From Chloroflexia bacterium (GTDB lineage Bacteria; Chloroflexota; Chloroflexia; Thermomicrobiales; CFX8), in NCBI GenBank assembly GCA_030431755.1, contig JAUIIK010000022.1, positions 1 through 49,845 of the forward strand: a stretch of 49,845 bases of DNA, read 5' to 3'. Positions 1 through 49,845 of this stretch are shown in pieces. The stretch's first letter is position 1, and the number at the start of each line of letters is the position of its first letter. The notes below the pieces were generated by a model. That model saw only the letters and a program-made list of their open reading frames with translations, had not been told where the DNA came from and did no database searches. The position numbers and the translations under genes are program-made.

Positions 1-784
1 CGACATCGCCGGCAATTGGAATCTCTGCGGGCAGGTGTGGCTCAAACTCCTCATTCCCAACCTGCGCCTGCCCGGTGATCAATTCACGTGCGAGCAAGCC
101 ACTCGTGACGTACCACGGGCTAGAGGGATCCGCGTCAGGATTGGTGAGTTCAAGCCGCCCTTTGTCGTAGTAGTTAACCGTGCGCACTCCGGCAGGAGCG
201 TCCTCATACGGCTCGGACACGATCGTCGCTACTGGAGTCGGGCCCCACATCCAGGTCCGCTCAACAATGCCCGCTTCGACAGGGAGGTCGGTACGTGACC
301 AGACGTCGTAGATCGCGGCAGCGGCACTTGGCGGCTCTGCTGCGGTGTAGAGAGGCTCCTTCGTCGCCAGAAATGCCAGGTCTCCGGCCGCGCGGTCAAT
401 GATCACGGTGCGATCGCACCAGGAGGTGTCCCAGACGCCATCCTCATCAAAATCGTAGGCATAGACGAGGTAGCTCTCCCCTTCTTGGAAATAGACACCA
501 CAAGCAGCCCCATCGGACGCAGTTTGCACGACGTGCGTCTCGCTGATTTGCCCCTTCCAGAGAGTCTCAACGGCGAAGACCGCTTGTAACTCTGTGTACA
601 GGTCATCCTCAATCAATTGGGTTTCGATCACCGTGCCCTGGAATATGAGGTCCGCGTATTCGTTGAACATGAGTTCCGGAGTCGTTTCAGCACACGAACA
701 CGCGGCGCAGGGGTTGACTTGCCAGGCAAACCCGAGCAGGGCAATCACCGGGGCGAGGAGCAAGAAACGCTGGCGGACGATCAT
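1..784 (-). CDS. Exported protein with TIMP/netrin-like N-terminus and shared WERTD/WMWGP module (3' end cut by window edge)
   Basis: The frame is open to the window edge, giving 261 residues without a stop, so the C-terminus is missing. It starts at an ATG and opens with a signal peptide (hydrophobic residues about 7-22). A cysteine-rich stretch CAACSC (26-31) then leads into EYADLIFQGTVIE (about 42-54), which resembles the N-terminus of bacterial TIMP/netrin-like proteins (Cys-x-Cys, then alanine/aspartate, then F-x-G-x-V). Cysteines at about 95 and 123 could pair with the first ones. From about residue 160 the sequence changes to a module, VWSRTDLPVE...RTWMWGP...YYDKGRLEL...WYVTSGLL...ELITGQAQVG, which recurs in the proteins at 36237-37637 and 41347-44097. 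It is probably secreted or surface-attached. The TIMP-like assignment rests on motif resemblance only. The function of the second module is unknown. Confidence 0.72.
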   Translation of the reverse strand, partial: MIVRQRFLLLAPVIALLGFAWQVNPCAACSCAETTPELMFNEYADLIFQGTVIETQLIEDDLYTELQAVFAVETLWKGQISETHVVQTASDGAACGVYFQEGESYLVYAYDFDEDGVWDTSWCDRTVIIDRAAGDLAFLATKEPLYTAAEPPSAAAAIYDVWSRTDLPVEAGIVERTWMWGPTPVATIVSEPYEDAPAGVRTVNYYDKGRLELTNPDADPSSPWYVTSGLLARELITGQAQVGNEEFEPHLPAEIPIAGDV

Positions 785-1114
785 GGGCGATGTCTCGTGC
801 TTCGTAGTATTGCGAATGCATTCGGAATCGAATTCGGGCCATTACGCAATATACGGCAAGCGCGTCATTGCAGATGTAGAGGTGAACCGTGTCTGTAACT
901 TCTACTTTCAACGCGGGCTCCGAGGGAGAGTAGGTTGCGGCGAGAACAGCAGGCTTCTCGCCTCCGCTAGACTGGCTCTCGAAGACATCGACGGCGACAA
1001 GTACCGAAGAGCCCCAGCCCTACGATGTTGAGCGGCCCGAGTCGCAATCGGGCCATCCAATGATTCCGGAACTGAGAGTAGAACCTACGAACTACAAACT
1101 CGCCCTAAAGTTCC
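785..1114. other. Intergenic region with hairpin and short repeat
   Basis: This is a 330-bp gap between two minus-strand genes. It holds a perfect 7-bp inverted repeat with a 7-nt loop (1034-1040 with 1048-1054, GGCCCGA/TCGGGCC) and, just after the oxidoreductase stop codon, a copy of the dispersed TTTGTAGTTCGTAG repeat. The promoter of the 1-784 gene should lie here, but no convincing -35/-10 pair was found. The open frames crossing it look like chance frames. Confidence 0.5.
1078..1101 (-). repeat. Dispersed 3'-of-stop repeat, family A, copy 1
   Basis: Read on the minus strand this is GAGTTTGTAGTTCGTAGGTT, starting about 13 nt after the stop codon of the oxidoreductase gene. Similar copies lie at 4371-4402 and 48628-48658, each just after a minus-strand stop codon. 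This copy is the shortest of the three. Confidence 0.55.
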
Positions 1115-2500
1115 TCAGCTGCGCCAGAGGCGTTCGGCGAGGGTTTCGCCCTCGGGGCGCTTACCCGTTGCCTCGGCCTTGCGTTCGTTGCGGTGGCGGC
1201 TCCACATGACCATCTGCGAGCCGAGCCAACGCAGTGGTTCCGGTTCCCAGCGGCGCGGGCGGTGGCGGGTCATCGGGAGCTCGGTTAGCTCCGACTGCGT
1301 CTCGGTGATCAGGTCGGTCAGCGTCCGGCCGGAGAGATTGGTCGTCGCGACGCCGTCGCCGGTGTAGCCGAAGGCGAAGGCCACGCCGGTCGGCCGGTTG
1401 TAGGCCATCGTCGGCATGTGGTCGCGCGGCATCCCCAGCACGCCGCCCCAGGAGTGTGTGAACTCGACGCCCTCGAGCATCGGGAACCACGATAGCGCCG
1501 ACTTCCGGCCGTGCGCGAAGATCTCTTCCTGGAGGTTGATCGCGTCAGTGATCTTCGATCCGAAGGGGTAGTGCGAGCGGTAGGGGCCGAACGCGATGCG
1601 GCCATCAGCCGTGTGGTTCAGATACGCGCCTTCGCTGCCGAAGCCGCCAACGACCTCCCGGCGCTCCCAGCCGATCTCGCTCCAGACATCTTCACTGAGC
1701 GGTTCGGTCAGCACGATGTGGGAGGTGATTGGTAGAATCCGCCGGCGCATCTTCGGCTGCTCGGCGAGGTACGCCTCGCCCGCCAGGACGACCACCTTCG
1801 CTGTCACATCGCCGCGCTCGGTGTGGAAGACCGGCGCTGGCGGTCCGGGAGTGAAATCGAGGACGCGCGTCTGTTCGTAGATCTTTCCGCCGTGTCGCTC
1901 GACCGCCCGGGCCAGGCCGCGTGCCAACCGAGCCGGCTGGACCGCCGCGCCCTCGCGGTTCCAGAAGGAGCCGACTGCCCCGGCGACCTGGAGCCGTTCG
2001 ACTGTCTGCTCGGCGTCGTACATCTCGTAATGATCTTCGAGGCCAATCGAGCGGAAATCCTCGTACATCTCCTCGATGATTGGCAGCTCATGCTCGGCCC
2101 GGGCGATCTCAAGCTCGCCGCCCTTGGCGTAGTGCGCGTCGATGCCTTCGCGTTCGCAGACCGCGCCAACGTCATCGACCGCGTCATACATTGCCAGCGA
2201 GATCGCCCGGGCGGCGTCACGTCCGTAGCGCTCGGTTAGCTCGGTTGGCGAGAGTGGGAAGCCCGCAAAACACCACCCCCCGTTGCGGCCCGATGCGCCG
2301 AAGCCCGCGATCTCCGCTTCGAGCACGGCGACATTGAGCGAGGGGTCCCGCTGGAGCAGATGGTACGCCGTCCAGAGCCCCGTGAACCCTGCCCCGAGGA
2401 TTGCGACATCGACGGTCTTCGAGCCATCGAGCGGCGGGCGTGGCGTCAGGTCATCGCCGGAATGTTCGAGCCAGTAGCTATAGGACGCGTAGTCTTTCAT
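1115..2500 (-). CDS. FAD-dependent oxidoreductase, DAO family (PuuB/glycine-oxidase-like)
   Basis: A predicted flavoprotein of 461 residues, the usual length for the D-amino-acid-oxidase-like family. The dinucleotide-binding motif is VAILGAGFTG (about 32-41), with the acidic residue ending beta-2 at E61 and a GFGASGRNGG segment (66-75) typical of PuuB-like oxidases. A C-terminal stretch rich in GYTGDGV closes the FAD site. Family members oxidise amines or amino acids with oxygen, releasing ammonia and peroxide. The substrate cannot be told from sequence. An upstream in-frame start exists, but ATG at 2500 is preferred because it has a purine-rich AGGGAG site about 11 nt ahead and starts directly at the family-like MKDYxSYSYW. 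It stands alone, with no polyamine-catabolism neighbours. Aromatic WLEHSGD near the N-terminus is also seen in gamma-glutamylputrescine oxidases. Confidence 0.87.
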   Translation of the reverse strand: MKDYASYSYWLEHSGDDLTPRPPLDGSKTVDVAILGAGFTGLWTAYHLLQRDPSLNVAVLEAEIAGFGASGRNGGWCFAGFPLSPTELTERYGRDAARAISLAMYDAVDDVGAVCEREGIDAHYAKGGELEIARAEHELPIIEEMYEDFRSIGLEDHYEMYDAEQTVERLQVAGAVGSFWNREGAAVQPARLARGLARAVERHGGKIYEQTRVLDFTPGPPAPVFHTERGDVTAKVVVLAGEAYLAEQPKMRRRILPITSHIVLTEPLSEDVWSEIGWERREVVGGFGSEGAYLNHTADGRIAFGPYRSHYPFGSKITDAINLQEEIFAHGRKSALSWFPMLEGVEFTHSWGGVLGMPRDHMPTMAYNRPTGVAFAFGYTGDGVATTNLSGRTLTDLITETQSELTELPMTRHRPRRWEPEPLRWLGSQMVMWSRHRNERKAEATGKRPEGETLAERLWRS

Positions 2501-2678
2501 GGGCGGCTTTTCTCCCTCATTGTCCGGTGCAATCGACCGGGGTACGGGGAATGGTACCAACGGGCGGTTGCTGGATAACCGCGTCGGATTTAAACCAGAG
2601 TAGAGCCTGCAAACATATCGTTGCCGGCTTCGTATTTTCGTTCACAGTCGCCAGGCGTGCGCGTGACAGGCAGGCAAG

Positions 2679-3209
2679 ATGGCCCAGACCCAGACCGGCA
2701 AGCTCCGCAAACTCGGTATACGGACCAACCCGGCCGCCGAACAGACCAGCAGCACCGCTTCGAAGACCTTGCGCTGCCAATGGTGCATGGTCGATCTCGA
2801 ACCCGGCGTCAACGTCTGCCCGACCTGCGGCTCGCCCGGCATCGACACGGCGATGGTCGTGCCCGGCTCCGAACGCGCCAAAGACCCGAACCAGCTCGAT
2901 GTCGTTGCCCAGTCCGAAGGCGAGCTGGACGAGTGGTGGAACGATCCCGAGGAAGAGATCTACCGCAACAGCTCCGCTGACGAGCCGGACCGCACGGCTG
3001 TCATCGTCGGGCTGCTCGGGACCGCCGTCATCTGCGTCATCCTCGGCGTCATCGCCGCGCCCATCCTCCTGGCCGATCTTTTCGAGTCAAGCCTCGGCGT
3101 CACGGTCGACAACCCGAACGATCTGCGGCCGCTGGGCGGCATCCTCGGGCTGCTGACCGGCGCGTTCATTGGCGCGATCGGCATGTGGGTCACCGCTCCG
3201 CGGCGCTAG
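2679..3209 (+). CDS. Zinc-ribbon protein with two C-terminal membrane segments
   Basis: A 176-residue protein of unknown function. Residues about 33-54 hold CQWCMVDL...CPTCGSPG, two CxxC knuckles that form a zinc ribbon of the kind found at the start of many small bacterial membrane proteins. An acidic linker (ELDEWWNDPEEE, about 104-115) follows. Then come two hydrophobic segments (about 130-155 and 156-172 of the C-terminal third) separated by a short loop containing DNPNDLRPLGG, and the protein ends in basic residues. The likely topology is cytoplasmic zinc ribbon with a hairpin in the membrane. The gene converges on thiY and the two coding ends overlap by 4 bp. No homologue is recognised by name. 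Confidence 0.7.
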   Translation: MAQTQTGKLRKLGIRTNPAAEQTSSTASKTLRCQWCMVDLEPGVNVCPTCGSPGIDTAMVVPGSERAKDPNQLDVVAQSEGELDEWWNDPEEEIYRNSSADEPDRTAVIVGLLGTAVICVILGVIAAPILLADLFESSLGVTVDNPNDLRPLGGILGLLTGAFIGAIGMWVTAPRR

Positions 3210-4225
3210 TCCTCCGCAGCCCGCTCGACGAATTCATTCGTGAAGGCATCGGAGCCGTCGACGTCGTCGCCGAGCAACCCGTTCTCCTGGAGCCAGTTCG
3301 CGTAGCGCTCCCAGTTCTCCTCGGTCTGTGTGCCGAATGTGACCGCGCCCTCGTCGGTCCAGAATGGCGCGAGCAGCTCGATGCTGGCGTTCTCGACCTC
3401 TTCGACGGCGTCTGCGTTGTTCGCCAGTAGCGCCTCGATGGCCGCATCAGGATCCTCAGCCGCCGCGTCGTAGCCACGCTGGACGGCCCGGACAAAGCGC
3501 TCGATCACCTCCGGCGAATCGTCGACCATCCCATCGCTCGTCACCAGCACCAGCTCGTAGTAGTCCGGCACGCCCCACTCGGTCAGCGGCAGTACCGCGA
3601 CCTCCTGGCCGCTTTCGTTTTCGATCTGGAAGGTCTCGTAGACCCAGTACGCGCCGATGACCGCGTCGACCTGCTCGGATACCAGGGCCGGCGCAAGGCT
3701 GAAACCGACGTTGACCAGCTCGACGTCATCAAGGGTCAACCCATCGGACTCGAGCACGGCTTTGACCAGCGCCTCGTCACTCGGCAGCCCGGCATAGCCA
3801 ACCTGCTTCCCGGCTAGATCCGCTGGACGGGTGATCCCGGCCGACTCCAGGCTCATGATGCTGTTCAGCGGGTGCTGCACCAACGCCGCCACCGACTGCA
3901 CTTCCAGGTCCTCGCCGCGCGCCAGCAGCACATCCGCTTCGTAAGAGATCGCGAAATCCTCCTCGCCGGAGGCAACCAACCGCAGGCCATCTTCTGGATT
4001 GGCCGGGACGTGGAAGTCGACTTCCAGGTTCTCATTATCGAAGTAGCCGCGCTCCAGCGCCAGATAGAGCGCCGAGTGCTGTGCCCACGGGAACCAGTCC
4101 AGCGCCACGCTCACCGACGCCGGCTCGGCATCCCCCGCATCATCGTCGTCATCATCCCCGCAGGCTGCCGCGAGCGGCACGACGAGCAGTAGCAACGCGA
4201 GCAATCGGATGTTCAGAGCTTTCAT
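3206..4225 (-). CDS. thiY: Thiamine-precursor ABC transporter, substrate-binding lipoprotein (NMT1/THI5-like)
   Basis: A 339-residue solute-binding protein. It has a lipoprotein signal with lipobox LAAAC (Cys22), followed by an acidic run of aspartates. The mature part reads as the NMT1/THI5-like fold: VALDWFPWAQHSALYLALERGYF near the start, FAISYEADVLLARGE in the middle, and AVIGAYWVYET further on. Characterised ThiY proteins bind formylaminopyrimidine or HMP-like precursors of thiamine outside the membrane and deliver them to ThiXZ. It is the third gene of the minus-strand cluster behind a TPP riboswitch, which is the main reason to prefer a thiamine-precursor role over taurine or sulfonate. 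A 185-bp gap with repeats separates it from thiX, unlike the tightly joined thiZ-thiX pair, so it may be expressed or processed separately. Confidence 0.85.
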   Translation of the reverse strand: MKALNIRLLALLLLVVPLAAACGDDDDDDAGDAEPASVSVALDWFPWAQHSALYLALERGYFDNENLEVDFHVPANPEDGLRLVASGEEDFAISYEADVLLARGEDLEVQSVAALVQHPLNSIMSLESAGITRPADLAGKQVGYAGLPSDEALVKAVLESDGLTLDDVELVNVGFSLAPALVSEQVDAVIGAYWVYETFQIENESGQEVAVLPLTEWGVPDYYELVLVTSDGMVDDSPEVIERFVRAVQRGYDAAAEDPDAAIEALLANNADAVEEVENASIELLAPFWTDEGAVTFGTQTEENWERYANWLQENGLLGDDVDGSDAFTNEFVERAAED

Positions 4226-4239
4226 AGCATCTCCTTCTC

Positions 4240-4326
4240 TAAGACTTCCCTCACCCCCAGCCGCGACCCGCTACGCGGGTACCCCGCCCACTTCTCCGCT
4301 GCGCTTCGCGGGGAGAGGGGGAGGGA
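4240..4326. repeat. GC-rich intergenic inverted-repeat element
   Basis: A stretch that starts CCCTCACCCCC and ends GGGGGAGGGAG, its imperfect reverse complement. Inside are smaller hairpins, CCCGC-TAC-GCGGG and a CCCCGC/GCGGGG pair. It lies between thiX and thiY and may form a structured element in the transcript. A related pyrimidine/purine-ended element occurs at 47965-48099. Confidence 0.5.
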
Positions 4327-4370
4327 GATAGGTGTTAGCAGTTCGAGATGTACGTGGTCCGCAGGGTCTT

Positions 4371-4402
4371 CCTACAACCTACGTACTACAAACTACAAAC
4401 TC
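4371..4402 (-). repeat. Dispersed 3'-of-stop repeat, family A, copy 2
   Basis: On the minus strand it reads AGTTTGTAGTTTGTAGTACG followed by TAGGTTGTAGG, beginning about 9 nt past the thiX stop codon. Copy 3 at 48628-48658 matches it over about 31 bp with few differences. The unit is built of a loose TTTGTAG/TTCGTAG reiteration. Confidence 0.6.
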
Positions 4403-4410
4403 ATCAATTC

Positions 4411-5253
4411 CTAATCCCTGGACACCCGCTGGGCACCTCTTCCCTCATCAGCCCACGGCACGAGCAGCCGCCCAACCAGGGCCACGATCACGAACAATGC
4501 AATCCCCAGGGCCGCCGAAATTGCGACGGTCGCGAAGAGACGCGCCGTCAGGAACTGCGACGCCGCCCGGGTCATCAGATAGCCGAGGCCGGACGACGCG
4601 CCGACCCATTCGCCGACGATCGCGCCGATGACCGAGACCGCCGCGGCGATCCGCGCGCCCGAAATGAGATACGGCAGCGACGAAGGAATGCGGACGATCC
4701 TCATCTGCTGCCAGCGGCTCGCGCCCATGCTGCGCAGCAGGTTGAGCGCGTCGCGGTCGGCGGCGCGTAGGCCATCGGCCATGTTGACGGCAATCGGGAA
4801 GTAGCAGAGCAGCACGACGACGATCACCTTCGGCGTCATCCCGAAGCCGAACCAGATCAGCAGGATCGGCGCAAGCGCGATGATCGGGATCGCCTGGCTG
4901 GCGACGATCAGTGGGTAGATCGTGCGTTCGGCGATGGGTGAGTAGGCGATCAGCAGGGCCGTCGTCACGCCGACGAGCAGCGCGATAGCGTAGCCCAGCA
5001 GGACCTCCTGCAATGTCGTCCAGGTATGTTCCCAGAGCAGCGCCCGGCTGGACCACAGCTCTTCGGCGACGGCGCTCGGCGATGGCATGAACCAGGCCGG
5101 GGTGTCGTCGATCCGCACCCAGGCCTCCCAGATCACCAGCGTCAACGACAGCAACGCGAGCGGCACCAGCCAGCTCGTGAGCCGGCGGACGTCGAACTGC
5201 CGCGCCCGGCGATTCCCGACAGCAGCGGCATCCCGGCGAGCAAGGTCGATCAA
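4411..5253 (-). CDS. thiX: Thiamine-precursor ABC transporter permease
   Basis: A 280-residue inner-membrane permease of the SsuC/TauC/ThiX family with about six hydrophobic segments. The cytoplasmic EAA-type loop that contacts the ATPase is visible as GASRWQQMRIVRIPSSLPYL, about 100 residues from the C-terminus. The open frame extends far upstream of the hydrophobic part, but that extension is out-of-frame thiZ coding sequence and looks non-native. The start chosen is TTG at 5253, which overlaps the thiZ stop codon as TTGA, a common translational-coupling arrangement. The N-terminus is then a short basic leader before the first membrane segment (LVPLALLSLTLVIWEAW). It is co-transcribed with thiZ behind the TPP riboswitch. 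The start codon is the least certain part. Confidence 0.85.
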   Translation of the reverse strand: MIDLARRDAAAVGNRRARQFDVRRLTSWLVPLALLSLTLVIWEAWVRIDDTPAWFMPSPSAVAEELWSSRALLWEHTWTTLQEVLLGYAIALLVGVTTALLIAYSPIAERTIYPLIVASQAIPIIALAPILLIWFGFGMTPKVIVVVLLCYFPIAVNMADGLRAADRDALNLLRSMGASRWQQMRIVRIPSSLPYLISGARIAAAVSVIGAIVGEWVGASSGLGYLMTRAASQFLTARLFATVAISAALGIALFVIVALVGRLLVPWADEGRGAQRVSRD

Positions 5254-6083
5254 GGCGCGCTGCCCGGCTCGCGCAGCTCCTCGCGCAAGAGCGCCAGCAG
5301 CTGCGACTTCTGCTCGATGAAGCCTTGGTCGGCGGTCATATCGGCGGTTCTGGGGCGGGGCAGTTCGACCGGCGCAACTGCCTTGAGCGTGCCCGGACGG
5401 GCTGTCATCACCGCGACGGTGTCGGCCAGCAACAGCGCTTCTTCGACATCGTGCGTGACCATCAGAATCGTATGGCCGAGGTCGTTCCAGAGGTCGAGCA
5501 GCCATTCCTGCATCGTCCGGCGGGTGAGCGCGTCGAGCGCCCCGAAGGGCTCGTCGAGCAGCAGCACCTCACGGTCGGTCAGCACCGTCCGGAGGAAGGC
5601 TGCCCGTTGCCGCATGCCGCCCGATAGAGCCGCCGGGTAATGCCCGCCAAAACCCTCCAGCCCGAAACGCGGCAACAGCTCTCGCGCCCGCTCCAGGGCG
5701 GCGGCCCGGCCGGAGCGGTGAACCTCGGCGCTGAGCGTCGCGTTCTCCAGAACCGTGCGCCAGGGCAGCAGGGCGTCCCGCTGCGGCATATAGGCAACCC
5801 GCCCCAGCCGCGAAGCGCCGTTCGCCGGCACGACCGTCTCGCCGTCAAGCCGCAGCGTGCCCGCTTCCGGTTCGACGAGCCCGGCGATGGCGTTGAGCAG
5901 GGTGCTCTTGCCGCAGCCCGACGGCCCTAGCAAAGCAACGAACTCGCCCTGGTGGACAGTGAGGTTGACGTTGCGGACGGCAGTCACGCCATCGAAGCTG
6001 ACGGTCAGGCCAGCGACGGCCAACTGCACGGCGGCAGCGGCCCGATGGGGCGCATCCTCTGTTGTTTGCTTCGAGATGGTCAT
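5250..6083 (-). CDS. thiZ: Thiamine-precursor ABC transporter ATP-binding protein
   Basis: A 277-residue ATPase of the SsuB/TauB/ThiZ type. Walker A is GPSGCGKST (53-61), the Q-loop is MPQRDALLPW (99-108), the signature is LSGGMRQR (153-160), Walker B is VLLLDEP (173-179), and the switch histidine is in VTHDVEEAL. It powers import with ThiX. It is the first gene after the TPP riboswitch and terminator, so thiamine pyrophosphate should shut down the whole transporter. The start at 6083 lies only a few bases after the terminator U-tract and has no obvious ribosome-binding site. Either translation begins weakly there or the site is formed in the anti-terminated structure. A role in sulfonate uptake would be the alternative, but the riboswitch argues against it. 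Confidence 0.9.
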   Translation of the reverse strand: MTISKQTTEDAPHRAAAAVQLAVAGLTVSFDGVTAVRNVNLTVHQGEFVALLGPSGCGKSTLLNAIAGLVEPEAGTLRLDGETVVPANGASRLGRVAYMPQRDALLPWRTVLENATLSAEVHRSGRAAALERARELLPRFGLEGFGGHYPAALSGGMRQRAAFLRTVLTDREVLLLDEPFGALDALTRRTMQEWLLDLWNDLGHTILMVTHDVEEALLLADTVAVMTARPGTLKAVAPVELPRPRTADMTADQGFIEQKSQLLALLREELREPGSAP

Positions 6084-6091
6084 GGCAATGC

Positions 6092-6118
6092 AAAAACGCC
6101 GGTCTATTGACCAGCGTT
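6092..6118 (-). terminator. Intrinsic terminator of the TPP riboswitch expression platform
   Basis: On the minus strand the sequence is AACGCTGGTC, a short AATA loop, GACCGGCGTT, then a run of five T. The stem is nearly perfect and sits between the riboswitch and the thiZ start codon. This is the layout expected for a ligand-controlled transcription terminator. Confidence 0.85.
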
Positions 6119-6167
6119 GCGATGCTCTTCCTTCCGAGATGGTCCGGCAGTCTCCCTCGCCGCACCC

Positions 6168-6270
6168 ATCGTCACATCCCTACGCTGGCATTACCCAGGT
6201 CAGGTCCCAAACAGTCGGTAGTGGATCGACTACCCTCTCAGCCCGGCGCCTCCGAGCCCCCGTTGCTCCC
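6168..6270 (-). promoter_or_regulatory. TPP (thi-box) riboswitch
   Basis: On the minus strand the conserved core of the thiamine-pyrophosphate aptamer is readable: GGGGGCTCGG at about 6260-6251, GGGCTGAGAGGG around 6244-6233 (the CTGAGA box), then ACCTGACCTGGGTAATGCCA followed by GCGTAGGGA (6205-6177). These match the consensus thi-box pieces GGGGUGC, CUGAGA and ACCUGAUCUGGAUAAUGCCAGCGUAGGGA, with a short P3 stem (CTCGG/CCGGG). The outer P1 stem could not be paired strongly by eye. It precedes a terminator and thiZXY, so TPP binding should terminate transcription of the transporter. Confidence 0.95.
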
Positions 6271-6435
6271 TCGGAATATTCACTTAGCCTCATTCAATCA
6301 GGCGCGGGGAACGGCGTCAAGCGCGCCGCCGTCCGCCATCCCGATAACTGCCTGGCTGTAATGTGGTTAACAATCCAGCCGGCGGCGCAGACCGTACAAT
6401 CCAGGGAAGTACGGTAATGTCTGGGAGTACCGACG

Positions 6436-6783
6436 ATGACATTCGATCCGCTTGATCGGACAAATGAATCAACCCTTGAACCCGCCACCGACGAATTCGA
6501 GAAGCTCGAGTTCCTGCCGGAGCAGCCCGCCAGCGCCGACCAGCCGCCGGACGACACATCCAGCATCGACTTCACGCCCGATGCACCCGTCGTCGAGGAG
6601 CCACCGGTCTCCTTTAGCCCGGTCGCCGGGGATGAGCTCGACACGAACTTCGATACCCTTGAAACGCCCGATCTCGCTGCCTCGACGCCCTTCGAACTCT
6701 TCGGCACCTCGCTCTTCGACGCCGATCTGGATGAAGACCTTGACGATCTTGGCACCGATGACGACTTCGACCTCGAGTTCTAA
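6436..6783 (+). CDS. Small acidic low-complexity protein
   Basis: A 115-residue frame, extremely rich in Asp, Glu, Pro and Phe, with no Cys or membrane segment. The last 25 residues are almost all Asp, Leu, Glu and Phe (DADLDEDLDDLGTDDDFDLEF). It is likely disordered. It starts with ATG after a weak GGGAGT site. The gene lies alone between the divergent thiamine operon and the ABC exporter. Its composition recalls the acidic linker of the TPR protein at 22386, but the linear motif of that linker is absent. No function can be assigned. It is called a gene because it is clean, has a start and stop, and no better frame covers the region. Confidence 0.55.
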   Translation: MTFDPLDRTNESTLEPATDEFEKLEFLPEQPASADQPPDDTSSIDFTPDAPVVEEPPVSFSPVAGDELDTNFDTLETPDLAASTPFELFGTSLFDADLDEDLDDLGTDDDFDLEF

Positions 6784-7045
6784 GTCTTATTTGCGGAGGG
6801 GCCAACTTCCGTAGAGACGTCCATGAGGGTTCGCCCGTATACGGACGCGGTTCCTCAGCCACGCAACCACGGGTTCAGTTACGCCAGGCAATATGACGCC
6901 TTACGGCCTGTCCCGACGCCCTTTGGCGTCTTCGCAGGGCGGCACACGGTGATCTATGTACCGCAATCTACCCACGTGCCAGATCGCAGCCCGTCGTCCC
7001 GCCGTGAGTTGCTCCCTACACTCGATGGAGTGATGCCGTCGGGTA

Positions 7046-8008
7046 GTGGGGACAAGGACGCGGGCAATCGAAACAGTGATCAGCGCCAGCGGCGCTGGCA
7101 AATCATTCGGGTCGGTCGACGCCGTTGAGGAGATCGACCTCAATATCTCACGCGGCGAGATCGTCAGCGTCGTCGGGCCCAGTGGCTCCGGCAAGACAAC
7201 GACGATTCGCTTGCTGCTTGGTCTCTACAAACCCAGCCGGGGCCAGGTCGACGTCTTCGGCATGCCGCCGGAGGATTTCACACGCGAGGAGAGCGAGCGT
7301 ATCGGCTACCTGCCGCAACAGTTCCTGCTCTATAACGATCTCACTGTGCGCGAGAACCTGCTCTTCGCCGCCGGCATGTACGGGCTCGGGCCGCGCGAGC
7401 GCCGCGACCGCATCCCGAAACTCCTTGAACAGCTTGACCTGACTGCGGCAGCCGACCGCCTGGCTCGCGATATCTCCGGCGGCATGCAACGGCGGGTGGC
7501 GCTGGCGGCGACGCTGATCCACCAACCGGATCTGATCGTGCTCGACGAACCGACCGCTGGCCTGGACCCCGTCCTGCGCGAGTCGATCTGGCAGATGTTC
7601 GAGGAGCTGCGGCAGGCGGGCGCGACCTTGCTCATCACCACCCAGTACATCACCGAGACCGAGCGCGGTGATCGCATTCTGCTCATCAGCGACGGTTCGA
7701 TCGTCGCCAGCGGCACGCCGGACGGGTTGCGGCAGCAGGTCTTCGGCGGCGAGGTCGTCCGGCTCACAACGAGTGAGACGCACCCGGAGATGATCGAGGT
7801 CATCAACGGCCTGGACTTCGTCGCCGATGTGCGCCAGATCGAGCCTGGGGAGCTTGAGATCGTCGTCGATTCCGCCGACACCGCCATCCCGCGCCTGCTC
7901 GAGGCGTTCGGCGGCCGCGATTTCCAGATAGACCAGATCAGAGAAGTCCAGCTATCGCTCGACAGCGTCTTCGTCGAGCTCGTTCAACGTTCGTCGGAGC
8001 CTGCCTAG
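7046..8008 (+). CDS. ABC-2 type exporter, ATP-binding protein
   Basis: A 320-residue ATPase of the DrrA/CcmA-like export group. Walker A is GPSGSGKT (44-51), the Q-loop is YLPQQ (88-92), the signature is ISGGMQRR (143-150), Walker B is LIVLDEP (163-169) followed by TAGLDP. The switch position reads TTQYITE, so the usual histidine of the H-loop is replaced by Gln in this stretch. The last ~90 residues form an extra C-terminal domain common in this group. The start is GTG at 7046; a second GTG at 7076 is also possible. The next gene starts directly after its stop codon, so the pair is an operon. The substrate is unknown; family members export drugs, lipids or polysaccharides. Confidence 0.87.
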   Translation: MGTRTRAIETVISASGAGKSFGSVDAVEEIDLNISRGEIVSVVGPSGSGKTTTIRLLLGLYKPSRGQVDVFGMPPEDFTREESERIGYLPQQFLLYNDLTVRENLLFAAGMYGLGPRERRDRIPKLLEQLDLTAAADRLARDISGGMQRRVALAATLIHQPDLIVLDEPTAGLDPVLRESIWQMFEELRQAGATLLITTQYITETERGDRILLISDGSIVASGTPDGLRQQVFGGEVVRLTTSETHPEMIEVINGLDFVADVRQIEPGELEIVVDSADTAIPRLLEAFGGRDFQIDQIREVQLSLDSVFVELVQRSSEPA

Positions 8009-9583
8009 ATGCGACACCTGCTTAACCGCCTCTGGCGCATGATCCTGCGGCCGGCGTCGTTCGTCGGCAAGGACATCACTCAGATCCGCCGGCAACCGCA
8101 GCTCATTGTTGCGCTGATCATCGCGCCTTTCCTTGTCCTGCTGCTCTTCGGGATCGGCTACGAGGGCCGCACCCCGCCCGTTGAAACGGTGCTCGTCGTG
8201 CCGCCGGAGAGCGATCTGAGCGCCGACCGCGCCGACTATGAAGACGATTTCGTCTCGCCGCTCGTGCTCGTCGATGTTGTGACCGATGAAGGGCCGGCGA
8301 TCGAGGCGCTCGACGGCCGCGAGATCGACCTCGTTGTCGTCTTCCCCGAGAACGCCTTCGACACCATCTCGGCCGGGGAGCAGGCCGAAATCACGATCTA
8401 CTACAACGAGCTGGTGCCCTTCCAGCGCAACTGGTTGGAGTTTTACTCCAGTGTGCAGACGGCTGAGCTCAATCAGATCGTTCAGCGGGAGGTGCTCGAA
8501 CAGGGGCTGGCCCAATCTCGCTCCGGGCTTGAGGAGCTCAACCAGTATCCCCAGGAGCTCGACGCTGGCCTGGAACGTCTGAACACCGCCCTCGCGGCGG
8601 GCGACGCAGAGCAAGCGCAGGAAGAGCTAGTAACGCTGCGCGAGCTGACCGAAGATACCCGTGACGCCGCCGGTCAATCGCGCCTCATCCTGCTGGCGAC
8701 GGCCCGGTCGGTCGGAGCCGGCGGCGCGCCGGAGAGCCCGCCAATCCAGTCGCTCGAAGCCATCGACCGAAACCTCTCCGAGATCGAAACGGGCCTGACC
8801 AATACCTCGACAGCCATCGCCAACCAGGGTGCGGAGCCCCAGGTGGTAGAGCCCGACCTCCAGTTCATCGCCGAACGCCGCGATGCCTACGCGACGACCG
8901 CCGCAAATCTGCCCGCCATCCCGGTCGATGTCCTGCTCGCGCCGTTTGAGGCCGACGAGGAGAACCTCGCGCCGACCTCGCCGGACTTCGTCGACTTCTA
9001 CGCCCCGGCGGTCCTGGCGCTGCTGATCCAGCACATCGCGATCACCCTGACAGCGCTCGCCCTGGTGCGCGAGCGCACCGGTGGCACCTTCGAGCTGTTC
9101 CGGGTGGCCCCGATCAGCCCGCGCGAGGTGCTGACCGGCAAGTATCTGTCCTATTTCGTCATCGGGGCGGTCTTGAGCGGGGTGCTGGCGTTGGTCATCG
9201 TCTACGGTCTCGGCGTGCCCTTGCTCGGGAACTGGCTCCAGATGGCATTGATCGTGGGGCTCGTGCTGGCCGCATCGCTCGGCATCGGCTTCCTGATCTC
9301 GGCCGTCGCGGGAACCGAGACTCAGGCCGTCCAGGCGGCGATGATTCTGCTGCTCTCGGCCGTCTTCTTCAGCGGCTTCTTCCTGCCGCTCGATAACCTC
9401 ATCACGCCGGTCCAGCTCGTCGCCTACATCCTGCCCGTTACCTACGGCATCAGCGGCTTGCAGGAAGTCATGCTACGTGGCAACACCTCGCCGGACTGGA
9501 CGATCATCGGGCCCGCCGCGATCGCGCTCGTGACGACCACTGCCGCCAGCCTGATCCTCAGTCTCCAGTTCCGGCGGCAGTAA
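8009..9583 (+). CDS. ABC-2 type exporter permease with large extracytoplasmic domain
   Basis: A 524-residue membrane protein. One membrane segment lies near residues 30-50 (LIVALIIAPFLVLLLFGIGY). A hydrophilic region of about 270 residues follows, predicted to lie outside the membrane, with heptad-like leucine/alanine patterns (ELTEDTRDAAGQSRLILLATA) suggesting a coiled coil. About five further segments from residue 330 on form the ABC2_membrane core, with the RTGGTFELFRVAPISPREVLTGK loop. This resembles YhgE/Pip-type or ABC-2 permeases. It starts immediately after the ATPase stop codon. It converges on the ClC gene, leaving only 12 bp between coding ends. Confidence 0.85.
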   Translation: MRHLLNRLWRMILRPASFVGKDITQIRRQPQLIVALIIAPFLVLLLFGIGYEGRTPPVETVLVVPPESDLSADRADYEDDFVSPLVLVDVVTDEGPAIEALDGREIDLVVVFPENAFDTISAGEQAEITIYYNELVPFQRNWLEFYSSVQTAELNQIVQREVLEQGLAQSRSGLEELNQYPQELDAGLERLNTALAAGDAEQAQEELVTLRELTEDTRDAAGQSRLILLATARSVGAGGAPESPPIQSLEAIDRNLSEIETGLTNTSTAIANQGAEPQVVEPDLQFIAERRDAYATTAANLPAIPVDVLLAPFEADEENLAPTSPDFVDFYAPAVLALLIQHIAITLTALALVRERTGGTFELFRVAPISPREVLTGKYLSYFVIGAVLSGVLALVIVYGLGVPLLGNWLQMALIVGLVLAASLGIGFLISAVAGTETQAVQAAMILLLSAVFFSGFFLPLDNLITPVQLVAYILPVTYGISGLQEVMLRGNTSPDWTIIGPAAIALVTTTAASLILSLQFRRQ

Positions 9584-9595
9584 CGCCGGCCAGCT

Positions 9596-10885
9596 TCACG
9601 GCGTCTCCGCCGAGGCCGATTGCTGCATGTCGCCCTCCGCGTCCGGCCCCGTCAGCGCAATACGTAGCGCATAGGCGGTCACCGATGCGAGCGCGATTGC
9701 GCCGAAGTATTCGAGGCCGGCGCTGATCAGGATCGCGGTCAGCACCGCCATCGAAAGCGGCAGCAATGCGATGGCCGCTCCAAGCGCCGCCATCACCGCG
9801 CCAACGGCCAGGATCAACGGGACGTCGGGGAAGAGCGCGTTCACCGCAATGCCCAACACCGCGCCGATGAAGAAGGTCGGGAAGATCGGCCCGCCGTAGA
9901 AGCCGCCGCCCAGGCTGAAGCCGAGCGCAACGGCCTTGAAGAGCGCCAGCGCCAGCAGCATCTCGATCCCGAAGCTCTCGTATTCACCGAGAATCACCGG
10001 CAACGATGTCTGGCCGGAAAAGAGGGTCAGCGGCAGCATGTAGGCGATTGCCCCGACGGCCAGCCCGCCAACCAGTCCACGCAGCACCGGGCGCGCGTCG
10101 AGCGGCCGCATCAGCGCCGCCAGGCTGGTAAGAATCATCCCAACGATGACAGCTGCTAGCGTCCCGAAGACACCCAATCCGACCGCTGCCAGCAGCATCC
10201 ACGACTTGAAGTCGACTCGCTCAATGGCTAGCAGACCGCCGAAGGGCGCGCCAACGACCGGCCACATGATCCCGAACGCAACAGCCCCGGCAATCACACC
10301 CGGCACGAGGTTCGTGTAGTAGTAGTTGTGCGTTTGATCGTGTTCGAGCTCGAAGGCCAGCAAGGGTCCGCCGATGGGCGTCGACAGCAGCCCGCCGAAA
10401 GCGCCGCTGATGCCGACGAAGCTGCCCTGGCGCACATCCTCGGCGTTGCCACCTCTGCGGCGCGCCAGCCAGGTGCCGGCCGCGCCGCCGGCCGCCCCGA
10501 GCGGCGCCTCCGGCCCCAGCGAGCTGCCGCCGACCAGCGAGACGACGGCGATTCCGACCGCGCCCGGTGTCGTCTCCGGGTCGACCTCGCCATCCTTGAG
10601 GTCGTCGATGAAGCCCGGGAAACGGGTCGGTAAGTGGAAGATCCGGTAGACCAGGCCCACCAGCAACCCCGCCAGCACGGGAATCAGGACCATCCAGAGA
10701 TTGCCGGAGAACCATCCCGCATGTTCCCACTCTGGCCAGATCAGCTCGGTCAGCTCCTCGATCCCGGTGAGGTACGCCAGTCCGAAGAGCCCGGTAAAGA
10801 CGCCGAGCGCGACGGCACGCGCAAGCACGACACCATAGCGCTCGGGAGTTTCTTCAGCCCCAGCCGCGGTCCCGGATCCTGTCAC
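9596..10885 (-). CDS. ClC-family chloride channel or H+/Cl- antiporter
   Basis: A 429-residue polytopic membrane protein. The ClC selectivity signature is present as GGSSLGPEAPLG (about 119-130), where E126 occupies the position of the gating glutamate. A further GGGFYGGPIFPTFFIGAVLG stretch (residues in the second half) matches the GxFxP motif region. No CBS domains follow, as in other short prokaryotic ClC proteins. The start is GTG at 10885, with GGAGG about 8 nt upstream. It is predicted to move chloride or a similar anion across the inner membrane. Whether it is a channel or proton-coupled cannot be decided here. The gene is first of a minus-strand group that also holds a SulP anion transporter, although each gene has its own gap. 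Confidence 0.9.
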   Translation of the reverse strand: MTGSGTAAGAEETPERYGVVLARAVALGVFTGLFGLAYLTGIEELTELIWPEWEHAGWFSGNLWMVLIPVLAGLLVGLVYRIFHLPTRFPGFIDDLKDGEVDPETTPGAVGIAVVSLVGGSSLGPEAPLGAAGGAAGTWLARRRGGNAEDVRQGSFVGISGAFGGLLSTPIGGPLLAFELEHDQTHNYYYTNLVPGVIAGAVAFGIMWPVVGAPFGGLLAIERVDFKSWMLLAAVGLGVFGTLAAVIVGMILTSLAALMRPLDARPVLRGLVGGLAVGAIAYMLPLTLFSGQTSLPVILGEYESFGIEMLLALALFKAVALGFSLGGGFYGGPIFPTFFIGAVLGIAVNALFPDVPLILAVGAVMAALGAAIALLPLSMAVLTAILISAGLEYFGAIALASVTAYALRIALTGPDAEGDMQQSASAETP

Positions 10886-10955
10886 GCTCGCCCTCCTCGC
10901 CGCCGTCGTTCATCACTGCAGGCGGTCGCGTTTGACTGCCGGCGACAGAGCCAAA

Positions 10956-12308
10956 CTACTCAACGACGGTGATCGATGGCGGTGTCCAGCTACCATCGAG
11001 AATCGCCTCTTCGCCCCAGTAGCACCGGATAAAGAGCGAGAAGGTCCCGTCTGGCGCCGGCAGCCAGTTGGCTTCCCGATCCGCTCCAGGCGATGTCGCG
11101 CCAGCGTAAAGGACAAGCGCTCCATCGCTCTCGTAGGTCAGGTCCTTGTTCTTCGTTCCGAGCGAGTAGCGGCCGAGGTCATTCGGCGCAAAGAAGTGAT
11201 GCTCGTTGTACAGAGTCAGCGACCAGAAGCCCCTGACCGGCGGCAGCTGACCGTCCGGGAAGGTGATCGCGTAGAGCTTGTCGCCACGGAGCTGATTACC
11301 GTCAGAGTCGTTGTCCGTATAGAAGTACTGCGTTTCCGCTGGCCGGTTGTCGTACATGTTCGAGCGTGCCGTGCTCGTCCGCATGAGGTAGTCATAGCCC
11401 CAGACGGCATTGTTGGCCGAGCGGTTCCAGCCATTGCCGGCCGGGACGCCATTGTGCTTCCAGGCGAACATCGGCGCGATGACTTCACGCTCTGCCTCGG
11501 CCGCCACCGCGATCAATTGCTGCATGACATCTTCATCCTCGGCAGCCGTGCCGAGCAGTTGGCGCACGCTTGCATAGAGCGCCTCCTCGCCTGGCAGCGG
11601 CGGAACGGCGCCTAGTACATCCGGTAGCTGGTCAAAGAATCTCTCAGGGTCGACCCAGCGCGTTTCACCCTCGGACTCCGGGGCTGGAAAGGAGGGGAGG
11701 TCGCTCCAATCCTTGGTCTTCATCGTGCCGTCAAACTCGCTCAACGGGTACACCAGCACCTGATTGACCAGCGGTTGTATCGCGGCCCGATCTTCGGCAG
11801 TATCGTCCATGAAGATCCGTGGAATCGTGCTCGCATACTCCGACGGCGCGCGGAAGACGTCAATGATGCCGTCCGGCACATCGCCGTCCCAGTTCGGGCC
11901 TGCGATCAGATAGAAGCCCGGCTCGCTGCCATACGGCCGGCCCAGTTCGCCGAACTGCTCGCTGCGGGCGTCGTACAACGCGTAGACCCAGAAGCGTTCA
12001 CCGAAATCCGGAACCTGTGCCACGACAGGCTGCTCGTCAACCGAGAAGAACCCGAGGCCATAGACGACATCCTGGTTGGGGCAGGTGACAAATGTCTCAC
12101 CGGGCGCGATGTAGTCGTTCAGCATCGCGATCCGCCCGCGTGGCGCAACCGGCAGCACCCCGCCGAGACGGCCCGGCTCGGGCGCCTGCGTGATCGCCGC
12201 GCGCCGGTTGAAGCTATTCACCAGCGGCCAGCCCCACATGTAGGCGAAGCGGCCAACCGTCTCGACGTACCCGGCGTGCATGATCGGATTACTCGCGAGC
12301 TCTTCCAT
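10956..12308 (-). CDS. DUF1254/DUF1214 domain protein
   Basis: A soluble protein of about 450 residues. The N-terminal half follows the DUF1254 pattern ([34 protein letters not shown], then [21 protein letters not shown]). The C-terminal half follows DUF1214 ([58 protein letters not shown]). These domains usually occur together; their biochemical role is not established. No signal peptide is seen. Two starts are possible; ATG at 12308 is preferred because AAGGAG lies 9 nt upstream, while ATG at 12326 has a weaker site. It lies between the ClC gene and the SulP gene in the same orientation. Confidence 0.85.
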
Positions 12309-12407
12309 ACTGTGCTGCTCCTTCATCTCAACATTGCCTCTCTTTCACCACCAGCTCCTGGTCAGGTTGCGGCCATCGGAGCGCCTGCGCCCGCCAACCG
12401 CCGTTAG

Positions 12408-14108
12408 TCACTCTTGCGACTCTTCAGAACTACTGGCGCCGATCAGCTCCAGCGCTCGATTCCAGGCACGCTCAAGCCCTTCAGTAAGCGCTGCGCCGGG
12501 CGGGATCACATTCTCCCGGCCGATCTGGTCGAGGGTGCCCGAGCGCTCCAGCGTCGCAAGCACCGCGGGCCGGACGCCCTCCAGAATCAGGTGGTTCCCG
12601 CCCTGCCGGAGGGCGTCCGCGAGCTTTGCGAGCAACCCTTCAAAGGTGCTGTTGATGCGATCCAGGTCATGCAGCCGCAGCACCAGCACTGCGCCTTCAG
12701 CATCACCGCTCGTTGGGACATGGGTCCGGAACTGCGGGACCTCGGCGAAGAAGCCCGAGCCGCGGTAGTCGATAACAGTGATCTGATGAGATTCCAGACG
12801 CTCCGGCAGCGGTGTCTCGACCCAGCGGCCGTCGCTGGTTCGCGTTAGCCCGGACGAGTCCGCCGCAGCGTGACGTTGCTGGACGAAGACGAGCAACGAC
12901 AGGCCCGATCCGATGAAGATCGTCCATTGGAGCGGGATAAACAGCGCTCCGAAGAAGGTCAGCCCCAGCGCCACGCTCGATGCCGGCGAGGTCCGCAAGA
13001 CCAGGAGGACGCTCGGGATGCGAGCCAGGATCAGCTCGCCGGCGATGACGAAGAGCAGACCGGCAATGACCGCCAGCGGCACGAGCTCGGCCAGGTTGCC
13101 GAGCAGCAGCACCAGCAACCCGAGCCAGACGGCGGCGAAGATCCCGCCCCAGCGCGATGTCGCGCCTGCCCCGACCGAGATGCCGGTCCGGGATAGCGAA
13201 CCGCCCGTTGCCATGGACTGAAAGAACGAGCCAGCGACATTCCCGAGACCCTCGCCGACGAAGTCGCGGTCTTGCGATGCGATCCGGCCGCCGGGATTCG
13301 GGTAGGCGGTGCTGATCCCCGCTCCCTGGACGAGCGCCACCAACGCGACTGAGACGGAGCCAACCGCCAGGTTCGGAATCAACGAGAACTTCGGCAGCTC
13401 GGGCTGGGGCAGGCTGTTCGGGATCTCCGAGATATCACGCACCAGCGCCACCGAGGCCGGGTCGATCAATGTTACGATAATGGTCATGATCAACAGGGTT
13501 ACGATGGCCGCCGCTTTCTCGGTGCGCGGCACGACCTTGAGGACTAGCATCAGCGCCATCGTCGCGCCGCCCACAGCCACCGTTGGGCCATCCCAGCTGC
13601 CAACGTTGGCGAACCAGTTGACGACTTCGCCGAATTTGTTCTTGCCCTCCGGATCGTAGCCGGAGAAGTCGCCCATCTCGCCGATGAGAATCAGCAGCGA
13701 CGCGCCGAGGACGAAGCCGGTCATTACCGAGTGCGAGACGAAATCGACGAGCCCGCCCAGGCGCAGCAGCCCCATGACGAGCATCACCGCTCCGGTCATG
13801 AGCGTTAGGGTGAAGATCGCGCCGGGCAGATCCTCGTCGGCGATGTTTGCCTCGCTGAGGACGCTGGCCGTCGTCAGGGCAATCGCGCTCGTCAGCGTCG
13901 AGATCATCAGGATCGTGCCGGTCGTCAGGGCGGCCACCAGCGTCGCGACCATGCCCGAGTACAGGCCGAAGACCGGGTTGACCCCGGCAAGCTGGGCGTA
14001 GGCCATGCCCTCCGGGATCGAGAAGAGGCCGGTGGCGAAGCCCGATACCGCGCCATCCTTGATCCCGCCCGTGTCGAGCCCGCGCTCTGTCAGTTTGTTC
14101 TCACTCAT
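12408..14108 (-). CDS. SulP/SLC26-family anion transporter with STAS domain
   Basis: A 566-residue transporter. The N-terminal part has about 12-14 hydrophobic segments with the SulP-type opening GLFSIPEGMAYAQLAGVNPVFGLY. The STAS-like C-terminal domain (about 440-545) shows LRLHDLDRINSTFEGLLAKL, a version of the DxST phosphorylation loop of anti-sigma-antagonist folds. SulP proteins carry sulfate, bicarbonate, or dicarboxylates with protons or sodium. The substrate cannot be told from sequence. It has no sulfate-assimilation neighbours. Regulation might run through the STAS domain. The gene start has a modest AGGT site. Confidence 0.9.
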   Translation of the reverse strand: MSENKLTERGLDTGGIKDGAVSGFATGLFSIPEGMAYAQLAGVNPVFGLYSGMVATLVAALTTGTILMISTLTSAIALTTASVLSEANIADEDLPGAIFTLTLMTGAVMLVMGLLRLGGLVDFVSHSVMTGFVLGASLLILIGEMGDFSGYDPEGKNKFGEVVNWFANVGSWDGPTVAVGGATMALMLVLKVVPRTEKAAAIVTLLIMTIIVTLIDPASVALVRDISEIPNSLPQPELPKFSLIPNLAVGSVSVALVALVQGAGISTAYPNPGGRIASQDRDFVGEGLGNVAGSFFQSMATGGSLSRTGISVGAGATSRWGGIFAAVWLGLLVLLLGNLAELVPLAVIAGLLFVIAGELILARIPSVLLVLRTSPASSVALGLTFFGALFIPLQWTIFIGSGLSLLVFVQQRHAAADSSGLTRTSDGRWVETPLPERLESHQITVIDYRGSGFFAEVPQFRTHVPTSGDAEGAVLVLRLHDLDRINSTFEGLLAKLADALRQGGNHLILEGVRPAVLATLERSGTLDQIGRENVIPPGAALTEGLERAWNRALELIGASSSEESQE

Positions 14109-14268
14109 TGTTTACCTACCGGCCGGCGCGCGGTAAACGTCTGCAACACGCTGCTTCAATGCTCATAGCTGGAGAATACTCGTGTCGATCTCATCCCAGA
14201 TCAACCATCGGGTGGAACCTGGGGGGCGTAGCAGCAGGGCGGCGTTGCCGGGACTACTCGCGTCGACG

Positions 14269-17037
14269 CTATTGCAGGATCTCCAATGCTTGCGAACGCT
14301 CGATTGCTTCAGCCCGGTTGGAGACGCCGAGCTTGCCGTAGGCGTTGGTGATGTGCCGCTTGACGGTGGAAACTGAGATACAGAGCTCTTCGGCAATTTC
14401 CTTGTTTGATAGCCCAACGGCAATGAGGCGCAAGACCTCGATCTCACGCGGGCTGATCGGCTCGACGAGCTCCCGGTGAGTCACCCGGCGAATCGTCACT
14501 TCCTCGCCGGCCAGGTTCAGCAGCGTTGCGATCGGAATGGTTGACACGTTGCGGCGCAATGCGACTCGCAGCAGGCGCACCATCGACGTCCCTTCCTCCA
14601 GGAAGGTCCGGATGTATCCCGCCTGCCTCACCAGCTCCAGCGCGGGCTCCAACGTGTTGATCGCCGCGTCGAGATCGAAGAGGTCCTGGTATGCCAGCGC
14701 CAGCGCGACCCGGATGCGCAGCGCGTCGCCGTAACGTCCGTCGGACTCGGTCTGGATCAGCAGGCGTTCGAGAAAGCAGACGGCCGTCGGTGAATCGTCG
14801 CTCGCCATCAGGACGCGGACGTAGGAAAGATGCTCCTCAAAGCTCCCGTAGTCGAGATCGGTGTCTGGCGCGAGACCGGCCTCGCGCGCCCAGGCGCGTG
14901 CCGCGTCCAGCTCGCCGTCGCGCAGCCAGAAGCGGGCCCGGAGGGCGCGCGCGGCGCGTGCGTAGACTTCGCTATCGAGCGTTTCGCCCGCCTTGATCGC
15001 CTGGGTCACGCGCTGATAGGCCAGTTGGCTGTGGCCGCGTGCCCACTCGAGCTGCGCCCAGGTCAGGTAGAGCTCGGTCCGTAGTGTCAGATATTGAATC
15101 TCATCCGACATCTGCTCTGCCTCAACGAGCAGCGGGAGCGCGTCGTCCAAACGGTTCCATTCGCAGTAGAGGCCGGCCAGCTGAATCAGGGCCATGCGCC
15201 GCACCGGCGGGGAGGGCAAGCTTAGATGCTCGATCACCCGCAGCCAGGCGTCGTGCGCCTGGTGCAGCCGGCCCTGCTGGGACCAGACGATGCCGAGATC
15301 GGTCAGCGCGGCGCTGGCAATGAGCGTTGGCCCGTGGCGCTGCGCGTAGTCAAAGAGCTGTTGCAACTCGCGCTCAGCCTCCTGGGATCGGCCGAGCATT
15401 CTCAGACCGGTGCCGCGCTGCACCAGGCTCGCGGTGTTGCTGACACCCGGCAAGCCGGGGATGTCGTAGAAACAGATGCCGTTAGGGGTGACTGGACGCG
15501 ACGTATCTCCCGCACGGGCCTCGTCGAGTAGTTCGAGCGCTCGTTCAGCCTGACGCACAGCTTCTGCGCCATCGAGCCGGAAGCGGGCCACGCAGCCGCG
15601 CACGAATGTAGCAATCGACCGCTCATCCAGTGATCCTTCAGCGTCCCAGATGCGCTCGGCAACGGCGCCCCACTCAAGCGCTTCCCGGCCATGCCCGAGC
15701 CGCGCCAGGGAAAAGGCCAGTAAGAAGGCCAGCAGCGCGTCGTGTTCCAATAGCTCGGATGGGAACTCTTGCAACCACTCGGCAATCTCCGCGCTTCGAT
15801 CTTGCTCAAACCAGCGCACGACCTCCGGGCGGATCAGCAGGCTCGCAAGCTCCCAATCCTGGGCAGCGACGGCGTGATCCAGCGCATCCTCGGTCAGGCC
15901 GTTGGCGGCCAGCCACTCACAGGCGCTGCGGTGGAGCGCCGCGACCTGCTCACTCCCGCGCTCGCGCAGCAATTGAGTGCGTAGGAACTCCGCGAAGAGC
16001 TGGTGATAGCGGTGCCACTCGCCGCGGGCGTCGAGCGACACGACAAATAGCCCGGCCCGCTGAATACGGTCCAGGAGCTCGGCTGCATCATCCCGGCCGG
16101 TGACCGCCGCACAGAGATCGTGGCAGTAGTGTTCGCAAATCGAAGTCTGCAGCAGGAACTCGCGCACCTCTGCCGGCTGGCTGTTCAGCACCTCTTCGAG
16201 CAGGAATTCACGTAGCAGGAGGTCGTCGCTGCTGAAGCTCTCGAGGATGCCGAACATGTCATCCGGCGGGCGGCGGTTCACGGCCAGCGCGACCATCTCC
16301 AGACCGGCCGGCCAGCCCTCCATGCGCTGCACAATCTGTCTCGTCACGTCATCGCATACGTTGTAGGTCAGGCGTTCGGAGAGAAGCTCTTGCGCTTCAT
16401 CGACAGAAAAGCGCAGATCCGACGCATTCAGTACATCGAGCAAGCCGCGGACGCGGAAACGGGCGACTGGAAGCGGCGGGGGCGCCCGGCTTATGATGAT
16501 TGCCCGGAGACCTGGCAGGTTGGTGTCGATAAATTCCGATACCAGCTCGAAGATCGCCGGATCGCTTGCGAGGTGTATGTCGTCCAGCACGATAGTCGCC
16601 CGTTGGCCGGACGCCGCAAGGTCGGTGTGCAGCGCGTGTAGCGCCGTATCCACATCAACGGCATCAGGCCCGGCGACAACTGCTGCAAGCGCGTCGGCCC
16701 GCACGCCCGCAGCCTGGAATGCTCCGCAAAGCAGCTGTGCAAAGCGCTCCAGGCTCCTGCAACGGCGCGTAACCGTGAGCCAGATGACCGGGCGCTGTTG
16801 TGCCTGCGCCCATTGGCCGACCAGCGTCGATTTGCCGTAGCCGGCCGGCCCAATTACCAGGAGCGCCGGCGCGACGCTCGCTTCGATGCGGTGCAGCTGC
16901 CGCCAGCGCGCGATATCCTCCGGCCTTCCGGCCGGTCGCCCGGCACGCATGGCAAGCAGTGTCGCAATGTCGTTTTGGCTACTGGCGTCATCATCCACTA
17001 CAGTCGTCACACTCATCATCCCTTCGAAGCGTGACAC
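14269..17037 (-). CDS. MalT-like LuxR-family ATP-dependent transcriptional regulator
   Basis: A 922-residue STAND-type regulator. Residues 63-71 are Walker A (GPAGYGKST). A Walker-B-like TIVLDDIHLA follows at about 150. The central region is built of helical TPR-like repeats (about 400-840). The C-terminus (862-922) is a LuxR DNA-binding domain with SPREIEVLRLIAVGLSNKEI, AEELCISVSTVKRHI and KLGVSNRAEA. Proteins of this design are activators that oligomerise when bound to an inducer and ATP. The target is unknown. Neighbours are SulP and the DUF1269 cluster; either might be controlled. The start is GTG at 17037 with GAGGAG four nt upstream; two ATG codons just downstream are alternatives. Confidence 0.9.
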   Translation of the reverse strand: MSRFEGMMSVTTVVDDDASSQNDIATLLAMRAGRPAGRPEDIARWRQLHRIEASVAPALLVIGPAGYGKSTLVGQWAQAQQRPVIWLTVTRRCRSLERFAQLLCGAFQAAGVRADALAAVVAGPDAVDVDTALHALHTDLAASGQRATIVLDDIHLASDPAIFELVSEFIDTNLPGLRAIIISRAPPPLPVARFRVRGLLDVLNASDLRFSVDEAQELLSERLTYNVCDDVTRQIVQRMEGWPAGLEMVALAVNRRPPDDMFGILESFSSDDLLLREFLLEEVLNSQPAEVREFLLQTSICEHYCHDLCAAVTGRDDAAELLDRIQRAGLFVVSLDARGEWHRYHQLFAEFLRTQLLRERGSEQVAALHRSACEWLAANGLTEDALDHAVAAQDWELASLLIRPEVVRWFEQDRSAEIAEWLQEFPSELLEHDALLAFLLAFSLARLGHGREALEWGAVAERIWDAEGSLDERSIATFVRGCVARFRLDGAEAVRQAERALELLDEARAGDTSRPVTPNGICFYDIPGLPGVSNTASLVQRGTGLRMLGRSQEAERELQQLFDYAQRHGPTLIASAALTDLGIVWSQQGRLHQAHDAWLRVIEHLSLPSPPVRRMALIQLAGLYCEWNRLDDALPLLVEAEQMSDEIQYLTLRTELYLTWAQLEWARGHSQLAYQRVTQAIKAGETLDSEVYARAARALRARFWLRDGELDAARAWAREAGLAPDTDLDYGSFEEHLSYVRVLMASDDSPTAVCFLERLLIQTESDGRYGDALRIRVALALAYQDLFDLDAAINTLEPALELVRQAGYIRTFLEEGTSMVRLLRVALRRNVSTIPIATLLNLAGEEVTIRRVTHRELVEPISPREIEVLRLIAVGLSNKEIAEELCISVSTVKRHITNAYGKLGVSNRAEAIERSQALEILQ

Positions 17038-17221
17038 TGTCTCCTCAGTGGCGCGGATACTGCATATGTCAAGATCAAGCGAGATCCGGAATTAGCTGGC
17101 GCGTCATCCTTGCCTGATATGCCCATCTCATCGCATACATTGCATTAGCCGCCCACATCATCGTAGCCAGTATGATTTCTGGCTGCAAGCATCCGTCGTC
17201 TTGATTTGCCTGATGCAACCC

Positions 17222-17253
17222 AAAATGGGGCAGAAGTCTGCTCCTGCCCCATT
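17222..17253 (-). terminator. Intrinsic terminator after the DUF1269 gene
   Basis: A perfect 10-bp stem (AATGGGGCAG with CTGCCCCATT) around a 10-nt loop, ending in TTTT on the minus strand. It lies 24 nt past the stop codon of the DUF1269 gene and upstream of the regulator gene. Confidence 0.85.
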
Positions 17254-17276
17254 GGCTCTATTGGCGCGGCATGCGT

Positions 17277-17765
17277 CTACGCGCTGGCGGCCGCGTCGCG
17301 CAGACGCTGTTCGTCCTCGGACGAGAGATTCGTGTAGATGATCTCGCCGCCAAACTCGTGCTTCTTCATCTCGCTGACAACCCGGTCTGGGCTGTCGGTG
17401 TCGGCCATCAGCAGCAACGCGGCCTGGCCCGGGTCGACCTTCGAGCTCAGGTCTTTGGCGAAGTCATCGTCGATGCCGTAGTCGCTCAGCTTGCCGGAAA
17501 GCGCGCCACTAGCCGCGCCGATGGCCATACCGGCCAGCGGCATCAGGAAGATCAGACCGACCAAACCGCCCCAGAAGGCCCCGCCCAACGCGCCTGCGCC
17601 AGTCAGATTCACCGCCTGATCGAGCTGGATCTTCTCGCCGTCGTTGGTCGCAATGATCGCGTCCTTGATGCTGATCAGCTCCTGCTTCTGAAGCTGGCCC
17701 AACGTCGCCAGGGCGCTTTCGGCGGTTTGCTTACTCGGATAGGTAATCGCAACAAGCGTGCTCAA
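17277..17765 (-). CDS. DUF1269 membrane-associated protein
   Basis: A 162-residue protein with the DUF1269 pattern. An N-terminal alpha/beta part reads STLVAITYPSKQTAESAL and IKDAIIATNDGEKIQLDQ. A glycine-rich hydrophobic hairpin follows (about 55-92, GALGGAFWGGLVGLIF and GMAIGAASGALSGKL). The C-terminal part is LSSKVDPGQAALLLM plus ELKK-like helix EMKKHEFGGEII. In other bacteria such proteins are linked with stress responses, but their role is unproven. It is transcribed away from the plus-strand small-gene cluster that begins 290 bp away, and ends with a clear terminator. Confidence 0.85.
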   Translation of the reverse strand: MSTLVAITYPSKQTAESALATLGQLQKQELISIKDAIIATNDGEKIQLDQAVNLTGAGALGGAFWGGLVGLIFLMPLAGMAIGAASGALSGKLSDYGIDDDFAKDLSSKVDPGQAALLLMADTDSPDRVVSEMKKHEFGGEIIYTNLSSEDEQRLRDAAASA

Positions 17766-18055
17766 GACTCGCTCCTCTTTCTAAGGACTGCACGAACCAG
17801 TTTCACACTACCAGCCTACGCGCGCCTGCCGCGGGCGCAATCAACCACGGGGTGGTAGTTCCTGGGATCAGTCGGCATTCAGTGTGGGCTACTGCCGGCT
17901 GCGCGTTCTACGCGCGGCAACTACAACCGGAAACTGCGACTAGGGGGCGGATGCCGGCGCAGCGCCTTGCCGTTATGCTCCGCTACAGAGTCAACGCACA
18001 GCGACGTAGCCCGAACCGGCCGTGGGAGCCGGAGACATCAGGAGAGGACCGCGAC

Positions 18056-18418
18056 ATGCTGGAGCTCATCCAGGATCTGCCCGACAATGTCATCGGTGTG
18101 CGGGCAAGCGGCGAGGTCGATGACGACGATTACGAGGACGTGCTCGTCCCGGCTATCCAGGCAAGCCTGCAAGACCATGACAAGATCCGCCTGCTCTATG
18201 TTCTCGGGGCGGAGTTCACCGGCTACGACGCCGACGCGATGTGGGACGACGTCAAGCTGGGCATGCGGACGTTCAATTCCTACGAGCGCATCGCCGTCGT
18301 TACCGACGCGCCGTGGATGCGGCGCTCGGTCAAGGCCTTTGGCTGGCTCATGCCGGGCGATGTCAATGTTTACCATCTCGATGCTATCGACGAGGCCCGT
18401 GACTGGGTCACCGGGTAA
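18056..18418 (+). CDS. SpoIIAA-like (STAS-like) protein
   Basis: A 120-residue cytoplasmic protein resembling the SpoIIAA-like family PF11964: an opening MLELIQDLPDNVIGVRASGEV, then DYEDVLVPAIQASLQ, IRLLYVLGAEFTGYDADAMWDD and RIAVVTDAPWMRRSV. The fold is close to STAS domains, but the serine phosphorylated in true SpoIIAA proteins is not at the equivalent place as far as can be seen. The frame runs further upstream, but ATG at 18056 has GGAGAGGA nine nt ahead and matches the family start. It opens a plus-strand group with the two-TM, DUF6325 and SHOCT genes. Members of this family are often found beside stress or lipid-binding genes. Confidence 0.82.
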   Translation: MLELIQDLPDNVIGVRASGEVDDDDYEDVLVPAIQASLQDHDKIRLLYVLGAEFTGYDADAMWDDVKLGMRTFNSYERIAVVTDAPWMRRSVKAFGWLMPGDVNVYHLDAIDEARDWVTG

Positions 18419-18478
18419 CACAACCACTGCGCGGAAGCCGTCGTTGCACGCCCGCGCCACACGAGGGGAACACGCACT

Positions 18479-18712
18479 ATGACCGGGCTCGAATGGCTTC
18501 TTAGCTTTACGCTCTTCGCCGTCTATATCGTATGCCTCTTCACCGTCTGCCGGTTGACCTTCGTCAAGGGCTACACGCTGCTCGGTGTCATCGGTATCTT
18601 CTTTCCGCTGCTCTGGCTGGTTGGCGCGATTCTGCCGGCCAAACCCGGTTCGCGCCAGGAAGTCGCCGAAGCGGCCCGTTACCAGGCACAAATCCGCGAG
18701 TACACAAACTAG
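18479..18712 (+). CDS. Small two-TM membrane protein
   Basis: A 77-residue protein with two hydrophobic segments (about 4-27 and 33-52) separated by a short basic loop TFVKGY. The cytoplasmic tail after GAILPAKPGS holds EVAEAARYQAQIREYTN. The topology resembles the short phospholipase D N-terminal-domain (PLDc_N) or DUF-type membrane proteins seen beside SHOCT genes, but not closely enough to name. GAGGGGAA lies about 10 nt upstream of ATG. It sits 60 bp after the SpoIIAA-like gene in the same direction. Confidence 0.72.
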   Translation: MTGLEWLLSFTLFAVYIVCLFTVCRLTFVKGYTLLGVIGIFFPLLWLVGAILPAKPGSRQEVAEAARYQAQIREYTN

Positions 18713-18757
18713 CGGAGCGTTTGTCAGGATCTATTGCTGAACCAAGGAGGTCGCTAC

Positions 18758-19183
18758 GTGAGTCACGGTCCTATTGAATTACTCGTCGTCAAGTTCCCGG
18801 GCAACAAGTTCACCGGGCAGATCGTTCCCGCGCTCACCGAGCTCGTCGACAACGGCACCGTTCGGATCATCGACCTGCTCTTCGTCCAGAAAGACGCCGA
18901 CGGCGATCTGACGATCGTCGAGCTCACGGAGCTGGATGAGGACGAACGCGCGGCGCTCGACCCGGTCGTCGCCGATGTCAGCGGGATGATCTCGGATGAC
19001 GACGCGCTGCTCTTCGCCAACGCCCTGGAGCCGAATTCCTCGGCCGGCCTGCTGCTCTTCGAGAACACCTGGGCGTCGCGCTTCGTCTCGGCCGTGCGCG
19101 AGGCCGACGGCGAAGTCATCGTCAGCGAGCGGATACCGCGCGCCGTCATTGAAGAGCTTGCCGCAGTCGAGGCTGAAGACTGA
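18758..19183 (+). CDS. DUF6325-like protein
   Basis: A 141-residue acidic soluble protein. The start is GTG at 18758, preceded by a near-perfect AAGGAGG seven to eight nt upstream; the frame upstream of this is not coding-like. The start SHGPIELLVVKFPGNKFTGQI and later EPNSSAGLLLFENTWASRF and VREADGEVIVSERIP fit the DUF6325 family known from actinobacteria and Chloroflexota, where it neighbours SHOCT proteins. The function is unknown. It is directly followed by the SHOCT gene, 29 bp on. The family name is given from memory of the pattern and should be read as likely. Confidence 0.8.
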   Translation: MSHGPIELLVVKFPGNKFTGQIVPALTELVDNGTVRIIDLLFVQKDADGDLTIVELTELDEDERAALDPVVADVSGMISDDDALLFANALEPNSSAGLLLFENTWASRFVSAVREADGEVIVSERIPRAVIEELAAVEAED

Positions 19184-19212
19184 TACCCACCAATGCGAGA
19201 GGATAACCACCG

Positions 19213-19593
19213 ATGATGCGACGAAGAGCGATGCGCCGACGAGGGCCAGGGCTGGTCGGGACGATGGCCCGCACCGCCGTCATCGCCGGCACGGCCACGG
19301 CCGTTCACCGCGGCATGAGCGGCGCGATGGACAGCCGTGCCCAGGCCCAGCAACAAGAAGCCGCCGCCCAGGAAGCCGCGTTCCAGTCACAACAAGATGT
19401 TCAGGCGCTCCAGAATCAGATGGCGGCGATGCAAGCGCAGCAGGCCCAGGCTGCCTTCGCGGCCCAGGCCCCGCCGGCCGCACCCGGCAATGACCTCATG
19501 GCGCAGCTTCAGCAGCTCTCCCAGCTCCACGAGAGCGGCGCGCTGAATGACGACGAGTTTGCCGCGGCCAAGGCCAAGCTCCTGGCTGGATAG
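19213..19593 (+). CDS. SHOCT-domain protein
   Basis: A 126-residue protein. The basic start MMRRRAMRRRGPG leads to a short hydrophobic alanine-rich segment (TAVIAGTATAVHRGMSG, about 21-37). A Gln/Ala-rich helical stretch of about 45 residues follows, likely a coiled coil (QAQQQEAAAQEAAFQSQQDV). The C-terminal SHOCT motif is LMAQLQQLSQLHESGALNDDEF followed by AAAKAKLLAG (about 95-126), a short helical pair found at the ends of many bacterial proteins. Its role is probably oligomerisation. It completes the SpoIIAA-like/two-TM/DUF6325/SHOCT group. Confidence 0.87.
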   Translation: MMRRRAMRRRGPGLVGTMARTAVIAGTATAVHRGMSGAMDSRAQAQQQEAAAQEAAFQSQQDVQALQNQMAAMQAQQAQAAFAAQAPPAAPGNDLMAQLQQLSQLHESGALNDDEFAAAKAKLLAG

Positions 19594-19608
19594 CGACCGC
19601 GCTCACCG

Positions 19609-19648
19609 GCGTTGCTGGGGCGGTGTTTCCGCTCTGTCCCGGCAACGC
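19609..19648 (+). terminator. Terminator-like hairpin after the SHOCT gene
   Basis: An imperfect inverted repeat, GCGTTGCTGGG with CCCGGCAACGC, lies 16 bp after the SHOCT stop codon. No T-run follows, so it may instead be a processing or Rho-related hairpin. It marks the probable end of the small-gene cluster. Confidence 0.45.
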
Positions 19649-19710
19649 TGAGACTCACTTCGCATACATCGCTAGGACTACTGCGACGCGCCGATGAAAT
19701 GTAGGCCGGC

Positions 19711-20589
19711 ATGATCTCGGAAACCCTGACAACCGTCGCCCAGGTTGGTGTGCTGGCCTTCGTCGTTACGAGCATGCTGGGGCTGGGCATGAGCCTCTCA
19801 ATCGGCCAGATTGTCGATCCGCTCCGCAACGGGCGCTTGTTGGCCGCGCTCCTGCTTGCCAACTTCATCGTCGTTCCGGCGCTTGCCTGGGGTATTGGCG
19901 AGGCGCTGCCGCTGGATACGCCCGGTCAGACGGCGTTGATCCTGCTCGGCGCAATGGCAGGCGCGCCGTTCCTACCGAAGCTCGCCCAGATGTCGCATGG
20001 GGATGTCCCGCTATCCGTCGGGGCGATGGTCGTGCTGATGGTCGTTACCGTGGCCTATGCGCCGCTGGTCGTCCCGCTGATTCTGGAAGGCGTCGAGATC
20101 GCGCCGTGGGACATCGCCAAATCGCTCATCTTTCTGATGCTGCTGCCGCTCGCTCTGGCGTTGGCTTTCGCGGCCCGCTACCCCGACACTGCCGGCGGTT
20201 GGGCGCCGGAGCTCTCCCGTATCGCGACCTTCAGCCTCGTCATCGCTATCTCAGCCGGGATTCTCGTGTCGTGGGAGCAGATCATTGACGCTATCGGCAG
20301 CTGGATCTTTATCGGCACGGCGCTCCTCGCGGCCGCAAGCGTCGTCGCCGGTTGGCTCATGGCCACCGGTTCTCGCTCAGCTGCTCGCAAGACCATCGGC
20401 TTCGGAACCGGGCAACGCAATCTAGCCGCCGCCTTGCTGGTTGCTGGCACGAACTTCGACCCAGACACGCTCGTGATGACAATGGTGGCGGCGCTGATGC
20501 TCACCGTCTTGCTGATCGTTGCGGCGGGAGAAGCCGGCAAACTCGGCGATGGCGACAGCGTTGAAGCGCCGTCGGATGCCGGAGCGTAA
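19711..20589 (+). CDS. BASS-family (bile acid:sodium symporter-like) transporter
   Basis: A 292-residue membrane protein with about nine hydrophobic segments. Residues MLGLGMSLSIGQI near the start and AGAPFLPKLAQMSHGDVPLS further on fit the BASS fold. The crossover motif is GFGTGQRNLAAALLVAGTNF, where RN is characteristic of the sodium-binding region. Family members co-transport organic anions with sodium. The substrate is not deducible. The N-terminus is probably outside or near it. It stands alone after the SHOCT gene and converges on the HD-GYP gene, 11 bp apart. Confidence 0.85.
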   Translation: MISETLTTVAQVGVLAFVVTSMLGLGMSLSIGQIVDPLRNGRLLAALLLANFIVVPALAWGIGEALPLDTPGQTALILLGAMAGAPFLPKLAQMSHGDVPLSVGAMVVLMVVTVAYAPLVVPLILEGVEIAPWDIAKSLIFLMLLPLALALAFAARYPDTAGGWAPELSRIATFSLVIAISAGILVSWEQIIDAIGSWIFIGTALLAAASVVAGWLMATGSRSAARKTIGFGTGQRNLAAALLVAGTNFDPDTLVMTMVAALMLTVLLIVAAGEAGKLGDGDSVEAPSDAGA

Positions 20590-20600
20590 CGCCGCGCTTG

Positions 20601-22007
20601 CTACTTGGCGGCGGAGATCTGGCGGATCTCTTCGGGCAGAGCGGCCGTTGAGGCGGTGTGCTCGGTCGCCCGGGTGATCGGCGTCACCTTGGCCATATCT
20701 TCGGCAACGTGCAAGAAGCTGGCGACAACCTGCGGGTCGAACTGGCTCAACGCGCCCTTGCGAATTTCGTCAATTGCTACCTCGTCCGGCAGCGCCTTGC
20801 GGTAGGGCCGGTCCGAGGTCATCGCGTCGAAGGCGTCGGCCACGGCGATGATGCGCGAGCCAATCGGAATATCATTGCCTTTGATGCCGTCCGGATAGCC
20901 GCGTCCATCCCAGCGCTCGTGGTGGTGACGGACAATGGTCGACTCGTGACGGAACTGGCGGTAGGGGCCGAGCAGCTGTTCACCGATGACCGGGTGTGCC
21001 TTCATTAGATCCCACTCGTGGTCTTCCAGCTTGCCCGGCTTGTTCAGAATCACGTCGCTGATGCCGATCTTGCCCAGGTCGTGGACGCGCGCCGCGAGCT
21101 CGACCCGGTCGATCTCCTGGGCGCGCAAGCCGTAGCCCTCGGCGATTTGGACCGCCAGATCGGTCACGCGCCGGGAGTGTTCGGCGGTGTACTGGTCGCG
21201 GGCGTCGATGGCGTCGGCCATCGCGATCATCGCGTCCTGGGTCTGCCCCTGGAGCCGTTTGATCGTCTCGAAGGCCAGGTAGGTTGTCACGGCCGGCACG
21301 ATTAGGAACGGGATCGCCGCCGGTGCCGTGCCCCAGAGCGCGGCAAAGAGCATCCCGACGACCTGGAGGCTGACATAGGGGAGCAGGAACTCCGCATCCT
21401 GGGTTAGCCAGATATAGGCGAAGGGGCGGCGGTTGGCGACCGCCAGATAGCCGTTGAGGGTAAAGACATTGACAAGGTAGAAGATCGCGAGAATAGAGAG
21501 CACCGCCACCAGCGACTCGATGGTCAGCGGTAGCTCGTGCAGGGCACGACCGTCGCTGAAGTAGTACCAGGCGAACGACGCCAGGCCGAAGGTGAGCGCG
21601 TAGTTCGAGAAATTGAAGACGAGGCTTCGGAACGGCTTGCGTTCCCAGATGTCGTTGACCAGCACGACGATGGCGCCGAGCAGCGCCGGGGTAGGGAACG
21701 GTAGCAGAAAGATCATCGCCATGAAGGTCACGGTTGAGAAGCTGGTTGCGCCGTGGATCAGCAATGGGAAGGCGATACCGACCTCGAAGATGAGGCTGAG
21801 GATCCCGAGCAATGCCGCCGTCACGAGCAGCGCCGTGGTGATCTCTATTGGAACCAGCGCAAATGATGCGCCGAGAAATGCGATTGCAGCAATCGCAACG
21901 GCGGCAACATACGCATTGCATTTATAGGTATGCAGTTGATCCTGAGTCAAACTGGTCGTTCGCTTCCCAGCGTTGGAACCACATCCGGAACAGCCACTGC
22001 GCTGCAA
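20601..22007 (-). CDS. Membrane-bound HD-GYP cyclic-di-GMP phosphodiesterase
   Basis: A 468-residue protein. An N-terminal membrane domain with about eight hydrophobic segments (about 33-245) resembles a MASE-like sensor region. The C-terminal HD-GYP domain follows: H277 of AEHSRRV, HD at 309-310 (RVHDLGKIG), HHERWDGRGYPDG (362-374) with the GYP motif intact, and DAFDAMTSDRPYRKAL (about 391-405). Such proteins break down cyclic di-GMP to pGpG or GMP. All expected metal ligands that can be picked out are present, so it should be active. No diguanylate cyclase lies nearby. The start is uncertain; a TTG about 57 nt downstream is an alternative. Confidence 0.9.
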   Translation of the reverse strand: MQRSGCSGCGSNAGKRTTSLTQDQLHTYKCNAYVAAVAIAAIAFLGASFALVPIEITTALLVTAALLGILSLIFEVGIAFPLLIHGATSFSTVTFMAMIFLLPFPTPALLGAIVVLVNDIWERKPFRSLVFNFSNYALTFGLASFAWYYFSDGRALHELPLTIESLVAVLSILAIFYLVNVFTLNGYLAVANRRPFAYIWLTQDAEFLLPYVSLQVVGMLFAALWGTAPAAIPFLIVPAVTTYLAFETIKRLQGQTQDAMIAMADAIDARDQYTAEHSRRVTDLAVQIAEGYGLRAQEIDRVELAARVHDLGKIGISDVILNKPGKLEDHEWDLMKAHPVIGEQLLGPYRQFRHESTIVRHHHERWDGRGYPDGIKGNDIPIGSRIIAVADAFDAMTSDRPYRKALPDEVAIDEIRKGALSQFDPQVVASFLHVAEDMAKVTPITRATEHTASTAALPEEIRQISAAK

Positions 22008-22385
22008 ACGCGCTGCTGCCCCTCCCCACGATTGTCGTGCCAGTCGCTCCGGGAGCCCTGGTCTATTCTACATTTTCGAATCTTCGCGCTCGATCATAGA
22101 GGGTAGAAGGTCCTGATGACGCCATACTTCCGTTGCCGGGGCACATATCCAGGGCTGCCGCGCGGCTATGACCCCTGCCTGCTCCGGAAGCGCCGCAAAG
22201 CAGCCCGGTCACCGCTTTTGACGTAGTTTTGGGAGTAATCGGCTACCAATTAGGGTATGGCAACGGGGCTATGCTCCATATAATGCAAATGCTGCGGTCT
22301 TAGCTTGCCGTAGTCCGGGCTACGTGCATTTTGCCCGGTGGCGAGCGTAGATAGATGCCGAAACATTCAAGGGTGCAGGTAAGCC
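22008..22385. other. Divergent intergenic region
   Basis: A 378-bp gap between the divergent HD-GYP and TPR genes, so it must contain promoters for both. A TATAAT lies at 22279-22284, about 100 bp upstream of the TPR start codon, and TTGACG at 22218-22223, but they are too far apart to form one promoter. No repeat or RNA gene was recognised. Confidence 0.4.
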
Positions 22386-25300
22386 ATGAGTAACTCGCTC
22401 GGTTCGACAATCGATCAGGTGCAGGTCGCCTTCGACAACGGAGACTATCGCTCGGTCGTCGAATCGTGTACACATATCATCGACCAGTACCCGCACTACG
22501 CGGCAGCCCAACGGTTGCTCGGGCTGGCCTACCTTGAACAGGGCCAGGTCGGAGAAGCCGAAGGCTGGTTCGCGCGCCTGCTCGCTCACAATCCGCGGGA
22601 CCCTTCGGCCTACCTCGGCCTCGGCCTGATCGCCGAGGACCGTGGCGTGCTCGACCACGCCCTGGCCTACTGCCAGGTTGCCTGGGAGCTGGCCCCCTAT
22701 GATGAGCAGTTCCGCGAGCCGATCAACCGCGTCGCGGCTAAGCGCTACGGCATCGACGGCCGCTTGCGGCTCACTCACGCCGCGTTGGCGCAGATCCACG
22801 CCAATGCGTCGCGCTTGCGCCGGGCTATCAAGGAGTATCAGTCAGCGCTGATCGCCCTCCCGGACCGCATCGACCTCTGGATGGGCCTGGCGACGACGCT
22901 CTGGATCCTCGGTGAGAACGACGACGCCGCCGAGATCGCCCAGGAGTTCCTGAAAGATCACCCTGACCTGATCCCGGCCCTGGTTATCCTGGCCGACATC
23001 GCCCAGCGCGACGGCGACACCACCGCAGCCGCCAGCTACCGCGAGCGCCTGCGCCGGCTCGACCCGGACAGCGCGGTGACGGCGCTGCTGGTTGCGCGTC
23101 AGCCGCGGGCCGATACCGATTTCCTGCTCGTCAAGCCCGACGAGCAGCCGGCGCTGGCCGATGTTGTCGATACTGTCGTCAGCGAGCGGCCACAATTCGC
23201 GCCTGCGCCCGACTTCACCTTCCAGCCGGAGTCCGACGATGATTATGCCGAAGCCAACATCGACGACCTCCAACCAATCCGGCTCGAAGAGTTCACCGAC
23301 GAGCTGCCGCAGATTCCTGTGGAGCCAACAACTTCCTCATTTGTCCCGGAAGCTATCGAGGAAGAAGACGAGGAACCAGACACCGTCGAGGTCGAGCCGC
23401 TTCCAGCCGAAGAGATCGAGGATTTCCAGCCTCTGAACCAGTCGCTGGATGAGCTGATCGCGGAAGCGCCGCCGGTCGCCCCGGAACCGGCGCAAGCGCC
23501 TGTCCCGGCCATCAACCTGCTTGACATGGACCTCGATGACGAGCCGCTGCCCTTCTCGGACGAGGATGTCGACGAAGCTGAGCTGGCGAGCCTGCTCGGC
23601 GGTATCGAGGGCATCGAGCCGATGAGCCTCGACGACTTCGGGGCGGAAGACGGCGCAGCCCTGCCGGAAAGTTCGGGCTTCTTCGAAGGCTCTGAGATCG
23701 ACTTCGACATCAAGATCGAGGACCCCGACGCCGTTCAGATCGGCGGCGGCCCGCCGGCAGTCACCCCCGGCGTCTTCAGTGGCGGCGGTAGCTTGAGCGA
23801 CACCTCCGGCCTCGGCACAGACCTCGACGACGATGATTTCCCGGAACTGCCGGAAGTCGAGGAGCCGAGCCGGAACGCGCCGCCGGTCGCGGAAGAAGAC
23901 CAGGCGACGGTGATTCTCGATATCGGCGCAGAAGTTGACGAAGCCAGCGTGGAGCCGCCGGCCGAGCTGCCCGCAGCTGAGCCAGCCGAAGCTGCTACGC
24001 CCGAGCCTGCCGCGCCGGCAACACCACCAGAAGAAGCACAGGCTATCGTGCCTTCCGGCACCGGCTTCACCCGCTTGCTTGGTGAACTCGGCAATGAGGG
24101 CCTTGCGCCCTTCGACCCCACTCGCACGGCAACCGGCGCTGCAGACAGCGCTGCCGCGGGCGACGAAAACGCGGCCTTCCCGTCGCTGGCCGATGGCTGG
24201 GACGACATCGACGCCCAGCTCGCCTCGGCGACACCCGGCGGCGAAAGCTCCGACGAGCTCCTGGACCTCGACGCGCTCGGCCTGGAGCCGTTCGCGCTCG
24301 AAGATGAGGATATGGACCTCGTCACGTCGGTCGACCCGGTCCGCAAACCGGCGGAGCCCGAACCCGCCCGCAGTCCGCAACAGGAAGTCGAACAGCTATT
24401 GCAGCCGGCCGACGACCAGCCAGCCGAAGCCGTCGATGTGGTCGACAGCATCCAGCCCTTCGCGTTTGAAGATTTCGATGAGGTTGACGAGCCCGACTCG
24501 TTCGAGTTCGGCGTGCTGCCGTGGGAGCAGCAAGACGGTGGCGCGGGTATCGACGTCCAGGAGCTGTTGGCGGAGGTCGCCGACGGTGATGACGTGCCGT
24601 CGATCACGCTCGACCTCGAGCTCCCTGCTGCTGCGGAGGAGCACCTCGATCTCAGCCAGGAGCTGAGTAGCGGCTCGCTCGATCCGCAGTTCGAGCGCCG
24701 CATGGCCGAGGTTGAACAAGCCGCGCGCCAGAACCTCGACCGGCACAACCGCGACCAGGGCCGTGATCCGGTCGAAGCGGTTGCCGCCGCCGATGTCGGC
24801 GCGGCCGCGCTGGACCCGGCACAGTCGCACACCAATGTGTCGACGCCGTCGGCCGAACACCTGGTTGCCGACACCGGCATCTTCGAGCGTTCTCGCGCCG
24901 CCAAGGCTGCATTGGTCCAGCAGGGCGTCATCACCGGCGACCGCGAGTTTGTCAGCGTTGCTGAGGCTGCGCCGCGCCAGGCGGCTGCGCCGGAGCCCGA
25001 GCCAGTTATGGAGGCTGAGCCAGAAGCCCCGGTCAGCGTGCCGGAGCCCGAGCCTGTTGCTCCGGAATCCACTGCAGCCGATGTTGTCGTCGAGCCCGCG
25101 CCGGAACCAGCGCCGGTGGCGCAGGAGAGCGTAAGCGACATCACCGCGCTCCAGCAGGCGGTCGAGAGCAACCCGCGCGACGACGAGGCGCGCTGGCAAT
25201 ACGCCGAAGCGCTGCGCGAGCGCGGCGAGATCCACGCCGCCTTCACCGAGTACCGCTGGTTGATTCGGCACGCGCCGGGACGCCACAACGCGATCATCGC

Positions 25301-25457
25301 GGCGCTCGAGCTCTGCGCTTACCACGATCAGGAAGCGGATCTCGCGCACCGTCTACTAGCCGACATCTACCGCCGTCGTGGCGATAGCGCCCAGGCCCGC
25401 AACCACGCCTCGATGGCGATGGCCACGCGCCGCCTCATGCGCGAGATCAAGATGTAG
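22386..25457 (+). CDS. TPR protein with long acidic linker carrying a repeated linear motif
   Basis: A 1023-residue cytoplasmic protein. The N-terminus (about 1-240) is made of TPR units (for example YAAAQRLLGLAYLEQGQVGE and AYLGLGLIAEDRGVLDHALA). The C-terminus (about 925-1023) holds further TPR-like helices (PRDDEARWQYAEALRERGEI). Between them lie over 600 residues rich in Asp, Glu, Pro and Ala, probably disordered. Within it a motif recurs four times: LQPIRLEEF (295), IEPMSLDDF (410), LEPFALEDE (633) and IQPFAFEDF (689). The pattern is aliphatic-x-Pro-hydrophobic-x-Leu/Phe-acidic-acidic-Phe/Glu. This looks like repeated docking sites. A Roadblock/LC7 gene follows 58 bp downstream, so the two may work together. 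The function is unknown; a scaffold is the natural guess. Confidence 0.83.
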   Translation: MSNSLGSTIDQVQVAFDNGDYRSVVESCTHIIDQYPHYAAAQRLLGLAYLEQGQVGEAEGWFARLLAHNPRDPSAYLGLGLIAEDRGVLDHALAYCQVAWELAPYDEQFREPINRVAAKRYGIDGRLRLTHAALAQIHANASRLRRAIKEYQSALIALPDRIDLWMGLATTLWILGENDDAAEIAQEFLKDHPDLIPALVILADIAQRDGDTTAAASYRERLRRLDPDSAVTALLVARQPRADTDFLLVKPDEQPALADVVDTVVSERPQFAPAPDFTFQPESDDDYAEANIDDLQPIRLEEFTDELPQIPVEPTTSSFVPEAIEEEDEEPDTVEVEPLPAEEIEDFQPLNQSLDELIAEAPPVAPEPAQAPVPAINLLDMDLDDEPLPFSDEDVDEAELASLLGGIEGIEPMSLDDFGAEDGAALPESSGFFEGSEIDFDIKIEDPDAVQIGGGPPAVTPGVFSGGGSLSDTSGLGTDLDDDDFPELPEVEEPSRNAPPVAEEDQATVILDIGAEVDEASVEPPAELPAAEPAEAATPEPAAPATPPEEAQAIVPSGTGFTRLLGELGNEGLAPFDPTRTATGAADSAAAGDENAAFPSLADGWDDIDAQLASATPGGESSDELLDLDALGLEPFALEDEDMDLVTSVDPVRKPAEPEPARSPQQEVEQLLQPADDQPAEAVDVVDSIQPFAFEDFDEVDEPDSFEFGVLPWEQQDGGAGIDVQELLAEVADGDDVPSITLDLELPAAAEEHLDLSQELSSGSLDPQFERRMAEVEQAARQNLDRHNRDQGRDPVEAVAAADVGAAALDPAQSHTNVSTPSAEHLVADTGIFERSRAAKAALVQQGVITGDREFVSVAEAAPRQAAAPEPEPVMEAEPEAPVSVPEPEPVAPESTAADVVVEPAPEPAPVAQESVSDITALQQAVESNPRDDEARWQYAEALRERGEIHAAFTEYRWLIRHAPGRHNAIIAALELCAYHDQEADLAHRLLADIYRRRGDSAQARNHASMAMATRRLMREIKM

Positions 25458-25515
25458 CCGGCCACGCGCCGGAAAGCGTCGCGTTTGACCGCGATCTGAG
25501 GAAGAGGAACCTGAT

Positions 25516-25869
25516 ATGTCGTCTGCCGGAACGCGCGGTTCAGGAGTCGAGAGCCGCCTGCTTGATCTACTCGAATACCGTGTCATCCACGGCGCGGTGC
25601 TCACGACGGTCGATGGCCTGCTCGTTGCCAACGCCGCGACGAGCGTCGCTGATGCCGAGCAGCTCGCGGCGACGGCGGTCTCCATGAGCTCCACGAACGA
25701 TGATTCCCCGGCCTACTGGGACATCACGTCCGAGGAAGGCGCGATCAGGATCATCAGCGGCAACGACCTCCGCCTGATCGTGCTCACCGACAACAACCTC
25801 GACGACGCTGGGATGCAACCGACGCTGATCGACCATCTGCTCGATATCGAGCACATGATCCGCATCTGA
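25516..25869 (+). CDS. Roadblock/LC7-domain protein
   Basis: A 117-residue protein of Roadblock/LC7 size and pattern: LLDLLEYRVIHGAVLTTVDGLLVANA, then SVADAEQLAATAVSM, and EEGAIRIISGNDLRLIVLTDNN. Bacterial members dimerise and often regulate Ras-like MglA GTPases or pair with TPR and kinase-like proteins. No GTPase gene is found within the window. GAGGAAGAGG lies about 10 nt upstream of the ATG. It is the likely partner of the large TPR protein directly upstream, which has the same orientation. Confidence 0.83.
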   Translation: MSSAGTRGSGVESRLLDLLEYRVIHGAVLTTVDGLLVANAATSVADAEQLAATAVSMSSTNDDSPAYWDITSEEGAIRIISGNDLRLIVLTDNNLDDAGMQPTLIDHLLDIEHMIRI

Positions 25870-25955
25870 TCTTCCGTCGCAAGACGCAACCGGCGCGCTT
25901 CCGGTCGGTACACTCAGGCTGATATTGCCAGCCAGAGACAACCGGGAAGCGCGCC

Positions 25956-26915
25956 GTGCCACTACCGATCACCATCCGCCTCAACGCTGCTATCGTCGCC
26001 GTGACCGACGGCACCCCACGCATCCTGACTCTGCGGGGTGACGACGACCGCCAGCCTACGTTGCCCTTTGGCCGGCTCGATACCGAACGCGACCGGACGC
26101 TGGAGCTCGGCGTGCGCCGCTGGGTGCGCGAGCGTACTGGCCTTGAACTCGGGTACGTCGAGCAGCTCTACACCTTCGGCGATCTCAACCGGGAGCCATC
26201 CAGCCCGGCCCGCGTTCTCTCCGTCACCTATCTCGCTCTCGTCCAGGAGCATGAATTGCCGGCTTCGTCAGAAACCTGGTGGCAGGACTGGTACCAGCTG
26301 TTTCCCTGGGAGGATCATCGCGCCGGCGTGCCCGCGCTCATCGCGGAGCGCATTCTGCCGGCGCTCGAGCGCTGGGCGGCGGGCGCGAGCGACGATCTCG
26401 ATCGCCACCGCCGCGACCGTGTCGCCGTCGCATTCGGCGTTGGGCCTTCAGCCTGGGATCCGGAACGCGCCCTCGATCGCTATGAGCTGCTGTGGGAGGC
26501 GGGCATGGTCGAGGAGTATTACCAGGATCAGGCGGTCGTCAGCGGCGAGATCGTCGATCTGCCTGCCGCCGTGCTCATCCCCGGTCGCTCGCTCGCCTAC
26601 GATCACCGCCGCATTACCGCCACGGCGATCAGCCGGATGCGCGGCAAGCTCCAGTACCGGCCGGTTGTCTTCGAGCTGCTGCCGGACACCTTCACGCTGC
26701 TCCAGCTCCAGCAGGTCGTCGAAGCGCTAAGCGGCAGCCGTCTGCACAAGCAGAACTTCCGCCGGCTGGTCGAACGTGCCGGTCTCGTTGAGGGCACTGG
26801 CCAGACCGCCCGCACCGGCGGCCGCCCGGCCGAGCTCTTCCGCTTCCGCCGCGAAGTCCTCCTCGAACGCCCCTCTCCCGGCGTCAGCCTCCCCGCCCGC
26901 AGGCAGGGCACGTAG
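25956..26915 (+). CDS. NrtR-type regulator (degenerate Nudix plus winged helix)
   Basis: A 319-residue protein. Residues about 1-145 follow a Nudix fold (ITIRLNAAIVAVTDGTPRIL, then LPFGRLDTERDRTLELGVRR and WVRERTGLEL). The box GX5EX7REXXEEXG is broken (RRWVRERTG in place of REUXEEXG), so hydrolysis is unlikely. The C-terminal winged helix (about 235-300) reads YRPVVFELLPDTFTLLQLQQ and LHKQNFRRLVERAGLVEG, then GRPAELFRF, the standard end of NrtR proteins. NrtR regulators sense ADP-ribose or NAD-related molecules and control NAD genes, but some members control sugar or other operons. No NAD gene is nearby. It starts with GTG at 25956 after GGGAAG. Confidence 0.83.
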   Translation: MPLPITIRLNAAIVAVTDGTPRILTLRGDDDRQPTLPFGRLDTERDRTLELGVRRWVRERTGLELGYVEQLYTFGDLNREPSSPARVLSVTYLALVQEHELPASSETWWQDWYQLFPWEDHRAGVPALIAERILPALERWAAGASDDLDRHRRDRVAVAFGVGPSAWDPERALDRYELLWEAGMVEEYYQDQAVVSGEIVDLPAAVLIPGRSLAYDHRRITATAISRMRGKLQYRPVVFELLPDTFTLLQLQQVVEALSGSRLHKQNFRRLVERAGLVEGTGQTARTGGRPAELFRFRREVLLERPSPGVSLPARRQGT

Positions 26916-26972
26916 GAGCGCGACAGGCGATCTTTTCCATGTCGCACCGACCGCGTGGTTGGCGGCGCTTAC

Positions 26973-27053
26973 CTGAGACATACCGAGCGGTTGCAAGAAC
27001 TCTTCCAGAAGGATCTCGCCAGCCGGCACGGGAGCGCTATCTGTCGGGATCAC
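26973..27053 (-). pseudogene. higA antitoxin remnant
   Basis: On the minus strand, GTG starts a 27-residue stretch IPTDSAPVPAGEILLEEFLQ PLGMSQ, matching the conserved N-terminus of HigA-type XRE antitoxins (PxHPGEILLEEFLxPLGxSQ). After this the frame continues with unrelated sequence, and no HTH core follows in any frame. A GGAGCAGG site lies ahead of the GTG. It lies 28 bp after the HigB-like gene, the usual toxin-then-antitoxin order. The remaining sequence was probably deleted by recombination, because the 3' end of the NrtR gene lies only 57 bp away. Confidence 0.65.
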
Positions 27054-27081
27054 GAACCTGCTCCAATGGCCATCGTGGCCG

Positions 27082-27285
27082 CTAGTGGTAGTCTTCGCAG
27101 ACTACGTCGTAGGCGTTGCCACCTTCAAATCGAAACGTGATGCGGTATTGATCGTTCACGCGAATGCTGAACTGACCGGCTCGCTCGCCGCGTAGCGCTT
27201 CCAGGCGGTTTCCAGGTGGGATTCGCAAATTGCCAAGAACGTGCCCGGCACTCGCCATCACCGGCTGACGTATCATCATCGGCAA
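27082..27285 (-). pseudogene. HigB/RelE-type toxin, probably N-terminally degraded
   Basis: A 67-residue frame whose C-terminal half is a very good HigB/RelE match: LRIPPGNRLEALRGERAGQF, SIRVNDQYRITFRFEGG and a final DVVCEDYH. Complete HigB proteins are about 92 residues and start MIxSFxxKxxE. Here the residues before LRIPP are short (MPMMIRQPVMASAGHVLGN). A possible original start MIDFVHMRV lies in another frame at about 27330 and is stopped by TGA. It is therefore probably frameshifted and inactive, although a short ribosome-dependent RNase domain could persist. The cognate antitoxin is truncated. Confidence 0.6.
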
Positions 27286-27324
27286 GTCTCGACATTCAAA
27301 CTCGCATATGAACGAAGTCGATCA

Positions 27325-27744
27325 TTGAGAAACCAACGGACAGTACAACTCAAGGACCACATTGCTCAGGGCGTGGAGCACCTTTCACGGCAATCCGGCC
27401 AGGAATTCTCGACGGTTGTGCATGAGCTACTTGATGAAGCGTTGAAGATGCGCCACGTTCCTGGGATCTACTTCGCGGATACGCCTTCAGGAAGAACGGC
27501 AAAGGTGACAGGTTCTGGGCTGGGGGTCTGGGAGATTGTCATGGGGTATAGGTCGGTCGACGGAGATTGGGAACGACTGCGGGCGGCGTACCACTGGCTG
27601 ACGGAACACCAGTTGCGTTCAGCTCTGACCTACGCCGAAGCCTATCCCGCCGAGGTCGAAGAGCGCATTCGGATCGACGAACAGTGGACTCCGGAGAGGC
27701 TCTATGAAACCTATCCCTTTATGCAACCCCCAGACTATACATAG
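27325..27744 (+). CDS. RHH/DUF433-like orphan antitoxin
   Basis: A protein of about 139 residues. The N-terminus RTVQLKDHIAQGVEHLSRQS followed by FSTVVHELLDEALK fits a ribbon-helix-helix DNA-binding unit. The C-terminal part VTGSGLGVWEIVMGYRSVDG, then AAYHWLTEHQLRSALTYAEA YPAEVEERI, resembles DUF433 antitoxins, which partner PIN-type toxins. No PIN gene follows; the next gene runs on the opposite strand. Start choice is open: the frame extends to GTG at 27241 inside the higB remnant, and TTG at 27325 is chosen because the RHH motif begins there. It may have lost its start. Confidence 0.5.
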   Translation: MRNQRTVQLKDHIAQGVEHLSRQSGQEFSTVVHELLDEALKMRHVPGIYFADTPSGRTAKVTGSGLGVWEIVMGYRSVDGDWERLRAAYHWLTEHQLRSALTYAEAYPAEVEERIRIDEQWTPERLYETYPFMQPPDYT

Positions 27745-27760
27745 AAGGCCACTCCTGACT

Positions 27761-28039
27761 CTATCGGTCTCGGCTTGTTGCTTGTCCTCCATACACCCGC
27801 CACAATCGCTTCGCATCGGATGCAGCGGCGGAACGGAGTTGACCATAACTGACTTCGATGATCGCTAAGTCTTGGGCGTGCTCGGCGGCCTCGAGAGCGT
27901 TGAAGATGCCCGCGGCACAGATGTGATCATCCTGGGCAATATCGGGAGTATCCAGCACATAACCGGCAATCTGGCGGCAGCGGTCGTCAGGGTAACGCCG
28001 TCCGAACTGTTCGAGACGCTCGCGATCTAGCTTGTACAT
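27761..28039 (-). CDS. Hypothetical protein of 92 residues
   Basis: A 92-residue frame on the minus strand with a very strong GAGGAGGTG site six nt upstream of ATG. It has no membrane segment. The opening MYKLDRERLEQFGRRYPDDR CRQIAGYVLDTPDI is basic and helical. It contains two cysteines (CRQ and HICAAG). No family was recognised. It lies in the lower-GC scar region between the orphan antitoxin and the M28 peptidase, facing the antitoxin gene. A short toxin or an antitoxin is possible, but nothing in the sequence shows it. Confidence 0.6.
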   Translation of the reverse strand: MYKLDRERLEQFGRRYPDDRCRQIAGYVLDTPDIAQDDHICAAGIFNALEAAEHAQDLAIIEVSYGQLRSAAASDAKRLWRVYGGQATSRDR

Positions 28040-28129
28040 GACCGCACCTCCTCAACCCGGCTGTTGAAGCAGACATCATTACTATAATGCCCTGCCGTGT
28101 ATACGCCGCGCACACCACCGGGGGATGCC

Positions 28130-29863
28130 ATGCCGTTTGAAGATATCCAGCGAGAGCTTTCGGCCGATAGAGCCTGGACCATGATCGAGGAGATAACCAG
28201 CGAGATCCCTTCGCGACTGGCGGGGTCGGAGAACAGCCGCCGCATGGCCGAGTATTCCCGCGAGCGCTTCACCGAGGCTGGTTTGGACTCCCGGCTGCAC
28301 GAGTTCCAGGGGCTGGTGTCGTTCCCGGAAGCCGGCGCGGTGCGGCTGCTCGCGCCCGAAACGCGCGACATCGAGGCCCACACCCTCGGCCACTCGGCCT
28401 CGACCGACGGCATCGAGGGCGTGCTGGTCTACGTCGGCTCCGGGGCGGAGTCGGATTACGAGGGCAAGGATGTGCGCGGCAAGATCACCCTCTCCGAGCT
28501 CTCCTATTCCCCGGCCCGGCATGAGAAGGCGCTGATCGCCTGGCAAAAAGGCTCGACGGCGCAGATCATGATGAACTGGGGCGACGAGACGAATGAAGCC
28601 GTACCCTTCGGCTCGATGAAGTCGGCCTGGGGCAACCCGACGCCGGAGGCGCTGCAGACCGAGATGCCCGACATCCCCTGCGTCGGCATCGCCCGCACCG
28701 AGGGGCTGAAGCTCAAGGCGCTTTGCGAGCAGGGCACAGTGCGCGTCCATGTCGCGGCAAAGGCCGACAACCGCTGGACCGACGTGACGATGACCAGCGC
28801 TGAGTTTGGCGCGGGACCGGGGCAACAGTTCATGCTGCTGGGCGGCCACCAGGATTCCTGGTTCGGTCCCCAGGCGACGGACAACGCCGCCGGCACGGCC
28901 TGTATCATCGAGCTGGCCCGGACCTTCGCCGCCCATCGGGGCGAGCTGCGGAGGGGAATGCTCTGCGGACTCTGGATGGGCCACGAGACCGGCACGATGA
29001 TCTCGTCGGCGCGCTTCTCCGACGTCGAGTGGGACCGCCTCAAGGCGCGTTGTGTCGGCTACCTCCAGATCGACCAGCCGGCGATGGCCAACACGACCGA
29101 TTGGCACCTCAGCTCCACCGACGACGCGCGCGACTTCATCGAGCACATCACCCGCGACATCGCGCCGGGCATGCCGATCCATTGGGGGCGTTCGCGGAGG
29201 ACGGGCGACAGCTCCTTCTTCGGCGTCGGCCTGACCAACCTGGCCGGGATCACGTCATTCACCGATGAGGAGATCCGCCGGACCGCCCTGGCCTCGCTCG
29301 GCTGGTGGCACCACTCGATCCACAACACGCTGGACAAGCTCGACAAGGGCCGGCTCGATCTCCACCTGCAGCTCTATGCCCGCTGGGTCTGGGAGCTGCT
29401 GACGGCGCCGGTGCTGCCCTACCGCTATGGCCCGATGACCCGCGCCCTCGCGAGTTCGCTGGCGCGACTCGGCCGAGCCAATGTGCCGGACATCGACATG
29501 ACCCGGCTGGTTCAGCAGTCAGAAGAGCTCCACCGGCTGGCCCACCGCTTCGACATCCGTGCCGGCAAGGCCCGCTCGCACAGCGCTGGCATAGACGTCA
29601 CCGAAGCCGACGGCATCAACACGACGATGCTCGCCCTCGCCCGGCTACTCGTCCCGCTGGTCTCGACCGTCACCGGCCCCTACGGCCAGGATCGCTACGG
29701 GCACGCCTGGCAGTCCGGCGAGGTCCCGGCCCTGACCCCGCTGGCGATGCTGCCCAACCTAGACCCGGCCAGCGAGCAATACCAGACCCACTGGGTCGCC
29801 GCCGTCCGCGCCCGCAACCGCATCGCCGACACGCTGGAACTGGCGCTCGGGGTGCTGGCATAG
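28130..29863 (+). CDS. M28-family metallopeptidase
   Basis: A 577-residue predicted zinc aminopeptidase or glutamate-carboxypeptidase-like enzyme. Metal ligand and catalytic motifs: H240 and D242 in GGHQDSW, D251 in ATDNAAG, and E286 in MGHETG. Residues about 85-200 form an inserted PA-like domain (VYVGSGAESDYEGKDVRGKI). No signal peptide is seen, so it may be cytoplasmic or exported by another route. A start 33 nt upstream exists, but ATG at 28130 is chosen by fit to the globular start; no strong ribosome-binding site. A decayed copy of its last ~20 codons lies at 30240-30305. Confidence 0.88.
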   Translation: MPFEDIQRELSADRAWTMIEEITSEIPSRLAGSENSRRMAEYSRERFTEAGLDSRLHEFQGLVSFPEAGAVRLLAPETRDIEAHTLGHSASTDGIEGVLVYVGSGAESDYEGKDVRGKITLSELSYSPARHEKALIAWQKGSTAQIMMNWGDETNEAVPFGSMKSAWGNPTPEALQTEMPDIPCVGIARTEGLKLKALCEQGTVRVHVAAKADNRWTDVTMTSAEFGAGPGQQFMLLGGHQDSWFGPQATDNAAGTACIIELARTFAAHRGELRRGMLCGLWMGHETGTMISSARFSDVEWDRLKARCVGYLQIDQPAMANTTDWHLSSTDDARDFIEHITRDIAPGMPIHWGRSRRTGDSSFFGVGLTNLAGITSFTDEEIRRTALASLGWWHHSIHNTLDKLDKGRLDLHLQLYARWVWELLTAPVLPYRYGPMTRALASSLARLGRANVPDIDMTRLVQQSEELHRLAHRFDIRAGKARSHSAGIDVTEADGINTTMLALARLLVPLVSTVTGPYGQDRYGHAWQSGEVPALTPLAMLPNLDPASEQYQTHWVAAVRARNRIADTLELALGVLA

Positions 29864-29918
29864 ATGCTTGCTACACTTTCGAGATTGATTCACCAACTTG
29901 CACATGAGAAGCACTCGC

Positions 29919-30176
29919 ATGGTTGCCGCCAAACACATTCACGATCTTGTTGATACTTTGTCAGACGAGGACCAGAACGCACTCGCAGGCTTCCTGGAAC
30001 GGTTTAGCTCGGAGGTTGACCCGGTGGAGCGAGCGTTCTTGCGCGCTGCATTGCTGGAGCCGGAGGATTTGTCAGACGAAGACAAGTGGGCGCTACAAGA
30101 GGCCGAGGATGCCCTTGCGGCAGGCGATGTATTCACCCAGGAGGAGATCGAGCGCGAGTTCCCCGGCGAGTCGTGA
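29919..30176 (+). CDS. Antitoxin-like protein upstream of RelE/ParE stub
   Basis: An 85-residue acidic protein. The start at ATG 29919 gives MVAAKHIHDLVDTLSDEDQN, rich in Asp and Glu, with EEIEREFPGES at the end. Such sequences are typical of small Phd/RelB-like antitoxins that lie ahead of RelE/ParE toxins. A GTG start of the toxin stub overlaps its stop codon as GTGA. TTG at 29898 is an alternative start, but ATG fits better. Its toxin is truncated. Confidence 0.6.
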   Translation: MVAAKHIHDLVDTLSDEDQNALAGFLERFSSEVDPVERAFLRAALLEPEDLSDEDKWALQEAEDALAAGDVFTQEEIEREFPGES

Positions 30177-30262
30177 GCAAGCCAGCCGCAATCTGGACAG
30201 GTCCGGCCCAACGGGATCTTCGTCGCCTCGATCTATCTGTTCGTCGCGGTCCGCGCCCGTAA
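30173..30262 (+). pseudogene. RelE/ParE toxin stub
   Basis: A 29-codon frame starting with GTG that overlaps the antitoxin stop codon. It begins VSKPAAIWTGPAQRDLRRLD, the expected toxin N-terminus, and then turns into LSVRRGPRP and stops. Toxins of this family are about 90 residues, so two thirds are missing. The nucleotides after residue 20 are homologous to the end of the M28 peptidase gene, which explains the truncation as a recombination scar. Confidence 0.68.
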
Positions 30263-30305
30263 GCGCGTTGCCGACACGTTTGTGCTAGCGACCCGGAAAC
30301 TTTAG
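30240..30305 (+). pseudogene. Decayed copy of the M28 peptidase 3' end
   Basis: Read in a frame different from the toxin, this stretch encodes FVAVRARKRVADTFVLATRK L and a stop. It matches the peptidase terminus WVAAVRARNRIADTLELALG VLA and its stop. The nucleotide match is clearest at TCCGCGCCCG and GCCGACACG. The antitoxin/toxin-stub pair therefore lies between two peptidase tails, one intact and one decayed. Confidence 0.68.
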
Positions 30306-30328
30306 TTGGACATGATCATCTTAGGATT

Positions 30329-30523
30329 GTCATTCCGACCGGAGCGTAGCGGAGTGGAGGAATCCCAATCTCAAGCGATTGTGGAGCTGAACTCCAACCA
30401 ACGCTCTCCTCGCTTGTGCGTCCAGATGATGAAGCCGTCATCAGAGCATCGACACCGGACTCATTCATATCGCGCGCGTCATTGGGATCCCTCCATTTCG
30501 CAAAGCCTTCAGTCGGGATGACA
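30329..30523. repeat. MITE-like element, copy 1 (195 bp)
   Basis: The element starts TGTCATTCCGACCGGAGCG (to 30369) and ends with the imperfect reverse complement (30481-30523, ending GGGATGACA). Inverted ends are about 41-43 bp. The copy at 46739-46934 is 196 bp with similar ends; the interior is less conserved. No coding sequence is inside. It fills most of the 350-bp gap before the Vgb-like gene (30306-30655). Confidence 0.72.
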
Positions 30524-30655
30524 GCCAGCCAACAAGCTGGCGCGACACACACATAGGAACGATTCAAACCGTTTGCCGCTTTTCCAACGTAAAGTAAGGA
30601 ACAGAAACACCACTCGGTTGGACACGTAGCTCGTCATCTGGTCCTGAGGTACGCA

Positions 30656-31897
30656 GTGAACTCTCCACGCATCATCGCCATCCTCATCATCCTCAGCCTG
30701 ACCATCACCGCCTGCCTGCAAGACGGCGATGACGACGAGACGGCGGAGCCGGCCGAAACTGTCCAAACACAGGAAGCTGACACGACTTCGACCGCGGCGC
30801 TGGACCCGACATCCTCAGCGGCAGAGGCGCAACAGCCGACTACGGTACCCGCGTCAACAGCTACCGATCCACCAGCGAGCGAGCCAACGGCGACGATGCT
30901 CCAACCAGCGCCGCCGGCCACACCGGCAGCCCCGACCCCCTCGCGGCTCGAGCCGACAGTGACGCCGACAGCCATTCCGGAACCGACGCCGGTAGCGACG
31001 ATAGAACCGCGCCTGGAGAGCTTCCCAGTGCCCTCGTCGCGGCCGCACGATGTCGCGCCGGCGGCCGATGGCGGGGTTTGGTACACCGGGCAACGCTCCG
31101 GCCAGCTGGGCTGGCTCGATCCCGCAACCGGCGACACCCGGACGATCCCGCTCGGCCCCGGCTCCGCGCCGCACGGCGTCATCGTCGGGTCGGACGGGCG
31201 CGCCTGGATCACTGACGGCGGCCAGAACGCGATCGTCGTTGTCGATCCCGCAACCGACGAGGTGACGGTCTACTCGCTACCAGCCGAGCGGCCCAGCGCC
31301 AACCTCAACACCGCCGCCTTCGACGGCAACGGCGTCCTCTGGTTCACCGGCCAGAATGGCATCTACGGGCGGCTCGATCCGGCCACAGGCGCGATGGAGG
31401 TCTTCGATGCCCCGCGCGGACCCGGCCCTTACGGCATCACCGCGACACCGAGCGGCGAGATCTACTACGCCTCGCTGGCTGGCAGTTACGTTGGCAAGAT
31501 CGACATCGAGACCGGCGAGACAACGGTGCTGGAGCCGCCGACAACGGGCCAGGGCGCGCGCCGCGTGTGGTCCGACTCCCAGGGCCGCATCTGGGTCAGC
31601 GAGTGGAACGCCGGCCAGGTCGCCGTCTATGACCCCGCCGACGGCAGCTGGCGGGAGTGGCGTTTGCCGGGCGAGAATCCGCAGACCTACGCCGTCTACG
31701 TCGACAATCAGGACATCGTCTGGCTCAGTGACTTTGGCGCAAACACCATCGTCCGCTTCGACCCCGAGACCGAGGAGTTCACCAGCTTCTCACTGCCCCA
31801 CAACCCGGGCAACGTCCGCCAGATCCTCGGCCGCCCCGGCGAGGTCTGGGGGCCGGAGTCGGCGGCGGACACGCTGGTGGTGATTCGGACGCAGTAG
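30656..31897 (+). CDS. Vgb-like (virginiamycin-B-lyase-like) beta-propeller lipoprotein
   Basis: A 413-residue lipoprotein. The start is GTG, with lipobox ITAC (Cys20). A Thr/Pro/Ala-rich linker (about 35-115) leads to the propeller (about 120-413), with streptogramin-lyase-like blades: VWYTGQRSGQLGWLDPATGD, GRAWITDGGQNAIVVVDPAT, IWVSEWNAGQVAVYDPADGS and IVWLSDFGANTIVRFDPETE. True Vgb lyases linearise streptogramin B antibiotics with a catalytic histidine and glutamate; whether these residues are present is not clear. Many chromosomal homologues are only propellers. It starts a series of exported proteins. Confidence 0.83.
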   Translation: MNSPRIIAILIILSLTITACLQDGDDDETAEPAETVQTQEADTTSTAALDPTSSAAEAQQPTTVPASTATDPPASEPTATMLQPAPPATPAAPTPSRLEPTVTPTAIPEPTPVATIEPRLESFPVPSSRPHDVAPAADGGVWYTGQRSGQLGWLDPATGDTRTIPLGPGSAPHGVIVGSDGRAWITDGGQNAIVVVDPATDEVTVYSLPAERPSANLNTAAFDGNGVLWFTGQNGIYGRLDPATGAMEVFDAPRGPGPYGITATPSGEIYYASLAGSYVGKIDIETGETTVLEPPTTGQGARRVWSDSQGRIWVSEWNAGQVAVYDPADGSWREWRLPGENPQTYAVYVDNQDIVWLSDFGANTIVRFDPETEEFTSFSLPHNPGNVRQILGRPGEVWGPESAADTLVVIRTQ

Positions 31898-32032
31898 CTC
31901 GTCTGTTTCGCGTCGCCGTGCAGCTTGCCATAGCCTCTGTTCCTGCGGAAGCTCAGGATGATGTAGGTTAGGGTCAGCGTTCAACGTCTCAGACAATGAC
32001 AGCAACACGCCGCGAACCAAGAGGGGGCGTTC

Positions 32033-34678
32033 ATGCACCGCCGAATGTTGCGCGCCGGACTGGCAGGCCTGCTCGCGCTCGTCGCAGCGCTCTCCGGACT
32101 GGCTAGCCGGCACACCGGGCCACTCGATTTTGCGGTGCCACAGACCGAGGCGGCAGACAGCGTTGTCATGACCTGCGACTTCGCGACGCTCGTCGCTGAG
32201 ATCGCAACCGTCCAGGCCACGGGCGGCGGCACCCTCATCTTCGAATGTGCTGAGACGGTCAACTTCACGGCGGCTATCGACATCACCACCGATGTGACGA
32301 TATCCGGCGGTGGCGTCGTCTTCGATGGGGGCAGCCCCTTCTTCAATGTGGCATCCGGCAGCACCCTGACACTGGTCGACCTCACGCTACAAAACGGCCT
32401 CCGGTCCGAGGCGGGCGACGTCACCACGGGCGGCGCGATCTACAGCGAGGGCGATCTCAACATCTTTGGGGTGACCTTCCATAACAATGAGCTGCAAAAC
32501 GTTGGCACTGGCACCGTCCGTGGCGCTGCGATCTACACAACCGGAGCGACCCTGATCGTCGGCAGCACATTCACCGACAATGCCGGCGGGGGCAACGTTG
32601 TCCAGGGTGGCGCAATCGCCAGCTTCCACGCGGCGGACGATACGCTCACGATCATCTCAACCATCTTCGACGGCAATCATGCGGTCGGTGACCAGAGCGC
32701 CATGATCACCGGCGCATTCGGCGGCGCAATCTATGCCGCCAACCCGATCTCCGTGAACGCATCCACGTTCCTGAACAATTCAGCTACCGATTCTCAAGAC
32801 GCTGGAGGCGGGGCGATCTTCCTCATCAGCGCTAGCTCCAGTGTGATCTCCAACTCGACGTTTGTGGGGAATTCTGCCCTCATTGGCGGCGGCATCTTCC
32901 TGCAAGAAGCGAGCCTGGACGTGCTGGGCTCGACCTTCGCCGCCAATAGCGCGGGCGCCGGGGGCGCGGTGAATACGCTGGGCGGAGCGGGCAAGCAATT
33001 CAACATCTTGAGCAGCACGTTTGCAGGCAATCAGGCTACCGGCGGCGGCGCGGTCAGCAGTTTCCAGGGCCCGACGACGATAACGATTCTAGGCAGCACC
33101 TTCAAGGACAACGAGTCGGTCAGTGTCGGTAGCACGCTCTACATCAACGATAACGCTGTGGATGTATCAATTGGCGGATCAATCATCGATTCGACCGGCG
33201 TCAGTACCGATGCAAACTGTGACTTGAACAACACGAACAGCACCATAACCTCGCTCGATTACAACATTAGCAACGACACCTCCTGCAACCTGACCGGCAC
33301 GAACGACCAGCCCAATACCGACCCGCTGCTCGATGCGACGCTGGCGGACCACGGCGGTCCCACCGACACGTATTTTCTGCAAGCCGGGAGTCCCGCCCTG
33401 GACAGCATCGCGACTGGCGCGTGCGGAACATCGTCAACCGCTGTCGATCAGCGCGGCGTCTCCCGCCCGGTCAACAGCGCTTGCGATGCCGGCGCGGTCG
33501 AGATGGCCGGCGTCCCGCCAGTCCAGATTCACGCCGTCTGGAATACGGGACCGGTCCTGGTCGGGGATGCGGCGGAAGTCTTCATCGATGCGAGCGGTTC
33601 CGCCGACGCGGGGCTGACCTACGAGTTTGACTGTGACAACGACGGGATCTACGAAATCGGCCCCGACCTCGTGAACTCGGCGGATTGCGTCTTCGAGGAC
33701 GCGGGCGCTTATGCGGTAGGCGTGCGCGTCATGGATGGAGACATCGGGGAGGCCATCGGTTCGACGGTCGTCCTGGTTACGAACCGTCCTCCAACGATCA
33801 TCGCCATCACCGCCGCGCCGGACACGATCAACGAAACGGAATCGACGACCCTCACCGTCGAGTACAGCGATGCCGACGCCGGCGAAACGCACACCTGCTC
33901 GATCGACTGGGGCGACGGCACAGCGCCCGAGGCAGGCGTCATCGATCATGACGCTGAAACCTGTATGGCGAGCCACACCTATGCGGACGACAACCCATCC
34001 GGCACGCCCAGCGACAACTACACGATCACGGCCACGGTCGATGACGGGGACGGTAGCGACGACGACTCGACGCAGATAACCGTCAACAATGTCCCTCCGA
34101 TGATTGATGCGATCACCACCGACGGTCCGGTCGCGCCGGGGCAGCCGGTCGCTGTCTCCGTCACGGCGACGGATGTCGCCGGGATCAATGATCCGCTCAC
34201 CTACGAGTTCGATTGTGACGGCGATGGCCTTTACGACATTGGGCCACAGGCGGCAAGCAGCGCGGCGTGCAGCCTACCGTCGGGCAGCGCGGAGACAGAT
34301 ATCGGAGTGCGGGTGACCGATGACGATACCGGCACGGCAATCGAGTCCGTCGCCGTCAAGCAGGTTGTGACCCTCTGTGTCTCCTCGTTCACCGGCATGC
34401 TCTCAGGACAGTCCTCAGGCGGAGGTTGCGCCGCCGGCGAGTACGCGCTAGAGCTGCCCTCGGCCGCTCCGCAAACGCTCTGCATAAACCTGCTCACCGG
34501 TCAGATCCTATTCGGACGCTCGGCGGAGTGCGCGCGCTACACGCTCCCTCACGTCATCCCCGACGATGGGCCGCTGGAGTATTGCCGCAGCCTGTACACC
34601 AACAGGTTGCGCTATTTCACCCCGAGCAAGCCCTGCCAGTTCTATGAGCTATCGGGCGTCATTCCCGGCACGCTCTAG
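32033..34678 (+). CDS. Exported right-handed beta-helix / PKD protein with C-terminal cysteine repeats
   Basis: An 881-residue secreted protein. A signal peptide (about 1-24, LAGLLALVAALSGLA) leads to a beta-helix with Pmp-like repeats such as GGAIYSEGDL, GAIASFHA, GGAIYAANPISVNASTF and GGGIFLQEASLDVLGSTF (about 80-400). A choice-of-anchor-like end follows (YFLQAGSPALDSIATGACG, VDQRGVSRPVNSACDAGAVE). Then come PKD-like domains (about 500-770) with IDWGDG and ASHTYADDN. The last ~100 residues hold three tandem units with paired cysteines: LCVSSFTGMLSGQ, LCINLLTGQILFG and YCRSLYTNRLRYF. It is probably a cell-surface or secreted adhesin-like protein. Confidence 0.85.
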   Translation: MHRRMLRAGLAGLLALVAALSGLASRHTGPLDFAVPQTEAADSVVMTCDFATLVAEIATVQATGGGTLIFECAETVNFTAAIDITTDVTISGGGVVFDGGSPFFNVASGSTLTLVDLTLQNGLRSEAGDVTTGGAIYSEGDLNIFGVTFHNNELQNVGTGTVRGAAIYTTGATLIVGSTFTDNAGGGNVVQGGAIASFHAADDTLTIISTIFDGNHAVGDQSAMITGAFGGAIYAANPISVNASTFLNNSATDSQDAGGGAIFLISASSSVISNSTFVGNSALIGGGIFLQEASLDVLGSTFAANSAGAGGAVNTLGGAGKQFNILSSTFAGNQATGGGAVSSFQGPTTITILGSTFKDNESVSVGSTLYINDNAVDVSIGGSIIDSTGVSTDANCDLNNTNSTITSLDYNISNDTSCNLTGTNDQPNTDPLLDATLADHGGPTDTYFLQAGSPALDSIATGACGTSSTAVDQRGVSRPVNSACDAGAVEMAGVPPVQIHAVWNTGPVLVGDAAEVFIDASGSADAGLTYEFDCDNDGIYEIGPDLVNSADCVFEDAGAYAVGVRVMDGDIGEAIGSTVVLVTNRPPTIIAITAAPDTINETESTTLTVEYSDADAGETHTCSIDWGDGTAPEAGVIDHDAETCMASHTYADDNPSGTPSDNYTITATVDDGDGSDDDSTQITVNNVPPMIDAITTDGPVAPGQPVAVSVTATDVAGINDPLTYEFDCDGDGLYDIGPQAASSAACSLPSGSAETDIGVRVTDDDTGTAIESVAVKQVVTLCVSSFTGMLSGQSSGGGCAAGEYALELPSAAPQTLCINLLTGQILFGRSAECARYTLPHVIPDDGPLEYCRSLYTNRLRYFTPSKPCQFYELSGVIPGTL

Positions 34679-34704
34679 GCGACGACCGTCAACACGAGCT
34701 GCGG

Positions 34705-35904
34705 TTACCGCGCCGGTTCGCGCCCCATCTGTTCCTGGAATGAGGCGTTGAGCTTGTCGCGCAGCTCCGGGTTCAGGAGGACGTCGGCGGCGGTCCAGGC
34801 GAGGACGGTTGCGCCGGTGGCCGTTAGCTCGTCGGCGCGGGCGCTGCCGGAGGCGTCGTTGAACTCGGGCGTGTGATTGCCGATGCCCTTATCGCAGATC
34901 TGGAGATAGGGGTGGATCGTCGGGACGAGCTGGCTGACGTCGCCGATGTCGCTCGATCCGACGCCCGCGCCCTCCGGCGGTACCTCGTAGTCGATGCCGA
35001 CCGCCGTCAGATTCTCGCGGAAGGTGTCGACCAACGCCAGATTGCTGACGCGCTGCTTGTAGCTGATACCTTCCGTGATGTCGACAGTGCAGCCGGTCGC
35101 CGTTGCCGCCGCCTCAACGATGTTGCGGAAGCGCTGCTTGAGCTCCTCCTGGTACTCCTGGTCGGCGCTGCGGACGAGGAAGGTCGCCGAGGTGTGGTCG
35201 GGGATGATGTTGGCCGCGTCGCCGCCGTGGGTGATGACGCCGTGGATGCGGGTGTTCGGCTTGAAGGCCTGACGGAGCGCGTTGACGCTGTTGAAGACCT
35301 GGATGACGGCGTCGAGCGCGTTGATCCCGGTCTCGGGACTCGACGAAGCGTGGGCCGACTTGCCGTGGAACTCGAGCTTGTAGGGCGTCACGGCCAGCGA
35401 GCCGCGATCGAGGTAGGTCGTGTCGCGCGGGTGCATCATCATCGCGGCGCTGAGGCCGTTGAAGACGCCGTCCTCGGCCATCGTGACCTTGCCGCCGCCG
35501 CCTTCCTCGGCCGGCGTGCCGATGACCTTGATCGTGCCCTCGAAATCCGGCAGCGCCCGGCGCAGCGCGATGCCAGCGCCCATCGCCCAGGTGCCGATCA
35601 GGTTATGGCCGCAGGCATGGCCCAGCCCCGGCAGGGCGTCGTACTCGGCCAGAATCCCGACAACCGGCTCGCCGCTGCCGTAGGTCGCGACGAAGGCGGT
35701 ATCGAGGCCGGAAACGCCACGCTCGACCTCGAAGCCGTGCTCCTCGAGCTCGTTGGTCAGCGCCGTCATCGCCTCATGCTCTTGGAAGGCGATCTCCGGG
35801 TTGGCGTGCATGCCCTGGGAGATCTGAATCAGGCGCGGATGGAGCGCCTGCGCTTCCCTCGCTATACGTTCCTTGATTTCAGCGATCGTGTCCGTTGCCG
35901 TCAT
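34705..35904 (-). CDS. M20-family amidohydrolase (M20D-like)
   Basis: A 399-residue metal-dependent amidohydrolase. Metal ligands are readable as C98 and H100 in GHACGHN, E133 and E134 in TPAEEGGGG, and H158 in MMMHP. The second half holds the dimerisation domain (ITHGGDAANIIPDHTSATFL). This is the M20D pattern of aminobenzoyl-glutamate, indole-acetyl-amino-acid or N-acyl-amino-acid hydrolases. The substrate cannot be predicted. The final EQMGREPAR is unremarkable. It is cytoplasmic and stands as a single gene, converging on the beta-helix gene 26 bp away. Confidence 0.87.
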   Translation of the reverse strand: MTATDTIAEIKERIAREAQALHPRLIQISQGMHANPEIAFQEHEAMTALTNELEEHGFEVERGVSGLDTAFVATYGSGEPVVGILAEYDALPGLGHACGHNLIGTWAMGAGIALRRALPDFEGTIKVIGTPAEEGGGGKVTMAEDGVFNGLSAAMMMHPRDTTYLDRGSLAVTPYKLEFHGKSAHASSSPETGINALDAVIQVFNSVNALRQAFKPNTRIHGVITHGGDAANIIPDHTSATFLVRSADQEYQEELKQRFRNIVEAAATATGCTVDITEGISYKQRVSNLALVDTFRENLTAVGIDYEVPPEGAGVGSSDIGDVSQLVPTIHPYLQICDKGIGNHTPEFNDASGSARADELTATGATVLAWTAADVLLNPELRDKLNASFQEQMGREPAR

Positions 35905-36069
35905 GTCATCCTCCAGCGCTCTCGTTGTGGTGTTCCTGCGTCTCGATGCAGGGCCAGTCTAGGACGGATGGCCGGGACAGTGAAGTGGCAGCAGGCGCTG
36001 GGGGGTGCGGTCTCCTCGCAATTGGTGGACCAGCGCTGTGCAATGGGTCCGGCGAAAAGCCGGGCATAG

Positions 36070-36113
36070 AAAAAGGCGGGGACAGATTGTGGTTAGCGCA
36101 CCTGCCCCCGCCA
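36070..36113 (-). terminator. Intrinsic terminator after the module protein gene
   Basis: On the minus strand GGCGGGGGCAG is followed, after a loop of about 17 nt, by CTGTCCCCGCC and TTTTT. It lies about 125 bp past the stop codon at 36237. A second small hairpin (GCGTAG/CTACGC) lies just ahead of it. Confidence 0.75.
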
Positions 36114-36194
36114 GGCTGACGCGTAGCGTGGACTACGCGCTGACCCAATGATACCGCGAACTGGTCACAGGCTGGATACCGAGGCCGCCCGCCG

Positions 36195-36238
36195 GGGCTC
36201 TCCCTCTGCTATCCCCTGTAACCTGTCACCTAACCCCT
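36195..36238 (-). repeat. Dispersed repeat, family B, copy 1
   Basis: On the minus strand it reads TAGGGGTTAGGTGACAGGTT, then ACAGGGG. It starts at the stop codon of the 36237-37637 gene. Copy 2 lies at 48569-48612 in opposite orientation. The rest of the 332-bp gap 35905-36236 holds the terminator described at 36070 and nothing else recognised. Confidence 0.65.
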
Positions 36239-37637
36239 ACTCATCGAAGGTGTCCTCAAAGACATCCCAGGCGCCGTCCGGGTCCCAGTAAAGGTCGCCG
36301 TAGAAGACCCAGATCTGGTCCTCAGCTTCGCGCGAGATCATCGCGCCATAGTTGAAGCGCTGGAACGCGCCGTTCGAGCCGGTTTCCGGCGCCAGCGCCC
36401 AGCCGAGACGCTCGCGGACTCCCGGCACATCGCGCCAGATCTTGCCGAAGCCAAACTGCGGCTGATAGAGGCCGTCCGGTGGATTGAGCGATGGATCGTC
36501 GACCGGCTGGCCGGACTCCCAGGTGTCGTCGAAGCGCTCGAAGGTGCCGTCGTCGTACATGACGATGACCGTCTGCCCTGAGTAATAGACATCCTCGATG
36601 CGGATCCAGAGCATCGCGCCGTGCTCGAACTCTTCGTAGGCGGTCGGGATCGCTATCTCACCGCCGTAGTAGGTCTCGGCGCAGCCGATGGCGGCGCGCA
36701 CCTGGTCGTTGTTCCGCCAGAGCTCGCCGAAGCCGCGGCGCGGGTCATCCGAGCATGGGTAGCTGTAGCTCTCGTGTCGCCAGGTGTAGTAGTGCAGACC
36801 GACGTTGCCCATCTCGACCTTGAAGGGGTCCGAGTTCGTCGGTGTATAGGTCAGGCAACGGCGCTCGAAGCACTGCACCATGACATCGAGCTCGGTGCCG
36901 TCGACCGTCGACTTGGTCCAGTAGGGCTCGGTCAGCGGATAGCCCATCACGAAGACCCAGTTCGCCGGTTCGACCAGCGGCTCGATCTCCTGCGTCAGGA
37001 AGGTCCAGAAGACATCCGGGACATTGTGGCCAACGTCGCCGTCGCCGCTCTCGTAAGTGACGTAGGCAGCCATCGCGCGGTCCTCGGCCGGCGAGAGATT
37101 TGCGCCGATCTCGCCCCATTGGTCGATCGTTGCCGTCACCATCTGGCCTGTGCGGTCGTCGGCGGTCTGCATATGCCGTCCTAGCGCCTGGTAGGTTGGC
37201 GTCGTCCAGCCGTAGAAGTCTCCAGCCACGGCGATCGTCGCCGGGAGCACGAAGTCGAACTGGTCGGGGTCCTGGCCGATCTGCACCCGACCGGTCATCA
37301 TCTCCCAAACCAAGCGTCCGTTGGTGACGTACCAGACACTATCGGCGTCACCGTCGGGGTTGTTGATCTCCATCCGGCTCTTATCGAAGTAGGCGACCAA
37401 TCGCTGGTTGTTGTCGAGTGGTTCGTAGGTATATGGCTCGTTCAGGATCTGGTTGGCTTGCGGCCCCCACAGCCACGAGCGGTCAACCTCCTGATTGGCG
37501 ACAGGCCGGTCCGTCCGTTCCCAGAGCGCGGCCATCGCCGGATCGAGGCCCGATTGTGCAGAAACACCAAGGCTCGTCAGGATGACGACAAGCAACATTG
37601 CCAGCGCGGCCGGTAGCCGCAGCCATCGGAAAAACAT
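36237..37637 (-). CDS. Exported protein with shared WERTD/WLWGP module and two C-terminal repeats
   Basis: A 466-residue secreted protein with a signal peptide (about 1-27). Residues 39-140 hold the shared module (LWERTDRPV, SWLWGP, YFDKSRMEINNPD, WYVTNGRLVWEMMTGRVQIG). A second conserved block follows at about 210-288 (VFWTFL, GYPLTEPYW, MVQCFERRCLTYTP, VEMGNVGLHYYTWR). It matches the NHL protein at 41347 closely and the partial protein at 1-784 in the first block. The remainder (299-466) holds two copies of a repeat, GFGELWRNNDQVRAAIG and GFGKIWRDVPGVRERLG, each followed by a GAM box. It is secreted or cell-surface; the function is unknown. Confidence 0.83.
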   Translation of the reverse strand: MFFRWLRLPAALAMLLVVILTSLGVSAQSGLDPAMAALWERTDRPVANQEVDRSWLWGPQANQILNEPYTYEPLDNNQRLVAYFDKSRMEINNPDGDADSVWYVTNGRLVWEMMTGRVQIGQDPDQFDFVLPATIAVAGDFYGWTTPTYQALGRHMQTADDRTGQMVTATIDQWGEIGANLSPAEDRAMAAYVTYESGDGDVGHNVPDVFWTFLTQEIEPLVEPANWVFVMGYPLTEPYWTKSTVDGTELDVMVQCFERRCLTYTPTNSDPFKVEMGNVGLHYYTWRHESYSYPCSDDPRRGFGELWRNNDQVRAAIGCAETYYGGEIAIPTAYEEFEHGAMLWIRIEDVYYSGQTVIVMYDDGTFERFDDTWESGQPVDDPSLNPPDGLYQPQFGFGKIWRDVPGVRERLGWALAPETGSNGAFQRFNYGAMISREAEDQIWVFYGDLYWDPDGAWDVFEDTFDE

Positions 37638-37958
37638 CGCTTCTCCTGTCTCTTACCCACCGCGCCATGGCGCGGCTACATTGTCTCCTCAGAGGTAAGA
37701 CGCCGGAACGCAGGCGCTGGTTGCGGAACTGGATAGACGGCCTTGTTGGATTGGCCATACTCTAGTGTTCAGTCACTCATGAAGCGAAGGGATTGTCCCA
37801 TCTCATCGGGCAACTCAACCGTAACGAAACTGTCATTTCTCGCTCCCACACCGCGGGTCCCCGCTCGAAATGACAGGCTCGTTGCTTGTTGAGCTATCCG
37901 GAAATCGCCAGACTATCAGTCAACTCGTGTGTCACAGACAGGGAATCTGGACCCTCAG
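37638..37958. other. Intergenic region with TGTCAT-ended palindrome
   Basis: A 321-bp gap between two minus-strand genes. The only structure seen is the palindrome at 37830-37876. The promoter for the 36237-37637 gene should lie here, but no clear elements were found. Confidence 0.5.
37830..37876. repeat. TGTCAT-ended palindromic element (47 bp)
   Basis: The sequence starts CTGTCATTTCTCGCTCCC and ends GCTCGAAATGACAG, an inverted repeat with CTGTCATTTC/GAAATGACAG ends. Its termini TGTCAT/ATGACA are the same as those of the 195/196-bp elements, which suggests a common family or common insertion mechanism. Confidence 0.6.
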
Positions 37959-40898
37959 TTAGAGATCGGTCACGAGGCCGTGCTGGAAGGCGAAGGCGCT
38001 GGCGGCGGTGCGGGAGTTGACCCCCAGCTTGTTGTAGACGGAGCGGAGGTGGCGGCCGACGGTGCGCGGGCTGATGAAGAGCTGCTCGCCAACCTCGGCG
38101 TCGGTCATGCCGCGCGCGACGAGCTGGAGGACTTCCAGCTCGCGCGGGGAAAGGCCGCCCGGCACGGCTGCGGCTGCCGGTGTGCCGGCCTTCTCGGCCT
38201 CGATGGCCTCCAGCCGCACTAGAAGAGGTTGCGTGCCAAGCCGCTCCGCCGTCGCCCGGACCTCGTCCCCGACAACGCCAGCATCCTCGGCGCGTCCTTG
38301 CCGCCGTAATAGCGCGACCCGCTCCAGTTGCACTCGCGCCGACTCGTAGGGCGCGGCGCAAGCGGTAGCGATCTGATGCGCCTGGTCGAGATGCGCGGCG
38401 GCAGCGTCGAGTTCGCCTCGTTCGAGCGCGAGGTGGCCGAGATAGCGGTGAGCTTCCAGCAGCTCCAGCGGCTGGCGCGGCTTGCCGGCGAGCTCGAGCG
38501 CTTCATTGGCATAGCGCAGCGCCAGGACGAGATCGCCACGCTCTTCGTGGATGCGCCCGCGGAGCAGGCGGCTCTCGGCCCGGTTGAGCAGCCGGCCACT
38601 CCAGTCCAGCCAGGCGTCGTGCGCGTCCAACCACTGCGTCGCCAGCGCGGTATCGCCAGACGCCAGGGCGAGCTCCACGGCGGTGCGTTGGAGCCAGAGA
38701 GCGCTGAAGAAGTAGTAGTTGCTTGGTTCCGTCGCCGCGCCCTGGGGGAGCGCCTGCTGGAGATAGCTACGGGCAGCAGTCACATCACCCCGGCGAGCGG
38801 CCAGGATACAGAGGACGCGCAACGCGTCGAAACGCATGCCGTCGAATTCGAGGTCGATCCGCGCCTGCTCCTCAGCCGTCTCCCAGTCGCCGTCGAGGAG
38901 TAGGGTGGCGTAGACCGACATGTCGGTCGCTGGGCGCGCGTCTTCCTGCGTGGACGAGGAACGGCTGCCGGGCATCTCGACCCGGTCCCAGGCAGCCAGG
39001 GCGTCCACTGCCAGACGCTTGCGGGCGTCTTTCAGATCGGCGTCGTAGGGCATCACGACATCCATCAGCTCCCAGTTGAGCAACATCCCGGTCAGGTGCG
39101 GATCGCGCAGCTGGGCGGCAATTGCCCGGCCCTGTCCGAATGCCTGCCGGGCCGCCGCCGGATCGCCACGGCCGGCAGCGGAGAGGGCCAGCGCCGAGTA
39201 GGCCCGGCTGGCGGCTTCGGACACCTCGCCGGGATGGTGGTCGAGGTAGCGGCGAGCCTCCTCATCGGCCCGTGCGTAGTGACCGTAACGGCCATAGGCC
39301 TGGGCTAGCGCGCCACCGGTCGGCACGATCATCGTGCCCTGGATACCGGGGTAGTCGCCTGCTGCGTCCAGCGCCCCGGCGACGGCGTCAACCTCGCGCA
39401 AAGCGTTATCGCCTCGTAGGCAACGGATCTGCGTCTGGCACCACAAGCCATAGAGTTCCAGGGCATCGTCGCCGGACTCCCGCGCCAGGCGCATCGCCCG
39501 CTCGCTATAGCCGAGCCCGCGGTCGGCGTCAGCAAAACGAAAGGTCATCGCCAGATCGCAGAGCAACCAACCCTGCTCGGCCGCCGGGAGCTCCCCTTCG
39601 CCAAGGATATTCAGCGCCTGCTCGAAGCGTTGCGCCGCCATCTCATAGGCGAAGCTCTTGACCGCCCGCCGGCCGGCGTCGATCAGCCAGCGGCCGGCGC
39701 GGGCATCGCCGGCCAACTGGTAATGGTGGGCGACGATGTCGGGGTCGGGGCTTGTGCCATCTTCCAGGTGCCTGCCGACCCGCCCGTGCCAGGCCCGGCG
39801 GCGCGGCAGGCTCAGGCGGTTGTAGAGTGTCGCCCGGAAGAGCGCGTGGTTGAAGCGGTAGCCATTGCCGCTCGGCAGCTCTCGCAGGATACCGATCTCC
39901 TCGGAGACTTCGATCACGTCGATCAACGCCGCCTCGTCAACCGCTGCCAGCTCCGTCCAGAGATCCAGCGACACCTCGTCGCCGATTACTGTCGCAACTT
40001 GCAGCACCTCAACCTGCTTCGGAGTCAGCCGCTCCAGCCGTTGATCGACGAACTGCCGAACCAGCAGGGGTACCTGGACCGATCCGAGGTCTTGTAGCTT
40101 CCAACCATCATCCTGCTGCTGCAGCGTCCCATCGGCTTCCAGGTTGAAGAGCAGCTCGATGGTGAAGAAGGGGATGCCCTCGCCGTGCTGGTAGAGCCAG
40201 GCCGCCAGCTGTTGTTGTGCTCCGGCGTCCTCCATTGGGTATCGCGCCGCAACCAACCCGACGACCGCGTCGGCGTCGATCTGGCGCAGCTCGATGCGCG
40301 TTGCCCGCGAGTCGCGCACCAGCCCCGGCAGCCGGCTATAGAGCGGGATGCCGCTGGTGACTTCGATATCGCGGTAGGAGCCGATAAGCAGCACTGGCAG
40401 GTGATCGATACTGATGGCGAGGTGGTGCAGCAACTCCAGGCTGGCGTCATCGGACCAGTGCAGATCCTCCAGCACGATGATGACCGGGCGCTCTGCCGCT
40501 AGCCGGGTGACGAAGGCGAGGACATCAGCGAATAGCTCACCCCGGCCAGTGGCTTGCGCCGGATCTGTGTCGCCTGAGAGCGCGGCCGGCAGCTCGATCT
40601 CCTGCCCGACTTGCGCCGACCGCCGATGAGCCGCGAAGAGGTCGGCCCAGAGGCTGAATGGTGGGCTTGTCATAAGCTCGCGGCTGGCGGCTATGAAGAT
40701 CGCCGCGCCGGGAGCGTCGGTCGCCAGCGCGTGCTCGATCAACGCCGTCTTCCCGATGCCGGCCTCGCCGCTCACCAGCACGAGCTTGCCGGCCCCAGCG
40801 CGCGCGTCGCTCATCGCACCCCGGAGCGCCGCGAGCTCACGTTCGCGGCCGAAGAGCGGTTCGGTATCGCTGTGAGTTGTCTGCATCGTCGTCTTCAT
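37959..40898 (-). CDS. LuxR-family STAND ATPase regulator (second copy)
   Basis: A 979-residue regulator if started at ATG 40898; the frame runs 75 nt further upstream. Residues 16-50 are FGRERELAALRGAM and a Walker A GEAGIGKT (44-51). Walker B lies in VIIVLEDLHWSDDASL (about 145-160). The middle is an extensive helical TPR-like region, and the C-terminus (916-979) is a LuxR HTH, LSPRELEVLQLVARGMTDAE, then RTVGRHLRSVYNKLGVNSRT. It should bind DNA as an oligomer when activated by an unknown ligand. The adjacent NHL gene is divergently oriented and could be a target. It is not closely related in its first domains to the regulator at 14269. Confidence 0.9.
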   Translation of the reverse strand: MKTTMQTTHSDTEPLFGRERELAALRGAMSDARAGAGKLVLVSGEAGIGKTALIEHALATDAPGAAIFIAASRELMTSPPFSLWADLFAAHRRSAQVGQEIELPAALSGDTDPAQATGRGELFADVLAFVTRLAAERPVIIVLEDLHWSDDASLELLHHLAISIDHLPVLLIGSYRDIEVTSGIPLYSRLPGLVRDSRATRIELRQIDADAVVGLVAARYPMEDAGAQQQLAAWLYQHGEGIPFFTIELLFNLEADGTLQQQDDGWKLQDLGSVQVPLLVRQFVDQRLERLTPKQVEVLQVATVIGDEVSLDLWTELAAVDEAALIDVIEVSEEIGILRELPSGNGYRFNHALFRATLYNRLSLPRRRAWHGRVGRHLEDGTSPDPDIVAHHYQLAGDARAGRWLIDAGRRAVKSFAYEMAAQRFEQALNILGEGELPAAEQGWLLCDLAMTFRFADADRGLGYSERAMRLARESGDDALELYGLWCQTQIRCLRGDNALREVDAVAGALDAAGDYPGIQGTMIVPTGGALAQAYGRYGHYARADEEARRYLDHHPGEVSEAASRAYSALALSAAGRGDPAAARQAFGQGRAIAAQLRDPHLTGMLLNWELMDVVMPYDADLKDARKRLAVDALAAWDRVEMPGSRSSSTQEDARPATDMSVYATLLLDGDWETAEEQARIDLEFDGMRFDALRVLCILAARRGDVTAARSYLQQALPQGAATEPSNYYFFSALWLQRTAVELALASGDTALATQWLDAHDAWLDWSGRLLNRAESRLLRGRIHEERGDLVLALRYANEALELAGKPRQPLELLEAHRYLGHLALERGELDAAAAHLDQAHQIATACAAPYESARVQLERVALLRRQGRAEDAGVVGDEVRATAERLGTQPLLVRLEAIEAEKAGTPAAAAVPGGLSPRELEVLQLVARGMTDAEVGEQLFISPRTVGRHLRSVYNKLGVNSRTAASAFAFQHGLVTDL

Positions 40899-41101
40899 AC
40901 CCGCCAGTATGCCCGCTGTCAGATCGCGCGAGACATTGAGATGGCCCGGCGATGCTCTATCGAGAAACCACAATGAGTAGTTCGTCTCATCCTAGCGCGA
41001 ATCGAAATACGCATTCCTCTCCTGTTCGGTAAAGCGCGGTTGATCCATCCTCTTGAACAGCGGTCGCAACGGCGCGGCCGGCAGCGTTCGACGAGGAGGT
41101 C

Positions 41102-41275
41102 ATGATGAACGCAGGGATTCACCAGCAACCGGTAACGAACAGGCAGACGCGGCGCGCGACCCGGACGGTCACGCTGGTCTGGGGCCGCGGACCGGACAGG
41201 ACGCTCCGTGCCCACTGGCTCGACGGCCCGGAGCTGGTAACTCGCGGGAGCCGCCAACGGGCGCTCGCGACCTGA
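41102..41275 (+). CDS. Small basic protein, 57 residues
   Basis: Two ATG codons at 41102 and the codon after it follow GAGGAGGT five nt upstream, an excellent ribosome-binding site. The frame gives a highly basic peptide (MMNAGIHQQPVTNRQTRRAT, with many Arg) and stops at 41275. It is followed by a perfect 10-bp hairpin and then a second strong AGGAGG in front of the NHL gene. It could be a leader peptide for the NHL gene, or a short protein. No family was recognised. The ribosome-binding site is the main evidence. Confidence 0.45.
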   Translation: MMNAGIHQQPVTNRQTRRATRTVTLVWGRGPDRTLRAHWLDGPELVTRGSRQRALAT

Positions 41276-41297
41276 CACGGTTTCAAAGTCAGCAGAC

Positions 41298-41321
41298 GGC
41301 CGCGCCAACGCTGGCGCGGCC
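41298..41321 (+). terminator. Perfect hairpin between small ORF and NHL gene
   Basis: GGCCGCGCCA, a 4-nt loop ACGC, then TGGCGCGGCC. It is a perfect 10-bp stem of pure G-C and one A-T pair. No T-run follows, so it may be an attenuator, an mRNA stabiliser, or an element affecting NHL translation, whose ribosome-binding site begins about 12 nt later. Confidence 0.5.
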
Positions 41322-41346
41322 GCCACGCTACGAGGAGGTAGCCACG

Positions 41347-44097
41347 ATGTCGATTCGATTGACTGATCCACCAGGCTCAGCAGGATTTCCCAAGCGCCGG
41401 TCGCCACGGCCGGACCTGTTCATCGGGAGCGCGCGCAGGTTCGCCGGCATCGCCGGTTTGACGCTGGTGCTGCTGGTGACGATGTTCTATCAGGCCTTGG
41501 CGGCCGCGCCGGTTGGCGACGCCTTCCAACGCACCTGGGAGCGCCCCGATGAGCCCGTGCGCTCCGGCCAGGTCTCGCGCACCTGGATGTGGGGGCCGGA
41601 GGCGTTCACGAACGCGCTGCAGGAGAGCTATGGCGAAGCGCCGGATGGCCGGCGCGCCGTCCAGTACTTCGACAAAGCCCGCATGGAAGACAACGGCTTC
41701 CGGGCCGCCGAACCCTGGGACATCACCAATGGCCTGCTCGTTGTCGAGCTGATGACCGGGCAAATGCAGGTGGGCGACGGCCAGTTCGAACAGCGCGAGC
41801 CGGCACTGGTCAATGTCGCCGGCGACGCCGACGACCTCGGCGGCCCGGCCTACATGACGATGGGGCGGGTCAGCGATGAGCCTGGCCGCGACGAGGGCAG
41901 CCAGATCATCGAGCGGCTCGACCGCTCCGGGAAGCTCAATCTGGACGAGAGCCTTGCCGGCCAGGGCGTGACGGCGGCCCACTACGTGCACGCGACAGGT
42001 CACACGGTCGCATCGCCCTTCTGGACCTTCATGAATAGCAGCGATCTCGTCTACGTCGACGGGCAGCTGCAGCAGGCGCAGCTCTTCTCCGACCCGTTCT
42101 ACGCCACCGGCCTACCGGTGACGGAGGCCTACTGGGCTGAAGTGAAGGTCGGCGGCGTCTACAAGGATGTCCTGATGCAATGCTTCGAGCGCCGCTGCCT
42201 GACCTATACCCCGGACAACTCCGAGGGCTGGCAGGTCGAGGCCGGCAATGTCGGCCGCCACTACTACGCCTGGCGCTATGGCGCAGACGGTGGTGAGCAG
42301 CCGACGCCGGAACCAACCCCGGATCCGTCGTCGACGCCGGGCCCAGACCCCTCGCCGACCCCGGAACCCGATCCATCGCCAACGCCTGAGCCGACACCAG
42401 ACCCGACGACGGAACCGCTGCCCGAGCCGGTGCTGGAGTACACCCTGGCGGCAGCGCTCGGCGGTGACCAGGAGCGGATCAACGCCTTCGACAAACCCTA
42501 CGGCGTCGCCATAACCACGGACGGCACGATCCTCGTCGCCGACAAGGGCAGCGAGCGCATCCAGGAATTCTCAGCTGCTGGCTTCTCGCTCGGCGGCTAT
42601 GGCGGTGATGGCGAGGTGCCCGATCCCGTCGATATGCCGGAGGATATCGAGATCGACGCCGAGGGCCGTATCTGGGTGCTCGACCGCGGCAACAGCCGGA
42701 TCGTGCGGCTCGACGAGAACGGCGCGGTTGTCAAGGCTATCGGCCAGGTCGGCAAGCCGAATCTACGGCTGCGCGATCCCTCCGGCTTCACGATCGGCCC
42801 GGATGGTAACTTTTACGTCGCCGATACCGCCAACAAGCGCGTCAAGGTCTACAAACCGGACGGCAACTTCCTGATGGTCGTCGGTGAACCCGGCAACGGC
42901 GACGGCCAGTTCCAGCAGCCGTCCGATGTCGCGGTCCACGACAGCGGCAATATCTTCGTCGCCGACCAGGAGACGAGCCGCATTCACATGTTCGGCCCGG
43001 ATGGCGCGTTCATCTTCGCCTGGGACGTTGCGGGCTCCGGCGAAGAGGAGATCATGTTCCCAACCGCGCTGGAGATCGACGAGGTTGGGCGGCTTTACAT
43101 CGCCGATCTGGGCAACAGCCGGGTGCAGGTCTTCACGACCGACGCCGAGTACATCCGCACCATCGGAGCCGAGGGCACTGAACCGGGGCAGCTCCGGGGT
43201 CCGGTCGATATCGTCGCCGACAACGCCGGCTACGTCTACATCGTCGGGCGCGACGACCGCTACGTCCACAAGTTCACCGACGGTGGCGAGTTCGTCGACC
43301 GTTGGAGCGGCGACCAGCGCGCGAACTTCGAGCGCGCAAAGGGGGTCGACGTCGATGACGCGGGACGCATCTATGTCACCGACGATGCCGATCCGGCGAT
43401 CCAGATCTTCGACGCGGCAGGAGAGTTTGTCGATCTCTGGGCCAACGAGGAGCTTGACTCTCCCCGCGATGTCGCGCTTGCCGGCGAGTTCGCCTACGTC
43501 GTCAACCGCAATAGCGTCGTGAAGCTCACCATCGCCGGCGAAGTCGTCACCAGCTGGGGCAGCCCCGGCACAGGCGACGGCGAGCTGAACGAAGCGAGCG
43601 GCATCGACGTCGATGGCCAGGGTAATGTCTACATCACCGACCTGGGCAACTATCGCGTCCAGAAGTTCGACGCCGACGGCGCGTTCATCACCGCCTGGGG
43701 CGAGCTGGGTGTTGATCCGGGCGAGTTCACTACGCCTTACGCGATCGCGGTACATGGCGATGAGGTCTTTGTGCTGGACCCCTATCTCTACCGGGTGCAG
43801 GTCTTCGACCTTGACGGGAACTACCTGCGCGGTTGGGAGACGATGAGCACGACGTTCTTGAACTTCGGCATCGCTGTCGATAGCGACGGGTATGTCTACC
43901 TGACCCGCTCCGACCTCGTCGCGCTGGTCGACAAGTTCACCCCGACCGGCGAGCTCGTCACGACGGTCGACCGGCCCGATCCGGGTCCGCTCGGCCCCGA
44001 CGCCCGCGCATCCGGCGTCGCCGTCACCGATCAGAACACGATCTACCTGACGACCGACAGCCCCAGCCGTCTGGTGGTGCTGACCGCCGTCGAGTAG
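41347..44097 (+). CDS. Exported NHL-repeat protein with shared module and Pro/Thr linker
   Basis: A 916-residue protein, started at ATG 41347 because AGGAGG precedes it; the frame is open for 98 codons upstream but looks non-coding. A membrane-anchor or signal segment lies at about 33-56. The shared module occupies about 60-310 (RTWERPDEPV, RTWMWGP, YFDKARMEDN, DVLMQCFERRCLTYTPDNSE, GNVGRHYYAWR). A Pro/Thr/Asp-rich linker (about 318-362, PTPEPTPDP repeats) leads to two NHL-type beta-propellers (about 365-916, for example GRIWVLDRGNSRIVRLDENG and GNVYITDLGNYRVQKFDADG). The propellers should be outside the cell. A surface scaffold or ligand-binding protein is likely. Confidence 0.87.
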   Translation: MSIRLTDPPGSAGFPKRRSPRPDLFIGSARRFAGIAGLTLVLLVTMFYQALAAAPVGDAFQRTWERPDEPVRSGQVSRTWMWGPEAFTNALQESYGEAPDGRRAVQYFDKARMEDNGFRAAEPWDITNGLLVVELMTGQMQVGDGQFEQREPALVNVAGDADDLGGPAYMTMGRVSDEPGRDEGSQIIERLDRSGKLNLDESLAGQGVTAAHYVHATGHTVASPFWTFMNSSDLVYVDGQLQQAQLFSDPFYATGLPVTEAYWAEVKVGGVYKDVLMQCFERRCLTYTPDNSEGWQVEAGNVGRHYYAWRYGADGGEQPTPEPTPDPSSTPGPDPSPTPEPDPSPTPEPTPDPTTEPLPEPVLEYTLAAALGGDQERINAFDKPYGVAITTDGTILVADKGSERIQEFSAAGFSLGGYGGDGEVPDPVDMPEDIEIDAEGRIWVLDRGNSRIVRLDENGAVVKAIGQVGKPNLRLRDPSGFTIGPDGNFYVADTANKRVKVYKPDGNFLMVVGEPGNGDGQFQQPSDVAVHDSGNIFVADQETSRIHMFGPDGAFIFAWDVAGSGEEEIMFPTALEIDEVGRLYIADLGNSRVQVFTTDAEYIRTIGAEGTEPGQLRGPVDIVADNAGYVYIVGRDDRYVHKFTDGGEFVDRWSGDQRANFERAKGVDVDDAGRIYVTDDADPAIQIFDAAGEFVDLWANEELDSPRDVALAGEFAYVVNRNSVVKLTIAGEVVTSWGSPGTGDGELNEASGIDVDGQGNVYITDLGNYRVQKFDADGAFITAWGELGVDPGEFTTPYAIAVHGDEVFVLDPYLYRVQVFDLDGNYLRGWETMSTTFLNFGIAVDSDGYVYLTRSDLVALVDKFTPTGELVTTVDRPDPGPLGPDARASGVAVTDQNTIYLTTDSPSRLVVLTAVE

Positions 44098-44124
44098 TAG
44101 AGCCAGAAGCAACTACGGACCAGG

Positions 44125-44153
44125 GGAGGCGCTCGCGTGACGCGGACGCCTCC
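44125..44153 (+). terminator. Hairpin after the NHL gene
   Basis: GGAGGCG with CGCCTCC, separated by 15 nt that can itself fold (CGCGTGACGCG). It lies 27 bp after the stop codon. It is followed by TCCTCTATT rather than a clean T-run, so the call is moderate. Confidence 0.4.
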
Positions 44154-44237
44154 TCCTCTATTCGATGGCTGCCCCGGACAGACGTCTGTGGCAGGATCAG
44201 CGCAGCAACGAACCCAGACAGTCAGGAGACGCCCGCA

Positions 44238-45110
44238 ATGCCCGATCCCATCGAGTTCCGCGCCCATGACGGCTATTGCAACGACGTCATCTTCACACCC
44301 GATGGGCGGACACTCATCTCCGCCGGAGCGGACACCCTGATCCGCCTCTGGTCGGTCGATAGCTGGGAGCAGACCGGCGAGCTGGCCGGTCACGAGAAGT
44401 GGGTCGAATGCCTGGCGCTCTCGTCCGATGGCGCAACTCTCGCCAGCGGCTCGACCGACCGTAGCGCCTGCCTCTGGGATCTGCCGACACAGTCGCTACG
44501 GGCGCGGCTGGACAACCACCGCAACACCGTCCCGGCTGCCGCGATCTCGCCCGACGCCACGACCCTGGCAACGGCCTCCTACGACAAGACCGTCCGCCTC
44601 TGGGACATCGAAGGGGCGGAGGAACGAGCGGTGCTGTGCGGCCACCCCCGCAACGTCGTCAGCGTCGCCTACTTGCCGGACGGCGCGCTACTGGCATCCT
44701 CCGGCATCGGCGAGGAGATCGTCATCTGGTCGTCGGTGGGAGAAGAGCAGCAGCGCATCGCAACCGGCCAGCAGGCCGTCGGCGCAGTCGCCTTCACCCA
44801 CGACGGCGAGCACCTGATCAGCTACGGCTCCGCAGGCCGCATCGCCCTCTGGTCAACCGCCGACTGGACCGAGACCCTGGCCTGGACCAGCGCCGCCGCC
44901 GGCGGCTCCAGTCTCGCCCTCCACCCATCCGCCCCGCTCCTCGCAACCACCGCCGCCCACAACCTCAGCCTCTGGTCCCTCGAAACCGGCGCGCTCCTGA
45001 GCAGCCACACCCTCAAACCCAAAGGCGTCTACGCCTGCGCCTTCTCCCCCGACGCTACCCACCTCGCCACCGCGTCGGCAGATGGGATGGTGCGGGTTTG
45101 GGACTATTAG
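44238..45110 (+). CDS. WD40-repeat protein
   Basis: A 290-residue protein built almost wholly of WD40 repeats (about seven). Visible blades end in LIRLWSVDSW, SACLWDLPTQ, TVRLWDIEGAE, IVIWSSVGEE, RIALWSTADW, NLSLWSLETG and MVRVWDY. No signal peptide or extra domain is seen, so it is a cytoplasmic propeller acting as a protein-binding platform. It starts with ATG after GGAGACG. The gene is separate from the NHL gene by a hairpin. Confidence 0.87.
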   Translation: MPDPIEFRAHDGYCNDVIFTPDGRTLISAGADTLIRLWSVDSWEQTGELAGHEKWVECLALSSDGATLASGSTDRSACLWDLPTQSLRARLDNHRNTVPAAAISPDATTLATASYDKTVRLWDIEGAEERAVLCGHPRNVVSVAYLPDGALLASSGIGEEIVIWSSVGEEQQRIATGQQAVGAVAFTHDGEHLISYGSAGRIALWSTADWTETLAWTSAAAGGSSLALHPSAPLLATTAAHNLSLWSLETGALLSSHTLKPKGVYACAFSPDATHLATASADGMVRVWDY

Positions 45111-45164
45111 TGGCACGTCTCTACTTCGGAAGCAAGTGACGAACCGTTTCTATTCAGGGCTGTG

Positions 45165-45836
45165 CTACTCGAATGCCACGACCCGCAGCGGAAATGCATC
45201 GAGCCCCTGGACCGGAATGGGGAGGGCGCAGACGAAGACGCGGGGTTGGCTGAGCTGATCGAGGTTGGCGAGGTTCTCGATGAAGGGGATGTCTGCGCCA
45301 AGCAGGACGAGGTGGCAGTCCAGGTGGCCGGGCGTCAGCGGTCCTTCGAGACCGCTCAGGTCGGTGCCGAGGAGTTTCACCCCACGTTCGACAAGCCACT
45401 TCATCGCCTCGGCCGTCGGGCTGGGCCGGTGCTCAAAGGCCGGGTTGTCCTGCAGATCGACGTAGCCGGTTCTGAGAAAGACGATGTCTCCCTCATTCAC
45501 GCCACCCGCCTGCTCTGCGACCGCAGCGATCTCGGCAGCGCCGACGAGGCTGTCCTGCGGCAGCTTGCTCAGATCCAGCACGACGGCCTCGCCGACGAAC
45601 TGCTCGACCGGGATACTGCCGAGATCGCGGCCATCCGGGATGCAGTGGTAGGGCGCTTCGATGTGCGTCCCGATATGGCTGATCGTCTCGACCCGGTGCA
45701 TGATGTACCAGTCGTGATCGACTGGCACATGGTCGGTCAGCTCCTCGGTCCGTCCCCGCTCGATCGCGAACGGCCTCGCCCCTTGCTCCGGCACGATTGG
45801 CTGCGTCAGGTCGATGACGCGGTTGTAGGAGATCAT
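45165..45836 (-). CDS. Cyclase/kynurenine-formamidase-like protein
   Basis: A 223-residue enzyme of the KynB-like metal-dependent hydrolase family. The key motif is SHIGTHIEAPYH, where HxGTHxxxPxH supplies metal ligands (in the family a D often replaces E). It also has the GAEV-like beta strands (FLRTGYVDLQ, LLGTDLSGLEG, HLVLLGADIPFIENL). It could hydrolyse N-formylkynurenine or an unrelated amide or ester. No tryptophan-degradation genes lie nearby. The frame extends 42 codons upstream, but ATG at 45836 fits the family start MISYNRVIDLTQP. Confidence 0.82.
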   Translation of the reverse strand: MISYNRVIDLTQPIVPEQGARPFAIERGRTEELTDHVPVDHDWYIMHRVETISHIGTHIEAPYHCIPDGRDLGSIPVEQFVGEAVVLDLSKLPQDSLVGAAEIAAVAEQAGGVNEGDIVFLRTGYVDLQDNPAFEHRPSPTAEAMKWLVERGVKLLGTDLSGLEGPLTPGHLDCHLVLLGADIPFIENLANLDQLSQPRVFVCALPIPVQGLDAFPLRVVAFE

Positions 45837-45879
45837 GGCTCTATCCATTCGAATCGAGACGTCTCGTCTATGCTTCAGT

Positions 45880-46602
45880 CTAGGCTGATTCGCCAGCTGA
45901 TATGAAATCGGTGTCTTCGCCGGACTGCACCCGAGCAACCGAGCCGCGACCAAAGCCCGCATGCCACTCCGTTAGGAATGGAAATGTAAACCAGATGTAG
46001 CCAGCGCTGAGAAATGCCCCAATGACAGCAATAGCGCCGTATATCCACCAGACGGCCAGATAATCCGGCATCCAAGAGCCATAGACGTACCGAAACAATA
46101 GCAGCATGATGGCGAAGCCGATGATGAAAGCAATCGCAGTCGCCCTCCAACGCATGACATGGTCGAAACGCGACTGCGTCACGGATGAGCGATAGTGCGG
46201 CACCATCAAGGCTACTGCCATCGCGACCGCTGACCCGCCGACAAGTCCGACAATCGGACCGATGATGAAGGCAAGTCCAAATAGGAAAAAGATGAACGTC
46301 GCAACGCTTGCGATGTGGCTACCAATCGAGAAACCGATGTAGCCAGTAACGATGATATGCCCACGAGGATCCTCGGTTCCGACAAGCCGAGCAGCACCGT
46401 ACCCCGCGGCAATTCCCAATAGCGTTCCAGCGAGAACGGCAAGCAGTGTGAGACCGGACCGGTCGATGCCTGCAACAACAATTGTCGCGAGTATCTGTAT
46501 CGTAAACAGCGCGACGAGGAACCCGCCTCCGGCGCCGAGAAGTGCACCACGCCACAAGAAACCGAAGACATATTGCAGGGAAGAAGGTGGTTTACCTGAC
46601 AT
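45880..46602 (-). CDS. Polytopic membrane protein, unknown function
   Basis: A 240-residue protein with about six hydrophobic segments, including LLGAGGGFLVALFTIQILAT, LAFIIGPIVGLVGGSAVAMA and AIAFIIGFAIMLLLFRYVYG. A polar loop (HYRSSVTQSRFDHVMRWRAT) lies in the middle and the tail is polar. No family was recognised. Its base composition is noticeably less GC-rich than its neighbours, which may mark a transferred gene. It lies 43 bp upstream of the cyclase gene and may be co-transcribed. Confidence 0.7.
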   Translation of the reverse strand: MSGKPPSSLQYVFGFLWRGALLGAGGGFLVALFTIQILATIVVAGIDRSGLTLLAVLAGTLLGIAAGYGAARLVGTEDPRGHIIVTGYIGFSIGSHIASVATFIFFLFGLAFIIGPIVGLVGGSAVAMAVALMVPHYRSSVTQSRFDHVMRWRATAIAFIIGFAIMLLLFRYVYGSWMPDYLAVWWIYGAIAVIGAFLSAGYIWFTFPFLTEWHAGFGRGSVARVQSGEDTDFISAGESA

Positions 46603-46738
46603 CTGTCCACCGCCAGAATCGAAGCGAAGTCGTGACCTGACGTCGTCTTGAGCTTACACGCCGGTGTGTTGATGCGAAATAGGACTTTCGACCACGGCAA
46701 CCTTTTCATTGATGCTTGGCGAGGATGACCCCGTGGCT

Positions 46739-46934
46739 GTCATCCCGACTGGAGGCTTCGCGGAGTGGAGGGATCCCAACGAGGCGCGGACTCAAGAGCG
46801 AGATGCGTATTAAAGCTCTCCACAATGTGGCGGGACTACATCGTCCGATTGACCAGAGCTTCGTGGCCTGTCTTGACCCCGCGTTCGACCAGCTTGGGAT
46901 TCCTCGACTCCGGAAGCCTCCGCTCGGAATGACA
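46739..46934. repeat. MITE-like element, copy 2 (196 bp)
   Basis: The left end TGTCATCCCGACTGGAGGC (46739-46779) and right end, read in reverse, TGTCATTCCGAGCGGAGGC (46934-46894) are about 41-bp inverted repeats. Total length and ends match the copy at 30329-30523. It fills most of the 362-bp gap 46603-46964, which otherwise holds nothing recognised. Confidence 0.72.
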
Positions 46935-46964
46935 GGTTGCTTGGCGTTGGTCTCCGTCGGTGAG

Positions 46965-47957
46965 TTAGTCAACCAACCGGTACTGCTCGTCCTCGACCAC
47001 GGCGCGGTCCTCGTCGACGAGCTTCTGGAGGTGCATCGAGATGGTGGCTTTGCCGGCCGGGAGGAGGTGGGGGAGGATCTCGTCGTAGATGAGCGGCGGG
47101 AGGTCGTCGAGGGTCAGCGGGCCGTGCTCGGCGAGGGCGTCGATGATCTGCTGCTCGCGTTCGAGGCGGTGGGCGATGTACTCCTCGATCTTCGCGCCGG
47201 CGTCCGGGACGACCGGGCCGTGGCCGGGCAGGACGGCGCTGAAGGGCTCTGCCTCGTGAAGGGCCAGCAGCTTCCGCAGGCTCTCGATGTACTGGGCGAC
47301 CGAGCCGTTGGGCGGGAAGATGCCGACGCTGCCGAAGCCGGAGATCATGTCGCCAGCCAGCAACATGCGCTGTTCGGAGTCGATGAAGCAGAGGTGGCCG
47401 GGCGCGTGGCCGGGCGTGAAGACCGGCGTCAACGTGAAACCGTCGCACTCGACCGGCGCTTCGTGGTCGAGCCAGTGATCGACCTCCAGATCGGGCGCGA
47501 AATGTTCGATCTGCGCCTGCTCCAGCGGCGGCGCGTAGACCGGCGCGCCACTGAGCTGCTTGAGCTGCTCGGCCCCGCCGACGTGGTCGGGGTGGCAGTG
47601 GGTCAGGATGATGCGCTGGATACGGGTCGGGTCGACCCCGGCATCAGCGAAGGCGCTTTCGAAGAGCTCGAAGCCCTCCGGCCGGCCGGCGTCGACGAGC
47701 GTCAGCGGTCCCTCGGCGATGTTGCCAAGCAGGTAGCAGTTCGTCGGCTGACCGGCCATCATGCCTTCGTTCGGAATCGCGATCAGATGCGCCGGCGCCT
47801 CCGGATCGACCGGCGTCTGCTCGGCCGCGACACGGGCCTCCTCCTCCGCCCGCTTTTGGTCGACCTCAGCGTCGGAGACATCGATGCGGTCCAAAGCCGA
47901 GCGGTCGGGGTAGACGGGCAGGAAGCGCCCGGTTGCGAGGGCGATGCGCCAGGTCAT
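46965..47957 (-). CDS. MBL-fold metallo-hydrolase with C-terminal winged helix (LACTB2-like)
   Basis: A 330-residue enzyme. The metal site is H120, H122, D124 and H125 in THCHPDHVGG, followed by GHAPGHLCF and LAGDMISG, as in metallo-beta-lactamase-fold hydrolases. Residues about 255-330 form a winged-helix-like domain as in LACTB2 relatives (EEYIAHRLEREQQIIDALAE, ISMHLQKLVDEDRAVVEDEQ). These are often thioesterase or RNase-like. The likely partners are the upstream thiolase-like and DUF35 genes on the same strand. The gap to DUF35 (48106) holds a 135-bp structured repeat. Confidence 0.87.
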   Translation of the reverse strand: MTWRIALATGRFLPVYPDRSALDRIDVSDAEVDQKRAEEEARVAAEQTPVDPEAPAHLIAIPNEGMMAGQPTNCYLLGNIAEGPLTLVDAGRPEGFELFESAFADAGVDPTRIQRIILTHCHPDHVGGAEQLKQLSGAPVYAPPLEQAQIEHFAPDLEVDHWLDHEAPVECDGFTLTPVFTPGHAPGHLCFIDSEQRMLLAGDMISGFGSVGIFPPNGSVAQYIESLRKLLALHEAEPFSAVLPGHGPVVPDAGAKIEEYIAHRLEREQQIIDALAEHGPLTLDDLPPLIYDEILPHLLPAGKATISMHLQKLVDEDRAVVEDEQYRLVD

Positions 47958-47964
47958 GGGGAAG

Positions 47965-48099
47965 AGGCTCCCTCCCCCGTCCCCTCCCTCGAAACCAAGG
48001 GAGGGGGGTCTGCTGCAAGAGCAGAGCTACAGGCGTCATACAAATCTTGGGTCGGTTCCCCTCCCTCGAATTCGAGGGAGGGGCTAGGGGAGGGAGCCT
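47965..48099. repeat. Nested inverted-repeat element
   Basis: Outer ends AGGCTCCCTCCCC and GGGGAGGGAGCCT (13-bp perfect inverted repeat). Inside are two smaller palindromes, CCCCTCCCTCGAAACCAAGG then GAGGGG, and CCCCTCCCTCGAATTCGAGG then GAGGGG. The element lies between DUF35 and MBL genes. Confidence 0.7.
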
Positions 48100-48105
48100 G
48101 TCCCA

Positions 48106-48555
48106 CTACGCCGGCTCGAACTTCGGCAGGGTGATCTCGTCGGTCACGTCGTCGTAGACGATCTTGACCGGCATGCCGACCTTGATGACGTCGCGGAGCT
48201 CTTCGAACTTCTCTTCGATCGAGCGGTCGTCGTCCTCGACGGCGTTGACGATGTGGGTCATCAGCTTCGGACCCTCTTCGAGCTCGACCATCGCGACGAC
48301 GTAGGGCGCCTGGAAACCGGGCCAGGCGCTACGCTCGCTGGGGATGATCGCGAAGCCGTAGATCTCGCCGTTGCCGGAGACGGCCTCCCAGGAGAGGTTG
48401 GTCGAGCCGGTGAAGGGGCTGATGCCACGCGGGTAGAAGAAGAACTTCCCGGTGTCGTTGCACTTCTGGAGCTTCATCTCGTGATCCTTGACGCTGTCCC
48501 AGTAGGGCTTCGTCACCGGATCCGGCTTCGGCAGCGGCTTGTTGTAATCAGCCAA
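48106..48555 (-). CDS. DUF35 OB-fold protein, zinc ligands mostly lost
   Basis: A 149-residue protein of the DUF35 family, partners of thiolase-like enzymes. It begins KPLPKPDPVTKPYWDSVKDH, the usual helical hairpin start. The zinc ribbon is expected next, CxxCG and a second CxxC. Here only LQKCNDTG keeps one cysteine and the second knuckle reads ISPFTGST, so zinc binding is unlikely. The OB-fold part follows (GEIYGFAIIPSERSAWPGFQ, PYVVAMVELEEG, IKVGMPVKIVYDDVTDEITL). It lies directly after the thiolase-like gene, the standard pairing. Confidence 0.87.
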   Translation of the reverse strand: MADYNKPLPKPDPVTKPYWDSVKDHEMKLQKCNDTGKFFFYPRGISPFTGSTNLSWEAVSGNGEIYGFAIIPSERSAWPGFQAPYVVAMVELEEGPKLMTHIVNAVEDDDRSIEEKFEELRDVIKVGMPVKIVYDDVTDEITLPKFEPA

Positions 48556-48568
48556 TGTTGCGTCCTTT

Positions 48569-48612
48569 CGGAGTAGGGGGTAGGTGACAGGTTACAGGGA
48601 ACAGGGAGAGCC
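48569..48612. repeat. Dispersed repeat, family B, copy 2
   Basis: The plus strand reads TAGGGGGTAGGTGACAGGTT followed by ACAGGGAACAGGGAGAGCCCT. It matches the copy at 36195-36238 over about 30 bases. Confidence 0.62.
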
Positions 48613-48627
48613 CTAAGACCCGGTTTT

Positions 48628-48658
48628 CCTACAACCTACCCACTACGAACTACAAACT
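48628..48658 (-). repeat. Dispersed 3'-of-stop repeat, family A, copy 3
   Basis: On the minus strand AGTTTGTAGTTCGTAGTGGG then TAGGTTGTAGG, starting 3 nt past the thiolase-like gene stop codon. It matches copy 2 at 4371-4402. Confidence 0.65.
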
Positions 48659-48661
48659 TTC

Positions 48662-49813
48662 TTACGCTCCTCGTTCGAGAACGACAGTGCCGGCCGATGA
48701 CAGGAGTCCGCCGGTGCCGTGGACGAGGGCGAGCTCGATGTCCTGGACCTGGCGGGGCGCTTCGAATTCGCGGCGGAGCTGCTGGACACCCTCGATCAGG
48801 GCAAACATGCCGTACATGCCGGTGTGGGTATAGGCCAGGCCGCCACCGCTGGTGTTCATCGGGAATTCGCCGCCCGGCTCGATGCGGCCACCGCTAACGA
48901 AGTCGCCGCCTTCGCCCGGAGCGCAGAAGCCGAGGGATTCGAGCGTCACGAGCACGGTGTAGGTGAAGGAGTCGTAGATCATCGCCAGATCGAAATCGTC
49001 GTGAGTGACGCCGGCCATCTTCATGGCCTGGTCTCCGGAGACCTTGGCCGAGAAGCTGGTGAAGTCGGGCATGGCCGAGATCATGGCGTGATCGTGACTC
49101 TCGCCGGCACCCTTGACGAGCACCGGGGTCTGCTTCAGATCCTTGGCGCGCTCGGCGCTGGTCATGACCAGCGAGCCGCCGCCGTCGGTGACGAGGCAGA
49201 CATCGTGGCGGTTGAAGGGCCAGGCAATGATCGGCGAGTCAAAGACGTCCTGAGTCGTGATCTCGCCACGGCCGTAGTAGAGCGCCCGTGGGTTGTGCTG
49301 GGCCCACTTCCAGGCGGCGACGGCGATGTTGGCGAGCTGCTCTTTGGTCGTGCCGTACTTGGCCATGTGCCGCGAGGCCGCCATGGCGTACGCGCCAACC
49401 GGCTGGGGCAGACCCCAGGGCGCCTCGAACTGACCGCGCAGCGAATCCGGAGTCATCGGACGGCCCGGCGCACCGACGCGGGAGCGACCGCTCTCTCCGT
49501 GGGTGATTAGAACAACGTCAGCCTTGCCTGTCGCGATCGCCATCGCGGCGTGGCCGACGTGGATGACGAAAGACGAGCCACCAACCGCTGTGCCGTCGGT
49601 AAAGCGCGGCACGAAGCCCATGTACTCGGCGATCTCGTAGGGCGCGAACCCGGCCGTGCAGATGCCGTCGACGTCGGAAATCGACAGTCCGGCATCTTCG
49701 AGCGCGTTCATCGCCGATTCGGCGTGGAGCATGATCGCCGGTTTGTCCGGAATCAGCCCCAGCTCATTGGTCAGTCCCGCCCCAACGATGGCGGCTTTGT
49801 TGGATATCGACAT
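48662..49813 (-). CDS. Thiolase-like protein (SCP2-thiolase type) without nucleophilic Cys
   Basis: A 383-residue thiolase-fold protein. The nucleophile position, normally CxSG in active thiolases, reads AVGGSSF (about 76-82), so serine replaces cysteine. The later motifs GGGLAYTHTGMYG and VHGTGG resemble the GGxxxxGHPxG and CGGGG regions but lack the usual histidine/cysteine pattern. Such SCP2-like members occur with a DUF35 partner and may act as lipid-CoA binding or condensing enzymes. The pairing is known in steroid and fatty acid pathways. A purine-rich AAGGA lies 13 nt upstream of the ATG. It is the first gene of the minus-strand group at the window end. Confidence 0.87.
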   Translation of the reverse strand: MSISNKAAIVGAGLTNELGLIPDKPAIMLHAESAMNALEDAGLSISDVDGICTAGFAPYEIAEYMGFVPRFTDGTAVGGSSFVIHVGHAAMAIATGKADVVLITHGESGRSRVGAPGRPMTPDSLRGQFEAPWGLPQPVGAYAMAASRHMAKYGTTKEQLANIAVAAWKWAQHNPRALYYGRGEITTQDVFDSPIIAWPFNRHDVCLVTDGGGSLVMTSAERAKDLKQTPVLVKGAGESHDHAMISAMPDFTSFSAKVSGDQAMKMAGVTHDDFDLAMIYDSFTYTVLVTLESLGFCAPGEGGDFVSGGRIEPGGEFPMNTSGGGLAYTHTGMYGMFALIEGVQQLRREFEAPRQVQDIELALVHGTGGLLSSAGTVVLERGA

Positions 49814-49845
49814 CTGTGCGCGTTGTCCTTTCTCGACGTAGGCAA

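Follow-up and report, generated by a model that had tools for sequence, protein, structure and literature searches.

A two-repeat module of exported Chloroflexota proteins related to LGFP repeats and its probable role in cell-wall retention

The sequence pattern shared by three exported proteins of this Chloroflexia bacterium represents a genuine module of ~255 aa that has not yet been named. Profile comparisons indicate that the module is composed of two diverged copies of a ~90-aa repeat, with an extra ~50 aa between them. This repeat has no database name and is designated FGYP here. At the sequence-profile level, FGYP repeats are in turn related to the LGFP repeats of Pfam (PF08310). The module is massively expanded in Thermomicrobiales and almost wholly confined to one class of Chloroflexota. 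It probably serves as a non-covalent cell-wall retention domain, which displays diverse partners at the surface. Chloroflexota envelopes are unusual. The module, which reaches ~50 copies in a genome, and the phylum-wide FGYP repeat are concrete candidates for the anchor that keeps exported proteins on the cell. If this is true, hundreds of exported proteins annotated as "hypothetical" could be labeled as wall-bound, and the module could be used as a display tag in thermophiles.

The module in the window and in the genome

The window, the whole stretch of 49,845 nucleotides analyzed here, is the complete contig C197 of a 5.1-Mb genome. The module was found in all three of the following proteins.

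2–784, minus strand: P0003, N-terminal 261 aa; signal peptide, Cys-rich region, and module N-half (HMM 153 bits, model positions 3–104); clipped by the contig end
36237–37637, minus strand: P0002, 466 aa; signal peptide, module, and two GFGxxWR repeats
36774–37538, minus strand: module copy in P0002, 255 positions; the more divergent copy of the window (HMM 300.7 bits; tblastn E = 2e-51 to P0001)
41347–44097, plus strand: P0001, 916 aa; signal peptide, module, Pro/Thr linker, and NHL propeller
41521–42279, plus strand: module copy in P0001 (HMM 397.6 bits)

The initial annotation described a motif pattern common to the three proteins, and every named motif was located. They are WERPDEPV, WMWGP, YFDKARME, WDITNGL, TGQMQVG, CFERRCLTYTP, and GNVGRHYYAWRY in P0001; WERTDRPV, WLWGP, YFDKSRME, WYVTNGR, TGRVQIG, CFERRCLTYTP, and GNVGLHYYTWRH in P0002; and WSRTDLPV, WMWGP, YYDKGRLE, WYVTSGL, and TGQAQVG in P0003. 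The tblastn alignments of P0001 with P0002 (40% identity, E = 2e-51) and with P0003 (44% identity, E = 6e-25) are significant and far above chance. The second block, FERRCLTYTP and GNVGxHYYxWR, is confirmed in P0001 and P0002. It is missing in P0003 because this protein runs past the contig end; the block is clipped, not truly absent. The architecture of P0001, in which a Pro/Thr linker and an NHL propeller follow the module, also holds, and so does the pair of GFGxxWR repeats in P0002: these are ~85 aa each and resemble each other (E about 1e-4). The TIMP-like N-terminus proposed for P0003 is unproven; the region is Cys-rich and weakly TIMP-like (E = 0.08), below the Pfam cut-off. The location of P0002 and P0003 on the minus strand is a correction.

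The GFGxxWR repeats of P0002 were also considered as relatives of FGYP, and the comparison gave no support. Their match to LGFP is weak (Pfam E = 0.068; hhalign probability 18.5). A large AAA/TPR/LuxR-type regulator, MalT-like, is encoded between the two module genes (37959–40973, minus strand).

All three copies reported in 50 kb are real, but the true number is larger. When distinct places are counted, this genome contains 50 module copies, 48 complete and 2 clipped by contig ends. The initial annotation was based on the window alone, so the genome-wide copy number was invisible to it. The module boundaries (255 positions) come from iterated HMM searches of the loci of this genome, and the median pairwise identity among the copies is 52%.

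No named domain corresponds to the module, as had been suspected. The Pfam search of 81 module members yielded no meaningful match (best E = 0.07, to unrelated families), NCBIfam has no model for the module part, and searches of PDB sequences with the module and FGYP profiles gave chance matches only. A description of the module was not found in the literature searched, whose coverage excludes most subscription journals. The view of a distinct extracytoplasmic module thus agrees with its lack of Pfam and NCBIfam matches, its many partners, and its near restriction to one Chloroflexota class.

Structure prediction with AlphaFold2 gave a confident model of the module of P0001 (positions 41503–42288; pLDDT 92.4, pTM 0.90) and no close match in PDB. 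Foldseek returned no match with E < 0.1 in PDB or in the BFVD viral library (best E = 0.29). Weak Foldseek matches to propellers were discarded.

Relationship to FGYP and LGFP repeats

The FGYP repeat is defined by matches to only the C-half of the module, which occur twice in L045, L049, and L050. Two profiles were used: A3, with ~88 positions, and A4, which contains no module rows. FGYP repeats occur mostly in pairs and, like the module, are sited beside the signal peptide or at the C-terminus. In this genome (G000), about 20 more proteins have plain FGYP repeats, mostly paired, without the full module; examples are C172:50645-51190 and C247:4154-4699.

The FGYP pair is homologous to both module halves, in register. 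In hhalign comparisons, whose E-values refer to single comparisons, the whole module aligned with the FGYP pair over 152 columns with a probability of 98.5 and E = 1.9e-15, the N-half falling on repeat 1 and the C-half on repeat 2. Compared singly with the pair, the C-half gave a probability of 98.2 and the N-half 92. The A4 profile still detects module C-halves in the genome with E down to 4e-9. The direct comparison between the N-half and the C-half failed (hhalign probability 0.1), and thus the internal duplication is visible only via the FGYP intermediate. The module differs from the FGYP pair in the ~50-aa insert between the halves and in the WxWGP and DKxRME signatures. The idea of a stand-alone family is therefore not retained; the module is better described as a diverged form, with two repeats, of an LGFP-related repeat family that spans the phylum.

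The relationship to LGFP is seen most clearly in the FGYP repeats, which matched Pfam-LGFP-positive Chloroflexota repeats with hhalign probabilities of 99.4–99.5. The C-half of the module also matched them (probability 96, E = 3.4e-9), although this comparison is not fully independent, as the LGFP-positive set was excised with the FGYP profile. The N-half alone was not detected in the same comparison (probability 1.4). None of the 81 module members passed the Pfam LGFP cut-off, and the FGYP proteins L045, L049, and L050 have no Pfam LGFP match either.

The C-terminal LGFP domain of mycoloyltransferase A (MytA) from Corynebacterium glutamicum (6swz) is the only reported LGFP structure, and its unit is a helix with three to four strands (PMC11299179). 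Among PDB entries, the FGYP-pair model (pLDDT 88.9, pTM 0.84) matches this domain best, with a probability of 0.93 and E = 7.4e-3; the other listed PDB matches have probabilities of at most 0.12. The overall fit is poor (TM 0.31), and the match is therefore support, not proof. 6swz is absent among the 50 matches listed for the module model. In the predicted models, the FGYP repeat has helices at 18–31 and 78–86 and strands at 39–42, 49–55, 59–62, and 73–75. The N-half of the module is predicted to have helices at 4–20 and 79–85 and strands at 39–42, 50–56, and 60–63, tracking the FGYP repeat almost position by position. By the order of the predicted elements, both fit the LGFP unit of one helix and three to four antiparallel strands.

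LGFP repeats of the Corynebacterium MytA/PS1 C-terminal domain share with the module a helix and short antiparallel strands per repeat, a Gly-x-Pro core, and their occurrence in exported proteins. They differ in being tandem repeats of ~54 aa, whereas the module consists of two diverged halves and an insert. The hosts also differ. Corynebacterium has a mycolate-arabinogalactan wall, while the phylum carrying the module is not known for such a wall. The LGFP domains of MytA bind peptidoglycan-arabinogalactan, according to PMC11299179, which cites Dietrich et al. 2020.

Distribution in Chloroflexota and on viral contigs

Four families of the order (f1, f2, f4, and f5) have from 4 to at least 44 module copies per genome, except for a single genome of 54% completeness in which there is no copy. 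In the family f3 (G006, G010, and others), no module was found, one weak match aside. The f3 genomes keep a few FGYP repeats, which may reflect either loss of the module or a different wall.

Among 301 Chloroflexota genomes, nearly every sampled member of the class has the module. Outside the class, matches are weak and mostly partial, with one stronger exception (G122, E = 4.5e-47). The expected restriction to Chloroflexota thus extends, G122 excepted, to nearly one class only; the contig-wide scan, of which the best 79 loci are listed, leaves room for carriers in other phyla. Named carriers include Thermomicrobium, Thermalbibacter, Sphaerobacter, and Ca. Chlorohelix, and the module is present in the type strain Thermomicrobium roseum (T. 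roseum DSM 5159), where WP_012642611.1 (TRD_RS15170) joins it to a thermonuclease. Chloroflexia is used here as the class name in the GTDB sense; Thermomicrobium is now placed under Thermomicrobiota in NCBI.

In contrast to the module, the FGYP repeat is phylum-wide. The A3 profile matched 105 of 201 Chloroflexota genomes and, at the order level, every one of the 51 genomes searched, among them those of f3. A3 also catches module C-halves, and the counts of FGYP and module are mixed in this class.

FGYP repeats are also encoded on viral contigs. Eleven of the 16 loci, L198 and L201 among them, encode Amidase_2 or Amidase_3, several with glucosaminidase; L195 and L196 are counted here by their near identity to L194. 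Each of these 11 peptidoglycan amidases has one FGYP repeat, at the C-terminus. This is where endolysins carry their wall-binding domain, and LGFP is listed as a putative one (PMC3314691, PMC8310338). L213 belongs to a phage that has genes for a tape measure protein, an endolysin, and an integrase and that also encodes a module-nuclease-Excalibur protein. The FGYP pair had no match in annotated phages.

Proposed wall retention and alternative functions

The set for architecture analysis comprises 50 module reading frames, one of which is a duplicate fragment. The module directly follows a signal-peptide-like segment in 32 of them, is C-terminal to the partner domain in about nine, and is mid-protein in some. 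L035 (305 aa) is almost free-standing, consisting of a signal peptide and the module alone. About 20 unrelated Pfam families are fused to the module: NHL, PD40, Kelch, pentapeptide, CAP, trypsin, subtilase, clostripain, S11 D,D-carboxypeptidase, beta-lactamase2, sulfatase, GSDH (glucose/sorbosone dehydrogenase), LTD, Germane, BP74_N, CHRD, BACON, DUF192, and Stig1, with SLT as a weak match. On the module tree (48 rows, 32 with a partner label, and many inner branches weakly supported), placing the 15 label states takes 16 changes, compared with a shuffle mean of 23; none of 500 shuffles is as low. This indicates that most fusions were passed on together with the module and that some partners were swapped.

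Screening of the module proteins with simple rules for hydropathy and sequence patterns revealed no second membrane anchor at a terminus, no lipobox at the signal peptide, and no credible LPXTG. The only hydrophobic segment after the module is one stretch inside a clostripain domain. SLH (PF00395) is absent from the whole genome and from the module proteins scanned. The genome has three sortases, and therefore another anchoring route exists.

Several lines of evidence point to wall retention: the ~50 copies, located mostly after a signal peptide and without a second recognizable anchor; the many unrelated partners; the relationship of each half to FGYP, and of FGYP to LGFP; the best match of the FGYP-pair model to the wall-binding domain of MytA; the single C-terminal repeat of viral amidases; and the absence of SLH. 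The protein would be exported by Sec and its signal peptide cleaved. The two LGFP/FGYP-like halves would then bind a polymer of the Chloroflexia wall, either peptidoglycan or an attached polysaccharide, probably non-covalently, and so keep whatever is fused to them (a protease, propeller, nuclease, D,D-carboxypeptidase, etc.) at the surface. Non-covalent retention of diverse exported proteins is also the role of SLH, LysM, and other wall-anchoring modules, but no sequence relation between these and the module was found, and SLH is missing here.

The surface location, the ~50-copy expansion, the divergence from FGYP, and the aromatic-rich conserved positions would also suit an adhesin or carbohydrate-binding module whose target is not the cell's own wall but extracellular polysaccharide, biofilm matrix, or other cells. 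We consider this unlikely, as some partners (S11 D,D-carboxypeptidase and, weakly, SLT) are expected to act on the cell's own wall and the related FGYP repeat is found on phage-borne amidases, which must bind the host wall. These amidases also argue against a sorting signal for a dedicated export or attachment machine, comparable to the C-terminal domains of type 9 secretion. Such a signal could explain a single module across many cargoes with almost no other anchor, but the module is found at either cargo end (32 N-terminal and about nine C-terminal), a poor fit to known sorting signals, and this function is quite improbable. The mostly N-terminal position right behind the signal peptide is what a pro-domain or folding helper would show, if it assisted the maturation of exported cargo and were later removed. 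This is very improbable given the C-terminal copies, the nearly solitary module of L035, and cargo that is not mainly protease.

With wall retention as the preferred function, the ligand may have changed, as much of the FGYP consensus is gone from the module. T. roseum has an atypical wall, reported to be protein-dominated with little peptidoglycan, and cross-linking of the wall proteins is a guess so far (PMC2615216); the ligand of the module may therefore be unusual too. A more speculative extension, which we regard as possible but doubtful, is that the class Chloroflexia displays its surface proteins mainly through this module, bound to a class-specific wall polymer. The diverged WxWGP/DKxRME half and the insert would then form a new ligand site, evolved with the protein-dominated, galactosamine-containing wall reported for Thermomicrobium.

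Fusions to nucleases occur outside the window. Five loci on viral contigs (L207, L208, L209, L210, and L211) combine the module with staphylococcal-nuclease-like and Excalibur-like domains, identified by Pfam for L210 and by eye for the rest. The megaplasmid of T. roseum carries a module-thermonuclease gene (L218).
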